A DNA stretch of 64,000 nucleotides, taken from contig NZ_OY781470.1 of the NCBI RefSeq assembly GCF_963676935.1, positions 124,001 to 188,000 on the forward strand, given 5' to 3'. Positions 1 to 64,000 of this stretch are shown here, in pieces. The position numbers were made by a program, and so were the translations under genes. Each line of letters begins with the position of its first letter. Positions within the stretch are counted from its first letter, which is position 1. The stretch comes from Halarcobacter sp. GTDB lineage: Bacteria > Campylobacterota > Campylobacteria > Campylobacterales > Arcobacteraceae. The notes under the pieces are model-generated. The model ran no database searches, had not been told where the DNA came from, and saw only the letters and a list, made by a program, of their open reading frames with translations.

Positions 1-852
1 AGAGCACAAGGTGATTTAGAATCACTTTTAAAAGAACAAAATGTTCTTGGAATTTGTAATATTGATACAAGATACTTAACAAAAATGATTAGAGATGAGG
101 GTGCAATGATGATGATTGCTTCAACTGAAATCTCTGATAAAGATGAGTTAGCAAAAGTATTAAGTGAAAGTCCAAGAATTGAAGATATCAATTACATCAA
201 AGAGGTAACTACAAAAGAGTCTTATGTTCATAAATTTGGAGCATGGAATCATGATAATCTAGCTTATGATAAAGCTGTAATGAGTGATAAAAAAATCGTA
301 GCTATTGATTTTGGAATTAAAAGAAATATTCTAAATGAATTAGTTGCCTCAGGTTTAGAAGTTGAAGTTATCCCTGCATCATTCAAAGCAGATGATTTAA
401 TCGCAAGATATGAAGCTGGTGAGATTGGTGGAGTATTCTTATCAAATGGACCTGGTGATCCATTAACTTTAACAGAAGAGAAAGCACAAATCCAAAAATT
501 AATAGACAAAGATATCCCAATGTTTGCAATTTGTTTAGGACATCAAATGTTATCTATTGCACATGGATTTGATACATATAAATTAAAATTTGGTCAACAT
601 GGTGGAAACCATCCAGTAGCAAATTCTGAGACAAAAGTTGTGGAGATTACAGCTCAAAACCATAACTACAATGTTCCAGATAATATCACTGATATTGCAG
701 ATGTAACACATATGAATCTTTTTGATAATACTATTGAGGGTGTAAAATATAAGAATAAACCAATATTCTCAGTACAACATCACCCTGAGGCTAGTCCTGG
801 CCCACACGAATCAAAATATATTTTTGATGAATTCGCAAAAATCGTAAAATAA
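1..852 (+). CDS. carA: carbamoyl-phosphate synthase small subunit, 5' truncated by window edge
   Basis: This is the glutaminase subunit that hydrolyses glutamine and passes ammonia to CarB to make carbamoyl phosphate for arginine and pyrimidines. The reading frame is open from base 1, so the real start lies upstream; 283 codons are visible of roughly 375 expected. The N-domain signature GICNIDTRYLTKMIR is seen at the left edge. The class I amidotransferase part follows, with SNGPGDP, the nucleophile Cys in FAICLGHQ (codon at 532) and the His/Glu pair in QHHPEASPGP. carB is not adjacent on the right. A strong hairpin follows the stop, so transcription probably ends here. The assignment is certain; only the missing N-terminus is unknown. 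Confidence 0.97.
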   Translation, partial: RAQGDLESLLKEQNVLGICNIDTRYLTKMIRDEGAMMMIASTEISDKDELAKVLSESPRIEDINYIKEVTTKESYVHKFGAWNHDNLAYDKAVMSDKKIVAIDFGIKRNILNELVASGLEVEVIPASFKADDLIARYEAGEIGGVFLSNGPGDPLTLTEEKAQIQKLIDKDIPMFAICLGHQMLSIAHGFDTYKLKFGQHGGNHPVANSETKVVEITAQNHNYNVPDNITDIADVTHMNLFDNTIEGVKYKNKPIFSVQHHPEASPGPHESKYIFDEFAKIVK

Positions 853-859
853 TTCTTAT

Positions 860-890
860 AAGAAGGGGTTTACCCTTCTTACTTCTTTTT
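860..890 (+). terminator. rho-independent terminator of carA
   Basis: The arms AAGAAGGG (860-867) and CCCTTCTT (873-880) form a perfect 8-bp stem around a 5-nt loop. The stem is followed by a T-rich stretch ending at 890. It sits 8 bases after the carA stop. Confidence 0.85.
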
Positions 891-927
891 ATCTTATATT
901 TTTTAACTGATAAGCAAAAGGCAAATT

Positions 928-1803
928 ATGCAAAGCAAATCTGCAATAACAATTTTTTTATTATTAGGCATAGTTTGGGGTAGTAATTTTATATATATGA
1001 AATGGGCAAGTGATTTCATTACCCCTTTACAAGTTGTATTAGTAAGAGTTTTATTTGGTTTTATACCTGTATTAATATATGCACTATATAAAAAAGTTAT
1101 AAAAATCGAGCATTTTAAATATAGCTTTCATTTTTTTATGATGTCTTTATTGGGCACAACAGTTTATTATTTTTTCTTTGTAAAAGCAACATCTTTATTA
1201 TTATCTGGGGTTACAGGTGCTTTAAGTGGCTCAATTCCCTTATTTGCATTTCTATTGGGAATAATATTCTTAAAAGAGGAAAAACTAGATAGACGAATTA
1301 TAGGAATTTTTATTGGAATGTTAGGGGTGATATTTATCTCAAAACCTTTTGATACAAATTTGTTTGAATCAAATCTTGAAGGTATAGTTGATATTATCTT
1401 AGGTTCGTTAATAGTTGGTTCCTCATTTGTATATGCAAAAAGGTTTTTATCACCTTTAAAAATTCATTTTGCAGCACTAACAACATATCAATTAGGTTTT
1501 GCATTAATTACTTTGTTATTTATAACAGATTTAAATGGTCTAACAAGTATTACAAATGATATTCATGTATTTTTAGGTTCTGTTATAGGTTTAGGTTTAT
1601 TAGGTACAGGTTTAGCTTTTATTTTGTATTACTATTTAATAGAAAACTTAGGTGCAATTGCGGCATCATCTGCAACATATTTACCTCCAGTTGTTGCTTT
1701 GATAATAGGGTATTTTTTTATAGGTGAAGATATAGATTTAATTGATTGTTTAGGAACAATATTGATTTTTGGTGGTGTATTTTTAGTGAACAATAAAAAA
1801 TAA
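928..1803 (+). CDS. EamA/DMT-family inner-membrane transporter
   Basis: A 291-aa hydrophobic protein with about ten predicted membrane segments in two EamA-like halves (about residues 5-140 and 150-290). The first helix contains the typical GIVWGSNF motif, and the second half carries the repeat-like stretch around ASSATYLPPVVALIIG. DMT carriers export or import small metabolites such as amino acids; the substrate cannot be told from sequence. It stands alone on the plus strand between the carA terminator and a convergent gene. Its last codons lie inside a 12-bp hairpin (1783-1814). The start ATG has only a weak ribosome binding site. Confidence 0.88.
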   Translation: MQSKSAITIFLLLGIVWGSNFIYMKWASDFITPLQVVLVRVLFGFIPVLIYALYKKVIKIEHFKYSFHFFMMSLLGTTVYYFFFVKATSLLLSGVTGALSGSIPLFAFLLGIIFLKEEKLDRRIIGIFIGMLGVIFISKPFDTNLFESNLEGIVDIILGSLIVGSSFVYAKRFLSPLKIHFAALTTYQLGFALITLLFITDLNGLTSITNDIHVFLGSVIGLGLLGTGLAFILYYYLIENLGAIAASSATYLPPVVALIIGYFFIGEDIDLIDCLGTILIFGGVFLVNNKK

Positions 1804-1814
1804 TTGTTCACTAA
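1783..1814. terminator. hairpin between convergent genes
   Basis: The arms TTAGTGAACAAT (1783-1794) and ATTGTTCACTAA (1803-1814) are perfectly complementary around an 8-nt loop. The left arm lies within the last codons of the transporter and the right arm in the 21-bp gap to the convergent lipoprotein gene. Neither strand has a clear T-tract directly after the stem, so termination is likely but not certain. Confidence 0.5.
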
Positions 1815-1824
1815 TATTAAAATT

Positions 1825-3219
1825 CTATTTTATTTTTTGGATATAAAGAGTATTTGAATCAACTTTACCATTGCCTAGCATTTTAGAGTGTAAGTTACCT
1901 TTTGTTGACCAAGTAGCAAAGTCATCATCATTTAAAATACCAATATAGTTTTTATCTATAATCCACATACCCTCCATTTTATCATGAGGATAGTTAACAG
2001 CTTTAACCATATCTAATACAAGTTTCTTTGAAGCTGGTTTAATACCTAATATAGCAAGTTTATCCCAACCATTATCTTTTACAAACTCTTCAAGTGTTTT
2101 TCCATTGATTAATAAGCCTAGTTTTTCATCTTGTTTAAATACACCTGATGATTTAATATCTTCTAAGTTAGTTGCAGATGAAAGATCAATCTCATAAATA
2201 TATTTTTGAGCTTTAGGATTAGCTTTTTTAGGTCCACCTTGTGCAAAAGAACCATCTCTTTCTATAACGTAGTATTTATTATCACCAATTGAGGCAATAC
2301 CTGAGTTAGAGTTTTGATTTTTATCTTGTTTATAAAGATATTGGGCAGTTTTACCTGTACTTGGATTAATTGTAACAATTCTTGTTAAATCTAAATCTTT
2401 AACTTTTTTTGATGGGTTATACATTGTAGATTGCATAATTCCAACGAGAGTAGATTCATCAGGAGTTATTGTTAACCCTTCCATACCTCTGTTTGCTCTT
2501 CTATTTTCAAATTCTTGAGGAAGATTATATTTAACTCTTTTATCTTTAGTAAAAGCATTTATTCTTTCAAGCTCTTTTCCATTTTGATCAAAATGTACAA
2601 TATGTGGACCATACTCATCACTTATCCAAAAAGTTCCATCTTCTAAAGCTACTAAACCTTCACCATCTAAACCAAAGTCATCAAGCCTAATAGGATTTGT
2701 TACTTTGTTATAAGCTCTTTGCATATCTAATCTAATAACTTCTCCATTTGCATCATATGGAGTTTCTCCTGTACCACCAAATGCGGATGTATTAGGTAAT
2801 CCAGTTATAAGTGAGCCATCTGGTCTTTTAAGTAAGATTTGTTTTATAAGTATAACTGAACCATTTTTTTGAAGTTCAAAAAGACCAATTCTTGGCGTAT
2901 AATTAGGAGTAGGAAATTTTTTACCTTTTCCAAATTTTCCTTTAAATGTTGCATTTGGTCCTCTATCTGTTAAAGCATAGAATTGGTTGCTTTTTGTAGG
3001 ATGTCCAACCATATCTGAACCAAATCCACCATTTCTTATCTCAAAATTTTTTCCAGTTTTTGCATCAATTAAATCATCTCTTAAAACATTATATGGAAGT
3101 TGTGAACCTTTAGTTAAGATTTTTGAAGATACTTCATCTATATTTAGTTTAGAGCTTGTACAACCGCCTAATATGGCAGCTATTGATAAGGAAGCTATAA
3201 AAGGTATTTGTTTATTCAT
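1825..3219 (-). CDS. phytase-like (esterase-like, PF13449-type) lipoprotein
   Basis: A 464-aa protein with a lipoprotein signal: a short basic start, a hydrophobic core and the lipobox LGGC near residues 17-20, so it should be anchored in an envelope membrane. The rest resembles the esterase-like phytase family of secreted beta-propeller proteins: TDRGPNATF near the N-terminus, then EGLVALEDGTFWISDEYGPHI, RGMEGLTITPD and a late HDKMEGMWIIDKNYIGILNDDDF. These Asp/Glu-rich loops are typical of the family; the natural substrate is unknown, probably a phosphate ester. The start has a good AGGATTT site. It is the last gene of the minus-strand run coming from pgpA. Confidence 0.8.
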   Translation of the reverse strand: MNKQIPFIASLSIAAILGGCTSSKLNIDEVSSKILTKGSQLPYNVLRDDLIDAKTGKNFEIRNGGFGSDMVGHPTKSNQFYALTDRGPNATFKGKFGKGKKFPTPNYTPRIGLFELQKNGSVILIKQILLKRPDGSLITGLPNTSAFGGTGETPYDANGEVIRLDMQRAYNKVTNPIRLDDFGLDGEGLVALEDGTFWISDEYGPHIVHFDQNGKELERINAFTKDKRVKYNLPQEFENRRANRGMEGLTITPDESTLVGIMQSTMYNPSKKVKDLDLTRIVTINPSTGKTAQYLYKQDKNQNSNSGIASIGDNKYYVIERDGSFAQGGPKKANPKAQKYIYEIDLSSATNLEDIKSSGVFKQDEKLGLLINGKTLEEFVKDNGWDKLAILGIKPASKKLVLDMVKAVNYPHDKMEGMWIIDKNYIGILNDDDFATWSTKGNLHSKMLGNGKVDSNTLYIQKIK

Positions 3220-3286
3220 CTGTAAATCCTTTTTAAAATTTACAGATAATATAATAAGTAGATTACTTAGAAGTTACAAGAATATT

Positions 3287-3757
3287 TTAAAAAAGAAATT
3301 TATCTAGTAAGGTATAAACAGCAGTTGCAGAGATACCACCAGCAATACCGGCGATAATATCGTCTCCCATTACTCCCCAACCACCTTTTACAGTTTTATC
3401 AATTTTCCCAATAATTGAAGGTTTCCAGATATCAAATACCCTAAAGAAAATAAATGCTAAAGCACCCATAATATAAAAGTTTTCTTCATTTATTCCACAA
3501 ATTGAAAGAGCAATCCACATTCCAGCTAGTTCATCAATAACAATCTCTTTGCTGTCGTGTTCACCTACTTCTTTTTCATACTTATCTATCTCTTTAATTG
3601 CAATTGCTGTGATTAGAAAAGCAAGTAAAAAAAGTGTAGTCTCATGAATATATTGAATTAGTAATAAACCTAAAATTAAAGCAACAAATGAACCAACTGT
3701 TCCAGGTGCTTTTGGACTTAATCCACTATAAAAAAGTGTTAAAAAAAGTTTTCTCAT
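3287..3757 (-). CDS. pgpA: phosphatidylglycerophosphatase A
   Basis: A 156-aa membrane protein matching the PgpA family, which dephosphorylates phosphatidylglycerol phosphate in phosphatidylglycerol synthesis at the inner membrane. Diagnostic stretches are SPKAPGTVGSFVAL at the N-terminus, the acidic IVIDELAGMW in the middle and GGWGVMGDDIIAGIAGG near the C-terminus. These hold the Asp/Glu residues used for metal binding. The start directly abuts the stop of the upstream regulator gene (3758), so the two are translated from one transcript. Confidence 0.93.
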   Translation of the reverse strand: MRKLFLTLFYSGLSPKAPGTVGSFVALILGLLLIQYIHETTLFLLAFLITAIAIKEIDKYEKEVGEHDSKEIVIDELAGMWIALSICGINEENFYIMGALAFIFFRVFDIWKPSIIGKIDKTVKGGWGVMGDDIIAGIAGGISATAVYTLLDKFLF

Positions 3758-4642
3758 CTATTTCTTCTTTTCAATTCCAAGTTTTTTTCTTTTTTCCCAA
3801 AGAGATTTTCTAGAGATACCAAGTTTTTTACTTAATTCAGTATCAGGATATTTTGATTGATAAGATAAAACCATCATTTTTACATAATCATTTATTGTCA
3901 TAATACTATTTGATAGCATAAACTCATCATCTTTGTGAAAATTAACTTTAGTATAAGGAAAATCCTCTTCATTTTCTAGAGATACTAAGATAGCTTTTTT
4001 TTCTTCAATTATTCTAATAATACTCTCTTTTGAACTTTTTTTAAGAGCATGAAAATCTGTAAGATAAAGTATTCCATTAAATCTCTCATTAACCTGTTTT
4101 TGCCAGTTATCACTACTCAAAGAGATAAATTTCATTTGTAAATCTAGTTTTCTAGATAATTCAAATGCCAATTTATCAGCTGATATTTGGGAATTTGTTT
4201 CTATTAGAAGTGGGAAAGTTGTTGGTAATACTGAACCTGCAGTATCTACACTATTAAATTGGAAATCAAGATATTCTCTTAATGTTTGTAACTCTTTTCT
4301 TAGAGATTTACATTCTCTATAATGGTAAATCTTTCTAACAAGTTCATCCATTATAAAAGGTTTCATAATATAATCTTTTGCACCCTCTTTAATAGGGTCT
4401 GTAACTGTCTCATCTGAAATATAAGATACTAAAAGTAAGATAATAGAATCATTGTATCTTCTTATTATTGTTTTACATAATGATGCAGGAAGAGATGTAG
4501 ATAAAAGAATAATATCATAATCTTTTGTAAGATTATCAATATTTGGTGATTCTACAAAATCACAGTTATGTCCATCATCAAGAAGTCTTGAAACAACTTT
4601 TTGAGCTAAATAAATTTCACTTTCTATTATTAGTATGTTCAT
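3758..4642 (-). CDS. atypical response regulator: receiver without phospho-Asp, degenerate AAA+-like middle, Fis-type HTH
   Basis: A 294-aa protein. The ATG at 4642 is preferred over an upstream TTG because TGGA lies 8 bases before it and it overlaps the ispDF stop (ATGA). Residues 1-115 are a CheY-like receiver. The position of the phospho-acceptor Asp is Ser48 in DIILLSTSLP, while the conserved Lys (K94 in YIMKPF) remains. Residues about 140-240 resemble a decayed sigma54-activator AAA+ core: GILYLTDFHAL aligns with the usual GTLFLDEIGEL, but no Walker A is present. The C-terminus is a Fis-like helix-turn-helix (TELSKKLGISRKSLWEKRKKLGI region). It probably binds DNA without phosphorylation control. 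Targets are unknown. Confidence 0.8.
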   Translation of the reverse strand: MNILIIESEIYLAQKVVSRLLDDGHNCDFVESPNIDNLTKDYDIILLSTSLPASLCKTIIRRYNDSIILLLVSYISDETVTDPIKEGAKDYIMKPFIMDELVRKIYHYRECKSLRKELQTLREYLDFQFNSVDTAGSVLPTTFPLLIETNSQISADKLAFELSRKLDLQMKFISLSSDNWQKQVNERFNGILYLTDFHALKKSSKESIIRIIEEKKAILVSLENEEDFPYTKVNFHKDDEFMLSNSIMTINDYVKMMVLSYQSKYPDTELSKKLGISRKSLWEKRKKLGIEKKK

Positions 4643-5763
4643 TTTCTTTTCCAATCATAATATTTAAGTGTTGCAATACTTTGAACTGCCACACCTTCAC
4701 TTCTTCCTATAAAGCCAAGCTTTTCAGCTGTAGTTGCTTTTATATTTACAAATTGCTTTTCTATATTCAAATATTTTGCAATTGTATTTTTAATCGTCTG
4801 TTTATAAGGGTTGATTTTTGGTTTTTGTGCAATTATTGTTAAGTCAACATTTACAATCTCATACCCAACATTATAAATAAATGTAACAATATTTTTTAGT
4901 AAAACTTTTGAATCAATATCTTTAAACTCTTCACTTGTATCTGGAAAAAATTCTCCAATATCTCCTGCCCCAGCAGCGCCTAAAAGTGCGTCAATTAAAG
5001 AATGTATCAATACATCTCCATCACTATGAGCTTTAAATCCATAGGGAACATCAATCTCTATTCCACCTAAGAACATTTTTTTATTATCTTCAAATGGATG
5101 AATATCAAAACCTGTACCTGTAAAGAAGTTTTTAGAGGGTGCAGATAAAGATGAGATTGTATCTATATCCTCTTCAAAAGTGATTTTTTTACTTTCAATA
5201 CTTCCTTGTACATATTTAACAGTTCCTCCAATATCTTTTATAGCTGAACTGTCATCTGTAAACTCTTTATTTGTATTAAGTGCTTGTTTTAAAACTTCAA
5301 CTTTAGAAAGTTGAGGAGTTTGTATAAGTTTTACTTCATCTCGGTTAATAGTTTCATTTTTAAATACAACTGTATCATTGACATTTAAAACTGGAACTAT
5401 ACAAGTAGCATCATCTTTTGAAGAGATTAAGTTTTCAATAACTTTTTTTGGAATACCTGCTCTAGCAACATCAGTAAACATTACATAATCGCTACTAACC
5501 TGAGCTAAAGCATTTTGCATAGATTTTTGTCTTGTTTCTCCACCTTCAACAAATATAAATTCATCTGAGAAGTTTTTCATGTAATTTAGTTCATTTTTGT
5601 GAGAAGCAATTATTATTTTTTCAAAATCATAGAACTCTTTAAGTCTATTTGTAACAAATAGCCACAGAGGAGAATTATCAATTCTAAGCCATTGTTTTTT
5701 AGCAGTAAGTTCGAATCGCGAAGAGTTTCCTGCACATAAAACTACTAATGTAATACCTGACAC
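4639..5763 (-). CDS. ispDF: bifunctional IspD/IspF isoprenoid enzyme
   Basis: A 374-aa fusion carrying two non-consecutive steps of the MEP pathway. The N-terminal half is MEP cytidylyltransferase (VLCAGNSSRF nucleotide-binding loop at residues 8-17, FTDVARAGIP, QTPQ). The C-terminal half, from about residue 215, is MECDP synthase with GTGFDIHPF, HSDGDVLIHSLIDALLGA and DIGEFFPDT, which supply the metal-binding Asp and His. The fusion is typical of Campylobacterota and alphaproteobacteria. The start is GTG, supported by AAAGGGG four bases upstream. Its TGA overlaps the ATG of the next gene. Confidence 0.97.
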   Translation of the reverse strand: MSGITLVVLCAGNSSRFELTAKKQWLRIDNSPLWLFVTNRLKEFYDFEKIIIASHKNELNYMKNFSDEFIFVEGGETRQKSMQNALAQVSSDYVMFTDVARAGIPKKVIENLISSKDDATCIVPVLNVNDTVVFKNETINRDEVKLIQTPQLSKVEVLKQALNTNKEFTDDSSAIKDIGGTVKYVQGSIESKKITFEEDIDTISSLSAPSKNFFTGTGFDIHPFEDNKKMFLGGIEIDVPYGFKAHSDGDVLIHSLIDALLGAAGAGDIGEFFPDTSEEFKDIDSKVLLKNIVTFIYNVGYEIVNVDLTIIAQKPKINPYKQTIKNTIAKYLNIEKQFVNIKATTAEKLGFIGRSEGVAVQSIATLKYYDWKRK

Positions 5764-5819
5764 TAAGCCCCTTTGAGTAAAAAAGTTACATATTATACTT
5801 TAATGTAACTTATGAAAGC

Positions 5820-6641
5820 TTAAAGATCATTTTCTAATTTAAATTTAATAGAATCTATTGATTGTAAAAGAGGTTCTGTGTCTAAACCATATTCATTAGC
5901 TTTGTTTAGTGCCCTTTGTACATTTTGGTCAGAAAGTGGATTTCTAATATCGCATAAAATTTTAATTATTTCTAAAATTTTTACTTTTTCAACATAATCT
6001 TTAGGACAATGTTCTAAATCCTCTACAAAACCAATTGTAAATATAAGATTATGACTTAAATTCCAGTGTTTGAAGATATTTGCAGTGATTCTTGCACAAG
6101 AGTATCCTAAAAACTCTTTTTCAACACTAGAGATATTTTTACTAATTTCAAGTTTGCTTAAAAAGTCTTCTTTTTTGTCACTTTCTATAATTACTTCAGA
6201 GATTACAAATTTTCCAACCTCTTGTAAAAATGCAGGAAGAATCAATTCCTCTTTTAAATCAAAACTAATTTTTGATACCCAAGTATTGACAAGTGATGAA
6301 GCTAAATTTGAAGAAAACATAAAGTCGTCAGTAGAAACATTGTAAGCATCTAAATTTGTATTTACTAAACTTTGAATAACTGTTCCTAATGCAATAGAAA
6401 TTGTAAAGTTTACACCTAAAAGTGATATTGCACGGCTTGGAGTTTCTACTTCACTAACAAAACCAAACATTGCAGAGTTAGCAACTCTTAAGACTGTTGT
6501 AATAATTAGAGGATCTTTCTCGATTATTTTTAGTAAGTCTAATGGTTCTTGATTAGACATTTTTCTAAATTCTTCTAGTTCTATTACACTCTTTGGTAAA
6601 GGTGGTAATGAATCAATCTTCTCGATAATAAGTTTCTTCAT
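5820..6641 (-). CDS. HDOD-domain protein
   Basis: A 273-aa protein with an HDOD domain covering about residues 5-205: LPPLPKSVIELEEF, DPLIITTVLRVANSAMFGF and the segment ISLLGVNFTISIALGTVI. HDOD proteins are HD-related but usually lack hydrolase activity; they act as signalling or scaffold proteins, often near c-di-GMP or chemotaxis genes. It lies 22 bases after the stop of the unknown 304-aa gene and 56 bases before ispDF, which suggests one transcript. The start is backed by AGGAC. The precise role is unknown. Confidence 0.87.
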   Translation of the reverse strand: MKKLIIEKIDSLPPLPKSVIELEEFRKMSNQEPLDLLKIIEKDPLIITTVLRVANSAMFGFVSEVETPSRAISLLGVNFTISIALGTVIQSLVNTNLDAYNVSTDDFMFSSNLASSLVNTWVSKISFDLKEELILPAFLQEVGKFVISEVIIESDKKEDFLSKLEISKNISSVEKEFLGYSCARITANIFKHWNLSHNLIFTIGFVEDLEHCPKDYVEKVKILEIIKILCDIRNPLSDQNVQRALNKANEYGLDTEPLLQSIDSIKFKLENDL

Positions 6642-6663
6642 TTCTTGTCCTATATAAATCTAA

Positions 6664-7578
6664 CTACTTTAATTTTGATATAATATCAATTAATTCTTTA
6701 TACTCATCTGTATTTAGAGTTAATATTGATATTTTTTCATCATAATAATACTTTTTATTATTCTTGATAAGTTTTTTGGAACTGACGATAAATTCATCTA
6801 ATAAAAAGTTTTTAAACTCTTTTATATCTATATTAACATTAAAAAATGACAACTCAACTATATATTGAAAAATCTTTTGATAATTGCTGTTTTTATTAAT
6901 ATCAATATTAGGAAAATAAAAATTTATTTTATATATCATAGATAGTAATAAAAAGCTTAGATTGTTTTTTACTTTAAGTTCTTCTAGTATTGCATCCATT
7001 TTTGAATTGTTTCCAAAGTTGGTTGATAAAGAGAGTTCATACCCATCCACTATTCTTTCAGATGAATAAATATAGTAATCAAAAATATAATCAATATCTT
7101 TTTTATTTATATCTATATAATCAGAATGTGTAAATTCATATAGGTGTTGACCTATTATATTGTTTATAATATTTATTATCTCTTCATCAAGCGGAATAGA
7201 AAGTTTAAGCATATTTTTTGACTCTTGCATAATTTGAAAAATTTGTTTAACTTGCTTTCTATTTTTATTGTGTGTATAAAGTTTTCTACAAAAAAGAGAA
7301 AAAAGTTTTATAAGATGAAGATATAAAGTAAATTGTATATGAAATACTTTTTTATTTTTTGAAAATGATTCTTTCATTAATTTTTCATACAATTTAAAAA
7401 GTTTTTTTATTGAGCTTAAATTATAACTACCATCATATACGCAAAAGTTTTTATCAATATTTAGTTCTATGATAAGTTTATTTAAATTTTCTTCATTTAA
7501 GGAATCATTTTTTAATAGGTCTTTCAAATCATTTTTAGATTTCTTATAAATTGATTCTAATTTACTTAATGTATACAT
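6664..7578 (-). CDS. uncharacterised 304-aa protein
   Basis: I do not recognise this protein. It is 304 aa, very rich in Lys, Asn, Ile and Tyr, apparently all-helical, and has no signal peptide or clear membrane segment. It carries no catalytic motif that I can name. A GGAGAAGT ribosome binding site lies just before the ATG. It is the first gene of a minus-strand run that continues into the HDOD gene 22 bases later, so the two products may act together. It is divergent from thiC, with 138 bases between the two starts. Confidence 0.7.
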   Translation of the reverse strand: MYTLSKLESIYKKSKNDLKDLLKNDSLNEENLNKLIIELNIDKNFCVYDGSYNLSSIKKLFKLYEKLMKESFSKNKKVFHIQFTLYLHLIKLFSLFCRKLYTHNKNRKQVKQIFQIMQESKNMLKLSIPLDEEIINIINNIIGQHLYEFTHSDYIDINKKDIDYIFDYYIYSSERIVDGYELSLSTNFGNNSKMDAILEELKVKNNLSFLLLSMIYKINFYFPNIDINKNSNYQKIFQYIVELSFFNVNIDIKEFKNFLLDEFIVSSKKLIKNNKKYYYDEKISILTLNTDEYKELIDIISKLK

Positions 7579-7660
7579 ACTTCTCCAAACAAATCTTGGT
7601 AACCATTATATAGAATCGAAACTTATATGAATTATAAAATTAAATTAATACGAAGAATTA

Positions 7661-7688
7661 AGTTTATATAAACTAAATTTGATATAAT
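7661..7688 (+). promoter_or_regulatory. thiC promoter with overlapping palindrome
   Basis: A -10 hexamer TATAAT is at 7683-7688, 28 bases before the thiC ATG. Immediately upstream lies a perfect 14-bp palindrome, AGTTTATATAAACT (7661-7674), covering where the -35 and spacer would be. This looks like an operator. No thi-box (TPP riboswitch) features are visible in the short leader. Confidence 0.5.
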
Positions 7689-7707
7689 CAGAGAAAATTT
7701 TTATTAG

Positions 7708-9066
<1,359 letters not shown>

Positions 9067-9070
9067 GCCA

Positions 9071-9109
9071 AAGTTTCTTAAGGAGTTTCCTTGAGAAACT
9101 TTTTATTTT
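9071..9109 (+). terminator. rho-independent terminator of thiC
   Basis: A long imperfect stem pairs AAGTTTCT (from 9071) with AGAAACTT (ending about 9102), with the inner AAGG/CCTT pairs extending it. It is followed by a T-rich run (TTTATTTT). Confidence 0.85.
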
Positions 9110-9144
9110 AGTGGTAATTAAGACAAAAATTATCCTATTTAATT

Positions 9145-9150
9145 TATAAT
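9145..9150 (+). promoter_or_regulatory. -10 element upstream of mrp
   Basis: A TATAAT hexamer lies 31 bases before the mrp ATG in an AT-rich leader. There is no convincing -35. A Shine-Dalgarno-like AAGGAAAA precedes the start. Confidence 0.45.
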
Positions 9151-9181
9151 ACGAAAATATTAAAGAATATAAGGAAAATAT

Positions 9182-10345
9182 ATGGCAACTATAGCTGATA
9201 TAAATGATAAATTAACGAAAGTTTTATATCCAGGGTTCCAAAAATCAATTATGGACTTTGGATTTGTAAAAGATGTACAAGTCGAAGACAATAATTGTAT
9301 TATTGTTTTAGATATTACATCAAGTGCACCAGAAGTAGAAGAGCAATTAAAAAAGGATATTTCTGCTGTATTAACTGACACAGTATCAAATGTAGAGATT
9401 AGAATTACAAAACCTGAAGCTCCAAAACAACAAAGTAATAGTACGAGCGGGCAAAATATAGCTCCACAAATTAAAAACTTTGTAATGGTAAGTTCAGGAA
9501 AAGGTGGAGTTGGAAAATCTACTACAACTGTTAACTTAGCAGTTGCTGCAGCGATGCAAGGAAAAAAAGTTGGTATCTTAGATGCTGATATTTATGGACC
9601 AAATATCCCTAGAATGATGGGAATATCAGGAAAAGAAGTAGAAATCGTAGGAAACAAAGCTAAGCCATTTAATGCATATGGCGTTGATGTAATGTCAATG
9701 GGTTCATTAATGGATGAAGGTCATGCACTAATCTGGAGAGGTGCGATGATTATGAAAGCTGTACAACAACTTCTAAGAGATATTCTATGGGAAGAGTTAG
9801 ATATTTTATTTATTGATATGCCTCCTGGAACTGGTGATGCACAATTAACAATCGCTCAAAGTGTTCCTGTAACATGTGGTGTAAATGTAACAACTCCTCA
9901 ACATGTAGCTTTAGATGATTCAAGAAGATCTTTAGATATGTTTAAAAAACTTCATATCCCAATCGCAGGCATCATTGAAAATATGAGTGGATTTATTTGT
10001 CCTGAATGTAATAGCGAATCTGATATTTTTGGAATGGGAACTTGTGAACCTTTAGCTGAACAATATAATACGCAAGTTTTAGGGAATCTTCCAATTGAAC
10101 CTGCAATTAGAGAGGGTGGAGATTCTGGTAAGCCAATTGTGTACTGTAACCCTGAATCAGAATCTGCAAAAAGATATATGAGTACAACAGCTAAACTTTT
10201 AGCATATATTGATGAGGTTAGTTCAACTGCTTCAAATGCAGAGATTCAACCAACTACACCTCCTGGTGTATCAGCTTGTTCTACTGCTGGTGCATCATCA
10301 CAACAATCTTCACACTCTGGTGGAAGTTGTGGTTGTGGTAACTAA
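9182..10345 (+). CDS. mrp: Mrp/NBP35-family Fe-S cluster carrier ATPase
   Basis: A 387-aa P-loop ATPase of the Mrp/ApbC family, a scaffold and carrier that delivers Fe-S clusters to apoproteins in the cytoplasm. Residues 1-95 form a MIP18/DUF59-like domain. The deviant Walker A GKGGVGKS is at residues 106-113, the Walker B-like IDMPPGTGD follows, and the cluster-binding pair C273-PE-C276 is present. The C-terminus ends in a Ser/Gly-rich tail with SCGCGN, an extra possible metal-binding site. Many clients are encoded nearby in this window (PorD, NifJ, PsrA/B, LeuC, ThiC). It is followed by its own terminator. Confidence 0.95.
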   Translation: MATIADINDKLTKVLYPGFQKSIMDFGFVKDVQVEDNNCIIVLDITSSAPEVEEQLKKDISAVLTDTVSNVEIRITKPEAPKQQSNSTSGQNIAPQIKNFVMVSSGKGGVGKSTTTVNLAVAAAMQGKKVGILDADIYGPNIPRMMGISGKEVEIVGNKAKPFNAYGVDVMSMGSLMDEGHALIWRGAMIMKAVQQLLRDILWEELDILFIDMPPGTGDAQLTIAQSVPVTCGVNVTTPQHVALDDSRRSLDMFKKLHIPIAGIIENMSGFICPECNSESDIFGMGTCEPLAEQYNTQVLGNLPIEPAIREGGDSGKPIVYCNPESESAKRYMSTTAKLLAYIDEVSSTASNAEIQPTTPPGVSACSTAGASSQQSSHSGGSCGCGN

Positions 10346-10347
10346 AT

Positions 10348-10370
10348 AAAAAGAGAGTCTCTCTCTTTTT
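10348..10370 (+). terminator. rho-independent terminator of mrp
   Basis: AAAAAGAGAG (10348-10357) pairs perfectly with CTCTCTTTTT (10361-10370) around a 3-base loop. The T-run forms part of the descending arm. Confidence 0.85.
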
Positions 10371-10453
10371 ATCCTTTTTTAAAATCATTTCTCTTTTTTA
10401 ATCCTTTAAAATCAAATTACTAAAATTAATCGTACTAATCTGTTTACTAAGTA

Positions 10454-10468
10454 TGATAATAATTATCA
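10454..10468. promoter_or_regulatory. Fur-type box (perfect 7-1-7 palindrome)
   Basis: TGATAATAATTATCA is an exact match to the 7-1-7 Fur box consensus known from Bacillus (TGATAATnATTATCA). It lies just upstream of a TATAAT hexamer at 10496-10501, which in turn is 28 bases before the start of the 46-aa protein gene. It probably controls the small gene plus the downstream fur-family gene in an iron- or metal-dependent way. Confidence 0.75.
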
Positions 10469-10529
10469 TTAAATATTAATTAAGTTTAAGATGAGTATAA
10501 TTTTGATATTCATTATTAAGGAATAGATT

Positions 10530-10670
10530 ATGCTGTTAAAACATGAAAAAAATAGTTTTAAATCATCAATGTTTTATAAAACTAATATGAAGATAAATAA
10601 AAATCTTCCAAAAGTTTATTTGGCTACATTAGTGTTAGCTATTGTTATTGGCTATGTAGGGACTAACTAA
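10530..10670 (+). CDS. 46-aa small membrane protein, translationally coupled to fur-family gene
   Basis: A short ORF of 46 codons, too small for the usual cut-offs. It is supported by an AAGGA ribosome binding site, a Fur box and a -10 upstream, and a TAATG overlap with the next gene: its stop shares one base with the Fur start. The protein has a basic, Lys/Asn-rich N-terminal part. A single membrane segment of about 15 residues follows (VYLATLVLAIVIGYVG at about residues 29-44), ending just before the C-terminus. I do not recognise a family. A role next to the regulator, in metal uptake or stress, is only inferred from context. Confidence 0.65.
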   Translation: MLLKHEKNSFKSSMFYKTNMKINKNLPKVYLATLVLAIVIGYVGTN

Positions 10671-11137
10671 TGACCTATATAGGAAATACTGAGACAAAAG
10701 AATTTGATATATTTATTAAAAATTTTAAAGAACATATTAGTAAGTTAGGATATAAAAATACTATACAAAAAGACTATATTTTAAAAATAATTTATTACAG
10801 TAATGAACACCTAAGTGCAGAAGAAATAGCACAAAAAATTCATAAAGAATTTAATCTTGATATTGGGATAGCAACAGTATATAGAACTCTTAATTTTTTT
10901 GAAGAAATGGATCTAATCAAATCTTTAGATATTGGAGATGGGGTAAGAAGATTTGAATTCAAGATTGAACATGAACATCATGATCATATGGTATGTATAA
11001 AATGTGGAAAAATAATTGAATTTTCTGATGAAATGATTGAGTTAAATCAAATAAAAATAGCAGAAAAAAATGGCTTTGTCTTAAAAGATCATATTATGAC
11101 TATATATGGTATCTGCCATGAATGCGACAATAAATAA
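10670..11137 (+). CDS. Fur-family metal-responsive repressor
   Basis: A 155-aa protein with the Fur fold. A winged-helix domain covers residues about 20-95 (HLSAEEIAQKI, GIATVYRTLNFFEEMDLI). The hinge and metal site HEHHDHMVCIKCGKIIEF follow, then two CxxC pairs (C109/C112 and C149/C152) for structural zinc, and His-rich regulatory sites. It could be Fur itself or a PerR/Zur paralogue. The exact Fur box in front of its operon and the 14/15 box after it favour Fur-like iron sensing with autoregulation. It is translated from a TAATG overlap with the upstream 46-aa gene. Confidence 0.92.
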   Translation: MTYIGNTETKEFDIFIKNFKEHISKLGYKNTIQKDYILKIIYYSNEHLSAEEIAQKIHKEFNLDIGIATVYRTLNFFEEMDLIKSLDIGDGVRRFEFKIEHEHHDHMVCIKCGKIIEFSDEMIELNQIKIAEKNGFVLKDHIMTIYGICHECDNK

Positions 11138-11174
11138 AATAAAAATTGAACTAATATGGAATAGTTATTGCAAA

Positions 11175-11189
11175 TGATATTTATTATCA
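11175..11189. promoter_or_regulatory. second Fur-type box
   Basis: TGATATTTATTATCA differs from the 7-1-7 Fur consensus at one position. It is followed by a TATAAT hexamer at 11213-11218 and by the 41-aa protein gene starting at 11248. It is thus a second Fur-box promoter about 40 bases after the fur-family stop. Confidence 0.65.
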
Positions 11190-11247
11190 GTTTTAATTAA
11201 TACTTCTTATAGTATAATTTTAATAATTAATATCAAAAAGGAATACT

Positions 11248-11373
11248 ATGCCACTTTTAATTCCAATAGCTATGGTTATATCTACAGCATTAACTGTAAA
11301 AACATTAAATGGTACAGCAAAAAAAATAGAGAAGAAAAGAGCAAGAAGAGAAAGACGAAATAAAGTTCAATAA
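11248..11373 (+). CDS. 41-aa small basic protein with N-terminal hydrophobic segment
   Basis: A 41-codon ORF with a strong AAAAAGGA ribosome binding site, its own -10 and Fur-type box, and a perfect terminator right after the stop. It is therefore a complete transcription unit. Residues 1-17 are hydrophobic (PLLIPIAMVISTALTV) and the last 18 residues are very basic (KKIEKKRARRERRNK). This suggests an inner-membrane peptide with a positively charged cytoplasmic tail. No family is recognised. The iron-regulated role is inferred from the box only. Confidence 0.65.
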   Translation: MPLLIPIAMVISTALTVKTLNGTAKKIEKKRARRERRNKVQ

Positions 11374-11374
11374 T

Positions 11375-11402
11375 AAAAAGTATAGCTTTTGCTATACTTT
11401 TT
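11375..11402. terminator. bidirectional terminator between the 41-aa gene and hisIE
   Basis: AAAAAGTATAGC (11375-11386) pairs perfectly with GCTATACTTTTT (11391-11402) around TTTT. A-run and T-run flanks make it work in both directions. It overlaps the hisIE stop codon by two bases, since the two genes converge. Confidence 0.85.
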
Positions 11403-12084
11403 ATTCTTCAATTCTTGAATTTTTTTCCTCTATCCCCGACATACCAAATCTTCTAGCTAATTCTTGTTTAACTCTATCTGGACTTATATTTTTAGAAGCA
11501 AGGGCAACTAAAACATGGTAAGTGATATCAGCAGCTTCATAGATCGCCTCTTGGGTATCATTGTCTTTTATTGCAAAAGTAAATTCACCAGCTTCTTCAA
11601 CTATTTTTTTAAGCATAGAGTTTTCTTTTCCATTTAATAATTTTGAAGTGTATGATTTTTTAGGATCATCATTTTTTCTATCTTGAATTACATGATATAA
11701 TGTATCTATAACTCCATAAGCACTTGTTGTATCAACTTCAACTTTTGATATCTCTTCTTTTGTTTCTAAATTTGTAAAAAAACAAGATTTTCTTCCTGTA
11801 TGACAAGCAACTCCATTTTGTTTTACTTTTAACAAAATTGTATCATTATCACAATCTATCAGGATATTTTTTATCTCTTGAGTATGGTTTGAACTCTCAC
11901 CTTTTTTCCAGATTCTTTGTTTACTTCTGCTAAAATAGTGAGCAAATTTTGTGTCAAGAGTTAGTTGTAAAGCCTCTTTATTCATGTATGCAAGCATTAA
12001 AACTTCATTTGTCTCAAAGTCTTGTGTTATTACAGGAATTAAACCTTCCATCTTTTCCCAATCAATTAGTTCTATATTTTCCAT
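11401..12084 (-). CDS. hisIE: bifunctional phosphoribosyl-AMP cyclohydrolase / phosphoribosyl-ATP pyrophosphatase
   Basis: A 227-aa fusion of steps 2 and 3 of histidine biosynthesis. The HisI part (residues 1-110) shows MLAYMNKEAL, the HYFSRSKQRIWKKGE block and the metal-binding CDNDTILLKV plus GVACHTGRKSCFF. The HisE part (from about residue 125) shows LYHVIQDRK, the EEAGEF helix and AADITYHVLVAL. The fusion is the usual arrangement in proteobacteria. An AAGG site supports the start. A small secreted-protein gene lies 8 bases upstream, so it is probably read from the same transcript. Confidence 0.96.
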   Translation of the reverse strand: MENIELIDWEKMEGLIPVITQDFETNEVLMLAYMNKEALQLTLDTKFAHYFSRSKQRIWKKGESSNHTQEIKNILIDCDNDTILLKVKQNGVACHTGRKSCFFTNLETKEEISKVEVDTTSAYGVIDTLYHVIQDRKNDDPKKSYTSKLLNGKENSMLKKIVEEAGEFTFAIKDNDTQEAIYEAADITYHVLVALASKNISPDRVKQELARRFGMSGIEEKNSRIEE

Positions 12085-12092
12085 TTTGTACC

Positions 12093-12383
12093 TTAAAATT
12101 TTGTTCCTAAATTTATATTAACACCATCAACTTTTTTATTTTCTTTATCTACCTTAACATTTCCGTCAATTTCTAAATTATTGTTTTTAGGTTTTTTTTC
12201 TTCAGAATCAAAGGGAAGAGGTGCTTCTTTTAATTTATCTTTATCTTCATAATCTTTTTTTGTTTTAATTGGTAGATTTTTTGGATTAATAACTTGTATA
12301 TCTAAGTTTTTATCTTTTAAATCGATTTTATCAGATGAGAAAACATAAATAAATAAAAGTGATAAAATTAAGATTTTAAACAT
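12093..12383 (-). CDS. uncharacterised 96-aa exported protein
   Basis: The ATG at 12383 is chosen over an upstream TTG because GAGAGG lies 7 bases before it. The protein begins with a hydrophobic signal-like helix (MFKILILSLLFIYVFS). The rest is highly charged, with many Lys and Asp, low complexity and Pro-rich stretches, ending in VDGVNINLGTKF. It is probably periplasmic or membrane-tethered and largely disordered. It sits between the HflK-like gene (30 bases upstream) and hisIE (8 bases downstream). No family is recognised; a link to the SPFH protein is suggested by position only. Confidence 0.7.
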   Translation of the reverse strand: MFKILILSLLFIYVFSSDKIDLKDKNLDIQVINPKNLPIKTKKDYEDKDKLKEAPLPFDSEEKKPKNNNLEIDGNVKVDKENKKVDGVNINLGTKF

Positions 12384-12413
12384 ATTGAGACCTCTCAATA
12401 AGAGTAAAAACTC

Positions 12414-13502
12414 TTATTGATTTATTGCTGTGTCTCTTGTTTTATTTTTTGTATCAACCCAAATATTTGGAGTAGATCCACCAGGAGTTAAGAATATTTT
12501 TGCATCTTTATTTTCTCTAAGTGCATCGTTAAACTTACCTTGAACTTGAATTTGTTGCATTTGCAATAATTCACCAGTTAAAGATTTTGCAATCTCTTTA
12601 TTTGCAGCAGCTTGTGCTTTAGCTTCAATAGTAACAGCATCTGCTCTACCTTGTGCTTCAATTCTATTTTTATCAGCTTCCCCTTTTGCTAAGGCAGCTT
12701 TTTTCTCTGCTTCTTGTTTTGCTCTTTCAACTTCATATCTAACTCTTTGAGCTTCTTGGTTTGCTATTTGAACTCTTTCAATTTGGTCTTTGATTTTTGG
12801 AGGTAAAACAATCTCTCTTAATTGAACTGATTCAACTGATACAGGTTTCCCTTCTAAAGATTCTATTTGAGTTCTAATTCCATTTTCAATCATAGTAGCA
12901 ATTTCATTTCTTCTTGTTGGTAACTCTTCTGCATTAAATCCACCAACAACATTTCTTACTATGTTTCTTACAACTGGATTTACAATTTTATCTTCCCATC
13001 CTGGTCCCCAAGTAGCAATTGTAAGTGGAGCACCACTTGCTGTTAGTCTATATTGAACTGTAAGTTCAATTGAAACTGGTAAACCTCTTGCATCAAGAAT
13101 ATTAATCGCTGGATTACTTCTAATACTTTGATCAAACCCTGTACTTGTTTCAACAGAAGCATAATTCATAAGTCTAACTTTTGTATCAACTACTGTTACT
13201 TTTTGGTATCCAGGAATTATAAAGTGAAAACCAGGTCTTAGAGGAATCTCTTCATACTTTCCTAAAGTTTGTTTAATCCCTACATTACCAGATTCTATAG
13301 TCATAAATGGTTTTGTAAGAAAAAGTATTGCAATCACAATAATAATTGCATAAATGATTCCCGCTTTTTTTCCAAAATTTTTGAAAAATTCAGGTGGCTC
13401 AAATGGTGGTTGATAGTTTCCACCACCTCCATTGTTAGAGTTGTTACCTCCACCTTTATTCTGCTGCTGTCTATTTTTAAAATAGTCGTTATCAATTGGC
13501 AT
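12414..13502 (-). CDS. HflK-like SPFH/prohibitin-family membrane protein
   Basis: A 362-aa protein with a Gly/Asn/Gln-rich cytoplasmic N-terminus (residues 1-40) and one membrane helix (about 48-66, IIYAIIIVIAILFLTKPF). The SPFH/Band 7 domain covers about 70-230 (GIKQTLGKYEEIPLRPGFHFIIPGYQ), followed by a long coiled-coil region rich in Glu, Ala and Lys (230-320). HflK proteins scaffold the FtsH protease and organise membrane patches. No hflC partner follows, consistent with the single-gene form in Campylobacterota. It lies 12 bases after ilvE, probably in one transcript. Confidence 0.87.
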   Translation of the reverse strand: MPIDNDYFKNRQQQNKGGGNNSNNGGGGNYQPPFEPPEFFKNFGKKAGIIYAIIIVIAILFLTKPFMTIESGNVGIKQTLGKYEEIPLRPGFHFIIPGYQKVTVVDTKVRLMNYASVETSTGFDQSIRSNPAINILDARGLPVSIELTVQYRLTASGAPLTIATWGPGWEDKIVNPVVRNIVRNVVGGFNAEELPTRRNEIATMIENGIRTQIESLEGKPVSVESVQLREIVLPPKIKDQIERVQIANQEAQRVRYEVERAKQEAEKKAALAKGEADKNRIEAQGRADAVTIEAKAQAAANKEIAKSLTGELLQMQQIQVQGKFNDALRENKDAKIFLTPGGSTPNIWVDTKNKTRDTAINQ

Positions 13503-13514
13503 AAATATTCCCTT

Positions 13515-14435
13515 TTAGTTTATATATGTTAAGTATTTTTCGTACTTTTCGTTCTTCCCTTGAACTACATCGAAATACGCTTTTTGAAGAGCTTCTGTAA
13601 TTGGTCCTCTTTCTCCTTCACCAATTACTCTGCAATCAACTTCTCTAATAGGAGTTACTTCTACAGCAGTACCGGTAAAGAAGGCTTCATCAGCTACATA
13701 AATCTCTTCTCTTGTTATTCTTCTTCTAATCACCTCATAACCTAAATCTTCAGCAATATCAATTACAGTTGCTTGAGTAATTGATTCTAAAGAGTTATCA
13801 TTTGGTGGAGTTATAATCTTACCATCTCTTACTATAAAGAAGCAAGCACCAGAAGCTTCAGCAATATAACCTTGGTCATCTCTTAATAAAGCTTCATCAT
13901 ATCCAGCTTCAACTGCTTCAAACTTAGCCATTTGAGAGTTTAGGTAGTTTGCAACTGCTTTTGCTTTTCCCATACCTGAAGTATTTGGAGTTCTTGTCAT
14001 AGATGATATTTTTACTCTAACACCTTTTTTCATTCCTTCCTCACCTAAATAAGCTCCCCATTCCCACGCAGAAATAGAAACTTGTGCAGGTGCATCTTTA
14101 TGGTAAAGTCCCATAACACCATAACCAAGATACACTAGAGGTCTAATATAAGCACCTTCAAATAATTCATTCTTTTGTAGTAGTTCAATTTGTGCTTCAT
14201 TTAATTCATCAACACTAAATGGCACGTCAATTAGTGTCATTTTTGCTGAATTAATTAATCTTTTTGTATGTTCGTTTAGTTTAAAAATTGCACATCTACC
14301 ATCATGTGTTTTATATGCTTTTGTTCCTTCAATCGCACCATTACCATAGTGTAAAGTGTGACTTAATACATGAACTTTTGCGTCTTTCCAATCAACAAAT
14401 TTTCCATCCATCCAGATGTATTTTGCTTCAGTCAT
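13515..14435 (-). CDS. ilvE: branched-chain amino-acid aminotransferase
   Basis: A 306-aa class IV PLP aminotransferase that interconverts Val, Leu and Ile with their 2-oxo acids. Features are YIWMDGKFVDW at the N-terminus, LSHTLHYGNGAIEGTKAY, GKAKAVANYLNSQMAK (with the PLP-binding Lys), GYDEALLRDDQGYIAEASGACFF and the C-terminal TGTAVEVTPIREVD. A good AGGATATTT site precedes the ATG. Upstream, 22 bases from the start, is a perfect 9-bp inverted repeat that may be an operator. leuC, in the same amino-acid pathway, is elsewhere in the window. Confidence 0.96.
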   Translation of the reverse strand: MTEAKYIWMDGKFVDWKDAKVHVLSHTLHYGNGAIEGTKAYKTHDGRCAIFKLNEHTKRLINSAKMTLIDVPFSVDELNEAQIELLQKNELFEGAYIRPLVYLGYGVMGLYHKDAPAQVSISAWEWGAYLGEEGMKKGVRVKISSMTRTPNTSGMGKAKAVANYLNSQMAKFEAVEAGYDEALLRDDQGYIAEASGACFFIVRDGKIITPPNDNSLESITQATVIDIAEDLGYEVIRRRITREEIYVADEAFFTGTAVEVTPIREVDCRVIGEGERGPITEALQKAYFDVVQGKNEKYEKYLTYIN

Positions 14436-14456
14436 ATTAAATATCCTATTTAAAAT

Positions 14457-14478
14457 TTTAGATAATATGTTATCTAAA
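14457..14478. promoter_or_regulatory. inverted repeat upstream of ilvE (candidate operator)
   Basis: The arms TTTAGATAA (14457-14465) and TTATCTAAA (14470-14478) are perfectly complementary around a 4-base centre. The repeat lies in the divergent region between ilvE and the methyltransferase gene, 22 bases from the ilvE ATG. The binding protein is unknown. Confidence 0.45.
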
Positions 14479-14497
14479 GAAATATTAAAATAAAGTT

Positions 14498-14512
14498 TGA
14501 TAATTATTATAA
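14498..14512. promoter_or_regulatory. Fur/PerR-like box in the ilvE-methyltransferase gap
   Basis: TGATAATTATTATAA matches the 7-1-7 Fur consensus except for one base and also resembles the PerR box (TTATAATnATTATAA). It lies 66 bases before the methyltransferase ATG. In a genome this AT-rich, chance is a real alternative. Confidence 0.35.
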
Positions 14513-14577
14513 CTATATATGCAAAAAAAATCTAATGTTTTTTTGCTAAAATTCAAAAAAAATTATAAGAGAGAATT

Positions 14578-15180
14578 ATGAGTCAACAACATTTTTGGAA
14601 TGAAAAGTTTTCTAGAGAAGGGTATCTTTATGGTAAAAGACCAAATGCTTTTATAGAGTCTTGTTCTAACTATTTTGATAGAAAAAAAAGTTTTTTATGT
14701 TTAGGTGAAGGGGAAGGAAGAAACGCAATCTATTTTGCAAAAAAAGGTTTTGATATAACAGCTCTTGATGCTTCAGACATAGGACTTAAAAAACTTGAAG
14801 AGTTTGCAAAATATGAAAGTGTACATGTAAAAACAAAATGTATTGATTTAAATAAATGGAATCCAAGTAAAAAATATGGCTCTATTGTAGCTTCGTATCT
14901 ACATATGCATAAAGATGATAGAAAACCTTTATTTGAAAAAATTGAAAATAGTTTAGAAAGAGATGGAGTATTTATTGGAGAGTTTTTTTCAACTAAACAA
15001 TTAAATTATAGTAGTGGTGGACCTAAAGATATAGACTTACTTTATACAGTAGATGATTTTTTAGATAATTTTAATAGGTGTGAAAAGATAAAAGTTGAAG
15101 AGATTTTAACAAATCTAGATGAAGGGAAAGGCCATATTGGCGAAGCAAGTGTAATCAGAGTAATTTTACAAAAAAATTAG
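14578..15180 (+). CDS. class I SAM-dependent methyltransferase (TehB-like)
   Basis: A 200-aa Rossmann-fold methyltransferase. The SAM-binding motif is FLCLGEGEGRNAIYFAKKGFD region at about residues 39-59, followed by the acidic end of strand 2 (ITALDASDIGLKKL) and a motif-IV-like IVASYLHMH. The overall layout resembles TehB-type tellurite-resistance or thiol methyltransferases. The FWNEKFSREGYLYGKRPN opening is common in that group. The substrate is not known. It stands alone on the plus strand, with a possible Fur/PerR-like box in its upstream region, and precedes metH. Confidence 0.85.
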   Translation: MSQQHFWNEKFSREGYLYGKRPNAFIESCSNYFDRKKSFLCLGEGEGRNAIYFAKKGFDITALDASDIGLKKLEEFAKYESVHVKTKCIDLNKWNPSKKYGSIVASYLHMHKDDRKPLFEKIENSLERDGVFIGEFFSTKQLNYSSGGPKDIDLLYTVDDFLDNFNRCEKIKVEEILTNLDEGKGHIGEASVIRVILQKN

Positions 15181-15278
15181 CATAGGTAATTCACAAGTGT
15201 TTAAACGATTTTTTTATATACTATTTACTTAATTTAGAGATAAACTTTACTTTTTTATAGGAATTAATAAACAAAATA

Positions 15279-18200
15279 ATGATTGAAAAAATAAAAAAAA
15301 TAATAGAAAAAAAAGTATTAATAATAGATGGTGCAATGGGGACTCAACTCCAACTTGCAGAGATTAAACAAGAAGAGTGGCAATATGAAGGGAATGATTT
15401 AGAAGGTTGCAATGAACTTTTAAATTTAACAGCACCTCATATTTTAGAAACAATACACGATAACTATGCAAAAGCGGGAGCAAATCTACTTACAGCCAAC
15501 ACTTTTGGTTCAATGCCTTGGGTTTTAGATGAATATGGAATCCCTGAAACTTCTTATGAATTATCAAGACTTGGCGCTCAAATTGCAAAAAAATCTTGTG
15601 AAAAATATAGTACAGAAGATAATCCAAAATTTGTATTTGGTTCTATTGGACCTGGAACAAAACTTCCTAGCCTTGGACATATCACATATGATGAGATGTT
15701 TGAAGGATATAAGATTATGGCAAAGGGTTTAGTTGATGGGGGTACTGATATTTTCCTTTTAGAAACATGCCAAGATCCTCTACAAATAAAAGCTGCCCTT
15801 CATGCTTTAAAAGAGGTTGCTCCAGAGATCCCAATTATGGTATCTGTAACCATAGAGATGTCAGGAACAATGCTTATTGGAACTGATGCAATGACTATTG
15901 CAGCTATAATGGAACCTTTTAATATCTTATCTCTTGGATTTAATTGTGGAACAGGACCAAAACAAGTTCATAAACACGTAAAAGCTTTAAGTGAAGTTTG
16001 CAGGTTCCCAATTTCTGTTCATGCAAATGCAGGACTTCCTCAAAATAGAGGTGGACAAACATATTATCCAATGGGACCAGAAGAGTTCACCAAGCTTCAA
16101 AAAGAATTCTTAGATATAAATGGAGTTTCATTTTTAGGTGGATGTTGTGGTACGACTCCTGAACATATTGAAGCTTTAGCAAGTGGTGTAAAAGGAATAG
16201 TTCCTAAAAAGCCTTGCGGGTTTTTAAAAGCTTCTTTAGCATCACTTTTTAATGTTGTTCCTTTAAAACAAGATCCTGCACCACTTCTAATTGGAGAACG
16301 TTCTAATGCAACAGGTTCAAAAGCTTTTAGAGAACTTCTTAAAGCAAATGATTATGAAGGAACTTTATCTGTAGGTCAGCAACAAGTAAGAGCTGGGGCT
16401 CATGTAGTCGATGTATCTGTAGGTTTTGCAGGACGTGATGAAAGAGAAGATATGGATAAAGTTGTATCTTTATATTCTCAAAAAGTTTCACTCCCTCTTA
16501 TGCCTGACTCAACTCAAATACCTGCCCTTGAAGCAGCTTTGAAACAAATTGGTGGAAGACCTATAATCAACTCAGTAAACCTTGAAGATGGGGAAGAAAA
16601 GTTTGATGAAATATGTAAATTAGCAAAAAAATTTGGTGCGGCACTTGTATGTTTAGTTATTGATGAAATTGGTATGGCTAAAACAAAAGAGCGTAAACTT
16701 GAAATTGCAGAGCGAATTTATGATTTATGTATAAATAGACATGGTTTCAAAGGTGATGACTTAGTTTTTGATATGTTAACTTTTACAATAGGTTCAGGGG
16801 ATGAAGAGTATAGAACAGCAGGAATTGAAACCCTTGAAGCGATTAGAGAATTTCAAATAAGACATCCTGAAGTGGGAACAACTTTAGGTTTATCAAATAT
16901 CTCATTTGGACTTTCAATAAATGCCAGAGTCTATCTAAACTCTATCTATCTTGACCATTGTGTAAAAGCAGGATTAACATCTGCAATTGTAAATGTTAAA
17001 CATATTTTACCTCTTAATAAAATATCTGAAGAGGATAAAAAAGCTTGTGATGATCTAATTTTTAATAATCAAGAAAATGGTGATCCTCTATTTAAATTTA
17101 TTGAACACTTTGCAAATGTTGGAGATGTTCAAGAACAAAGTGATGAGGAGTATCAAAAGCTTGAACCTATAGATAAGGTTAAAAAACTTTTATTAGATGG
17201 GGATAAAGATAGGATGTTACCTCTTGTTGAGGAATTAAGACATAATGTCAATCCTGAAATTATTGTAAATGAATGGCTTATTGATGGTATGAAAGTGATT
17301 GGGGAACTATTTGGTAGTGGGCAAATGCAGTTACCATTTGTACTACAGAGTGCTGAGACAATGAAAGCAACAGTAGATGCTCTTAACCCTTATTTACCAA
17401 AAGAGGAAAAAGCAACTGAAACAGTTCTTGTTTTAGGAACAGTTAAAGGTGATGTTCATGATGTTGGTAAAAACCTTGTTGATATAATCCTTTCAAATAA
17501 TGGTTTTAAAGTTATAAATATTGGGATAAAAGCTGATTTAAATGATTTTATTATTGCTGTTAAAGAGCATAAAGCACAAGCGATAGGTATGAGCGGACTA
17601 CTTGTTAAGTCAACAGCTGTAATGAAAGAAAATCTTGAGAATCTTCAAAAAGAGGGAATAGATATTCCTGTACTTTTAGGTGGAGCAGCTCTAACCAAAG
17701 GGTTTGTAAATGATTATTGTAGACCAATTTATGATGGACCAATTTTTTATTGTAGAGATGCTTTTGATGGTGTAGTATCAATGCAAAGAATTGAGGGTGG
17801 AGAAGTTGATAATACGGCTCTTGCTGCAGACTTAATAGATGAAGATGCAATAGCTAAACAAGAAGAGGAAGAGATTATTGTAAATGAAGAAGATGTTGAA
17901 CTACCTGAACAAACAGAGTTCACCTTCCCTCCATTATGGGGTAGAGTTACTCAAAATTCTAGTATGATAGATAAAGAATTATCCTTTAAATGGATAAATC
18001 ATAGGGTTTTATTTAGACAAAGATGGGGATATAAAAGAGGAAAACAAGATTCAAAAGAGTTTTTAAAACATGAAAAAGAGGTTGTTGAACCTTTATATGA
18101 AAAGTTAAAAGAAGAGTTTATTGAAAAAGAACTTTTTGACCCAATAGCTATTTATGCATATTTTCCATGTATTTCAAAGGAAAATAAATTGTATATATTT

Positions 18201-18749
18201 AGTGAAGAGTACGCTTTTCATTCTTTAGAAGAGGCTAAAGATGTACCACCTTTAGAAAAAGCTATAAAAGTGTTTGAATTTCCTAGACAAAAAAGAAAAC
18301 CGCACAGATGTATTGCTGATTTTTTTGCAAATGATAGACTTGATGTAGTTGCTTTTTCACTTGCAAGTGCTGGACTTAAACTATCTCCTTATGAAGCAGA
18401 ACTTTATAAAGAAAGTAAGTTCTCAGAATATTATCAAGTTCATGGTTTAGGTGTGGAATTAGCTGAAGCTTTAGCAGAAGTTATTCACAAACAAGTAAGA
18501 CTTGATTTAGATATTGTTCCAAAAGAGGGACATACATTATATGATGTACAGATGAAACAATATGTAGGTTGTAGATATTCTCCTGGATACGCTGCTTGTC
18601 CTGAGTTAGAATTGAGTCGTGATATTTTTGATTTATTAAAACCAGAAGAGTTTGGAATAACCTTAAGTGAAACTTTTCAAATAGATCCTGAGCAATCAAC
18701 TTGCGCTATTATAGTACCACATCATAAAGCAAATTATTACAATATATAG
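15279..18749 (+). CDS. metH: cobalamin-dependent methionine synthase
   Basis: A 1156-aa four-module enzyme that methylates homocysteine using 5-methyl-THF and B12. The homocysteine module (about 1-325) has the zinc ligands in FNCGTGP and GGCCGTTPEH. The pterin module (about 330-600) has LIGERSNATGSKAF. The B12 module (about 640-870) has D725-H727-G730 in GDVHDVGKN. The reactivation module (about 900-1156) has the SAM-binding block RYSPGYAACPE. The ATG at 15279 is 16 bases after the nearest AGGA, which is long. An in-frame ATA at 15267 lies at normal spacing, so the true start is uncertain by four codons. The upstream gap is too short for a cobalamin riboswitch. Confidence 0.98.
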   Translation: MIEKIKKIIEKKVLIIDGAMGTQLQLAEIKQEEWQYEGNDLEGCNELLNLTAPHILETIHDNYAKAGANLLTANTFGSMPWVLDEYGIPETSYELSRLGAQIAKKSCEKYSTEDNPKFVFGSIGPGTKLPSLGHITYDEMFEGYKIMAKGLVDGGTDIFLLETCQDPLQIKAALHALKEVAPEIPIMVSVTIEMSGTMLIGTDAMTIAAIMEPFNILSLGFNCGTGPKQVHKHVKALSEVCRFPISVHANAGLPQNRGGQTYYPMGPEEFTKLQKEFLDINGVSFLGGCCGTTPEHIEALASGVKGIVPKKPCGFLKASLASLFNVVPLKQDPAPLLIGERSNATGSKAFRELLKANDYEGTLSVGQQQVRAGAHVVDVSVGFAGRDEREDMDKVVSLYSQKVSLPLMPDSTQIPALEAALKQIGGRPIINSVNLEDGEEKFDEICKLAKKFGAALVCLVIDEIGMAKTKERKLEIAERIYDLCINRHGFKGDDLVFDMLTFTIGSGDEEYRTAGIETLEAIREFQIRHPEVGTTLGLSNISFGLSINARVYLNSIYLDHCVKAGLTSAIVNVKHILPLNKISEEDKKACDDLIFNNQENGDPLFKFIEHFANVGDVQEQSDEEYQKLEPIDKVKKLLLDGDKDRMLPLVEELRHNVNPEIIVNEWLIDGMKVIGELFGSGQMQLPFVLQSAETMKATVDALNPYLPKEEKATETVLVLGTVKGDVHDVGKNLVDIILSNNGFKVINIGIKADLNDFIIAVKEHKAQAIGMSGLLVKSTAVMKENLENLQKEGIDIPVLLGGAALTKGFVNDYCRPIYDGPIFYCRDAFDGVVSMQRIEGGEVDNTALAADLIDEDAIAKQEEEEIIVNEEDVELPEQTEFTFPPLWGRVTQNSSMIDKELSFKWINHRVLFRQRWGYKRGKQDSKEFLKHEKEVVEPLYEKLKEEFIEKELFDPIAIYAYFPCISKENKLYIFSEEYAFHSLEEAKDVPPLEKAIKVFEFPRQKRKPHRCIADFFANDRLDVVAFSLASAGLKLSPYEAELYKESKFSEYYQVHGLGVELAEALAEVIHKQVRLDLDIVPKEGHTLYDVQMKQYVGCRYSPGYAACPELELSRDIFDLLKPEEFGITLSETFQIDPEQSTCAIIVPHHKANYYNI

Positions 18750-18773
18750 AAAGTGTCATTTATGACATTTTCT
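18750..18773 (+). terminator. hairpin after metH
   Basis: GAAAGTGTCAT (18750-18760) pairs with ATGACATTTTC (18763-18773) with one G-U pair, starting right at the metH stop. The T-tract after the stem is only moderate. Confidence 0.55.
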
Positions 18774-18836
18774 ACTTTCAATTAATTTTACTAATAATTT
18801 TGATAAAATGTTCTTTATTAAAAAATAGGAATTAGC

Positions 18837-19334
18837 ATGACAAAAGAAAAAAGTTTTAAAGAGAAAATTTTAGATTATATTTATATTTTATCAAAACAAC
18901 CAATTCTTTTAAGAGATTTATTAGAAGCAAATAGACAATACAATGAAGGTATGCATGTAGATCCTGCAAAATTAGGGTTTAGGCTTAAATTAGGCCGAGC
19001 ATATTTAGTGTATATTCTTATTGTTTTAGCAATATTAGTCCCGTTATCAGCTATATTACATAAACCTTTAGCAAATATTGATCCTCATATATCTATTTTA
19101 GGTGCAATGATTATAACAGCAATTATTTTTATGGGCTTTAACTTTTTTCGAGCAAAAATGAGAGATGAGATTACATATAAACAGATAAAAAAATCTTGGA
19201 TTCTTCGATTCCCATATTTCTCTTATGATGAATATAATAAAAAAATTGAAGAGATATATTTAGAAGCGATTAAAGATGAAGTTGCAAAAAGAGATTTAGA
19301 AAAATATATTTTGGATAAATTAGTAAACGAATAA
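18837..19334 (+). CDS. uncharacterised 165-aa membrane protein
   Basis: Not recognised as a named family. It has a cytoplasmic N-terminal part of about 55 residues (ILLRDLLEANRQYNEGMHVD). Two membrane segments follow, at about residues 58-78 (YLVYILIVLAILVPLSAIL) and 86-105 (ISILGAMIITAIIFMGFNFF), and then a charged C-terminal tail of about 60 residues. A TAGGAATT site precedes the ATG. It stands alone after metH. Function unknown. Confidence 0.75.
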   Translation: MTKEKSFKEKILDYIYILSKQPILLRDLLEANRQYNEGMHVDPAKLGFRLKLGRAYLVYILIVLAILVPLSAILHKPLANIDPHISILGAMIITAIIFMGFNFFRAKMRDEITYKQIKKSWILRFPYFSYDEYNKKIEEIYLEAIKDEVAKRDLEKYILDKLVNE

Positions 19335-19363
19335 AATCCAAAGGTTTTCTTTTTTACAATGTA

Positions 19364-19390
19364 AGTTATAAAAGTGTACAATTTATAACT
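19364..19390. promoter_or_regulatory. inverted repeat upstream of the ligase-GGT pair
   Basis: The arms AGTTATAAA (19364-19372) and TTTATAACT (19382-19390) are perfectly complementary around a 9-base centre that holds the small palindrome TGTACA. It ends 21 bases before the ligase start, a position fitting an operator. The cognate regulator is unknown. Confidence 0.4.
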
Positions 19391-19411
19391 ATAGATAAAA
19401 ATGGATAAGCC

Positions 19412-20488
19412 ATGGAATTTAAGAGATTTAAATCTGGCAATAACTTCAGTATTGGAGTAGAGTTAGAGCTACGAGTTTTAGATAAAACAAACCTACTTCC
19501 TATAAATGAATATGAATATATAATTTCAAATATTGATAAAAAATTTAAAAACAATATAACAAAAGAGTTTTTAGATTCTATGCTTGAGATAAATACTCCT
19601 GTTTTTTATGATGAAAAACAATTAATCCTTTACTTAAAAGAGATAATTTCCAATATAAATGGAATCTTAAAAAATAAAAACCTACTCTTACAAACAAATG
19701 GTACCTATGCACAAAAATGTACTAACATAAATATAAGTGATAACAAAAGATATAAAGAGATATATGATGAGCATAAAGCTTTATTAAAAAATTTTTCAAT
19801 TTGTGGAACTCACGTACATATAGGCTTTAAAGACTTTGAAAAAGCTTTGAAAGCTTATAACTATTCAATCTATTATCTCCCTTTATTTGTAGCTTTAAGT
19901 GCTTCCTCAATATATTATGATGGGGAAGATACTGGTATCCATTCTTTTAGAACAAAAATCTTTGAGAGGTTACCTAAAGCATCAATACCAGAATATTTTG
20001 ATACCTTTGAACAGATGCAAAATCTATATAATCTTTTAGAAGATTCAGAAGTTATTAACTCTACAAAAGATGTATGGTGGGATGTTAGAATTCAACCAGA
20101 ATTAAAAACTTTAGAGTTTAGAGTTTGTGATGCATCAAACGATTTTGATAGGTTGGAGTTAATCATTACTTTATTTAAATTAATATGTAAATTATCACAA
20201 AATGAAGAGCTTATAAAAATGCCTATGCAAATCTTAAAACAGAACCTATGGAGTGCTACTAGATATTCAATGGATGGTAAGATGATTACTAAAAATGGAG
20301 TTGTAAAGATTCGTAAGATGTTAAAAGATATTATAAAAAAAGGTTTGGAAATATCTTTTTATGACAAACAAAGTTATGACAAAGCGATAAAAATAGTTGA
20401 AGATAAAAGTATCTCTCAACAAATGATTGAATTATATAAAGAAACAAAAGACTTAAAAAAAATAGAAGAGTTAGGGGTGTTTAAATGA
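19412..20488 (+). CDS. YbdK-type carboxylate-amine ligase (glutamate-cysteine ligase 2 family)
   Basis: A 358-aa protein of the GCS2/YbdK family, ATP-dependent enzymes that join the gamma-carboxyl of glutamate to an amine. Visible motifs are SIGVELELRVLD near residue 12 (metal/ATP-binding Glu), CGTHVHIGF in the middle, and DVRIQPELKTLEFRVCDAS towards the C-terminus. The preferred amine is unknown; members make gamma-Glu-Cys weakly. The last codons overlap the next gene (ATGA), a GGT-family protein, so the two products probably act on the same gamma-glutamyl compound. Confidence 0.85.
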   Translation: MEFKRFKSGNNFSIGVELELRVLDKTNLLPINEYEYIISNIDKKFKNNITKEFLDSMLEINTPVFYDEKQLILYLKEIISNINGILKNKNLLLQTNGTYAQKCTNINISDNKRYKEIYDEHKALLKNFSICGTHVHIGFKDFEKALKAYNYSIYYLPLFVALSASSIYYDGEDTGIHSFRTKIFERLPKASIPEYFDTFEQMQNLYNLLEDSEVINSTKDVWWDVRIQPELKTLEFRVCDASNDFDRLELIITLFKLICKLSQNEELIKMPMQILKQNLWSATRYSMDGKMITKNGVVKIRKMLKDIIKKGLEISFYDKQSYDKAIKIVEDKSISQQMIELYKETKDLKKIEELGVFK

Positions 20489-22002
20489 AAGGGGTAGTTG
20501 CAGCTGGAGATAAAAACTCTGCACAAGCAGGAGCTGATATTTTAAAGGAGGGTGGAAATGCATATGATGCTGCATTAGCAGTTATGTTAGCTGCACCAAT
20601 ATGTGAACCCCTTTTTACATCTCTTGGAGGTGGAGGGTTCCTTTTAGGATTAGAAAAAGGTAAAAAAGCAGAGCTTTTTGATTTCTTTGTTGAGGTACCT
20701 AAAAAAAGAATAGATGAGCCAGAGTTTTATCCAATATATGTAGATTTTGGTTCAGCTGTTCAAGAGTTTCATATAGGCTCGGGTTCAGTTGCCATTCCTG
20801 GACTTGTAGAAGGGATATATCAAGTTCATAAAGAAAAAGGAACTTTGCCTTTATCTAAGATAATAGAACCAGCAGTTAGATATGCAAGAAAAGGGATATA
20901 TCTTTCTAAAATGCAAGCAAGTTTTGTAAAGCTTTTAGAACCAATTTTTACATCAACAAAATCTTCTATGAATGTATATGGAAAAGATGAAAAAAATCTA
21001 ATAGATGATAAGCATCTGTTTAAAAATCCAAATTATGCTGATTTTCTTGAAGCTTTTGCAAAAGAGGGCAGTAGACTTTTTTATGAAGGTGAAGTTGCAA
21101 ATGAGATAGAAAAGATATCAAAAGAGAATGATGGCTTGATTTTAAAAGAGGATTTAAAAAACTATAAATGTATTAAAAGGGAACCCATAGATTTTAGATA
21201 TAAAGATTATGAAATAATAACTAATCCACCTCCAAGTGGAGGAGGAATCTTAATAGCTTTTACAATGAAGCTTTTAGAAGAGTATGATTTAAAAGATTTT
21301 AGAAGTTATGAGTATGTAAAAGGGCTTATTGAAGCTTTTAGTACAACTAGTGATTTTAGAACAGAAAAGGTTGATGAGTTTTTACACGATGAAAACTTGA
21401 AAAATATATTATCAAATGAGAGACTTATTAAAAATTATTGTACAACCATGAGCAGTAGGTTGAATCTTTGGGGAAATACAACCCACCTTTCTGTAATAGA
21501 TGAACTAGGTAATGCAGTATCAGTCACCACAACAAATGGGGAAGGTTCAGGGCATGTAATACCAAGTTCTGGAATAATGTTAAATAATATGATGGGGGAA
21601 GAAGACTTAAACCCACATGGTTGGTTTGCTTGGGATGAGGGGATTAGGCTTCCATCAATGATGGCTCCAACGGCAGTTTTAAAAGATGGAATACCTAAAT
21701 TGATTTTGGGAAGTGCTGGAAGTAATAGGATTCGTTCAGCAATTGTTTCTACTATGATAAATAATTTGGAGTATGGTAAAAACTTACATGAAAGTATTAA
21801 CTCTCCTAGAATTCATTATGAGAAAGGTACAGTTTGTATGGAGCCTAGTTGTGATGAAAAAATAAGAAAAGAGTTAGAAAAACATTATAAGCTACAATAT
21901 TTTGATGATTTGAACCTATTTTTTGGTGGTGTTCAAGCTGTAAATGATGATTTAGAGGGGGGATGTGACTTAAGAAGGGGTGCGGCAGTTATAAAGGTTT
22001 GA
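20485..22002 (+). CDS. cytoplasmic GGT-family Ntn hydrolase, atypical gamma-glutamyltransferase
   Basis: A 505-aa gamma-glutamyltranspeptidase homologue without a signal peptide, so it should act in the cytoplasm, unlike classic periplasmic GGT. The autocleavage site and nucleophile are Thr332 in NTTHLSVIDELGNAVS. The glycine-rich loops SLGGGGFL, PPPSGGG and LILGSAGSNRI are kept. At the site where E. coli Arg114 binds the gamma-glutamyl carboxylate (DFRE..P), this protein has Phe68 in FDFFVEVP, so substrate recognition must differ. It overlaps the ligase stop by four bases and its 3' end overlaps a convergent gene by 33 bases. The exact substrate is unknown. Confidence 0.85.
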   Translation: MKGVVAAGDKNSAQAGADILKEGGNAYDAALAVMLAAPICEPLFTSLGGGGFLLGLEKGKKAELFDFFVEVPKKRIDEPEFYPIYVDFGSAVQEFHIGSGSVAIPGLVEGIYQVHKEKGTLPLSKIIEPAVRYARKGIYLSKMQASFVKLLEPIFTSTKSSMNVYGKDEKNLIDDKHLFKNPNYADFLEAFAKEGSRLFYEGEVANEIEKISKENDGLILKEDLKNYKCIKREPIDFRYKDYEIITNPPPSGGGILIAFTMKLLEEYDLKDFRSYEYVKGLIEAFSTTSDFRTEKVDEFLHDENLKNILSNERLIKNYCTTMSSRLNLWGNTTHLSVIDELGNAVSVTTTNGEGSGHVIPSSGIMLNNMMGEEDLNPHGWFAWDEGIRLPSMMAPTAVLKDGIPKLILGSAGSNRIRSAIVSTMINNLEYGKNLHESINSPRIHYEKGTVCMEPSCDEKIRKELEKHYKLQYFDDLNLFFGGVQAVNDDLEGGCDLRRGAAVIKV

Positions 22003-22806
22003 TTTTAAATCTATACCTAAATGGATTTTTGAGAATTTAATAACTGCTTTTACAAAAGTTTTTGCGCATTTTTTTCTATTTTTTTTAGAATCTCGACAGT
22101 TTTTATATGGAAATTCCACTTGAATACCATTTATAACTCCCCCATCCAAAGAGCCATATTTAAAAGTATTAAAAGCTCCCTCAAAATAGTTTTCATCTTT
22201 TGTATATGGTATATGTTTTGAAGGGATTGATTTAAATCCTTTTTTTGACATTAATGAACCTAAAGAGTTTTTCCCTTTTACTTGTTTAATAAAAGATTTT
22301 GATGAAAAGTTTGACAAGGTTTTTATACTTGAACTATTTTTGTATTTTTTTAGTCTTTTTTTCTTTAGTTTTAAAATATCATTATTAAGTAAGTATCCAA
22401 ACTCAATAAACCCATGGGAGTGGGATTGTCCATGTATATCAAAATATAAACCTTTTTTAAACTCTTTTCTTACTTGTACCCTTGCTTTTTTTATTAGTGA
22501 ATGAAATTGATTATATGCAATACTAGCTTTTTCATCAAAAAAGGCATCTGTTATATTACGATTAATATCTACTTTTTCTCTAGAGATTGTAGCTATAACA
22601 CAATAAGGAGTTTTATTTACTTGCTTTTGAAACTGTTTTATAATCTCTTCTGTTAGTTCAAAGGTAAAATCATCTTTTTCAAATATACCTTTTTTTCTAG
22701 TTTTTATATCAGTGGGTTTTTCATCTCCACCATGGGGAGCACTTAGTATAATTGGAAGGTTACCCTCATAATATTTTACATAGTTTTTTGTGGAGTTATT
22801 AGTCAT
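21970..22806 (-). CDS. N-formylglutamate amidohydrolase-like protein
   Basis: A 278-aa protein of the HutG2/N-formylglutamate amidohydrolase family, zinc hydrolases that act on N-acyl glutamate-like bonds. Key stretches are LPIILSAPHGGDEKP at the N-terminus, ISREKVDINRNI and the zinc-binding YFDIHGQSHSHGFIEFG in the middle, with VQEF-like VEFPYKNCRD later. The substrate is not known. Its start lies inside the 3' end of mnmC (8-base overlap) and its own 3' end overlaps the convergent GGT gene, so it may belong to the same gamma-glutamyl theme. Confidence 0.8.
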   Translation of the reverse strand: MTNNSTKNYVKYYEGNLPIILSAPHGGDEKPTDIKTRKKGIFEKDDFTFELTEEIIKQFQKQVNKTPYCVIATISREKVDINRNITDAFFDEKASIAYNQFHSLIKKARVQVRKEFKKGLYFDIHGQSHSHGFIEFGYLLNNDILKLKKKRLKKYKNSSSIKTLSNFSSKSFIKQVKGKNSLGSLMSKKGFKSIPSKHIPYTKDENYFEGAFNTFKYGSLDGGVINGIQVEFPYKNCRDSKKNRKKCAKTFVKAVIKFSKIHLGIDLKSNLYNCRTPS

Positions 22807-23530
22807 ATATAGCTTTTGCTTCTTTATTTCTTTGTTGTTTTAGTTCCATATCAATATATTTTGCATCAAACTCTTTTTTTGCTTTTAGGGCTATTGTTTG
22901 TTTTTTCTTTCCAATTGGATTTATCTCATAGATCTCAAACCCAGCTTTATATAAAGAGAGTCTTACCTTTGTGGCAACGGAATAGGTGGTTAGGATACAA
23001 TCTTTATTTGTGGCTTTATATATATCTTTAAAATATTCTACACTCCAAAGTTCACTGTTTACTTCACTTGAAAAAGCATCTTGATAAACTATATCAATAC
23101 CATCTAATTTTTTTATATATTCCCTTGCATCACCTATAAAAAGTTCAATTTTTATATGTTCATCTTCATATTTTTTATCTTTAAGAAGTTTATTTATAAT
23201 ATCTTTTATCCCATCAAACTCTTTTGGATACTCAAAATCTTTTAATGACTCAATAAGTTCTAAATCAAGTTCAGGACTAAAGATATTTAGCTTTTTATCC
23301 AATTTTTCTTTTTTTAGATAATAGATTGTGGTAAAGGTGTTATATCCTATTCCAAAACAGATATCTAAAATATTTAATTGATCTTTTTTATGATAGGAAA
23401 AAGCAGGGATAATATGTTTTACCAAAGATTCATTTATAGCACCTGTTTTTATATCATGAAAGTGTTGATTGTATTTACTTGAATAAAGTGTTTTTGTACC
23501 ATCAGATGTGGTTATAAAATTATCTTTTAT
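22799..23530 (-). CDS. mnmC: MnmC-like tRNA U34 methyltransferase with apparent ATA start
   Basis: A SAM methyltransferase resembling the MnmC methyl-transfer domain, which finishes mnm5s2U34 in tRNA. The first conventional start is TTG at 23425, but the conserved N-terminus lies upstream of it in the same frame: TSDGTKTLYSSKYNQHFHD then GAINESLVKHIIPAF. SAM motif ILDICFGIGYNTF and the IVYQDAFSSEVNSELWS block follow. In the open stretch above 23425 there is no ATG, GTG or TTG before an in-frame TAA. The only site with a ribosome binding site (AAAAAAGGA, 5-base gap) is ATA at 23530, giving 243 aa. The FAD domain of E. coli MnmC is absent, as in other short forms. Confidence 0.8.
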   Translation of the reverse strand: MKDNFITTSDGTKTLYSSKYNQHFHDIKTGAINESLVKHIIPAFSYHKKDQLNILDICFGIGYNTFTTIYYLKKEKLDKKLNIFSPELDLELIESLKDFEYPKEFDGIKDIINKLLKDKKYEDEHIKIELFIGDAREYIKKLDGIDIVYQDAFSSEVNSELWSVEYFKDIYKATNKDCILTTYSVATKVRLSLYKAGFEIYEINPIGKKKQTIALKAKKEFDAKYIDMELKQQRNKEAKAIYD

Positions 23531-23697
23531 ATATATCCTTTTTTAAATTTTATTTTCACATATATTTGCTTTTAAATCTCTTTGTGTTTGATAAGCTATT
23601 TAATTCTTGTGAAATTGTTTTTACTGTTTATATTTCATGATAAATTTAGGTCTTTATATGTTATTATTAATTTTAATATATCTATTTCATATTTTAA
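23531..23697. other. divergent intergenic region between mnmC and the CheB-CheR gene
   Basis: AT-rich, about 165 bases, between two divergent genes. No clear promoter, palindrome, RNA or small gene is seen. Confidence 0.5.
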
Positions 23698-23724
23698 ATG
23701 ATAGATTTTGGGGATATATACAAA

Positions 23725-26700
23725 ATGAATGATAATGAAATTTTAACTATAGTTGGCATTGGAGCAAGTGCTGGTGGTTTGGATCCATTACAATCTTTTA
23801 TAAAAAAGATAAAACCATCTGAAAATATAACATATGTAATAACACAACATTTAGATAAACATCAACCTACAAAACTATTAGAGATACTTTCAAGAAGCTC
23901 AACTATACCTATATCAATGGCTATGGATGATGAGATAATAGAAGCTAATAGAATATATATCTGTCCCCCTAAATACAACTTAACAATAGAAAACAATCGT
24001 TTTAAACTAATCACACCTTCCTCTAAAGATTATTCTGTTCCTTCAATTAATAAATTTTTTACTTCTTTAGCTAAACAAAAAGAAGATAAAGCTATTGGTA
24101 TTATATTATCAGGAGCTGGAAATGATGGTTCAGAGGGTATAAAAGATATAAAACTTGCAGGTGGAATCACAATAGCACAAGAAGAAACAACAGCAAAACA
24201 TCCTGAGATGCCTAGCGCTGCAATTAAAACAAAACATGTAGATTTGATTTTATCCCCTGAAAATATGGCGGTTGAACTTCAAACAATATTAAAATATCCA
24301 CTTATATTATACAAAGAGGATTATGGTAAACAGTTAGATAAAATTTTTGATATTTTACTTGATAAAACTAATACAGATTTTAGTGATTATAAAATAAGTA
24401 CAATTCAAAGAAGAATAAAAAGAAGAATGGTTGTTACTAAAAAGAAATCCTTAGATGATTATATTGATTATTTAAAAATTTCAGAAAAAGAGGTTAAGCT
24501 ATTACAAAAAGAGTTATTAGTAATTGTTACCTCATTTTTTAGGGATGAAGAAGCTTTTATTCAATTAGAAAAGAGTATTGAAAAGCTAGTTCAAAATAAA
24601 AATAAATATGAACCAATTAGAGTTTGGATTACAGGTTGTGCAACTGGAGAAGAGGCTTACTCTGTAGCTATTATTTTATATGAAGCACTAAAAAGAAACA
24701 ATCTTTCTAACAAAATTCAAATTTTTGCTACTGATATATCATCTGAAGCAATTAAAGTAGCAAGGGATGGAAGCTATGATATAAATAGTGTTAAAAATAT
24801 CAAACAAAATTTACTAAAAGAGTATTTTATAAAAAAAGATGACACTTATAAAATCTCAAAAGATATTAGAGATATTATTATATTTTCAAAACATGATATG
24901 ATTAAAGATCCTCCCTTTTTAAATATGGATCTAATTACATGTAGAAATCTATTAATCTATTTTAACTCAGAATTACAAAAAAGAATTTTCTCAATTTTCT
25001 TTAATGCATTAAACACAGAAGGTATCCTTTTCTTAGGCAAAAGTGAGAATACTACTAATATTACCAATCTTTTTGTTTCAATTGATAATAAATGGAAAAT
25101 CTTTAAAAAAGATAAATCCTCTACGCCACCCACTTTAGACAATATGACCTATTATCCCAAAAGGTATGTATCAGGTTTATCTACTGTTAAAAAAAGATTT
25201 ATTAAAAAAAAGGATTTTAACACTCATCTGCATAACTCTTTAGCTCAAACAATTTTAGATAAATATTTTGATACTTATATCATCATAAATAGGGAAAATA
25301 ATATAATCTATACAAAAGGGGAACTTAGTGATTATATTAAGTTTCCAAAAGGTGGATTTACTCAAGAATTATTTTCATTTTTAAAAGATTCAATAAGAGT
25401 TGATATTAGAACAGCCATTTTAAAAGCAAGACGAGAACAAGAGATTGTTAGTTTTGGTATAAAACTTGATGGCTTAAATCTAAGAATTGATATTATCCCA
25501 ATAAGAGAAAATGAGATAGCTACAGAGGGAATTTGTATTGTATTTAAACAAAATAAAGATGAAATAGTTATTGAAAACAATAAAGAATTAGTAGATAAAT
25601 ATAATAGATTAAATATACAAGAATTAGAACAAGAATTAATAGAAACAAAAGAGAGACTACAAACCACTATTGAAGAGTTAGAAACCTCTAATGAAGAGCT
25701 TCAAAGTACTAACGAGGAGTTTCAATCTAGTAATGAAGAGCTTCAAAGTACAAATGAGGAATTAGAAACCTCTAATGAAGAGCTTCAAAGTACAAATGAA
25801 GAGCTTACAACTGTTAACCAAGAATTAGAAAGAAAATCAAAAGAATTAAGGATTTCTAATAAAGATTTAGAAAACACTTTTGATAGTATAAGTTATGGAG
25901 TAATGATTTTAGATACTGATTTAAAAATCAGAAAATACACCTCATTTATGGAAACTATCTCTACTATTAGTTCAAAAAATATATGTAATGAATTAAGTAG
26001 CATCCCTATGCCTATTGAAAGTAAATTTTTAAATAAAAAAATTAAAGAAGTTATGAAAAGTGGAGAAGAGACTAAATTTGAAAAAAAATTCAAAAATATG
26101 GATTTATTAATAACGATAAAACCTTATTTAGGTGAAAAAAATGAGATTAGAGGTTCAATACTCTCTTTTCATGATATAACAAAAATTAAAGAAAATGAAG
26201 AGGAGTTAAAAAGAGCAAAATATGAATTAGAACATATTAATGATAACCTTGAGCATATAATTGATGAAAAAACATTAGAGATTAAGGTTATAAATAGAAA
26301 TCTAGAAGAAAAAAACAAAACTTTAACTAATGCTCTTAAACTTTTTGAAAATACATTTGAACAAGCTGCTGTAGGTATTGCACATGTTTCTTTAAATGGA
26401 GATTGGTTAAAAGTAAATCAAAAACTTTGTGATATTTTATCTTACACAAAAGAAGAATTATTAGATTTGACTTTTCAAGACATAACCTATCCAGATGATT
26501 TAGATAGAGATTTAGAATATGTTAATCAATTGCTTACAGGAGAGATAGAAAATTATTCTTTGAATAAAAGATATTATAAAAAAGATAAATCAATTGTATG
26601 GATCAACTTAACTGCTTCATTAGTGCGGAAAACTAATAAGGAACCAGACTTTTTTATTGCAGTTATAGAAGATATATCCTTGCAAAAAGAGTATCAAGAA

Positions 26701-27786
26701 AAATTAAAATCGCAAAAAGAAGAGTTTGAAACAATCTTTAACTTTAGTCACGATAGTATTACTATAGTTGATTTAAAAACTAATTTTCTAAAATTTAATA
26801 AAGCCTTTTTGGAGATGACTGGATATACAGAGGATGAACTTATTACAAAAAGTTGTAATGATTTAACAGCACCAGAAGATATATCAAAAAATCAAGGTGC
26901 AATGGAACAAGCTATTCTAACAGGGCATGCAAATAATATTGAAAAAAGCTGTCTTACTAAAGATAATAAAATGATTACAGTAAATATGAGTGCATCTTTA
27001 TTACCAGATAAAGATAAAATTCTTTTATCTCTAAAAGATATTTCATCAATCAAAATTATGGAACAACAGTCAAGACTAGCATCAATGGGTGAGATGATAG
27101 GAAATATTGCCCATCAATGGAGACAACCTTTAAGTGTTATAACAACAAGTATTAGTGGACTTAAATTAAAATCAGACTTAACTGGCTTAAAAGAAGAAGA
27201 TATTGATGAATGTGAAGAAAATATTATTAAACAAGCTAACTATCTATCAACTACAATAGATAATTTTAGAAACTTTTTAAAGGGTGAAAAATTTATTACT
27301 CAAATAAGTATTAAAAATGTAATAAAAAACTCTTTAAGTCTTATAGAAGCATCGTTACATAATAACTATATCAACCTATTTTTAGATTTAGAAGATGATC
27401 TTAAAATTGATGGAAATATAAATGAGCTTTCAGAGGCTCTTATCAATATACTAAATAATAGTAAAGATATATTAAAAAATGAAATAAAAGATGAAAATGA
27501 TAGATTAATTTTTATTACTACTAAAAAAGTTGATATCAATAGTTTAGAATTAAAGATTTTAGATAGTGGAGGTGGAATTAATAGCTCCATTATAGATAAA
27601 ATATTTGAACCTTATTTTACAACTAAACATCAATATCAAGGGACAGGACTTGGATTATCAATTAGTCATAAGATAATAACTCAAAGATATCATGGAGAAA
27701 TAAAAGCTTCAAATCATAAGTTCAATCATAATGGCAAAGATTATAAAGGTGCATGTTTTACTATTATATTTAAAGATGAACTATAA
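23725..27786 (+). CDS. CheB-CheR-PAS-histidine kinase fusion protein
   Basis: About 1353 aa. ATG 23725 is favoured over 23698 because GGGGA lies 10 bases upstream of it. Domains in order: CheB methylesterase (S15 in GASAGG, H42, D134 in GNDGSEG); CheR methyltransferase (about 200-470; RRIKRRM, ITGCATGEEAYS, FSKHDMIKDPPFL); a linker; a coiled coil of repeated NEELQST units (about 640-710); three PAS domains (about 715-830, 860-985, 990-1110); a kinase core with H-box IAHQWRQPL, N-box, DSGGGI and GTGLGLSI. No receiver domain is present. It couples a chemotaxis-like methylation module to a PAS-sensing kinase; the partner receptor and regulator are unknown. It ends in a 6-base overlap with a convergent gene. 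Confidence 0.93.
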   Translation: MNDNEILTIVGIGASAGGLDPLQSFIKKIKPSENITYVITQHLDKHQPTKLLEILSRSSTIPISMAMDDEIIEANRIYICPPKYNLTIENNRFKLITPSSKDYSVPSINKFFTSLAKQKEDKAIGIILSGAGNDGSEGIKDIKLAGGITIAQEETTAKHPEMPSAAIKTKHVDLILSPENMAVELQTILKYPLILYKEDYGKQLDKIFDILLDKTNTDFSDYKISTIQRRIKRRMVVTKKKSLDDYIDYLKISEKEVKLLQKELLVIVTSFFRDEEAFIQLEKSIEKLVQNKNKYEPIRVWITGCATGEEAYSVAIILYEALKRNNLSNKIQIFATDISSEAIKVARDGSYDINSVKNIKQNLLKEYFIKKDDTYKISKDIRDIIIFSKHDMIKDPPFLNMDLITCRNLLIYFNSELQKRIFSIFFNALNTEGILFLGKSENTTNITNLFVSIDNKWKIFKKDKSSTPPTLDNMTYYPKRYVSGLSTVKKRFIKKKDFNTHLHNSLAQTILDKYFDTYIIINRENNIIYTKGELSDYIKFPKGGFTQELFSFLKDSIRVDIRTAILKARREQEIVSFGIKLDGLNLRIDIIPIRENEIATEGICIVFKQNKDEIVIENNKELVDKYNRLNIQELEQELIETKERLQTTIEELETSNEELQSTNEEFQSSNEELQSTNEELETSNEELQSTNEELTTVNQELERKSKELRISNKDLENTFDSISYGVMILDTDLKIRKYTSFMETISTISSKNICNELSSIPMPIESKFLNKKIKEVMKSGEETKFEKKFKNMDLLITIKPYLGEKNEIRGSILSFHDITKIKENEEELKRAKYELEHINDNLEHIIDEKTLEIKVINRNLEEKNKTLTNALKLFENTFEQAAVGIAHVSLNGDWLKVNQKLCDILSYTKEELLDLTFQDITYPDDLDRDLEYVNQLLTGEIENYSLNKRYYKKDKSIVWINLTASLVRKTNKEPDFFIAVIEDISLQKEYQEKLKSQKEEFETIFNFSHDSITIVDLKTNFLKFNKAFLEMTGYTEDELITKSCNDLTAPEDISKNQGAMEQAILTGHANNIEKSCLTKDNKMITVNMSASLLPDKDKILLSLKDISSIKIMEQQSRLASMGEMIGNIAHQWRQPLSVITTSISGLKLKSDLTGLKEEDIDECEENIIKQANYLSTTIDNFRNFLKGEKFITQISIKNVIKNSLSLIEASLHNNYINLFLDLEDDLKIDGNINELSEALINILNNSKDILKNEIKDENDRLIFITTKKVDINSLELKILDSGGGINSSIIDKIFEPYFTTKHQYQGTGLGLSISHKIITQRYHGEIKASNHKFNHNGKDYKGACFTIIFKDEL
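25659..25850 (+). repeat. tandem heptad/undecad repeats inside the CheB-CheR fusion gene
   Basis: The DNA unit GAAGAGCTTCAAAGTAC and close variants recur about every 33-42 bases and encode NEELQST / NEELETS segments. They form the coiled coil that separates the CheR module from the PAS domains. This is typical of the family, and slippage could change its length. Confidence 0.75.
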
Positions 27787-28224
27787 ACCACTTCCCCACA
27801 TATGAAGTTTTTTAGCAGTAATAAGTTTATAGTCATCAAAAAGTTCAATACTATTTATAGCAACAAAAGAGGTTTTATCTAGTAATTCGCGGATTTCATC
27901 TAAATTGTTATTTGTTTTTTTCTCTAATATAATAATATTAGCAGAATTTTCAAGAGCTCTATAACATTTTTGTAATAGTAGCTCTTTCTTTTCATATTTG
28001 CTTATAATATCTCCTAGAACTATATATTCAAGCTCTCTCATATAATGGTTTAATTTTAAATATTTTTCTTCAATAAAATTGATTTTATTGAGTTTCCCTT
28101 CATAGGTTTTTACAATCTCTTGCAATGTATTCTCAATAAAATCAGTATTATTATTTATAAAAAAAATAGATATGTTTGTAAAGGGTTGAAATAAACCCTT
28201 AAATAGTTCTAGCTTTTTTTCCAA
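27781..28224 (-). CDS. uncharacterised 147-aa protein downstream of luxS
   Basis: Not recognised. The start is TTG, one base past the luxS stop, supported by AGGA six bases before it (within the luxS end), so translation is coupled to luxS. The protein is soluble-looking, with alternating hydrophobic strands and helices (ISIFFINNN, ELEYIVLGDIISK, SANIIILEKK, IELFDDYKLITAKKLHMWGSGL). This is a Rossmann-like pattern, but no family motif is seen. Its 3' end overlaps the convergent CheB-CheR gene by 6 bases. Coupling to luxS hints at a link to the activated methyl cycle, which is only an inference. Confidence 0.65.
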   Translation of the reverse strand: MEKKLELFKGLFQPFTNISIFFINNNTDFIENTLQEIVKTYEGKLNKINFIEEKYLKLNHYMRELEYIVLGDIISKYEKKELLLQKCYRALENSANIIILEKKTNNNLDEIRELLDKTSFVAINSIELFDDYKLITAKKLHMWGSGL

Positions 28225-28740
28225 TTAGTTTCCTAAACTGTTTAACTTTTCTTCAGGTAAATATAGTTTCTCATTTGACATAGTTCCTATATCTTTACTT
28301 AAAATCTCTTTTGCTATCTCTTTTGCTTCATCTAATGAATGCATTTTATATGTACCACATTGGTAAACATTTAGTTCTGGAATATCTTCTTGAGATTTCA
28401 CATTAAGTACATCTTCCATAGCTGCTTTCCATGCTTTTGCAACTTCTTCCTCTTTTGGACTACCTAATAAACTCATATAAAAACCTGTTCTACACCCCAT
28501 TGGTGAAACATCAATAATCTCAACTTTGTCAGAGTTTAAATGTTCTCTAATAAAACCTGCAAAAAGATGTTCTAAGGTATGAATCCCTTTTTCACCCATC
28601 ATTGATTCATTTGGAATACAGAATCTTAAATCAAACACTGTAATAACATCTCCTGATGGAGATTTCATTGTTTTTGCAACCCTTACAGCAGGTGCAGGCA
28701 TAATTGTATGGTCAACTCTAAAACTATCTAATAGTGGCAT
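28225..28740 (-). CDS. luxS: S-ribosylhomocysteine lyase
   Basis: A 171-aa LuxS, which splits S-ribosylhomocysteine into homocysteine and the AI-2 precursor DPD. The metal ligands H54, H58 and C128 are present (HTLEH and YQCGTY), with the catalytic E57 and C83 (GCRTGFYM). Full length for the family. Homocysteine made here is the substrate of MetH, encoded in the same window. An AAGGATTT-like site precedes the ATG. The 147-aa unknown gene follows in coupled fashion. Confidence 0.97.
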
Positions 28741-28866
28741 TTTAAATCCTTATATATATTTTTTTGATTTTATCAAAATTCCTATTTTAAAGGCTTAAAT
28801 TTAATAGCTAATAATTTTTAAAGAGTTTTTTTATAAAGGGACTTTAACAATTAGAAAAAATTTGTT

Positions 28867-29223
28867 TTACAGTAAGTCTAAATTTTTTCTAACCATTTTT
28901 TTAAAAGCTTTCATATGAACTTTTAGCATTGAAGGGATAACCTCCAACCTACAAGAGTGTACAATATTTGCATATGCAGGTTTTGAATATATAGTATTTC
29001 TATCCCGAGATAGAAGAACAAGTTTATTTATATCATCATCAAGATTGATATCGTCTCTATCTGAGATAGCGTCATAAACATAAAAAAATATTTTTCTATC
29101 TTCTGATGTCATCTTGCAAGAATCATCTAACATTTTTAATGCTAATTTTGTTGCATATTCAATCTCAATTGGTTCAAAATCATAAGTTTTTGCCCAATTA
29201 TAAGCTTTTTGATATATATCCAT
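28867..29223 (-). CDS. uncharacterised 118-aa protein
   Basis: A small soluble, mainly helical protein with no signal peptide, membrane segment or recognisable motif. It contains KMTSEDRKIFFYVYDAISDRDDINLDDD and a basic C-terminal helix (LKVHMKAFKKMVRKNL). An AAAGGA site seven bases before the ATG supports the start. It lies 31 bases after the membrane-protein gene on the same strand, so the two may form an operon. Confidence 0.7.
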   Translation of the reverse strand: MDIYQKAYNWAKTYDFEPIEIEYATKLALKMLDDSCKMTSEDRKIFFYVYDAISDRDDINLDDDINKLVLLSRDRNTIYSKPAYANIVHSCRLEVIPSMLKVHMKAFKKMVRKNLDLL

Positions 29224-29254
29224 TCGCGCGTCCTTTAAAAGAAGAATGCAAATA

Positions 29255-29653
29255 CTATTCCGAAGATATATCTTTTTTCAATTTTTCAAAACTATTTTCA
29301 ATATATTTAGTAGAAGATTTTTTTTGCAAATATGCAAAAGCTGCAATTAAAATCACACCAATTCCATATGTAACAAGAATACCAAGGACAATTAAAATCA
29401 CCAATATCCATACATTTTGAAGTTCACCTTCAAAATCTATTGTAAATGATTCTTTTGACTCTTTTACTGTAACTTTTAAATCATAACTTAAAAAAGTTTT
29501 TTCTGCTTTAAATTTTTTAAATATATAAAGATCGTTGTTTGATTCTAACTCTTCACAAAGAGGTTGAAAAGTATCAATTAATCTATTAACTATTTCATCT
29601 TTTTTTTCTATATTATGAGATTTCTGTTGAGTTGAAATATCAAATATACCCAT
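29255..29653 (-). CDS. uncharacterised 132-aa membrane-anchored protein
   Basis: The first 75 residues are soluble, with a small beta-rich domain (TFLSYDLKVTVKESKESFTIDFEGE). One long or two short membrane helices follow (about 80-110, VWILVILIVLGILVTYGIGVI region), and then a charged tail. AAGGAAA precedes the ATG. No family is recognised. It probably shares a transcript with the following 118-aa gene. Confidence 0.7.
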   Translation of the reverse strand: MGIFDISTQQKSHNIEKKDEIVNRLIDTFQPLCEELESNNDLYIFKKFKAEKTFLSYDLKVTVKESKESFTIDFEGELQNVWILVILIVLGILVTYGIGVILIAAFAYLQKKSSTKYIENSFEKLKKDISSE

Positions 29654-29784
29654 AAGTTTCCTTAAATTTTTTTTTGAAGTATAGCAAAAATATTATTTAC
29701 CTTTAAACTAACCATGATTAATAATTATACAAAAATGTAAGTTGTTTTTATAAACAGGTGAATATTATTTATAAGTTTTGAAGT

Positions 29785-29818
29785 TAAAAACAAGAAGCGA
29801 TTTATTATCACTTCTTGT
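29785..29818 (-). terminator. terminator of the porCDAB operon
   Basis: On the minus strand ACAAGAAGTGAT pairs with ATCGCTTCTTGT (29790-29818 region), a 12-bp stem with one G-U pair. It is followed by a run of five T. It lies 19 bases after the porB stop. Confidence 0.85.
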
Positions 29819-29836
29819 GTAAGATTAGTAGTATAA

Positions 29837-30793
29837 TTAAACTCTCGCTTCTTCTCTTCTTTGTAAGTATTCCCAATTTTTATCAACTCTTCTTTGCCAC
29901 TCTTCAATGATATGTTCATTTTCAGGTTTAAAAAGATGTTTGAATCTTGGTTGAAATGATAAATAATCTTTTACAGGAACAATGTTTTTTGGTCTATATG
30001 TAATATTTAATTCAGTTCCATCAACTATTTCATAAAGTGGAAATACTAGTGAATCAACTGCTAAATCTGAAGCTTCAATAGTTTCATGTGGTTGGAATTT
30101 CCACTCAGTTGTACATGCACTCATTGCATTTATAAACACAGGTCCTTTTGTATCAAAACCTTTTTGGATTTTTTTAACCATATCTTTCCATTTGTTTGGA
30201 GCAACTTGTGCCACATATGGAGAGCCATGCGCTGCCATAATTTGAAGCATATCTTTTTTAACTTGCTTTTCACCATATGAGGTAGAACCTGCTGGTGCTG
30301 TAGTTGTTGATGCTCCAATAGGAGTTGAAGATGATCTCTGACCACCTGTATTTGCATAAACCTCATTGTCTAAACAAACATACATCATATCATGACCTCT
30401 TTCAAAACATCCAGAAATCCATTGAAAACCAATATCATAAGTAGCACCATCTCCACCAAAAGCAACAAATTTTGGTTCAGGAGTATCAGCACTAATTCTT
30501 CCTTTATTTCTAAGTGCTTTATTCATAGCCTCAGCTCCTGCAATTGCAGTAGAAGCATTTTCAAATCCAATATGAATCCAAGAACAATCCCAAGATGTAT
30601 GTGGATATATAGCTGTACAAACCTCTAAACAACCAGTTGCTGCTGAAACTACTAGATTATCATTTGTTGCATTTAAAACCTCTCTTACTATAATAGAGTG
30701 CGCACACCCTGGACATAAAACGTGAGACCCTTCAAATCTTTCAGCCGCAGTTGAAAATGTTTTTAAGTTTTTAATTACTTTTTGATTACTCAT
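29837..30793 (-). CDS. porB: pyruvate:ferredoxin/flavodoxin oxidoreductase beta subunit
   Basis: A 318-aa TPP- and Fe-S-binding subunit of the four-subunit PFOR, which converts pyruvate and CoA to acetyl-CoA, CO2 and reduced carrier. The N-terminal CPGCAHS with a later ATGCLEVC and a C-terminal CTTEW supply cluster ligands. The TPP site is GDGATYDIGFQW with CLDNEVYANTGGQRSS. It is the last gene of the operon, 9 bases after porA, and is followed by a strong terminator. Confidence 0.95.
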   Translation of the reverse strand: MSNQKVIKNLKTFSTAAERFEGSHVLCPGCAHSIIVREVLNATNDNLVVSAATGCLEVCTAIYPHTSWDCSWIHIGFENASTAIAGAEAMNKALRNKGRISADTPEPKFVAFGGDGATYDIGFQWISGCFERGHDMMYVCLDNEVYANTGGQRSSSTPIGASTTTAPAGSTSYGEKQVKKDMLQIMAAHGSPYVAQVAPNKWKDMVKKIQKGFDTKGPVFINAMSACTTEWKFQPHETIEASDLAVDSLVFPLYEIVDGTELNITYRPKNIVPVKDYLSFQPRFKHLFKPENEHIIEEWQRRVDKNWEYLQRREEARV

Positions 30794-30802
30794 ATCTCTT
30801 CC

Positions 30803-32029
30803 TTACAGCTCATAAAAGCTTAATTCTGGTCCTCTAACTCCATGAAGTCTTTGGATTTTTCCAGTTAATTTACCATTTTTAGCATCTGTATCTAAATTTG
30901 TAAAAATCTCTTTTAGCTCATTTACAGTGATATCTCTACCACCAAGACCATAAATTAGATTTCTAAGTACTGGTCTAGCAGGAGTGTTGATTAGAGCACC
31001 TGCAACTTCATTATATAAAGCTCCAACTGTTCCACCAGGAGCAGATCTATCCATACATGCAAGAGCTTTTACATTTTGCAATTTTTGTGCTAATTGTACT
31101 AATGGGAAAGGTCTAAATAGTCTAGGAGCTATAACACCAGCTTTAATCCCTTGTTCTCTTAATTCATCAGCTGCAATAGTTGCAGTTTCATAAGTTGTGC
31201 CTAAACATACAATAGCAACCTCTGCATCATCCATTTTATGAGTTTCAACAATATTGTATTCTCTTCCAGTTAACTCTTTAAACTCTTTAAAAATCTCTTC
31301 TACTACTGGCAATGAACCTTGAAGTGCCGCATGTTGTTTTGCTTTGTGTTCAAAATGCCAGTCATGTTCAGTTTGTACCCCATGAGTAACAGGTTTTGAA
31401 AAATCCAACATAGCATTAACTTGTACATAATCTCCAACAAACTCATATGCAACTTTATCAGGAAGTGGTCTTACTGTTTGTGCTGTATGTGAAGTTAAAA
31501 AACCATCTTGATTAGAGATAACAGGAAGTCTAACATCTTTATGTTCACCAATCTTAAATGACATTAGTGTTAAATCATAAGCGTCTTGGGCATTAAATGC
31601 ATCAACTTGAATCCATCCAGAATCTCTAGTTAAGTACATATCTGAGTGGTCACCATTTACATTTAGTGGAGCAGCTAAAGCTCTATTTACTAAACATAAA
31701 ACAGCTGGTAATCTCATCCCAGCACATTGATATAGTACTTCAACCATAAGTGCACAACCTTGTGATGATGTTGCAGTTGCTACTCTACCTCCAGCTGCAG
31801 CAGCTCCAACACATGCAGACATAGCAGCATGCTCTGATTCAACCATTACAAACTCACCATCAACATAACCGTTTGCATGCATTGTTGCATAGTTTTCAAC
31901 AGTATTAGTAGAAGGAGTAATAGGGTAAGCCGCAACTACATCAACACCAGCTTGTCTAAAAGCTTGAGCATTACATGTATTTCCATCCCATACTTCTACA
32001 GTATTTAATTCCATCTCTTTTCTATTCAT
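30803..32029 (-). CDS. porA: pyruvate:ferredoxin/flavodoxin oxidoreductase alpha subunit
   Basis: A 408-aa alpha subunit with AYPITPSTNTVENYA (pyruvate and TPP-pyrimidine binding), VESEHAAMSACVGAAAAGGRVATATSSQG, and DRSAPGGTVGALYNEVAGAL in the C-terminal part. It belongs to the Helicobacter/Campylobacter-type PorCDAB complex. The start overlaps the porD stop by one base (TAATG), which indicates translational coupling within the operon. Confidence 0.95.
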   Translation of the reverse strand: MNRKEMELNTVEVWDGNTCNAQAFRQAGVDVVAAYPITPSTNTVENYATMHANGYVDGEFVMVESEHAAMSACVGAAAAGGRVATATSSQGCALMVEVLYQCAGMRLPAVLCLVNRALAAPLNVNGDHSDMYLTRDSGWIQVDAFNAQDAYDLTLMSFKIGEHKDVRLPVISNQDGFLTSHTAQTVRPLPDKVAYEFVGDYVQVNAMLDFSKPVTHGVQTEHDWHFEHKAKQHAALQGSLPVVEEIFKEFKELTGREYNIVETHKMDDAEVAIVCLGTTYETATIAADELREQGIKAGVIAPRLFRPFPLVQLAQKLQNVKALACMDRSAPGGTVGALYNEVAGALINTPARPVLRNLIYGLGGRDITVNELKEIFTNLDTDAKNGKLTGKIQRLHGVRGPELSFYEL

Positions 32030-32442
32030 TAGTCTTCACCCTTTTTTTTCTTTTCAGGCCACTTTGTAAGTGCTTCTTCATTTTTCTCTGTTTCATTAAA
32101 CATTAATAATGATTTTGGATTTGTTGGACACACTTCTACACAGATACCACAACCTTTACAATGGTCATAATCTACACCAACCATCTCTTTGTTTCTTGAG
32201 ATAATTGCAGTATCTGGACAGAACAACCAACAGTTTTGACAGTCAATACATAATTCACTATTCCAAACTGGTTTAAAAACTCTCCAATCTCCAACATATG
32301 CATTTTTTGAATTTGTTTCAGCATAAATTCTATCTTCAGGCTGAGTTTCTGCCATCTGGTAGTCTACATTAGTATCAAATGCATATAATGCAGCACCAGG
32401 TACTAACTCATCCCATCCCATTTCTTTAATTGATTTGCTCAT
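32029..32442 (-). CDS. porD: pyruvate:ferredoxin/flavodoxin oxidoreductase delta subunit (2x[4Fe-4S])
   Basis: A 137-aa ferredoxin-like subunit. The two cluster motifs are CIDCQNCWLFCP and CKGCGICVEVCP, separated by a typical 20-residue spacer. The N-terminal 60 residues are an extension without cysteines that is usual in this group. It wires electrons from PorB to the external acceptor. It lies 8 bases after porC. Confidence 0.95.
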   Translation of the reverse strand: MSKSIKEMGWDELVPGAALYAFDTNVDYQMAETQPEDRIYAETNSKNAYVGDWRVFKPVWNSELCIDCQNCWLFCPDTAIISRNKEMVGVDYDHCKGCGICVEVCPTNPKSLLMFNETEKNEEALTKWPEKKKKGED

Positions 32443-32450
32443 CGTATCTC

Positions 32451-33014
32451 CTAATGTACTTCGTTATATGCTCTTTGTATAGCAATCATATTTGCATCGA
32501 TCACTTTTTGAGGCAATTTTTTTAGTACTTTTTTCATTGCATTTTGAAAATACTCAAGTTCAAACATTCCACTTATTTTCATAAATGCACCAAGCATTGG
32601 AGTGTTTGGAATCGGTCTTCCAATTGTTTCTTGAGATATTTTTAAACAATCTAATGTGTATGTTCTTTCTTCTCTTCCTTGTAACGCTGGTACTAACTCT
32701 ATTAGTTCACTTTTTGTTAAGTGTGTTGTAATGATGTATTGCGTCTTTTCAGTCTCATGTGCTGTAAAGTCATCTGTAAATGCTAAAGCAGGGTCTAGTA
32801 TAAATACATAATCTGGGTGCATAAACTTCTCATGGTTTATAATCTGTTTATCATCAATTCTATTATAAGCAGTCATTGATGCACCTCTTTTTGCAGAACC
32901 GTAAAATGCAAAAGCTTGTACCTCTTTACCTGTTTCAGCTACAACAGAACCTAGTCCTTTTGCACCTGTTACAGCACCTTGACCAGCACGGCTGTGCCAT
33001 CTAATTTCTAGCAT
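32451..33014 (-). CDS. porC: pyruvate:ferredoxin/flavodoxin oxidoreductase gamma subunit
   Basis: A 187-aa gamma subunit with the opening EIRWHSRAGQGAVTGAKGLG, GKEVQAFAFYGSAKRGASMTAYNRI and the late PNTPMLGAFMKISGMFELEYFQNAM. It is the first gene of the operon, with a TAGGAGC ribosome binding site five bases before the ATG. Between it and nifJ is a 382-base gap carrying two nearly identical 16-bp palindromes, probably its control region. Confidence 0.95.
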   Translation of the reverse strand: MLEIRWHSRAGQGAVTGAKGLGSVVAETGKEVQAFAFYGSAKRGASMTAYNRIDDKQIINHEKFMHPDYVFILDPALAFTDDFTAHETEKTQYIITTHLTKSELIELVPALQGREERTYTLDCLKISQETIGRPIPNTPMLGAFMKISGMFELEYFQNAMKKVLKKLPQKVIDANMIAIQRAYNEVH

Positions 33015-33154
33015 GTTTGCTCCTAAAATTTATCTAAATTAGTAGAGACATCTAATTTGTCCGATTGAAGTTTATGAAAAGAAAACTTAGCTTAATATTA
33101 AAATATGTAATAATTATGTATAAATATATGAAAAATATATAATATAGTAAATGT

Positions 33155-33203
33155 ATGAACATATGTCCATTTTATGGTATCTATGTTATGAACATATGTT
33201 CAT
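33155..33203. promoter_or_regulatory. twin palindromic operator upstream of porC
   Basis: ATGAACATATGTTCAT (33188-33203) is a perfect 16-bp palindrome. ATGAACATATGTCCAT (33155-33170) differs at one base. Their centres are 33 bp apart, about three helical turns, which suits two dimers on one DNA face. They lie 140-190 bases before the porC ATG, with a possible promoter (TTTACT, TATATT-like) just downstream on the minus strand. Confidence 0.65.
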
Positions 33204-33364
33204 TTTTATAGCTATTTTAATAAGTTTTTCTTATGTTTAAAAAATTATAAAATGATAATTAGTATTGATAATATTTTTGAATAAGTTTAAAAATTTTTAG
33301 TTTTATAGTTAGTCAATTAAGATTAAATTTTATAAAGTGAAAGTATTGAAAGTGAGATAATGTT

Positions 33365-33390
33365 ATAGTAAGGTATTACTACCTTACTAT
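33365..33390 (-). terminator. hairpin after nifJ
   Basis: The arms ATAGTAAGGTA (33365-33375) and TACCTTACTAT (33380-33390) are perfect around a 4-base loop, six bases past the nifJ stop. The minus-strand sequence after it is not a clean T-run, so it may be a weak terminator that lets some reading continue into porC. Confidence 0.55.
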
Positions 33391-33396
33391 ATTTTA

Positions 33397-36300
33397 TTAT
33401 AGATCTTCTTCTAATTCATCAGAATAATCAGCTGCAGCCATTCTAGATAATTGTCTATATCTATATTGTGCATCTTTTTTATTTTGTGCTAATAGGAAGT
33501 CAGCATGTTCTGGATTAAGTTTTTTAAGAGATCTATATCTATTCTCTTTCATTAGGAATTCATCATAAACATCCCAATTTGGTTTTTTACCAGAAATTTT
33601 AATTGGGTTTTTCCCCTCTTCAATTTTTCTTGGATCGAAAGTATAAATTGGCCAGTAACCACAATCTGTAGCTAGTTGTCCGTGTTCAACTGATTTCATT
33701 AAACCACCTTGAATACCATGGGCAATACAAGGAGAGTAAGCAATAATTAATGATGGTCCATCATACTCTTCAGCTTCTTTCATAGCTTGAACCGCATGTT
33801 TTTGATTTGCTCTTGAGTTGATTTGTGCAACAAAGATATTTCCATAAGTCATAGAGATATAACCTAAATCTTTTTTAGCATTTGGTTTACCATCATTTGT
33901 AAAGTCAGCAATTGAACCTGTTCTTGCTGCTTTTGAAGATTGTCCACCTGTATTTGAATAAACTTCAGTATCAACAACTAACATATTTACATTTTCACCA
34001 GTTGAAAGTACATGGTCAAGTCCACCATAACCAATATCATAGGCCCAACCATCTCCACCAATCATCCATTGAGATTTTCTTACAATATATTTTCTAAGAG
34101 ATAATAAAACTTTTACCCCAGGTAAATCTTGATTTTGCTCCAATTGAGGAACAAGTTTATCTCTAATCTCTTGGGTTTTTGCTCCATTACTTCTATTCTC
34201 TAACCACTCTTTATAAAGACCTTTTAGAGGATTTGTAACCTCTTCCATAGTCTCTTTCATAATTGTACCAATTCTATTTCTAATTGTTTCATTTGCAGCG
34301 TGCATACCATAACCAAACTCTGCCGCATCTTCAAATAATGAGTTTGCCCAAGCTGGACCTTCCCCTTTTGCATTTTTAGTAAATGGAGTAGATGGTGCTG
34401 ATGCTGAATAAATAGATGAACATCCTGTAGCATTTGATACCATCATTCTATCCCCAAATAGTTGAGTAGCTAAAGTGATATATGGAGTTTCACCACATCC
34501 TGGACATGCAGAGTGGAATTCAAATAATGGTTGTGCAAATTGTGAACCTTGTACAGTATCCATTTTTACTAAATGCTCTTTATAACTTACATCATTAAAT
34601 AAAAAGTCTGCATTTTCTTGTTCATTATTTTGTTCTTCAACTTCATAAGGAACCATTTTAAGTGATTTTTCTTTTGTAGGACAGATATCAACACAAACAT
34701 TACATCCTGTACAGTCCATAATAGAAACTTGAATTTTATATTTAAGTCCTTGGTCTTTTGTTCCTTTTGCTTTTGCATCAAGTGAGTGAGTTTTTACACC
34801 TTCTGGTGCATTTGCAAACTCATCTTCATCCATTAAAAATGGTCTGATTACTGCATGTGGACACTCAAATGCACATTGGTTACATTGAATACATGTATCT
34901 TCATTCCATTGAGGAACCATTGTAGCAATAGCTCTTTTTTCATATTTTGTAGAACCATTTTCAAATGTTCCACCTTCCATTCCAAGATTAACAACAGAAG
35001 ATACTGGAATCTCATCACCTTTTGCAGCATTTACAACTTTTGCAAAAGTTTCTACATATTCACTACCTTTGTATTTTGATTGAACAACTAGTTTTCCACC
35101 ATCTAGGTTTGACCATGATTCATCAACAGGAACTTCTACTAATCCTGCTTCCCCAGAATCAATAGCTAAGTAGTTCATCTTAACTATCTCTTCCCCTTTA
35201 TTTCCATAAGCTTTTTCTGCATACTCTTTCATGTATGTTTTAGCTTCTTCATAAGGGATAATGTCTGCTAGTTTAAAGAAAGCAGCTTGCATAATAGTAT
35301 TTGTTCTATTTCCAAGTCCGATATCTCTGGCTAGTTTTGTTGCATTGATGATATAGAACTTAACTTTTTTATCTGCAAGAATTTTTTTAACTCTATTTGG
35401 GATTCTTTGAACTATCTCTTCCGCTGAATAGATTGAGTTAAGTAAGAATGTACCACCATCTTTAATTTTATCAATCACTTCATATTGTTCTAAATAAACC
35501 TCTTTTGAACAGGCAACAAATCCAGGGTTTGATACAAGATAAGTTGATCTAATAGGATTTTTGCTAAATCTTAAGTGTGATCTTGTATATCCACCAGATT
35601 TTTTTGAATCGTATGCAAAGTATGCTTGTGCATAAAGATCTGTTTTGTCCCCAATAATTTTTACTGAGTTTTTATTTGCACCAACTGTACCATCTGCACC
35701 TAATCCGTAGAATAGACACTCATTTACATCTTCAACAACAGATACATTTTCTCCAACTTCTATTGAAGTAAAGGTAACATCATCATTAATACCAACAGTA
35801 AAATGGTTTTTAGAATTTTCAGAAGCTAAGTTATCATAAAGTGCAATAATTTGATTTGGTGGAACATCTTTAGAAGATAAACCATATCTTCCACCAATAA
35901 TTTTAGGTTTTTTCTCTTCATCATAGAATACAGCTTTTACATCAAGATATAATGGCTCACCTAAACTACCAGGCTCTTTTGTTCTATCTATTACACAGAT
36001 GTTTTCAACACTATCAGGAAGAGCATCCATAAAGTATTTTGTACTAAATGGTCTGTATAAGTGTACAGTTAAAAGACCAACTTTTCTACCTTGTGTTTCC
36101 CTTAAAAAATCTACAGTCTCTCTAATAGTTTCATTTACAGAACCCATTGCCACAATAACATCCGTAGCTTCTGGATCTCCATAATATGTAAATGGTGCAT
36201 AGTTTCTTCCTGTAACTTTTGAAATCTCTTGCATATACTCATTTACAATATCAGGTACTGCATCATAGAATTTATTTGATGCTTCTCTTCCTTGGAAGTA

Positions 36301-36972
36301 GATATCATCATTTTGTGCTGTACCTCTTGTGATAGGTGATTCTGGATTTAGTGATGTATCTCTAAATTTTTGAACTGCATCATAATCTATAAGTCTGTCA
36401 AAAACATCATAATCCATAACTTCAACTTTGTTTATCTCATGTGAAGTTCTAAATCCATCAAAAAAATGTAAGAAAGGAACTCTTCCTTTGATGGCTGCTA
36501 GGTGTGCAACACCACCAATATCCATAACTTCTTGTACTGAACCAGTTGCTAGCATAGCAAAACCAGTTGCTCTTGCACTCATAACATCTTGATGGTCACC
36601 AAAGATTGAAAGTGCATGTGCAGCTAAAGCTCTTGCAGATACATGAATAACCCCAGGTAATAATTGTCCAGCAACTTTATACATATTAGGAATTTTAAGA
36701 AGTAAGCCTTGTGAAGCAGTATAGGTAGTTGTTAAGGCACCAGCTTGAAGTGAACCATGGAATGTCCCAGCTGCACCAGCCTCACTTTGCATCTCAATAA
36801 CTTTTACTGTTGAACCAAATAGATTCTTTTTCCCTTGAGTTGCCCATTTTTCAGTATTATCCCCCATTTGTGACGATGGAGTAATTGGATAAACACCAGC
36901 AACTTCCGTAAATGCATATGATACATATGAAGCAGCTTCATTACCATCCATAGTAGCAAATTTTTTTGTCAT
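33397..36972 (-). CDS. nifJ: single-chain pyruvate:ferredoxin (flavodoxin) oxidoreductase
   Basis: An 1191-aa homodimer-type PFOR with all parts in one chain. The alpha-like N-terminus has GVYPITPSSQMGDNTEKW. A gamma-like middle includes KSGGYTRSHLRFSKNPIRSTY. Two ferredoxin clusters follow, CIQCNQCAFECP and CTGCNVCVDICP, then the beta-like part with CPGCGETPY, ATGCSSIYSAS and the TPP loop GGDGWAYDIGYGGLDHV plus DTEVYSNTGGQSSKA. It makes or uses acetyl-CoA in the cytoplasm. A GGGAAG site precedes the start. It sits directly in front of the unrelated porCDAB operon of the same activity. Confidence 0.97.
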   Translation of the reverse strand: MTKKFATMDGNEAASYVSYAFTEVAGVYPITPSSQMGDNTEKWATQGKKNLFGSTVKVIEMQSEAGAAGTFHGSLQAGALTTTYTASQGLLLKIPNMYKVAGQLLPGVIHVSARALAAHALSIFGDHQDVMSARATGFAMLATGSVQEVMDIGGVAHLAAIKGRVPFLHFFDGFRTSHEINKVEVMDYDVFDRLIDYDAVQKFRDTSLNPESPITRGTAQNDDIYFQGREASNKFYDAVPDIVNEYMQEISKVTGRNYAPFTYYGDPEATDVIVAMGSVNETIRETVDFLRETQGRKVGLLTVHLYRPFSTKYFMDALPDSVENICVIDRTKEPGSLGEPLYLDVKAVFYDEEKKPKIIGGRYGLSSKDVPPNQIIALYDNLASENSKNHFTVGINDDVTFTSIEVGENVSVVEDVNECLFYGLGADGTVGANKNSVKIIGDKTDLYAQAYFAYDSKKSGGYTRSHLRFSKNPIRSTYLVSNPGFVACSKEVYLEQYEVIDKIKDGGTFLLNSIYSAEEIVQRIPNRVKKILADKKVKFYIINATKLARDIGLGNRTNTIMQAAFFKLADIIPYEEAKTYMKEYAEKAYGNKGEEIVKMNYLAIDSGEAGLVEVPVDESWSNLDGGKLVVQSKYKGSEYVETFAKVVNAAKGDEIPVSSVVNLGMEGGTFENGSTKYEKRAIATMVPQWNEDTCIQCNQCAFECPHAVIRPFLMDEDEFANAPEGVKTHSLDAKAKGTKDQGLKYKIQVSIMDCTGCNVCVDICPTKEKSLKMVPYEVEEQNNEQENADFLFNDVSYKEHLVKMDTVQGSQFAQPLFEFHSACPGCGETPYITLATQLFGDRMMVSNATGCSSIYSASAPSTPFTKNAKGEGPAWANSLFEDAAEFGYGMHAANETIRNRIGTIMKETMEEVTNPLKGLYKEWLENRSNGAKTQEIRDKLVPQLEQNQDLPGVKVLLSLRKYIVRKSQWMIGGDGWAYDIGYGGLDHVLSTGENVNMLVVDTEVYSNTGGQSSKAARTGSIADFTNDGKPNAKKDLGYISMTYGNIFVAQINSRANQKHAVQAMKEAEEYDGPSLIIAYSPCIAHGIQGGLMKSVEHGQLATDCGYWPIYTFDPRKIEEGKNPIKISGKKPNWDVYDEFLMKENRYRSLKKLNPEHADFLLAQNKKDAQYRYRQLSRMAAADYSDELEEDL

Positions 36973-37177
36973 AATCTTCCCTTTAATTATATTTCATTCT
37001 TATAATTCCATAATAATTAAAGTAAACTTATATAATCTTGAATATAAACATAAATAAGTTCATATTAATTAATATAATTAATTAAATACACAAATTATGG
37101 ACATTTTAAGAATATAAAAAATGTAAATTCTGATAAAAAATAAAAAAATATTTAATTAGAATATTTTATATTTTTTA
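36973..37177. other. intergenic region upstream of nifJ
   Basis: About 205 bases, extremely AT-rich, with two TTAATTAA tetrads (37065 and 37078) and one half-site ATGGACAT (37097-37104) that matches half of the 33155 palindrome. No clear promoter hexamers or gene are seen. Confidence 0.5.
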
Positions 37178-37831
37178 TTAGAATTTTGAAAGATTTTGTA
37201 TGATTTTAACAGCTTCTAAAGGGTTAGGCGCGATATAAGAAGTATGTTCTTTTAAGGTGTTTTCTTCTCCATAACCACAAAGTACTCCAACTGAATTTAC
37301 TCCAGCACTATTTGCAGCGATTAAATCTAACTCTGTATCTCCTACCATCCAAATATCACAAGTACCTTCTATCTTCATCAAATCAAGAGTTTTGTGAATT
37401 GGTTCAGGATGAGGTTTTGGATTTTCCACATGTTCTCTACCTGTAACAAATTCAAAATAATCCATAAGTTTTAGATGTTCAAGAAGTTCTATACTATATA
37501 ATCCAGTTTTTGTTGTAACAACAGATAATCTTGCGAAGGTATTAGCTAGTTCTATAGCTTCTTTAGCAAATTTTAATAGTTCAGTTTGTTGTTTAGATAT
37601 CTCTCTATATCTTTTTTTATAAGAGTCAACATAATCCCATACAATCTCTTGTGGTACACCTAAATCTTGAAACATAATATCTAAAGGGTGACCTATTAAA
37701 GATTTAATATCTTTATCTTGACCTTTAAAATCATAATTCATCTCTTTAAAAGTATGATGAAAGGTCGATAGAATTGCATCAGTTGAGTCAATTAATGTCC
37801 CATCTAAATCAAAAAGTATAACTTTTTCCAT
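37178..37831 (-). CDS. HAD-family phosphatase, phosphoglycolate phosphatase-like
   Basis: A 217-aa HAD-IA hydrolase. Motif I is FDLDGTLIDST (nucleophile Asp and acid Asp), motif II is in LSVVTTKTG, the Lys is near PKPHPEP, and motif IV is VGDTELDLIAANSAG. The cap domain sits between residues 15 and 85. Members dephosphorylate phosphoglycolate, pyrophosphate or similar small metabolites; the substrate cannot be fixed here. AAAAGGATTTT precedes the ATG. It stands alone between nifJ and a peptide-binding protein gene. Confidence 0.88.
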   Translation of the reverse strand: MEKVILFDLDGTLIDSTDAILSTFHHTFKEMNYDFKGQDKDIKSLIGHPLDIMFQDLGVPQEIVWDYVDSYKKRYREISKQQTELLKFAKEAIELANTFARLSVVTTKTGLYSIELLEHLKLMDYFEFVTGREHVENPKPHPEPIHKTLDLMKIEGTCDIWMVGDTELDLIAANSAGVNSVGVLCGYGEENTLKEHTSYIAPNPLEAVKIIQNLSKF

Positions 37832-37924
37832 TAAAATCCTTTTTAAATATATAGTTCAAAAGTTTAGTATATTATTGTTTATAACTAAGTATGGCAGAGA
37901 AATTAGTTTAAATCTGAACTATGA

Positions 37925-39424
37925 TTAAGGTTTTTCCCATTCAATTTGATTGTGTAAAATACTAATAGGAGTTGGTTTTATATTTTTAATATTTTTATTA
38001 ATTGCACTAATACTATTTGGAATATATAAAAAAAGATATGGTAAGTCATCTGCAATAGTTGAATAAATCTCTTTATATATTTTTGCAAATTCTTTTCTAT
38101 TGATTGTTCCTGCACCTTTATCTATTAGTTCATCAATTTTTTTGTTTCTATATCCAACTAAATTAAACCTTCCCAGTTTGTCAGAGTTACTATGCCAAAG
38201 TGCATAGGCATCAGGCATAAGTGTAGTTGTCCATCCCAGTAAAATAGCTTCAAACTTTCTTGGGGTTACTATTGTATTTAAAAATGCTTGCCATTCCATA
38301 ACTTTTATACTCATATGAATATTTGCTTTTTTTAATTGATGTTGAAGTATTTGGGCTGCATTTGCTCTAGCTGTATTACCTGTATTTGTTACAACTTCAA
38401 AACTAAAAGGATTATTTTTATCATAACCTAGCTCTTTTAGTAGTTTTTTTGCTTTTTTCAAATTATATCTATAGGGTTTAAATTTTTCATCAAATGCTAA
38501 AGAGTTTGGAGCAAATGGTCCATCACATATTTCACCATGGCCAAAATATAAAATATCAATTAACTCTTTTCTATTTGTGGCATAGGCAATAGCTTGTCTT
38601 AGTTTTTTATTTTGGAACTTTTTATCTCTTAAATTAAATCCAAGGTAAGAATAGGAAAATGCAGGTTTTTCTATAGTTTTAAAATATTCTTTAAATTTCT
38701 TATCTAGCTGTCTTTCATATTGAAGAGGTGTTAGTCCTCCTAAATCAAGCTTTCTTTGTTTTAAAAATAGAAAAGAAGTATTTGTATCTGGAATAAATTT
38801 ATAAAGTATTTTATCAATTTTAGGTCGCCCTTCAAAATAATTATCATTGGCAACTAATTCTATATCTGCGTTATTTTTAAACTCTTTTAATTTGTATGGA
38901 CCTGTACCTATTGGCTTTTTATTAAACTGTGAAGTCATAAGGTTTTTTTCATTTTTTAAAATATGTTCAGGTAAGAGACTAACCATCCAGGTAACCAAAG
39001 CTTTAAAATATGGTTTTTTAAAGATTATCTCAACAGTATATTTATCAATAGCTTTTACACTTTGTACTTCATTAAAGTTTGATTTGAAAGATACATAAAC
39101 ATCTGGATCAATAATCTTTTCATAGGTGAAGATTACATCTTTTGATGTTACTTCAACTCCATCATGCCAAAGTACACCTTTTTTCATCTTTATAATTAAT
39201 TTTGTGGGTGTTTCAAATTTATATGAACTTGCTAAGTCAACTGTTGGATTTCCATCTTTATCGTATTTAAGAAGTCCGTTAAAAATCCATTGACTTATCT
39301 CTGAACTAGCGGTATCGTTTGATAAGATTGGGTTTATTCTACTAGGACTTGAACCTATACTTAAATTTAAAGTAGATGATAATAAGATATTAATAAAAGT
39401 AGTTAATAGTAGAAAATATTTCAT
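37925..39424 (-). CDS. family 5 (peptide/nickel type) ABC substrate-binding protein
   Basis: A 499-aa periplasmic protein with a short signal sequence (KYFLLLTTFINILLSS). The SBP_bac_5 pattern follows: SPSRINPILSNDTASSEISQWIFNGL, GVLWHDGVEVTSKDVIFTYEKI, KPIGTGPYKLKEF, RQAIAYATNRKELIDILYFGHG, GPFAPNSLAF and the terminal PYLFLYIPN. The family binds oligopeptides, dipeptides, nickel or other ligands. No permease or ATPase gene is adjacent, so it is either an orphan or pairs with a transporter elsewhere. No clear ribosome binding site precedes the ATG. Confidence 0.88.
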   Translation of the reverse strand: MKYFLLLTTFINILLSSTLNLSIGSSPSRINPILSNDTASSEISQWIFNGLLKYDKDGNPTVDLASSYKFETPTKLIIKMKKGVLWHDGVEVTSKDVIFTYEKIIDPDVYVSFKSNFNEVQSVKAIDKYTVEIIFKKPYFKALVTWMVSLLPEHILKNEKNLMTSQFNKKPIGTGPYKLKEFKNNADIELVANDNYFEGRPKIDKILYKFIPDTNTSFLFLKQRKLDLGGLTPLQYERQLDKKFKEYFKTIEKPAFSYSYLGFNLRDKKFQNKKLRQAIAYATNRKELIDILYFGHGEICDGPFAPNSLAFDEKFKPYRYNLKKAKKLLKELGYDKNNPFSFEVVTNTGNTARANAAQILQHQLKKANIHMSIKVMEWQAFLNTIVTPRKFEAILLGWTTTLMPDAYALWHSNSDKLGRFNLVGYRNKKIDELIDKGAGTINRKEFAKIYKEIYSTIADDLPYLFLYIPNSISAINKNIKNIKPTPISILHNQIEWEKP

Positions 39425-39470
39425 AGAGTAATTTTATACTTTTTTTTATGAATAGTTTGTAAAAGAGATA

Positions 39471-39499
39471 AAAAAAGAGCAACTTTATGTTGCTCTTTT
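39471..39499 (-). terminator. terminator of rplM-rpsI
   Basis: AAAAGAGCAAC (39473-39483) pairs perfectly with GTTGCTCTTTT (39489-39499) around a 5-base loop. On the minus strand a run of T follows. It lies 40 bases after the rpsI stop. Confidence 0.85.
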
Positions 39500-39539
39500 A
39501 AAAAAAGAAATAAATCTTTTGAATAATAGAAAATACCAA

Positions 39540-39929
39540 TTATCTTTTTGAGAATTGAGTTGATTTTCTCGCTTTTTTCTTTCCGTATTTTTTTCTTTCT
39601 ACAGATCTAGCATCTCTTGTTAATAACCCATAAGGTTTTAAGATTGCTCTAAATTGCTCATCATAAGTAACTAAAGCTCTTGAAATACCATGTTTTACTG
39701 CATCTGCTTGAGCTGCATAACCACCACCTAGTGTTTTTACTACTACGTTTACAGAAGTTTCTTGTTTAGATACTTCTAATGGTTGCATAACTCTTTTTTT
39801 AATAGCTTCGTGTCCACCTAACCATGCATCTAAAGATTGACCGTTTATTGTAAGTTGACCGTTTCCATTTTCTAACCATACTTTAGCGATAGCAGATTTT
39901 CTTCTTCCAGTTGCGTATACTTTTGCCAT
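39540..39929 (-). CDS. rpsI: 30S ribosomal protein S9 (uS9)
   Basis: 129 aa, full length. Signatures are the [15 protein letters not shown] start, the central [19 protein letters not shown] and the basic C-terminal tail ending KSTQFSKR, whose last Arg reaches the P-site tRNA. It follows rplM by 5 bases in the usual L13-S9 operon. Confidence 0.98.
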
Positions 39930-39934
39930 TAGTG

Positions 39935-40354
39935 TTATCCTTTAATTTGCGCAGTGTGTGGGTGTTCGCTTCCTGCGTATACTTTTAATTTTTTTAACAT
40001 TTCTTTACCAAGTTTTGTTTTTGGTAACATCCCTCTAGTAGCTAGTTTGAATAATTTTTCTGGGTTATTTTCTAGCATATCAGACATTTTGTGTGTTTTA
40101 GTACTTCCAAAATATCCTGAGTGAGTATAATAGTTTTTATCTTCTAATTTAGCACCAGTAAATTTTGCTTTAGAAGCATTGATAATGATAACATTGTCTC
40201 CACAGTCTACGTGAGGAGTGTATGAAGGCTTGTGTTTTCCTCTTAATAGTGTTGCAACTTCAGTAATAATTCTACCAAATATTTTATCTGTTGCATCAAC
40301 TACTATCCAATCTCTTTCGATTTCGTTAGCTTTTGCCATTTGAGTAAATTTCAT
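39935..40354 (-). CDS. rplM: 50S ribosomal protein L13 (uL13)
   Basis: 139 aa. [30 protein letters not shown] at the N-terminus, [22 protein letters not shown], and [19 protein letters not shown] at the C-terminus are diagnostic. It is the first gene of the rplM-rpsI operon. A CGGAGA site precedes the ATG. A promoter with an HP1043/HsrA-like repeat lies upstream. Confidence 0.98.
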
Positions 40355-40385
40355 TTATTTTCTCCGATTTTGTTAATGAGGTGGA

Positions 40386-40419
40386 ATAATAGTCTAGTTA
40401 TACTTAAAATATACTTAAT
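40386..40419 (-). promoter_or_regulatory. rplM promoter with HP1043/HsrA-like direct repeat
   Basis: On the minus strand ATTAAG and TTTAAG are separated by 5 bases (40403-40419), the layout reported for the essential Campylobacterota regulator HP1043/HsrA. A -10 TATTAT (40386-40391) follows 11 bases later, about 32 bases before the rplM ATG. The repeat covers the -35 position. Confidence 0.5.
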
Positions 40420-40430
40420 TTAAGTGATAT

Positions 40431-41807
40431 TTAATATTTTATTTGAAATTCAGAACCTTCATGTATTTTACTTTTAATTGCAAGTTCAAAATTATGTAGT
40501 TTTAAAATAGAGTGAACGATAAAAAGTCCTAATCCTAAAGAGTTATTCCAGCCATTTTGAGAAACCCTATAAAATTTTTGATTTATTTTATTTATTTCAT
40601 TTTCATCTATTCCAATCCCTTTATCTATTATTGAGATTGAATTTTGTGTGATTTTTATTGTCACTTCATCTTCTGAATATTTTAAAGCATTTTCTATTAA
40701 ATTTGTTAAGACCATAGAAAAAAGAGTTTCATCTATTTTTATCTTTACATCATCACCTATAATATTAATCTCTCTTTGTGTATATTTATCTTGTAAATCA
40801 GAAACTATCTCATCTAATATTTTTCTTAAAGAACATTCAGAGGTCATTATATTTTGTTTACCCTCTTCAAGTTTTAGTGTAAGTCTTAATTTATCAATAA
40901 TATGAGACATTTTATTCCCATTACTATAAATTTTATTTAAAAAATTAGTTTGCATTTTACTAGGTAGTTCTTTGTCATTTAAAATTGTTTCAGCATATCC
41001 TGTGATAATTGCAATTGGATTTTTAAACTCATGTGAGATTGCTGAGATAATTTCATCTTTTTGTCTATTCGCAATTTTTAATTTTGCAGTTTGTTTAGCT
41101 TTTTGTTTTTCTCTTTTTGAAAGTCTACTAGCTACTTTATTTAACAGTCTTGTGATTTTATTAAACTCTTCACAAAAATCAGAATATATCTCTTGTTTTG
41201 GTTTTTTGTTACTCATTTGGACTAGGTATTCAAGTATAGAATTTGTTTCATCTTTTATTTTTAAACTTAGATAATATGTCACAAAAAAGAAACCAACTAA
41301 AAATAGTGTTAAAAATGCAATCAATTGATAAACTAATTCTGTAAAATTATCTTGAATCTTATATGTATAATCTGCTAATCTAATATAATAAATCTTATCA
41401 TCAACTACTATCTTTTTTGCTACATAAAGTAGTTCTTCATTTAGAGTATGTGAAAATCTAATTTTTTTACCATAACCATTGTACTTTGCATGAATAATTT
41501 CATATCTATTAGAATGGTTTTCCATTTGCTTAATATTTTTATCACTGTCTGCTAAAACATTACCTTTTTCATCAATAATAGTAATTCTATTCCCAGTTTT
41601 TGCTTTAAAAGTTTTTACTATGTACTTAATATTATCTAAATTGGTAAAAGAAAAAGAGAGTGAATCTATATTTTGTGATAAGTTTTTTTCTATTTGATCT
41701 AAATAGATATGCTTTGACCAAAAATATATAGTAACACTAAGAACTAGCAACATAAGTAAAAATATAAGTGAAAAGGTACGTAAAAACAGTTGATGAAGTT
41801 TTAACAA
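40431..41807 (-). CDS. phosphate-regulon-type sensor histidine kinase
   Basis: A 458-aa membrane kinase, PhoR-like by position. It has a first membrane helix (about 8-28), a periplasmic domain (about 30-135), a second helix (about 142-162), a HAMP-like linker, HisKA with EIISAISHEFKNPIAIITGYAE (phospho-His), and HATPase with TNLIENALKYSE, IDKGIGIDENE and LGLGLFIVHSILKLH. The start is TTG, within the end of the regulator gene (7-base overlap), with AAGG nine bases upstream. Unlike E. coli PhoR it has a periplasmic sensor domain, as in Campylobacter PhosS. Confidence 0.88.
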   Translation of the reverse strand: MLKLHQLFLRTFSLIFLLMLLVLSVTIYFWSKHIYLDQIEKNLSQNIDSLSFSFTNLDNIKYIVKTFKAKTGNRITIIDEKGNVLADSDKNIKQMENHSNRYEIIHAKYNGYGKKIRFSHTLNEELLYVAKKIVVDDKIYYIRLADYTYKIQDNFTELVYQLIAFLTLFLVGFFFVTYYLSLKIKDETNSILEYLVQMSNKKPKQEIYSDFCEEFNKITRLLNKVASRLSKREKQKAKQTAKLKIANRQKDEIISAISHEFKNPIAIITGYAETILNDKELPSKMQTNFLNKIYSNGNKMSHIIDKLRLTLKLEEGKQNIMTSECSLRKILDEIVSDLQDKYTQREINIIGDDVKIKIDETLFSMVLTNLIENALKYSEDEVTIKITQNSISIIDKGIGIDENEINKINQKFYRVSQNGWNNSLGLGLFIVHSILKLHNFELAIKSKIHEGSEFQIKY

Positions 41808-42475
41808 AACAAGTAGCCTTCCCCTCTAACTGATTTTATATACTCTTTTTTATTGTCTGGGTCTATTTTTGCTTTTAATCTTTTTATTGCAACATTTACA
41901 GTTTTTAGTTTTTTATCATAAGAATCTTCCCAAACGGCTTCAAGTAAATGTTCTCTAGTCATTAAAATATCTTTATTTTTAATAAATTCTAATAACAAAT
42001 CATGCTCTAAGTGGGTTAATATTATCTCTTCCCCATCAATATAAAATTTTTTATTTGTTGCTTTATAGATAATATCTCTCACTTTTAGTACATCAACATC
42101 ATTATTAGATCTTCTAATTATAGCTTTGATTCTTGCAAGTGTCTCTTTTATATTAAAAGGTTTAGTAATATAATCATCAGCATGGGCATCAAAACCTTCT
42201 AGTATATCTTCATCTTTATCTTTAGCTGTAAGGTACACTACAGGAGCATTGTATCCTTTCTTCTTAATACTTGATATAAACTCTGTACCATCAATACCTG
42301 GTAAATTTCTATCCATAATAATCAAATCTATAGGTTCTTCCTCTAAAACTTTTTCAAGATTTTCATTTACATTTAAAAATCCAATAGTTTCATATCCCTC
42401 TTTTTGAAGTGAATATTCAAGTAGTTCTAAAATATCCTCTTCATCTTCAACGATTAATATTAATTTTTCATTCAT
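41801..42475 (-). CDS. phosphate-regulon-type OmpR/PhoB response regulator
   Basis: A 224-aa regulator: receiver domain with phospho-acceptor D55 in LIIMDRNLPGIDG and Lys in YITKPF, then a winged-helix DNA-binding domain (DILMTREHLLEAVWED, NVAIKRLKAKID, KSVRGEGYLF). It probably binds the 11-bp direct repeats upstream of pstS and pstC. The gene overlaps the psiE-like stop and the kinase start, so all three are coupled. Confidence 0.9.
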   Translation of the reverse strand: MNEKLILIVEDEEDILELLEYSLQKEGYETIGFLNVNENLEKVLEEEPIDLIIMDRNLPGIDGTEFISSIKKKGYNAPVVYLTAKDKDEDILEGFDAHADDYITKPFNIKETLARIKAIIRRSNNDVDVLKVRDIIYKATNKKFYIDGEEIILTHLEHDLLLEFIKNKDILMTREHLLEAVWEDSYDKKLKTVNVAIKRLKAKIDPDNKKEYIKSVRGEGYLFC

Positions 42476-42878
42476 TAGTTATTTCTTTTTTTTCAAAATT
42501 TTGTTTCTTAGAGATGTTGATAACTCCTGGGGAATATTTTATTGCTAAAATCCTAAAAATAAAGAATATAAAAATCACAAAAAGAAGAAAAAGGATAGTA
42601 AAATAGTCTTTATTTGGTAGGGAAGCATTTATTATTACATCTCTTATTAAGAATATAATAAAAATATCTATTACAAATCTAAGTCTTAATTTCTCTTTTT
42701 TTATAAAATCAGAAATCATTTTAACAACTTCCATAACAACTATGAATTCTAGCATAAGAACAATTGCTTTATAAAACTCTTGTTTTGTTCCCACTACAAC
42801 TAAAAAAATAATAGTTGCTGCTAAAACCTCATAATTGTTACTAAAGTAAATCTTTATATTTGTAAATAGTTTTTTCAT
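42468..42878 (-). CDS. PsiE-like phosphate-starvation membrane protein
   Basis: A 136-aa inner-membrane protein with about four helices. The stretch FIVVMEVVKMISDFIKKEKL with FVIDIFIIFLIRDVIINA matches the PsiE family (phosphate-starvation-inducible E), whose function is not known. Its place between phoU and the phoB-type gene fits that naming. It starts 6 bases after phoU and overlaps the regulator start. Confidence 0.8.
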   Translation of the reverse strand: MKKLFTNIKIYFSNNYEVLAATIIFLVVVGTKQEFYKAIVLMLEFIVVMEVVKMISDFIKKEKLRLRFVIDIFIIFLIRDVIINASLPNKDYFTILFLLFVIFIFFIFRILAIKYSPGVINISKKQNFEKKEITNE

Positions 42879-42884
42879 TAAAAA

Positions 42885-43556
42885 TTATTTAGCTTGTTCT
42901 ATTGATCCACCAACTTCAGCAAATAATAATAAGTTTGCAATAGATGCAGCTCTATCAGCTGTTTTTTCAAGTCTTCTTAAACTACTTAAAACATCAAAAT
43001 AATCTCTTGAAAGTTCAATATTTTTTGTAATAAGTTTTAGAGTATTTTTTTCGATAATTGCATATAAATCATCAGTTTTACTCTCTTCAACACTTACTTT
43101 ATGAAAACCAGCTTCAATAACTTTATCATCACTCTCTTTTACAAGATTTACTGCTGTCTCAAAAGCTAAATTTGAGGCTTTTAATAAGGGAATAGCATAC
43201 TCTAGTATTGTATGTTTATCAAGCTCTTCAGTAAAAGATTTTTTAAAAGTTTTAACAAAAGATTTAGAATTTGCACCAGCTCTTAGTAATTCATTAGTGA
43301 TTTTAAGATAAGAAACCATCTCTCTTAAATCTCTAGCTTCTGGTGAATATAGAGCTAATGTTTTAACTATTAAGTTATCTATCTCATTTGACTTTACTGA
43401 TAAAGTTCTAATTGATAAATTTACATCTTTTAACATAGTAAGGTCATTTTCTTTTAATGCAGACAGTGATATTTTATTTGCATGGATTACTTCTTGACCT
43501 ATCCTATAAATCTCTTCTTTTATTTTTTGTACATTTTCTTCATATGGTTTTAACAT
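42885..43556 (-). CDS. phoU: PhoU-type phosphate regulator
   Basis: A 223-aa all-helical protein made of two three-helix bundles with the PhoU pattern (NEIDNLIVKTLALYSPEARDLREM, LRRLEKTADRAASIANLLLF). It links the Pst transporter with the kinase and keeps signalling low when phosphate is plentiful. The start overlaps the pstB stop by one base. Confidence 0.92.
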   Translation of the reverse strand: MLKPYEENVQKIKEEIYRIGQEVIHANKISLSALKENDLTMLKDVNLSIRTLSVKSNEIDNLIVKTLALYSPEARDLREMVSYLKITNELLRAGANSKSFVKTFKKSFTEELDKHTILEYAIPLLKASNLAFETAVNLVKESDDKVIEAGFHKVSVEESKTDDLYAIIEKNTLKLITKNIELSRDYFDVLSSLRRLEKTADRAASIANLLLFAEVGGSIEQAK

Positions 43557-44323
43557 TATCCGAACCTTCCTGTAATATAATCTTCAGTTTTTTTGTTTGA
43601 TGGATTAACAAATATAGTATCTGTTTCATCATACTCAATTAATTTTCCTAAGTGGAAAAATGCGGTATAGTCTGCAACTCTTGCTGCTTGTTGCATATTA
43701 TGAGTAACAGTAATAATTGTATATTTTTCTTTTAATTCAAGCATTAATGCTTCAATTTTTTCAGTTGAAATAGGATCAAGAGCTGAAGTTGGTTCATCCA
43801 TTAAGATTACTTCAGGTTTTACTGCAATAGTTCTTGCTATACAAAGCCTTTGTTGTTGCCCACCTGAAAGAGATGTTCCTGGATCATTTAGTTTATCTTT
43901 AACTTCGTTCCAAAGACCAGCATCTTTAAGAGATTTTTCAACAAGTTCGTCACAATCTTTACCTTTTTTTACTAAACTATGTTTTAATGGAGCATAAGAA
44001 ACATTATCATAAATAGATTTTGGAAAAGGGTTTGGTTGTTGAAAAACCATACCTATTCTTTTTCTTACACTAACTTCATCTACATCTTTATCGTAAATAT
44101 TTTTTTCATCAATTACTACTGAACCATCAATATTTACAGTTGAGATTAAGTCGTTCATTCTATTTAAACATCTAAGAAATGTAGATTTTCCACAACCAGA
44201 TGGTCCAATAAGTGCTGTAATTTTATTTTCATATAATGGTACAGTAATATTGTGAAGGGCATGATTTTCTCCATACCAAAGATTTAATTCTTTTACATCT
44301 ACTTTAATTTTATTATTTGACAT
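43556..44323 (-). CDS. pstB: phosphate ABC transporter ATPase
   Basis: 255 aa. Walker [17 protein letters not shown] and the PstB-specific [14 protein letters not shown], the ABC signature LSGGQQQRL, Walker [13 protein letters not shown] and the H-loop TVTHN are all present. It powers high-affinity phosphate uptake with PstA and PstC. It lies 16 bases after pstA. Confidence 0.97.
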
Positions 44324-44339
44324 TTTTATTTTTTCCTTA

Positions 44340-45524
44340 TTACCATTTTACTTCATATTTTTTTCTTAGATAAATTGCTAAAGAATTTAAAGAAATTAGA
44401 ATTGTTAATAACACCATAATACCAGCAGCAGTTTTTTCTACATACATTCTTTCTGGCATACCTGCCCAAGTAAATAATTGTGCTGGCATAACAGTAGCAG
44501 CTTCAAAAATTGAACCAGGAGAGTCTGGAATAAATGCAATCATACCAATAATGATTAATGGTGCAGTTTCTCCCATGGCTTGTGCTAAACCAATGATTGA
44601 ACCTGTTAAAATTCCAGGAAAAGCAAGTGGTAAAACATGGTCTCTTGTAACTTCAATTTTCGTTAAACCTAAACCGTAGCCCGCTTGTCTAATAGAATCT
44701 GGAACTGCTCTTAATGCTGCTCTTGAACTTACAATAATAATTGGTAGAGTCATAAGTGCTAAAGTTAAACCACCAACTAAAGGGGAAGATCTTGGAAGTC
44801 CAAAAAGATTAATAAATATAGCAAGACCTAAAAGACCAAATAGGATTGAAGGTATTGCTGCTAAGTTATTAATATTTACTTCAATAGTTTGTGTAAATTT
44901 ATTGTCATCTGCAAACTCTTCAAGATATATTGCTGTCATAACTCCAATTGGAAATGCAAAAGCCATAGTAATTATAAGTGTTAAAACTGAACCTACTATA
45001 GCAGATTTTAAACCAGCATATTCAGGAGTTTTTGAATCTCCATTTTTAAAAAATATTTCATTAAATTTAAGATCAATATCTCCAAATGCTTTCATATCAT
45101 CAACTAAAGCTCTATCTTTTCTTTTTAGCTTATAATAGTGTCCTTTTAAATATTGGTCAACTTGATCATCTGCTAATACCCAAGTTTTAATAGTTTTACC
45201 CATTAGTTCGGGATTCTCTTCAATCATCTTTGGAACCATTCTTAACCACGCTCTTGATACAATTCTTGAATATTTTCTATCAATTGCCTTTCTGTAGCTA
45301 TTTTTAGATTCTTGTGAATAAGTTACATCTATATGTAAATATGCTTGTTGGAAAGCAGGACTTCCTTTAGATACCATATCGAAAAGGAAAAATACAAGAA
45401 ATGCTATTGAGAAAACTAAAGACGAAACAGTAAAAGTTTTAAATCTCTTTGAGCTTCTATGTCTTTTATTTAATGATGGATCGTAAAAAGGGTTGTCTGT
45501 ATTTTTATTTTTTCTTTTCATCAT
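44340..45524 (-). CDS. pstA: phosphate ABC transporter permease PstA
   Basis: A 394-aa permease, about 100 residues longer than E. coli PstA. A basic cytoplasmic N-terminus and first helix (about 33-53) are followed by a soluble insertion (about 55-170), which should be periplasmic. The core permease then begins ([69 protein letters not shown]-type [10 protein letters not shown]). The start overlaps the pstC stop. The insertion is common in proteobacterial long PstA forms. Confidence 0.93.
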
Positions 45525-46450
45525 AATGTATTCACTTTATATTTTTCTTTAAATTTTCTAATCATTGTTAATGAAATAATATTCAAAATCAATGTTACAA
45601 CAAATAGTGCAAGCCCTAGTGCAAAAGCAGAAAGTGTTTCAGGAGAGTTGAAAGCTTGGTCTCCAACTAGTGCATCAACAATTCTAACTGTTACAGTTGT
45701 CATATCTTCCAATGGGTTTAATGATAAGTTTGGTCTTAAACCTGCAGCCATAACAACAATCATTGTTTCACCAATTGCTTTTGAGAAACCTAGTAGCGTT
45801 GCTGAAATAATACCTGGGAGTGCAGAAGGTAAAACTATATTTTTTATAGTTTCTCCTTGAGTCATACCAAGACCAAGTGAAGCTTTTCTTTGACTATCTG
45901 GAACTGCTCTAATAACATCATCAGAAAGTGATGATATTACAGGGATAATCATAATTCCCATAACTACACCTGAAGCTAGAGCTGAGTTAAATGTTGCTTC
46001 TAATCCGAAGAAGTCAGCTGCTTTAACAACAAATGGTGCAACTGTTATTGCGGCAAAGAAACCATATACAACCGTTGGAATACCAGCAAGTATCTCTAAA
46101 ATAGGTTTTAAATAATCTCTTGTTTTCCCATTTGCATATTCACTCATATAAATTGCACTACCAAGACCTATTGGAATTGCAACTGCCATGGCTATAAATG
46201 TAATCATTAATGTACCAGCAAAAATAGGAACGGCACCAAACTTACTCCCAACAATACCAGGAGACCATTCAAGACCTGTAAGGAAGTACCAGAAGCTTCT
46301 CAATTGAAAAAATGAAATAGCTTCAAAAAGTATAGAAAAAAGAATACCAAAAGTTGTAAGAATAGATATAGTAGAAGCTACAATTAATGCAGTTTTGATA
46401 ATTCTTTCTTTCATTACTGTTGATCTGTTTTTAGACTCAAATGAATGCAA
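45521..46450 (-). CDS. pstC: phosphate ABC transporter permease PstC
   Basis: A 309-aa permease with six or so helices and PstC marks: PIFAGTLMITFIAMAVAIPIG, ILAGIPTVVYGFFAAI, VVMGIMIIPVISSLSDD, GLGMTQGETIKNIVLP, SKAIGETMIVVMAAG. The start is TTG, supported by GAAAGG six bases before it; an in-frame ATG 13 codons on lacks a site. Three 11-bp-spaced repeats upstream look like a Pho box. Confidence 0.95.
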   Translation of the reverse strand: MHSFESKNRSTVMKERIIKTALIVASTISILTTFGILFSILFEAISFFQLRSFWYFLTGLEWSPGIVGSKFGAVPIFAGTLMITFIAMAVAIPIGLGSAIYMSEYANGKTRDYLKPILEILAGIPTVVYGFFAAITVAPFVVKAADFFGLEATFNSALASGVVMGIMIIPVISSLSDDVIRAVPDSQRKASLGLGMTQGETIKNIVLPSALPGIISATLLGFSKAIGETMIVVMAAGLRPNLSLNPLEDMTTVTVRIVDALVGDQAFNSPETLSAFALGLALFVVTLILNIISLTMIRKFKEKYKVNTL

Positions 46451-46482
46451 TATTTACCTTTCATATAAATTTTGAGAATTGT

Positions 46483-46510
46483 ATTACAAAATGGTTACAG
46501 TAAAGTTACA
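46483..46510 (-). promoter_or_regulatory. Pho-box-like triple direct repeat before pstC
   Basis: On the minus strand TGTAAC, TGTAAC and TGTAAT occur with an exact 11-bp period, 33 to 60 bases before the pstC start. This is the geometry PhoB-type regulators use. The first repeat overlaps the 3' end of the EAL-CBS-GGDDF gene. Confidence 0.65.
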
Positions 46511-48221
46511 TATTTATGCAGATACCAAAAGGTTTATCTATAGATTTAGATCTTTTTTTAATCTCTCCAAGTTTTGAGTTAAAGTTTTCAATGCTACTTT
46601 GTTTAGTTACTTCAATAATAGATGCTGAGACACTTAAAAGTTTGAATTCTCTAATAGTTCCATATCTATCTTTTGCAGTAATATGTCCATTTTTTAAATC
46701 ATTTTCATTATAAAGGCTTTGTACATTGTGTTCAAACTCTTTTTGTATGTTAAAAATTATATTATATACATTTTCATAACTCATATTTACAAAACCTACA
46801 AAAAAATCATCTCCTCCAATATGTGCAATAAAACTCTCCCTTGAAAGGTATTTTTGAAGTATTTCTGAAAACATTAAAATAGCTCTATCCCCTAGTCTAA
46901 ATCCATAAGTATCATTAAAAGGTTTAAAATCATTAAAATCAAAATATATGATTTGAGCTTGTATTTTTTTATCAAAAATATTGTAGATGAAATCATCAAT
47001 TTGATTATTTCCAGGTAGTTTAGTAAGTGGGTTTTGATTTTCAGCAATTTCAATATTTCTTTTATAAGATAAAAGTAGGAGATTATTTAGGCTTATAAAA
47101 CCATAATAGATTGAATCTTTACTTACAAATATACCTTTTGCATCATTTCTTAGATTAAAAATCTCTAAAGCCTTATCTATTCCCCAACTTATATCAATCT
47201 CAGGAACAGCTTGTAAATAGTGTTTAAGTTTTGCTTTAAAAGATTGGTTTTTTGCAAGGGATAAACCATATTGAGAATAAGATATCTTCTTAATGTCTAC
47301 TTCATATATGGCACCTAAAATTTTCTTTTCAGAATTTACTACTGGTACAAATGTATTTTTTGTATGCTCTTTAAAATAGATAAAAAGGTCATGCAAGGAG
47401 GAGTCATCAGATATTGCATCAACTTTTTCAATAAAAGACTTGTCAATATTATTGCTTAATACTCTTCTATCTTTTTTAAAAAAGCTTCTACCTTTATAAC
47501 TCTTTTTTATTTCAGTTATATCTATTGTAGGTCTGCAAAAAAGGTAACCTTGTAGGTAATCAACTTTTATATCTTTGCAAGTTAAATATTCTTCTACTCT
47601 TTCTATACCTTCTGCTATAACTTTTATCCCCATTGTATGTGCCATTTCAACTATAGAGGAACAAAAAAGTCTCTTTTTGGGGTCTTTATCAATATATGAG
47701 ATAAAAAATTTATCAATCTTTACAAAGTTTGTATCTGATATATAAAGTAGATGTAAACCAGAAACGCCAGTACCAAAGTCATCAATTGCTGTTTTAATAT
47801 CGTTTTGATTATAATTTTTTATCGATTCTTGTAGATTTTTTTCATCTTTAAAGAGATTATGTTCTGTTAATTCAAAACATAACTTATCAGGTTTTATATC
47901 TAACTCTTCTAGGATTTCTAATGTTTTACCTAGTTTCTTATTTGGCATGTTAAAAACTCTATTATCAAGATTATAGAAGATTTTGATATTTGGAATATCA
48001 ATTTTTTTAAATTTTTTTAAAGCTTTTTTTCTTAATTTAATATCACAATTATAAAGTATTTCCTCTTTTGCTAGATAATCGAAGAAACTATTTATTGAGT
48101 TAAAGCCAAGCTCTTTACAGTTTCTAAGAAGTGCCTCAACTGCAAATGTTTTACCTGAATTAGTATTGATGATTGGTTGAAAGGCAAAATCAAGTTTACC
48201 TATATCGAGTTTATCTTCTAT
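46506..48221 (-). CDS. EAL-CBS-CBS-GGDDF cyclic-di-GMP protein with apparent ATA start
   Basis: About 571 aa. The EAL domain (about 15-245) keeps the catalytic set: EALLR, FYNLDNR, FELTE, DDFGTG, KIDKFF, AEGIE and QGYLFCRP. Two CBS motifs (about 265-395) follow, then a GGDEF-type domain with GGDDF in place of GG(D/E)EF, so cyclase activity is doubtful. The first ATG (47948) lies inside the EAL domain and would remove EALLR. Upstream the frame is open to a TAA near 48231 with no ATG, GTG or TTG. TTAAGG followed seven bases later by ATA at 48221 is the only plausible start. It probably degrades c-di-GMP, and it lies inside the phosphate regulon. Confidence 0.8.
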   Translation of the reverse strand: MEDKLDIGKLDFAFQPIINTNSGKTFAVEALLRNCKELGFNSINSFFDYLAKEEILYNCDIKLRKKALKKFKKIDIPNIKIFYNLDNRVFNMPNKKLGKTLEILEELDIKPDKLCFELTEHNLFKDEKNLQESIKNYNQNDIKTAIDDFGTGVSGLHLLYISDTNFVKIDKFFISYIDKDPKKRLFCSSIVEMAHTMGIKVIAEGIERVEEYLTCKDIKVDYLQGYLFCRPTIDITEIKKSYKGRSFFKKDRRVLSNNIDKSFIEKVDAISDDSSLHDLFIYFKEHTKNTFVPVVNSEKKILGAIYEVDIKKISYSQYGLSLAKNQSFKAKLKHYLQAVPEIDISWGIDKALEIFNLRNDAKGIFVSKDSIYYGFISLNNLLLLSYKRNIEIAENQNPLTKLPGNNQIDDFIYNIFDKKIQAQIIYFDFNDFKPFNDTYGFRLGDRAILMFSEILQKYLSRESFIAHIGGDDFFVGFVNMSYENVYNIIFNIQKEFEHNVQSLYNENDLKNGHITAKDRYGTIREFKLLSVSASIIEVTKQSSIENFNSKLGEIKKRSKSIDKPFGICINM

Positions 48222-48241
48222 TTTTTTGCCTTAATTTAGAC

Positions 48242-48298
48242 TTATAACTAGGTTTTTACCTCTTGTGTTCGCTGCGACAGATAAAAACCTATTTATAA
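48242..48298. repeat. 57-base inverted-repeat structure between pstS and the EAL gene
   Basis: The 17-base arms 48242-48258 and 48282-48298 are complementary except at one position (inner core TAGGTTTTTA with TAAAAACCTA). The 23-base loop is GC-rich for this region and contains the small self-pairing TCGCAGCGA (minus strand). It lies about 20 bases before the EAL gene's start and just beyond the pstS terminator. It could be a leader hairpin, a small RNA element or a mobile-element remnant. Confidence 0.55.
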
Positions 48299-48309
48299 AT
48301 CTAATAATT

Positions 48310-48333
48310 AAAAGAGAAGATAACTTCTCTTTT
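48310..48333 (-). terminator. terminator of pstS
   Basis: AAAAGAGAAG (48310-48319) pairs with CTTCTCTTTT (48324-48333) around ATAA. On the minus strand the stem ends in four T, starting 7 bases after the pstS stop. A partial terminator would let some transcripts continue to the downstream Pst genes. Confidence 0.75.
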
Positions 48334-48340
48334 AATCTAA

Positions 48341-49396
48341 TTAGTGTTTTAAAGCATCTAAAGTAAGTTTTTTACCTTCTAAAACAGCTTTTCTAATAGC
48401 AGTTCTTTGTGACTCTGGAAGAGGGATAAGACCAATTTCAGTTAAGATACCATTATTACCAATCATATTTTCAGACATAAACATCTCAACATATTTGTTC
48501 ATTGCTGGAACATCTTTTTTGTGAGAGTTTTTAGTATAGAAGAATAACGATCTAGATACTGGGTATTTAGCAGAAGAGATGTTATCAGGAGTTGGAGCTA
48601 CACCATTAATTGTAGAACCAATTAATTTATCTTCATTTTCTTCTAAGAAAGAGAAACCAAAGATACCAAATGCATTTTTGTTTTTAGTTAATTTTTGAAC
48701 AATGATGTTATCATTTTCACCAGATGGAACATATACACCGTCAGTTCTAATTACAGAGTATTTTTTATATTTTTTGTTTGCTTTTTTATCAGCTTTATAA
48801 AGGTCAGTATATACAGACATTTTTTTGAATACATGTTGCATTACTAATTCTTCGAATGCATCTCTTGTACCAGATGATTTTGGTGGTCCATAAACAATAA
48901 TTTCTCTATTTGGTAAAGAAGCATCAATATCAGACCATTTTTTATATGGGTTTGCAATTAAAGATTTACCATCTTTTGAAGGTACTTCAGCAGCAACTGC
49001 TAATGCTAATTGCTCTCTAGTTACGTTAAATGAAGAGTTTGATTTATCTTGAGCAAATGCAATACCATCATATCCAATTACTGATTCAGTAATATCAGTT
49101 ACACCATTTTTTTCACAAAGTGTAAACTCTTTAGTTTTCATTCTTCTTGATGCATTTGTAATATCTGGAGTATTTAAATTATTTCCAGCACAAAATAATT
49201 TCATACCACCACCTGAACCAGTTGATTCAACTACAGGAGTTGGATATTTTGTTGTTGCACCTAGTTCTTCAGCTACAGCAGAAGAGAATGGATAAACTGT
49301 AGATGAACCTACAATTTTAATTTGGTCTCTTGCACTTAAAGATACAGTAAGTGCAGCAGATGCTAATAAAGCAAGTGTTGTTTTTTTCATTGTCAT
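48341..49396 (-). CDS. pstS: periplasmic phosphate-binding protein
   Basis: 351 aa with a signal peptide (MKKTTLALLASAALTVSLSA) and the PstS-type phosphate site: KIVGSSTVYPFSSAVAEEL, ESTGSGGGMKLFC, and YGPPKSSGTRDAFEELV. It captures phosphate for PstCAB. GGAG six bases before the ATG supports the first Met. It is the first gene of the Pho region, with its own repeat-type box and terminator. Confidence 0.95.
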   Translation of the reverse strand: MTMKKTTLALLASAALTVSLSARDQIKIVGSSTVYPFSSAVAEELGATTKYPTPVVESTGSGGGMKLFCAGNNLNTPDITNASRRMKTKEFTLCEKNGVTDITESVIGYDGIAFAQDKSNSSFNVTREQLALAVAAEVPSKDGKSLIANPYKKWSDIDASLPNREIIVYGPPKSSGTRDAFEELVMQHVFKKMSVYTDLYKADKKANKKYKKYSVIRTDGVYVPSGENDNIIVQKLTKNKNAFGIFGFSFLEENEDKLIGSTINGVAPTPDNISSAKYPVSRSLFFYTKNSHKKDVPAMNKYVEMFMSENMIGNNGILTEIGLIPLPESQRTAIRKAVLEGKKLTLDALKH

Positions 49397-49442
49397 TTTT
49401 GTCTCCGTAAAAAATTAAGATATGGAATTATATATGGAAACA

Positions 49443-49459
49443 ATTACATTTTGGTTACT
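49443..49459 (-). promoter_or_regulatory. Pho-box-like direct repeat before pstS
   Basis: Plus-strand ATTACA (49443) and GTTACT (49454) have an 11-bp period, and the block ATTACATTTTGGTTAC closely mirrors the pstC box (ATTACAAAATGGTTAC). It lies about 50-65 bases before the pstS start. Confidence 0.6.
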
Positions 49460-49526
49460 TTAAACCTTTGTTATTATATGACAAGAAAAATTATTTTTTA
49501 AGATTAGGTAGATATGCCAATGGATT

Positions 49527-50594
49527 TTATAATCCATTAGCCTCTATTAGTTTTGCTTGATAGTCTGTTATCAGTGGGTCAATTATTTCATTAAATAGAC
49601 CATCATTCATAATATAATCAAGTCTATACAAAGTTAAATTTATTCTATGGTCTGAAACTCTATTTTGTGGATAATTATATGTTCTAATTCTTCCACTTCT
49701 ATCACCAGTTCCAACTTGTTCTTTTCTGTTAGCACCCTCTGCTTCCATTTTCTCTTGCATTTGAATATCATAAAGCCTAGCTTTTAAAACTTTCATAGCT
49801 TTATCTTTATTCTTGTGCTGAGATTTTTGGTCTTGGTTTGTAACAACAATACCTGTTGGAATATGCGTGATTCTTACTGCTGAATCTGTAGTATTTACTG
49901 ATTGTCCACCATTACCACTTGCTCTCATTACATCAATTTTAAGATCGCTTGGGCTTATGTCAATCTCAACATCATCAACTTCTGGCATTACTGCAACAGT
50001 TATAGCTGAAGTATGAACTCTTCCTTGAGATTCTGTTGCAGGTACCCTTTGAACTCTATGAGTACCACCTTCAAACTTTAGTTTTGAGTAAACATGGTCA
50101 CCTTTAAATAAGGCAACAATCTCTTTATAGCCACCAGCTTCACTCTCACTTTGGTTCATGATCTCTACTTTCCAACCATTATTTTCTGCATATCTTAAAT
50201 AACCTCTAAAAAGGTCACCTACGAAAATTGCAGCTTCATCCCCACCTGTTCCTGCTCTAAGCTCTAAATAAATATTTTTTTCATCATTAGGATCTTTAGG
50301 AATCATTAAGAATTTTATATCTTCTTCTAATTGAGGTTTAAGAGATTCTAACTCTTTTAGTTCCTCTTTTGCTAATTCACCTAACTCATCATCTTCAAGC
50401 ATTAGTTTGTTATCTTCGATATCTTCTAGTACTTTTTTATATTCTTTCGCTTTATTAACAATTGGTTCTATACTTGATTGTTCTTTAGAAAGATCTGTCA
50501 TCTTTTTTATATCAGATGTTATGTCTGGAGAGATCAATAAATTATTAATCTCTTCATATCTGTCTATAAAAGGCTGTAGTTTATCTTGTAGCAT
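49527..50594 (-). CDS. prfA: peptide chain release factor 1
   Basis: A 355-aa RF1. The stop-codon recognition motif PAT is seen in [18 protein letters not shown], and the catalytic GGQ in [17 protein letters not shown]. It reads UAA and UAG and triggers peptide release. It follows rpsT by 52 bases on the same strand. No clear ribosome binding site is seen before the ATG. Confidence 0.97.
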
Positions 50595-50646
50595 ATATTT
50601 GTTTGTATTTATTAAATGTTATAGACTAATATATAAAATATTAAAG

Positions 50647-50907
50647 TTATATAGCATTTACTTTTGCTTGTAATCTACTAACTTTTCTTGCTGCATTACC
50701 TTTTTTAAGGATACCTTTTGAAACACAGTGGTGAATATATTTGTTAGCAGCTTTCATTGCTTCAGCAGCTTTATCTTTATCAGTAGCTTCGATAGCAACT
50801 AACACATCTTTTGTTACATTTTTGATTCTAGTTTTGTAAAATCTGTTTCTTTCAGTTTTTACCTTAGTTTGTCTTGCTCTTTTTTCAGCAGATTTATGAT
50901 TTGCCAT
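50647..50907 (-). CDS. rpsT: 30S ribosomal protein S20 (bS20)
   Basis: 86 aa, full length, basic and helical. [14 protein letters not shown] at the N-terminus and the [21 protein letters not shown] block are diagnostic. It lies upstream of prfA in the S20-RF1 arrangement common in Campylobacterota, and is divergent from glmM. Confidence 0.97.
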
Positions 50908-51011
50908 ATTAATTTAACCTCTTTGTAAAATTTTTAAGGGTAGAATATTATCTAAATAACTTTAAAGTTAGTTTAAAATAAGGTAAGTTTAATAAAAAAG
51001 TAGGAAATTAT

Positions 51012-52346
51012 ATGAAACTATTTGGAACTGATGGAGTTCGTGGAAAAGCGGGCGATTTTTTAGATGCAATTACAGTATTAAAGTTAGCAAAAGCAGCTGG
51101 TATATATTTTAGAAAATTTTCAACTACAAATAAGATATTAGTTGGAAAAGATACTAGAAGAAGTGGTTATATGATTGAAAATGCACTTGTAAGTGGTTTA
51201 ACATCAGTTGGTTATGATGTTATACAAATAGGACCTATGCCTACACCTGCAATCGCATATTTAACTGAATCAATGAGATGTGATGGTGGAATAATGATAT
51301 CAGCTTCACATAACCCCTTTGAAGATAATGGGATTAAATTTTTTGATAATCATGGAGATAAGTTAAGTAGTACTTGTGAAGCAGAGATTGAAAAAATATT
51401 TCAAAATAGGGAATTGTTACAAGAAGAGGAAACAACGGGAAGAGACATAGGTTCTTCAAAAAGAATAGATGATGTTATAGGAAGATATATTGTATCAATT
51501 AAAAGTACTTTCCCTCAAGATTTAACATTAAAAAGTATTAGAATTGTTCTTGATTGTGCAAATGGTGCAGCATACAAAGTAGCTCCTACAATATTGGATG
51601 AGTTAGGTGCTGATGTAATTACAATTAATGATGAACCTAATGGTTATAATATAAATGAAAATTGTGGAGCTTTGCATCCTGAACAAGTTGGAAACTTAGT
51701 TAAAGAGTATAGAGCTGATATTGGAATAGCTCTTGATGGTGATGCTGATAGGCTTGTAGTTATTGATGAACAAGGTAATGTAGTTCATGGAGATAAACTA
51801 TTAGGGGCATTAGCTTTATTTTTAAAAGAAGAGAATATTTTAAAAGGTGAAGCTTGTGTTAGTACAGTTATGTCTAATAAAGCATTAGAAGATTTTTTAA
51901 ATTCACATGAACTTAAATTATTAAGATCTGATGTTGGTGATAAACATGTATTAGAACAAATGAAAAAGAATGGTATAAATTTTGGAGGGGAACAAAGTGG
52001 TCATATCATTTTCTCTGATGTTGCAAAAACTGGTGATGGTTTAGCTTCAGCTTTACAAGTATTAGCTTTGATGTTAAGAAGTAAGAAAAAAGCTAGTGAA
52101 ATATTAAATCCTTTTGATCTTTATCCTCAAATATTAGTTAATGTAAAAGTTACAGAAAAAAAACCACTAGATCAAATTGAAGGTTTAGAAGAATTACTAA
52201 ATAGTTTTAGGCAAAAAGGTATAAGAGATTTAATTAGATATTCAGGGACAGAAAACAAAATAAGACTTCTTTTAGAGGGTAAAGATAAAAAAGAGGTTGA
52301 AAAGTCAATGAAAGAATTAGAAAAATTTATTAAAAAATCTTTATGA
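51012..52346 (+). CDS. glmM: phosphoglucosamine mutase
   Basis: A 444-aa alpha-phosphohexomutase that turns GlcN-6-P into GlcN-1-P for peptidoglycan and LPS precursors. The start [12 protein letters not shown], the phospho-serine S99 in [17 protein letters not shown], the metal loop ALDGDADR, the sugar loop GGEQSGHI and the phosphate loop [15 protein letters not shown] are present. TAGGAAA precedes the ATG. Its TGA overlaps the lspA ATG. Confidence 0.97.
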
Positions 52347-52816
52347 AAAATAAAATAAAAATTTCATTTTTTATCTTTATATCAATATTTATTGTTGATC
52401 AGATAATTAAATATGGTTTTGCTAATTTTGATTGGAATGTAGAAGGTCCAATAATGTCATTACAGTTAGCTTATAACTATGGGGTAGCATTTTCCATGTT
52501 TTCTTTTTTAGCTGAGTACCTTAAGTTTATTCAGTTAGCTTTAGTATTAGCTGGAACAATATATTTATATAAAAATCCAGAGGTTTTTTATGAGTATTAT
52601 ATCCCTGTAGGCTTATTGTATGCAGGTGGGCTATCTAATATTTTAGATAGATTTACCTATGGGGGAGTTGTTGATTATCTTTATTGGCACTATGGTTTTG
52701 AATTTGCAATATTTAATTTAGCTGATGTGATAATAGATTTAGCTGTTGTGATAATTATTTATAAACAAATAAAAGATTCAAAAAAAGTTAATCAAGAAAA
52801 AAAACAAAATGATTAA
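52343..52816 (+). CDS. lspA: lipoprotein signal peptidase (signal peptidase II)
   Basis: 157 aa with four membrane helices. VDQIIKYGF, the NYGVAFSMF block, and the two catalytic Asp regions [19 protein letters not shown] and [15 protein letters not shown] are conserved. It cleaves the signal of lipidated prolipoproteins such as the phytase-like one in this window. It overlaps the glmM stop by four bases (ATGA). Confidence 0.96.
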
Positions 52817-52820
52817 GAAT

Positions 52821-52848
52821 TTGTAGTTAAAAGAAATTTAGCTATAAT
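52821..52848 (+). promoter_or_regulatory. leuC promoter
   Basis: TTGTAG (52821-52826) and TATAAT (52843-52848) are separated by 16 bases, 33 bases before the leuC ATG. This fits a sigma70-type promoter. Confidence 0.6.
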
Positions 52849-52880
52849 CCATGAAAAATTAAAAATTAAGAGAGTAATTA

Positions 52881-54161
52881 ATGGGTCAAACAATTACAGA
52901 AAAAATATTTAGTGAACACGTAGGAAAAGAGGTTTATGCAGGTGAGATTGTAAGAAGTCCAATTGATATGGTTATTGGAAATGATATTACAACTCCTATT
53001 TCAATTAGAGCATTTGAAGAGGGTGGTTTTGAAAAATTAGCTAATCCAGAAGGGTTTGCAATTGTTCTTGATCACTTTATTCCAGCAAAAGATATTGCAT
53101 CTGCAAATCAAGCAAAAATCTCAAGGGATTTTGCAATGAAGCATGATTTAAAATATTTCTTTGATGAAAAAGATATGGGAATTGAACACGCTTTATTACC
53201 AGAAAAAGGTTTAGTTTTACCAGGTGATGTTATTATTGGTGCAGATTCACACACATGTACACATGGTGGATTGGGTGCATTTTCTACTGGTATGGGAAGT
53301 ACTGATATCTCATTTGGGATGATTACTGGTGGAAACTGGTTTAAAGTTCCAGAATCAATCAAAGTTGTAATGACTGGTAAACCAAGTGAATATGTTTCAG
53401 GAAAAGATATTATCCTTGAAGTTATCAGACAACTAGGTGTTGATGGAGCTTTATATCAAGCTTTAGAATTTACTGGAGATACAGTACAATACTTAACTAT
53501 GGATGATAGATTCTCTATTTGTAATATGGCTATTGAAGCTGGTGCAAAAAATGGAATTTTCGCTTATGATGAAACTACAGAAGAGTTTTTAAATAAAACT
53601 GCAGAAGCAAATGGTGGATTAAGAGCTGAGCCAAAAATTCATTATTCTGATGAAGATGCAAAATATACAAAAATTATTGAAATTGATGTTGCTAATTTAG
53701 AACCAGTAATTGCATATCCTTTCTTACCAGATAATGGGCACTCAGTTTCTCAGGCAGTTGCAGATAATATTAGAGTTGATCAAGTATTTATTGGGTCATG
53801 TACAAATGGTAGATTAAGTGACTTTAAAATTGCAGCTGAAATTCTTGAAGGTAAAAAAGTTGCAAGACATGTTAGAATGATTTTAACTCCAGGAACTCAA
53901 AAAATTCTTAGAGATGCAACAAAATTAGGATATATTGACACATTGGTTGATGCAGGAGCTGTTGTTTCAAATCCTACTTGTGGAGCATGTTTAGGTGGAT
54001 ATATGGGGATCTTAGGAGATGAAGAGGTTTGTATCTCTACAACTAATAGAAACTTTGTAGGAAGAATGGGTTCAAGAAGCTCAAAAATCTACTTAGCAAA
54101 TAGTGCAGTTGCAGCAGCTAGTGCAATTTCAGGATATATTACAGACCCTAAAAGTTTATAA
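52881..54161 (+). CDS. leuC: 3-isopropylmalate dehydratase large subunit
   Basis: A 426-aa aconitase-type hydro-lyase for leucine synthesis. Signature blocks are GADSHTCTHGGLGAFSTGMGSTD, the cluster ligands in FIGSCTNGRLSDF and NPTCGACLGGYMG, and CISTTNRNFVGRMGS. It is the shorter archaeal/HACN-like size class seen in this phylum. The partner leuD is not directly downstream; mobA follows with one base between stop and start. Confidence 0.94.
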   Translation: MGQTITEKIFSEHVGKEVYAGEIVRSPIDMVIGNDITTPISIRAFEEGGFEKLANPEGFAIVLDHFIPAKDIASANQAKISRDFAMKHDLKYFFDEKDMGIEHALLPEKGLVLPGDVIIGADSHTCTHGGLGAFSTGMGSTDISFGMITGGNWFKVPESIKVVMTGKPSEYVSGKDIILEVIRQLGVDGALYQALEFTGDTVQYLTMDDRFSICNMAIEAGAKNGIFAYDETTEEFLNKTAEANGGLRAEPKIHYSDEDAKYTKIIEIDVANLEPVIAYPFLPDNGHSVSQAVADNIRVDQVFIGSCTNGRLSDFKIAAEILEGKKVARHVRMILTPGTQKILRDATKLGYIDTLVDAGAVVSNPTCGACLGGYMGILGDEEVCISTTNRNFVGRMGSRSSKIYLANSAVAAASAISGYITDPKSL

Positions 54162-54162
54162 T

Positions 54163-54741
54163 ATGGACTCTTCACTCTATTTTGATATACCTTGTGTAAT
54201 TCTTTGTGGAGGGAAAAGTTCAAGAATGGGAGAAGATAAAGCTCTTCTTCCTTTTTCTAACTACAAAACCTTATCTGAATACCAATATGAAAGATTAAAA
54301 CCTTATTTTAAAAAAATTTATATATCTTCTAAAACTGATAAATTTGATTTTGAAAAAAATTTAATTTTAGATAAAGAAAAAATTTATTCTCCTATTATTG
54401 CTTTAGAAACTATATTCAAAATACTACAAAATGAAGAAAGAATATTTATAATTACAGTTGATACTCCTTTTGTTAAAATTGAAACAATAAAAAAAATAAT
54501 TGATTTATCTATAAATTACGATATTGTAATACCTGAAGCAGAAAAAACCCATAATTTATGTGGTGTGTTTAATAAATCTTGCTTATCATTTATAGAAGAG
54601 ATGTTAAATAATAATATTCATAAAGTAAATTATTTAATCAAAAATTCAAAAACAAAAATCTTACAGTGTGACGATGAATACGAGTTTTTGAATCTTAATG
54701 ACAAAATTCAATATCAGTTAGCCAAATCATATATAAGCTGA
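54163..54741 (+). CDS. mobA: molybdenum cofactor guanylyltransferase
   Basis: 192 aa from the ATG one base after leuC; an upstream in-frame ATG at 54103 lies inside leuC and is rejected. The nucleotide loop CVILCGGKSSRMGEDKALLPF is typical, and the VDTPFVK motif supplies the metal Asp. MobA attaches GMP to Mo-molybdopterin to form the bis-MGD used by DMSO-reductase family enzymes, such as the PsrA-like protein encoded 5 kb downstream. Confidence 0.92.
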   Translation: MDSSLYFDIPCVILCGGKSSRMGEDKALLPFSNYKTLSEYQYERLKPYFKKIYISSKTDKFDFEKNLILDKEKIYSPIIALETIFKILQNEERIFIITVDTPFVKIETIKKIIDLSINYDIVIPEAEKTHNLCGVFNKSCLSFIEEMLNNNIHKVNYLIKNSKTKILQCDDEYEFLNLNDKIQYQLAKSYIS

Positions 54742-54785
54742 ACTAATAATTATAATTAATTAATTCAGTGTAAATTAAGTTTTGT

Positions 54786-54805
54786 ATTATCTAAAATTAG
54801 ATAAT
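54786..54805. promoter_or_regulatory. palindrome upstream of the SQR-like gene
   Basis: The arms ATTATCTAA (54786-54794) and TTAGATAAT (54797-54805) are perfectly complementary around AA, 30 bases before the preferred ATG at 54836. It shares the half-site TTATCTAA with the repeat in front of ilvE. Confidence 0.4.
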
Positions 54806-54835
54806 CTATATAAAACAATTTTAAAGGACTTTAGT

Positions 54836-56320
54836 ATGGTTAATAACAATGAGCTTAAAAAAGCTTTAGATATGTTAGATTCAGAACTTAAAAAGAAGGG
54901 TATATCAAGAAGGGATGCTCTTAAACTAGCTGGACTTGGTTCAGCATCATTTTTAATGGGAAATGGTACAGAAGCACAAGCAGCAACTGTTGCTAATGCA
55001 AGTGAAGCAAAAGGTAAGATTGTAATTGTTGGTGGTGGATTAGCTGGAATTGCAACTGCTGCAAAATTATCTAGTGATTTATCAAATCCAGATATTACAG
55101 TAATTGAACCAAATCCTATTTCAGTTTCATATCAACCAGGACAAACATTAGTAGCTGCGGGAATATGGGAAAAATCAGATATTGTATATAACACAAAAGA
55201 TTTCGTACCAAACGGTGTAAAAATGATTAAAGATAAAGTAGCTGAATTTAATCCAGAGGCAAATAAAGTTATAACAGAAGGTGGAGAAACTATCTCTTAT
55301 GACTTCTTAATAGTTGCTACTGGATTGGTTTTAGATTACGGACAAATCAAAGGTTTAGAAGGGGTAGGGCATTCTGCTGAAGCAAATGAAAAAGTATCAA
55401 CAATAGTTGGTAAAAATGGGTTACATTCAATATATTATGCAGATGGTGCTGTAAATACTTGGAAAGGTATGCAAGAGTTAATCTCTGAAGCAAAATCTGG
55501 TAAAAAATTAAAAGCTTTATATACTCACCCAAATACTCCAATTAAGTGTGGTGGTGCTCCAAAGAAAATTATGTATTTAACAAATGCTAGATTACATGAA
55601 GCAGGAGTTAGAGATAATGTAGATATGTGGTTTTATCCAAATGGTTCAAAAATGTTTGGAGTTCCAGAATATCACGAAGCGATTGTTAAACAATTTGAAG
55701 CAAGAAATATGAATTGGGAGTATAAAAACAATCTAATTGAAGTTGATACTGAAAATAAAATAGCAACTTTTGAAAAAAGATGGTTTGAAAAAGGTGAATG
55801 GGATGAAGATTTAGAAGAATATGAAATGATTCCTGTAAGTAAAAAAGTTCAAAGAGAATATGATTTTATGCATGTAACACCTCCTATGAGAGCACCAGAT
55901 GCTGTTAAAAATTCGAGTTTAGCATGGCAAAGAGGTAGTGCTTCAAAAGGTGGATGGGTAGAATTAAATAAAGAAACATTACAACACACAAGATATCCAA
56001 ATGTATTTGGTATTGGAGATGTTGCTGGTATCCCTATGGGAAAAACTGGAGGAAGTGCAAGAAAACAATATAAAGTTTTAGCAGAAAACTTAATTGCAGC
56101 AATGGAAGGAAAAGAATTAGCATCTAAATATGCAGGTTATACTGTATGTCCTTTAATTACAGATATTGGAAAAGTTATGTTAGCAGAGTTTGATTGGTCT
56201 AAGAAACCAACTCCATCTTTCCCTCTTGATCCAACACAAGAGAGATATATTTGGTGGCTATTAAAAGTTTATTTACTTAAACCAATGACCGTTTATGGAA
56301 TGTTGTCAGGAAAAGCATAA
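54836..56320 (+). CDS. Tat-exported sulfide:quinone oxidoreductase-like flavoprotein
   Basis: 494 aa from ATG 54836, chosen because AAAGGA precedes it (the longer frame starts at a TTG without one). It has a twin-arginine signal (SRRDALKLAG, Arg25-Arg26) ending near residue 50. An FAD dinucleotide fold follows (VIVGGGLAGIATAAKL), then FLIVATGLVLDYG, the redox Cys in NTPIKCGGAPKKIMYL, GIGDVAGIPMGKTGGSARKQ, and a second Cys in GYTVCPLITDIG. It should oxidise sulfide to polysulfide or zero-valent sulfur at the periplasmic face. Flavocytochrome-c-type sulfide dehydrogenase is the alternative. It heads the sulfur locus. Confidence 0.82.
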   Translation: MVNNNELKKALDMLDSELKKKGISRRDALKLAGLGSASFLMGNGTEAQAATVANASEAKGKIVIVGGGLAGIATAAKLSSDLSNPDITVIEPNPISVSYQPGQTLVAAGIWEKSDIVYNTKDFVPNGVKMIKDKVAEFNPEANKVITEGGETISYDFLIVATGLVLDYGQIKGLEGVGHSAEANEKVSTIVGKNGLHSIYYADGAVNTWKGMQELISEAKSGKKLKALYTHPNTPIKCGGAPKKIMYLTNARLHEAGVRDNVDMWFYPNGSKMFGVPEYHEAIVKQFEARNMNWEYKNNLIEVDTENKIATFEKRWFEKGEWDEDLEEYEMIPVSKKVQREYDFMHVTPPMRAPDAVKNSSLAWQRGSASKGGWVELNKETLQHTRYPNVFGIGDVAGIPMGKTGGSARKQYKVLAENLIAAMEGKELASKYAGYTVCPLITDIGKVMLAEFDWSKKPTPSFPLDPTQERYIWWLLKVYLLKPMTVYGMLSGKA

Positions 56321-56331
56321 GAGAAGTTATT

Positions 56332-56910
56332 TTGAAAAAACAATTTACGGCAATAACAATTTTCATTTTAATTGGTAGTTTATCTTTTATCAATGCTCAA
56401 GAATTAACTCTAGAAAATGTAAAGCAAATAGCTTCTAAAGTTACAAAAGAGTTTGAATCAAAACTAAAAAAAGAGTTAAAAAATGCAAAAAGAGCAGGTG
56501 GTACCAAAGCTATGACAGATTTTTGTATAAATGATTCTAAAAAAATTCAAAAAGAGATAAATGAAAAATATGGTTCAAAAATTTCTATTAAAAGAATTAG
56601 TTTAAATAACAGAAATAAAAAAGCAAAACCAGAAAAAAATGAAATAAAAATATTAGAAGCTTTTGATTTAATCCAAAAATCAGATGCTTATGAGCCTGAA
56701 CAAATTGTTCAAGTAGTTGATGATAACACTTATAAAATTTATTCACCTATTCAAATGAACAGTAGAGATTGTAAAAAATGTCACGGTTTAGATAGAAAAG
56801 TTGATAAAGAAGCTAAAAAGAGATTCTCTGAAGTTTATAAAAACGATAGAGGATATGGACATAAAAGTGGAGATATTAGAGGTGCAGTTGTAGTAACTGT
56901 CTCTAAGTAA
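56332..56910 (+). CDS. DUF3365/Tll0287-like periplasmic haem protein
   Basis: 192 aa. The start is TTG, with GAGAAG eight bases before it. A signal sequence (AITIFILIGSLSFINA) is followed by a helical domain and one c-haem motif, CKKCH, near residue 148. The layout fits the DUF3365/Tll0287-like haem-binding family, whose role is sensing or electron transfer. It lies 11 bases after the flavoprotein and 18 before the dihaem cytochrome, so it is probably part of the same electron path. Confidence 0.8.
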   Translation: MKKQFTAITIFILIGSLSFINAQELTLENVKQIASKVTKEFESKLKKELKNAKRAGGTKAMTDFCINDSKKIQKEINEKYGSKISIKRISLNNRNKKAKPEKNEIKILEAFDLIQKSDAYEPEQIVQVVDDNTYKIYSPIQMNSRDCKKCHGLDRKVDKEAKKRFSEVYKNDRGYGHKSGDIRGAVVVTVSK

Positions 56911-56928
56911 TTAAAAAAAGGAATTTAA

Positions 56929-57597
56929 ATGCAAGTTAAAAAAGCAGTTTTATTAGGTTTCATAGCATGTTTTTTTGCCTTTGAAGCTACGGCAGCAGAA
57001 ATGAATTATACAAATGCTGAAATATATACAAAAATGTGTTCGAAATGTCATGGAATAAGTGCAGAAGGAAATCCTGCTAAAAAAGGACCAGCATTAAATG
57101 ACCAAACTGCTCATGAGCTTGAAATCAGTTTATATGATTTAAAAAGTGGAGGATTAAATCAATCTTCTGGAACAGAACATGAAGTTATGGAACATAATAT
57201 GCAAAAAATTATTGAAAAGGGTATGAATTATGAGCCTAAATCTATGGCTGAATATATCTTTATCTCTTTTAACCCTGAAGCTAAGTATTATAAAAAAGAT
57301 AGTAGAAAAACAAACTATACTGTAGCTGAAATCTATGCAAAAATGTGCTCAAAATGTCATGGTATAAATGCAGAAGGAAATCCTGCTAAAAAAGGTCCTG
57401 GTCTTGATGATAGAACTGCACATGAACTTGAAGCAGAATTATTAGATATTCAAAGTGGTGGATTAAACCAGTCTTCGGGAACAGAGCATGAAGTGATGGA
57501 ACATAATCAAAATAAAATTGAAGAAAAAGGTATGAGTTATACTCCAAAAGAGATGGCTAAATATATAGAAGAGATTTCTTCAAAAACTAAAAAGTAA
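56929..57597 (+). CDS. dihaem c-type cytochrome formed by internal tandem duplication
   Basis: 222 aa with a signal peptide (VKKAVLLGFIACFFAFEATAA). Two near-copies follow, each with the haem site MCSKCHGI, GNPAKKGP and the block SGGLNQSSGTEHEVMEHN. The copies are offset by 103 residues (309 bp) and are about three quarters identical by eye. Each has class-I-like features; the axial Met is probably in the GM(N/S)Y segment. It should carry electrons in the periplasm between the SQR-like protein and a quinone or oxidase. Good ribosome binding site AAAGGAAT. Confidence 0.85.
   Translation: MQVKKAVLLGFIACFFAFEATAAEMNYTNAEIYTKMCSKCHGISAEGNPAKKGPALNDQTAHELEISLYDLKSGGLNQSSGTEHEVMEHNMQKIIEKGMNYEPKSMAEYIFISFNPEAKYYKKDSRKTNYTVAEIYAKMCSKCHGINAEGNPAKKGPGLDDRTAHELEAELLDIQSGGLNQSSGTEHEVMEHNQNKIEEKGMSYTPKEMAKYIEEISSKTKK
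57004..57580 (+). repeat. 309-bp tandem duplication within the dihaem cytochrome gene
   Basis: Two haem-domain units begin at 57004 and 57313, a period of 309 bp. The DNA is still close over the haem motif and GCAGAAGGAAATCCTGCTAA (identical in both), which points to a fairly recent duplication or gene conversion. Confidence 0.75.
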
Positions 57598-57616
57598 GGG
57601 TTTTTACCTTTACTTT
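57591..57616 (+). terminator. weak hairpin after the dihaem cytochrome gene
   Basis: AAAGTAAGGG (57591-57600) pairs with CCTTTACTTT (57607-57616), with one G-U pair, across the stop codon. There is no good T-run, so it may act as a partial stop or mRNA-end stabiliser within the operon. Confidence 0.35.
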
Positions 57617-57631
57617 AAAAATGGATAAAAA

Positions 57632-57859
57632 ATGATTAATTTAAAAAAAGAGAGTATAATCTTTTTAGTGTTATTTATATTGACTTCTTTACTATTTCAC
57701 TATGCATCTTGGCTTAGTCATCCTATTGAACATTTTAACGCACTTTTTTCACACTCAATGCCTTATCATCCCTTATTATATGTTTTTTTAATATATTTAT
57801 TGATTGCAATTTTAAGAGGTTTTATTTTATTGATTAAAAAAATTATAGGTAAAAAGTAA
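57632..57859 (+). CDS. 75-aa two-helix membrane protein
   Basis: A small protein with two membrane helices (about 10-28 and 47-67), a His-containing loop (HPIEHFNALFSHSMPYH) and a basic C-terminus. No family is recognised. The paired His residues near the helix ends could hold a haem or a metal, which is only a guess. It lies between a cytochrome c and a cytochrome b gene. Confidence 0.65.
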   Translation: MINLKKESIIFLVLFILTSLLFHYASWLSHPIEHFNALFSHSMPYHPLLYVFLIYLLIAILRGFILLIKKIIGKK

Positions 57860-57876
57860 ACTTTTTAAAAATATAT

Positions 57877-57891
57877 ATTTATGAATGAATA
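57877..57891. repeat. 15-bp element shared with the psrA upstream region
   Basis: ATTTATGAATGAATA lies 18 bases before the cytochrome b561 gene. The same 15 bases occur in inverted orientation at 59098-59112, before psrA. It is a candidate operator of the sulfur locus. Confidence 0.4.
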
Positions 57892-57909
57892 GTCATATGT
57901 AAGGTTGAT

Positions 57910-59043
57910 ATGAATAATAGTTATAAAACATACGTTTGGTCTTTCCTTGGTAGAATAAGTCATTGGCTTTTAGTTATAAGTTTATTTTCTTGTTTTATTA
58001 CATCTTTTTATGAAGAGATGCTTACCCTTCATATCTCAATAGGTATCGTAGTTTTTGGTATGCTTTTGATGAAAATTGTATGGGGTGTGATTGGACCTAA
58101 ATATGCTAGATGGAGTGATTTTGAATTTGCTTTAAAAGATCTGAAATATTATTTTATAGAAAAAATTAAAAATAGATATAGAACAATACAACCTGGACAT
58201 AATCCAGCATCTTCTTGGTTTGCATTTTTAGTAACTTGGTTTGGTATTTTTTGTTGTATAAGTGGATTTTTACTTTATGGAATACAAGAAGGAAATGGTA
58301 TATTTTCTTTTTTAAATGAAGATTATATTTCAAAAAGTGCATTGATAGATTCTATTCATATATTTTTATCATATTTGTTATTAGTTATGATTTTCGCCCA
58401 TGTATCAGGTGTATTAATTGAACAGTTCTATCATAAAACAAATATGGTTATGGCTATGGTTAGTGGGTATAAAAAAGCCAAAGGTGAGGATATTACTACT
58501 ACATATAGAATGAAGCTTTTAGGTTCACTTTATATTATATTAGTATTGCTTGTTGCACTATATGCTTATTTTGTTCCTGAAAATAGTTTTACTAAAAGTA
58601 AATTTAAAGAAATTTCTTATAAAGAATTGAATTATGATTTTTACTTCGAATGTTCTGATTGTCATAATCTGTTTCCACCTTTTTTATTACCAGCAACTTC
58701 TTGGTTAGAATTAATGAATAATCAAAATAATCATTTTGAAGAGGATTTAGAATTAGATAAAAGTTTAGTTAAGAAAATCAACTCCTATCTAGTTGAAAAT
58801 TCTGCTGATAAATCTACAAAAGAATCTGCATATTATTTAAGAAAAGAGATAAATGATTCTAAATCTTATACTATTACAAAAACAAAATATTGGAAAGAGA
58901 TACATAAAGAGATACCTAAAGAGGTATTTGAAAACGATATTGTTGAAAAAAAATCAAATTGTGTAGCATGTCATAAAGGATTTGAGCAAGGAATAATTTT
59001 TGACAATAATATTACATACCCTCCAAAAGTTACTAAAAAGTAA
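57910..59043 (+). CDS. cytochrome b561 fused to a dihaem cytochrome c (DHC) domain
   Basis: 377 aa. Residues 1-225 form a b561-like four-helix membrane unit with haem-b His residues (ISHWLLV, LHISIGIVVFG, DSIHIFLSYLLLV, FAHVSGVLIEQFYH). A further helix (about 205-222) anchors a periplasmic C-terminal part with two c-haem sites, CSDCH and CVACH. The first sits in a DHC-type setting (FPPFLLPATSWLELM). Such proteins move electrons between the quinone pool and periplasmic cytochromes. The fusion joins both functions in one chain. AAGGTTG precedes the ATG. Confidence 0.87.
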   Translation: MNNSYKTYVWSFLGRISHWLLVISLFSCFITSFYEEMLTLHISIGIVVFGMLLMKIVWGVIGPKYARWSDFEFALKDLKYYFIEKIKNRYRTIQPGHNPASSWFAFLVTWFGIFCCISGFLLYGIQEGNGIFSFLNEDYISKSALIDSIHIFLSYLLLVMIFAHVSGVLIEQFYHKTNMVMAMVSGYKKAKGEDITTTYRMKLLGSLYIILVLLVALYAYFVPENSFTKSKFKEISYKELNYDFYFECSDCHNLFPPFLLPATSWLELMNNQNNHFEEDLELDKSLVKKINSYLVENSADKSTKESAYYLRKEINDSKSYTITKTKYWKEIHKEIPKEVFENDIVEKKSNCVACHKGFEQGIIFDNNITYPPKVTKK

Positions 59044-59097
59044 TAATTTTTTCTTATAATACTCTATAAAAATTAGAAAAACTTATTAAAATATGAA

Positions 59098-59112
59098 TAT
59101 TCATTCATAAAT
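59098..59112. repeat. inverted copy of the 15-bp element, before psrA
   Basis: TATTCATTCATAAAT is the reverse complement of 57877-57891. It overlaps the 12-bp palindrome ATGAATATTCAT (59093-59104) and lies 84 bases before the psrA start. Confidence 0.4.
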
Positions 59113-59195
59113 AAGAATTATTTATAAAAAAAAATGTTAAGATTACTCTATTAATATAAAAAAATAAGTAAATATTAATATTAGAGGAGAATAAA

Positions 59196-61643
59196 ATGGA
59201 AGTTGAAATTTCAAGAAGAAAGTTTCTTCAAGGTTCAGTAGCATTGTCTGTAATAGCTGCTTCAACTTCTGCATTATCAAGTACAAAATCGCATGAAGAT
59301 AAAAAAACTTTAGGAACAACAAAAGTTTCAAATGATAAAGAAACAAAACTTGTTCCAACCTTGTGTGAAATGTGTGTAAATAAGTGTGCAGCTTATGCAA
59401 GAGTAGAAAATGGAGTAGTTACAAAATTAGATCCAAACCCACACTTTCCAAAATCAAGAAACATGTTATGTGCTAGAGGAAATGCAGGAATACAAGCTTT
59501 ATATGACCCCGATCGATTAAAATATCCACTTATAAGAACAGGAAAAAAAGGGGATGGTAAATATAAAAGAGTAACTTGGGACGAAGCCTATACATATATA
59601 AGTAAAAAATTAGAAAAAATATTAGATGAAGAAGAAGATAATAGATCTTGTATAGGGTATTGTGCAGGTGAAGGTATGGCTGAACATACGTTTAAAACTT
59701 TTATGTCTGATAAAATAGGTTCATCAAATTTTGTAAATCATGCATCAATTTGTATACAAACGGCTGTTTCTGGTTATGCCCTTACTATTGGTGGGTATGG
59801 ACAAGCAGATTTAGAGAATGCAAAATATGTGATTATGGCAGGTGCTAATAGAGCAGAGGCTTTTATTACTCCTGATACAATGGATTTATTTAAAAGAACA
59901 AGAGGTAAAGGTGCAAAACTAATTGTAGTTGACCCAAGATTCTCAAACACTGCAATACATGCTGATACATATTTAGGAATTAAACCTGGTACAGATTTAG
60001 CCTTTGTATTAGCCTTAACCTATCATGTAATTAAATATGAACTATATAATAGAACTTATGTAAAAAATAACTTCTCTAATTTTGATAAGTATAAAGAACA
60101 TGTATTAAGTAGTAATTATACCCCTCAATGGGCAGAACAAATTACAGGTATCCCAGCAAATGATATTGAAAAAGTAGCAGAAGATTTTATGGCAAATGCT
60201 CCACAATCAATATATTATCAAGGAAGACGTTCAACTTGGGCAGGAAATGATTTTCAGTTAAGACGAGCACAAGCAATATTTTCAGCTCTTGGTGGTGGAA
60301 TTGATATTAAAGGTGGAATAGTATTTGGTAAGAAACTACCTTTAGATTCCCATAGAACAAATGCTCCATTATATGCAAATGCCAAAGGAAGAATTGAAAA
60401 AGATGTAGCAGCTATCGTTGGAGGAAGTGGTTCTTGGATTGGATGGAGAAATAAAATCTTAGAAGGAAAATCTCCTTATCCAATAAGAGCATTTTTTATA
60501 TATAAACAAAATCCAATGTTATCTGTTCCAAATATTGCAAAAACAAAAGAGATGTTAGAAAAAATGGATTTAGTTGTTGCAATTGATACTATGCCAAGTG
60601 ATACAGCAATGATGGCAGATGTTATTTTACCAGAATGTACATATTTAGAACGGGAAGATCCAATTAAGTCATTCCCTGGAGTAGAACCATCTATTGCAAT
60701 TAGAAAAAAAGTAGTTAATCCAATGTACGAGAGTAAACCAATACTTGAAATAGTAAAAGGTTTAGCTGAAAAAATCTCAAAACCACTTTGGGAAATTACA
60801 AAAAAATATGATGAAGATGTTCAAGATGAGATTGATGGGATGTCGAAAGAGGAGATTGAAGAATATTATGAAGATAATGGATTTAATCTAGCTGATGTTT
60901 ATCAACATTCACAAGAACACATTAATAAAGATATGTTTGTTCCTAAATATGGGGAAAAAGCATGGGAAATTTTAAGAGAAAAAGGTGTTTTTTATCCTAA
61001 GTTTTTAGAAAGTTTTAAAAAACTTGATAATAATAGTTTTAGATATTACAAAGATGAAGATAAGTTACATACAGTAGTTAAACTTGAACAAGAATCAGAT
61101 TCAGATGCTATTGATACTTGTATTAATCCAAAAGATATAGCAGAGTTAAAAAGATTGTTTTCAACACCTAGTAAAAAAATAGAATGTTATTTAGGGAATA
61201 TGGAAAAAAAAGGTGTTGATCCAATGCCAGTTTGGAAAGATGAACTTGTAAAAAAAGTTCCAAAGGGTAAATTTAAATTTATTTGTGGAAGACATGCTCA
61301 ATTTACCCAAAATGCAACTCAAAACAATGTGATGTTGTTAGAGTTAATGCCTGAAAACTATGTATGGATAAATGAAAAAGAAGCAAAAGAATTAAAAATA
61401 CGACATGGTGATTTAGTTGAGATTAAAAGTAGTATTGGAACTGTTAAATTAAAAGCATTTCCTACAAATAAAATAATACCTGAAACAATATTCTATGTAC
61501 ATGGATTTGGTGCACAATCAAAAGCTTTAACTTTTGGATATAGAAATGGGGCAAGTTGTAATCAAATAATTGAAGATGATATAGAGCCTGTATTTGGTAG
61601 TGCAATAATGCATGAAACAATAGTTTCAGTAAGAAAGGTTTAG
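59196..61643 (+). CDS. psrA: molybdopterin oxidoreductase, polysulfide/thiosulfate reductase PsrA/PhsA-like
   Basis: 815 aa of the DMSO-reductase family with a Tat signal (SRRKFLQGS, Arg7-Arg8), so periplasmic. It carries one [4Fe-4S] cluster (C57, C60, C64, C92), a bis-MGD core, and Cys186 in NHASICIQTA as likely Mo ligand, which fits sulfur-compound reductases. AGANRAEAFITPD, VVDPRFSNTA, QGRRSTWAGND and ILPECTYLEREDP are family blocks. It may reduce polysulfide or thiosulfate, or run in the oxidising direction next to the SQR-like gene. GGAG precedes the ATG. MobA upstream provides the MGD cofactor. Confidence 0.88.
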   Translation: MEVEISRRKFLQGSVALSVIAASTSALSSTKSHEDKKTLGTTKVSNDKETKLVPTLCEMCVNKCAAYARVENGVVTKLDPNPHFPKSRNMLCARGNAGIQALYDPDRLKYPLIRTGKKGDGKYKRVTWDEAYTYISKKLEKILDEEEDNRSCIGYCAGEGMAEHTFKTFMSDKIGSSNFVNHASICIQTAVSGYALTIGGYGQADLENAKYVIMAGANRAEAFITPDTMDLFKRTRGKGAKLIVVDPRFSNTAIHADTYLGIKPGTDLAFVLALTYHVIKYELYNRTYVKNNFSNFDKYKEHVLSSNYTPQWAEQITGIPANDIEKVAEDFMANAPQSIYYQGRRSTWAGNDFQLRRAQAIFSALGGGIDIKGGIVFGKKLPLDSHRTNAPLYANAKGRIEKDVAAIVGGSGSWIGWRNKILEGKSPYPIRAFFIYKQNPMLSVPNIAKTKEMLEKMDLVVAIDTMPSDTAMMADVILPECTYLEREDPIKSFPGVEPSIAIRKKVVNPMYESKPILEIVKGLAEKISKPLWEITKKYDEDVQDEIDGMSKEEIEEYYEDNGFNLADVYQHSQEHINKDMFVPKYGEKAWEILREKGVFYPKFLESFKKLDNNSFRYYKDEDKLHTVVKLEQESDSDAIDTCINPKDIAELKRLFSTPSKKIECYLGNMEKKGVDPMPVWKDELVKKVPKGKFKFICGRHAQFTQNATQNNVMLLELMPENYVWINEKEAKELKIRHGDLVEIKSSIGTVKLKAFPTNKIIPETIFYVHGFGAQSKALTFGYRNGASCNQIIEDDIEPVFGSAIMHETIVSVRKV

Positions 61644-61645
61644 TT

Positions 61646-62299
61646 ATGAATTATGCAATGGCATTAGATTATCAAAACTGTATAAACTGTAAAGCATGTG
61701 AAACAGCTTGTAAAGAGGAAAATGGTGTACAATTAGGTGCAGATAAACAAAGAATTTGGGTAGGAATTGTAGAGGGTTCAATTTTTGATAAACCTTTTGT
61801 AAACTTATATCCATCCCAATGTAATCATTGTATTGATGCACCATGTGTAAGTGTTTGTCCAACCTATGCTAGCCACATAGTAGAAGGTGGAATTGTAAAA
61901 GTTGATGCTGAAAAATGTATTTTATGTAAAGGGTGTATGGAAGCATGTCCTTATGATGCAAGATTTGTTGATGATACAAAACTTGCTGTGGATAAATGTA
62001 CATTTTGTGATCACCGTATAGAAGAGACTGGTACAACAGCATGTCAAGCTACTTGTCCAACAAATGTTAGAATGTTTGGAGATTTAGATGATGAAAATAG
62101 TGATCTTGTGAAACTTCTAAAAAAAGAGAGATTTTTCTTTCTAAAAGAGGAAGCAGGAACTTTACCAAAACTATTTTATATAGTTCCTAAAACAGAAATC
62201 TATGCAAGACAAAGTATTTCTCATGACACTAAAATATATACTTGGGATGAATATAAAGCTGAGTACTATTTAAATAATTCAAAAAATAAAAGGAGCTAA
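61646..62299 (+). CDS. psrB: four-cluster iron-sulfur subunit, PsrB-like
   Basis: 217 aa, cytoplasm-type sequence carried out with PsrA. Four cluster motifs: CINCKACETAC; CNHCIDAPCVSVCP; CILCKGCMEACP; CTFCDHR...CQATCP. It passes electrons between PsrA and the membrane subunit. It starts two bases after the psrA stop and ends two bases before psrC. Confidence 0.92.
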   Translation: MNYAMALDYQNCINCKACETACKEENGVQLGADKQRIWVGIVEGSIFDKPFVNLYPSQCNHCIDAPCVSVCPTYASHIVEGGIVKVDAEKCILCKGCMEACPYDARFVDDTKLAVDKCTFCDHRIEETGTTACQATCPTNVRMFGDLDDENSDLVKLLKKERFFFLKEEAGTLPKLFYIVPKTEIYARQSISHDTKIYTWDEYKAEYYLNNSKNKRS

Positions 62300-62301
62300 C
62301 A

Positions 62302-63564
62302 ATGGAAAAATATACTATTGCAGGGCTTGAAATTAATAAAAGATCATTTAAAGATTTATTTTTTAATAAAACAATGTTTTTTTCATATATTTTAATTTTT
62401 ATTGCAATTTTAGGTGTAATAGAAATTTTTGAATTAAGATATTTTTCAGAGGTTGCAACAGCTAATTCTTTAGGAGCTGGACCAGTAACTGAAGAATTAA
62501 AAAATGCATTGAGAAATGCAATTTTTGGAGATGTTGGAGAGATTAGTAGAGAGGTTCCTTGGACACTATTTATTGCAAACTATATGTATATGATTTATAC
62601 TGGAAGTGGAATTATCTTTTTAGTTGCATTAGCAGAACTACTTAATTTTAAAGTTGTAGAGAAATTGGCAGCTTCTTTTATGGTAATTGGACTTGCAATG
62701 GTTTTCGCAGGGTTATTTACAATTGCTACAGATTTAAATTTGTTAAATATGCATTGGATGTTTATAACTCCTAATGTAAATACAGGAATGTGGTTGATGC
62801 TACCTTTATATTTAACATATATACCTTTTGTTCTGTTTGAGATATATTTGATTTTAACAAATAAAAGAGAGTTAGCAAAAAAATTAGCATTCCCAATTTT
62901 AGTAATGAGTATTGGGGTTGACTTAATTGAATATTATATACAAGCCAAATTATTCTCAATGAATACTGCAAGACATTTATGGACTGAATTTCCAGCTTTA
63001 ATGTTTTATTTTATTATATCTGCTTTTGTATCATCTTTAGGTATTATGGGAGTATTATCTTATTTAGTACATAGAGATAAAAGTGAGTATAAAGAGTTGA
63101 TGGCTTTGATTAGAAAAGCTATGTTGTTTTTCATCTATTTATTAGCAATTTATGAAGTAATTGGATATTTAGTTATTGATAAAGATTGGGCTTTTATTAT
63201 TTTATTCGGAGAATTTAGATTATTATATTTTGGTGGGTATATTTTATTTACCTTAGTATTGCCATTTTTACTTTTATTTAGAATAATAAAACATTATATT
63301 TTAGCATCTTGTATTTCAACTATTATAGGAGGGTTTATAGGAAGATATCTATTTGTTTATGGGGGTAACGCTAACCCAATGTCTGATAGATTTGGTGTTG
63401 GTTATGAAAAGTATAATTTTTATGATATGGAAACTACCTTTAATTATGTAACGCCACATTTAGGGGAAGTTTTAATTACAATTGGTTCAATTGGTATTAT
63501 AATAGCAATTTATAAATTAGTTGATACACTATTTTCAATAAATGAAGAAAAAGAGATACTTTAA
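62302..63564 (+). CDS. psrC: NrfD/PsrC-type membrane quinone subunit
   Basis: 420 aa with about nine or ten membrane helices, NrfD/PsrC family. Features are VPWTLFIANYMYMIYTGSGIIF near residue 85, ATDLNLLNMHWMFITPNVNTGMWLMLPLYLTY in the middle and NYVTPHLGEVLITIGSIG near the end. It exchanges electrons with menaquinone for the PsrAB pair. AGGAG precedes the start. Confidence 0.9.
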   Translation: MEKYTIAGLEINKRSFKDLFFNKTMFFSYILIFIAILGVIEIFELRYFSEVATANSLGAGPVTEELKNALRNAIFGDVGEISREVPWTLFIANYMYMIYTGSGIIFLVALAELLNFKVVEKLAASFMVIGLAMVFAGLFTIATDLNLLNMHWMFITPNVNTGMWLMLPLYLTYIPFVLFEIYLILTNKRELAKKLAFPILVMSIGVDLIEYYIQAKLFSMNTARHLWTEFPALMFYFIISAFVSSLGIMGVLSYLVHRDKSEYKELMALIRKAMLFFIYLLAIYEVIGYLVIDKDWAFIILFGEFRLLYFGGYILFTLVLPFLLLFRIIKHYILASCISTIIGGFIGRYLFVYGGNANPMSDRFGVGYEKYNFYDMETTFNYVTPHLGEVLITIGSIGIIIAIYKLVDTLFSINEEKEIL

Positions 63565-63577
63565 TAAGGAGAAAATG

Positions 63578-64000
63578 ATGAAATTAATTCTAAAAAGTTT
63601 GTTAGTAGCAGGTCTTTTAACGACAGGAGTTTTGGCAAATGATCCAGGGAATTTAACAAAACCTAGTGCAAAAGTTCAATCTATGATTGATAAGTTTGGT
63701 CTAAAAATGGTTGATTATAACTATACAAAAGCTAGACTTGGTAAAGGAACAAGAAAAACAGCAAAAGCAATTTTAATAGATGCAAGACCTGCTAAAAAAT
63801 ATATGGCAGGTACAATTCCAAGTTCTATTAATATCCCTGATACAGCATATGATAAATATATTGGACAATTAAAAGATGTAGCTAAAAACAAAGAGATATT
63901 AGTATATTGTGGGGGTTGGAAATGTGGTAAATCTCCAAAAGTAGCAAATATGTTGAAAAAAGATGGATTTACAAATGTAAAACTTTACCAAGCAGGGGAA
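63578..64000 (+). CDS. periplasmic rhodanese-domain protein, truncated by window edge
   Basis: 141 codons are visible and the frame runs off the window. ATG 63578 is preferred over 63575 because AAGGAG then lies six bases upstream. A signal peptide (KSLLVAGLLTTGVLA) precedes a rhodanese domain: AILIDARPAKKYMAGTIPSSINIP and the sulfur-carrying Cys loop YCGGWKCGKSPKVANML. It probably handles persulfide sulfur made or used by the Psr and SQR-like enzymes. It is the next gene of the psr operon, 13 bases after psrC. Confidence 0.88.
   Translation, partial: MKLILKSLLVAGLLTTGVLANDPGNLTKPSAKVQSMIDKFGLKMVDYNYTKARLGKGTRKTAKAILIDARPAKKYMAGTIPSSINIPDTAYDKYIGQLKDVAKNKEILVYCGGWKCGKSPKVANMLKKDGFTNVKLYQAGE

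Follow-up and report, generated by a model that had tools for sequence, protein, structure and literature searches.

A proposed AUA start codon for mnmC in Halarcobacter sp., and AUA, AUC and AUU as candidate starts of other genes in the Arcobacteraceae

The mnmC locus and its product

The window, the whole stretch of 64,000 nucleotides analysed here, comes from Halarcobacter sp. (contig NZ_OY781470.1, positions 124,001 to 188,000). On its minus strand lies mnmC, in which a conserved block precedes the first standard start codon (ATG, GTG or TTG). The features of the locus are listed below.

22799–23530, minus strand: mnmC, short MnmC2-like methyltransferase, 243 aa from ATA to stop (open frame, Pfam, 3vyw)
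23528–23530, minus strand: ATA, proposed start codon of mnmC (placing relative to the Shine-Dalgarno sequence and to orthologous starts)
23531–23535, minus strand: TATAT, 5 nt spacer between AAAAAAGGA and the ATA (sequence)
23536–23544, minus strand: AAAAAAGGA, proposed Shine-Dalgarno (SD) sequence of mnmC (sequence; 5-base match AAGGA)
23543–23545, minus strand: TAA, nearest upstream in-frame stop (sequence, open frame)
23426–23530, minus strand: 35 conserved codons 5' of the first standard start (codon-position identity, family matches)
23423–23425, minus strand: TTG, first ATG, GTG or TTG in the mnmC frame (frame reading)
23527–23559, minus strand: tiny frame from GTG to TAA in another frame, its stop overlapping the mnmC ATA as ATAA (sequence reading)

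From position 23545, the minus strand reads TAA AAA AGG ATA TAT ATA AAA GAT AAT TTT; no further in-frame stop occurs before the one at 22799. Reading of this frame in the window gave no ATG, GTG or TTG between the TAA at 23545–23543 and the TTG at 23425, in agreement with the first-pass annotation; the arrangement it had described, AAAAAAGGA followed by a 5-base gap and ATA AAA GAT, is present at 23544–23528. The leader contains two in-frame ATA codons, at 23536 and 23530, and only the latter has a usable SD match (5 bases, AAGGA, against a score of 0 for ATA 23536). The motif AAGGA-N5/6-ATAAAAGA occurred once in the window versus 0.03 times expected in shuffled sequences, which is weak evidence because the motif was picked after the site was known. 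The fold of the start region was not stronger than that of shuffled sequences (z −0.24). Upstream of mnmC, nine promoter matches were counted on both strands versus 2.2 expected, all of them consensus matches only. A divergent gene with its start at 23698 faces mnmC. The last 8 nt of mnmC are shared with the gene that follows it (21970–22806, minus strand, 278 aa), for which a Pfam search returned no match.

The protein read from the ATA matched Pfam Methyltransf_30 (E 1.5e-23, 83.4 bits versus a cut-off of 22), and the solved MnmC2 chain 3vyw aligned to its residues 6–214 (E 8.4e-26) with modest identity. The NCBIfam MnmC2 model NF033855 matched from residue 15 with 102.7 bits, under the curated cut-off of 136, so that the name MnmC2 rests on homology. 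The product is monofunctional, with 243 residues, one domain found and no fused FAD-dependent domain, and is predicted to be an MnmC2-like tRNA U34 methyltransferase. Set beside the monofunctional MnmC2 of PDB 3vyw, with which it has the N-terminal block in common, the protein seems unremarkable, the oddity being confined to the start codon of its gene.

mnmC starts across the Arcobacteraceae

Identity within the 35-codon block was 0.844, 0.881 and 0.565 at codon positions 1, 2 and 3, respectively (105 pairs, 15 loci of the genus). By this pattern, that of translated DNA, the block is conserved coding sequence. The downstream part of the ungapped comparison was left unused because it was poor for the loci L001 and L015, probably owing to indels. 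Together with the alignment of 3vyw from residue 6, the conservation bears out the earlier statement that the conserved N-terminus is encoded 5' of TTG 23425.

Matches to mnmC were found in 16 of 16 genomes of the genus (the window's own included) and in 99 of 104 genomes of the family. The match reached query residue 6 or lower in 97 of the 99, the two exceptions being G056, where it is cut at the contig start, and G033, where it runs from residue 93 in a genome that is 54% complete. Orthologues starting at the TTG without the upstream block, which the first-pass annotation had named as evidence against its reading, were not seen. The mnmC of G049 (L034) contains one in-frame stop within the match, corresponding to a broken copy, a recoding event or an assembly fault.

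Start codons were read in 91 of the 99 matching loci, using the DG[ST]xTL region as an anchor. A standard start lay 4–13 codons before this motif in 78 of them. Eight loci had no standard codon there (L001, which is the window, L003, L005, L015, L090, L095, L097 and L098), and five had only a GTG placed inside the conserved end of the upstream gene (L074, L088, L092, L094 and L100). All 13 loci without a usable-looking standard start showed an in-frame ATA at the start point, in 10 of them preceded by an SD match of 4 bases or more; L015, L090 and L098 had no SD match at the ATA. By comparison, ATA, ATT or ATC was found behind an SD in 6 of the 78 standard-start loci (Fisher p 2.9e-7), and the strict version, 5 of 8 versus 6 of 78, gave p 6e-4, both tests treating related loci as independent. 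The five loci in which only the upstream-gene GTG is present have one common context and are not independent. Here the mnmC ATA and the stop codon of the preceding gene form ATAA or ATAG, much as start and stop commonly combine in ATGA. Among the standard starts of mnmC, an SD match of at least 4 bases was present for 1 of 31 ATG, 9 of 40 TTG and 0 of 12 GTG; this general lack of an SD suggests translation coupled to the upstream gene.

Translation from TTG 23425, with the upstream block left untranslated, is very unlikely. This TTG is the first standard codon of the frame and the protein started there still scores 97.1 bits with the NCBIfam MnmC2 model, but it loses positions 1–34 of that model, and the block that it leaves out shows coding conservation, belongs to the solved MnmC2 fold and is itself preceded by a standard start in 78 of the 91 loci.

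An exact replacement of the start codon was visible between relatives. In L015, the upstream stop and the ATA of mnmC are fused in TAATA; the corresponding bases are TAATG in L021 and TAGTG in L004. L004 belongs to G015, the genome closest to that of the window in the genes A, B and D described below (93, 95 and 89% identity, respectively), and its mnmC starts with GTG. A tree was built with 89 mnmC loci, L017 and one short frame being left out. The tips were labelled TTG (39), ATG (30), GTG (7) or no usable standard start (13). The last state required at least five changes on the tree; on well supported branches alone, a single origin of the ATA state is required, which weighs against the reading proposed here.

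It is slightly less probable still that the ATA reflects faulty sequencing, or else a recent loss of the start by which the gene was silenced in this strain. A single change leads from ATG to ATA, and the genome is known from one assembly. Against this, the coding conservation of the block includes the window genome, an ATA without a standard start recurs in three other genomes of the genus as well as in other genera, and AUH-type starts (AUA, AUC or AUU; ATH in DNA) recur in other genes. Hardly to be expected is a third explanation, in which ribosomes translate the tiny frame from GTG 23559 and, through a −1 frameshift in the A-rich end of that frame, pass into mnmC. The frame GTG AAA ATA AAA TTT AAA AAA GGA TAT ATA TAA is present, and slipping back one base after AAA AAA would lead into mnmC; however, no SD was seen before the GTG, whereas the nearby ATA has one, and the other ATA-bearing genomes differ in their upstream sequence. 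The least credible alternative is a start at another non-standard codon 5' of ATA 23530, namely ATA 23536, AGG 23539 or AAA 23542, which are in frame after the stop but overlap or abut the SD (ATA 23536 having no SD match), while the orthologous genes start at or near the position of 23530.

Other genes with candidate AUH starts

A comparison of 400 kb from each of six genomes of the genus yielded, among the candidates listed, five further families with ATA, ATC or ATT at the proposed start. They correspond to a Mem_trans transporter (gene A), a probable sensor kinase whose N-terminal half had no Pfam match and which resembles gene C (gene B), two kinases with HisKA and HATPase_c domains in Pfam (genes C and D) and an EAL/GGDEF gene (gene E). 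An AUH start was read in six of six genomes for each of A, B and C, in five of five for D (after removal of a G003 paralogue) and in three of six for E. Thus, the sensor-kinase-like genes B, C and D had AUA, AUC or AUU in all 17 orthologues read. Gene E lies in the window, and gene A elsewhere in the same genome.

46506–48221, minus strand: EAL/GGDEF gene, 571 aa from ATA (Pfam EAL at residues 3–231, GGDEF)
48219–48221, minus strand: ATA, proposed start codon of the EAL/GGDEF gene (genome comparison; 5-base SD match)
48229–48233, minus strand: TAAGG, SD-like, before this ATA (sequence)
Window genome, C1:23638–24552: Mem_trans transporter (Pfam; loci L224–L253 across genomes)

The start of the EAL/GGDEF gene is ATA in G000, G001 and G004, and ATG in G003, G014 and G002. 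Its first standard codon, ATG 47948, comes 91 codons after the ATA, and a gene called from there would lose 91 residues, about 40% of the EAL domain. The first-pass annotation had spoken of a second gene of this kind in the window, leaving it unnamed; the EAL/GGDEF gene, with its ATA at 48221, is the only one found.

In the window genome, mnmC, D and E have no standard codon at all before the conserved region. Genes A and B have an in-frame TTG nearby, before or inside the SD spacer, which is not kept in all relatives. About six AUH-start genes were retained versus 245 genes compared in this genome, the candidates being sorted by eye. Of 12 candidates listed for it, mnmC, D and E were kept, and the other nine were dropped by eye as shadow frames or as cases in which a standard start soon follows a conserved leader or an overlap with another gene. 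A conserved stretch before a 165-aa gene (genome 37094–37591) looked like a leader and was also dropped. Two genes departed from ATG-bearing relatives in G003 only (stretch L164–L183): rsmA (50834–51631), with ATA, and a presumably AraC-like gene (8372–9184), with ATT.

The search for single-column replacements returned mostly small shifts of a normal start among the contexts listed. When control codons were included, ATH was flagged in 6 of 224 clusters, three of which were real on inspection (197, 199 and 212). The control classes gave five clusters for AAH, two each for GAH and TTH, one each for AGH, GGH, GTH and TAH, and none for the other eight. Both GAH clusters corresponded to the codon beside ATH in 199 and 212, and in the three of the five AAH clusters inspected (2, 66 and 93) the flagged column was near a normal start or inside the gene. 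The column scan alone is weak because it does not separate ATH from AAH.

All 26 AUH starts of genes A–E in the six genomes had an SD match of at least 4 bases, and 20 of 26 had at least 5. The same scoring rule gave, for at least 4 bases, 3193 of 36,183 internal Ile codons (8.8%) and 71% of 1287 standard starts, and, for at least 5 bases, 2.4% and 40%, respectively. Because the AUH figure was taken from whichever of up to four neighbouring codons scored highest, a fair baseline lies above 8.8%.

The transporter is the clearest of the proposed AUH-start cases. Its start column contained ATC 17 times, ATA 10 times, ATT twice and ATG once in the 30 best loci of 92 matching genomes. The distance from the in-frame stop to this column is no more than three to five codons in several species, with no ATG, GTG or TTG among them. 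Two genomes of the same genus differ in the same context, G056 reading TAA AGT AAT ATT ATA GAA and G057 reading TAA AGT AAT ATT ATG GAA. The mix of start codons differs from the Ile usage (ATT.562, ATA.307, ATC.131; chi-square 58.6, relatives being counted as independent), which alone proves little because one internal Ile column of the transporter is also ATC-rich (15 of 30). We know of no other bacterial gene in which AUC is the commonest start. Among 398 genomes of the order, the pattern of the first codons was found in its ATH form in 10 genomes, all of the family itself, and in its DTG form in a single genome of another family, the pattern being strict and missing diverged homologues. The transporter of G007 (L233) shows one in-frame stop within the match, which may be a broken copy, a recoding event or an assembly fault.

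The comparison of starts between sister species, which had been suggested as a check, revealed a standard start at the homologous point for mnmC (L021 and L004), for the EAL/GGDEF gene (ATG in three of six) and for the transporter (ATG in G057). The suspected use of AUA in this lineage was supported by mnmC in G001, G008 and G012 and by the EAL/GGDEF gene, with AUA, AUC or AUU in four more families. In its scope, the suggestion needs to be widened: AUC and AUU belong with AUA, and about six genes rather than two are concerned in the 400 kb compared.

Proposed initiation at AUH codons and its significance

We propose, with a probability of about 0.86, that mnmC is translated from the AUA at 23530 and that this is one case of a wider, SD-helped use of AUH starts in the Arcobacteraceae. 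In this model, the SD located 5 nt upstream would position the 30S subunit at the AUA. The initiator tRNA would pair with the A and the U, the third base being tolerated, and the SD would offset the weak pairing. A good SD combined with a weak start would result in a low output, perhaps sensitive to IF3. A small set of genes of probably low output, comprising the sensor kinases, the EAL/GGDEF gene, the transporter and mnmC, would keep AUA, AUC or AUU in this way. The analysis shows the sequence facts, the conserved block, AUG, GUG or UUG at the homologous sites of relatives and the association with the SD; from these, we infer initiation of the ribosome at AUA, the tRNA used and the effect on expression. 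The role first suggested for AUA, to keep expression low, is likewise deduced by analogy; AUH starts probably hold low-abundance proteins low.

AUH starts as such are known. The infC and pcnB genes of E. coli start with AUU and are isolated cases. They resemble the present ones as chromosomal genes whose output a weak AUH start limits, but involve AUU only and do not form a gene set of the present kind. In Staphylococcus aureus, the accessible part of one report (PMC13009471) describes AUA starts for infC, ccpN and citZ and an AUU start for cvfC1, those of ccpN and cvfC1 being conserved between species. Reporters with AUA or AUU reached about 10% of the AUG output, and up to 30% for ccpN in rich medium (PMC13009471). 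The combination of an AUH start and a strong SD is common to both organisms, as far as that part of the report goes. It presents four sites in one organism with experimental proof, whereas about six genes in 400 kb of one genome, and in many species, are proposed here from the sequence. The present set also differs in including AUC, kinases and a transporter, and infC here apparently starts with TTG. In the accessible part of a translatome paper on Campylobacter jejuni (PMC11955535), the annotated starts are ATG, TTG and GTG, and AUA and AUU are absent from its main text. Among the matches listed from the open-licence literature, judged by titles and the beginnings of abstracts, none dealt with AUH starts in Arcobacter or Campylobacter. 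Within the literature searched, the novelty lies in the recurrence of such starts across conserved genes and species of one bacterial family.

IF3 was considered in this context. The infC gene (L113, genome C1:189639–190181, minus strand) has an apparent TTG start with a G-rich SD in six of six genomes, and an ATG follows about 11 codons on. The C-domain of the protein has E where the aligned solved chains have R (8jsg, 5lmn) or K (5me0), the stretch AIEFLEKG facing LIRFLEEG in chain 8jsg, which we take to be E. coli IF3. A tie between this glutamate and the tolerance of AUH codons is a lead only. The accessible part of an in-vitro study indicates that IF3 disfavours weak third-base pairs (PMC10158994). 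It is conceivable, although rather unlikely, that AUH-start genes form a conserved class in the Arcobacteraceae, numbering perhaps some tens in each genome by extrapolation from about six in 400 kb of the window genome, that they constitute a translation-level regulon read by the IF3:ribosome ratio, and that IF3 may have co-evolved towards tolerance of these starts.

Gene finders limited to ATG, GTG and TTG would truncate or miss the AUH-start genes. If these starts are real, AUA, AUC and AUU would be a conserved device of the Arcobacteraceae lineage, and natural gene sets, in place of single reporters, would become available for studying how IF3 discriminates between start codons.
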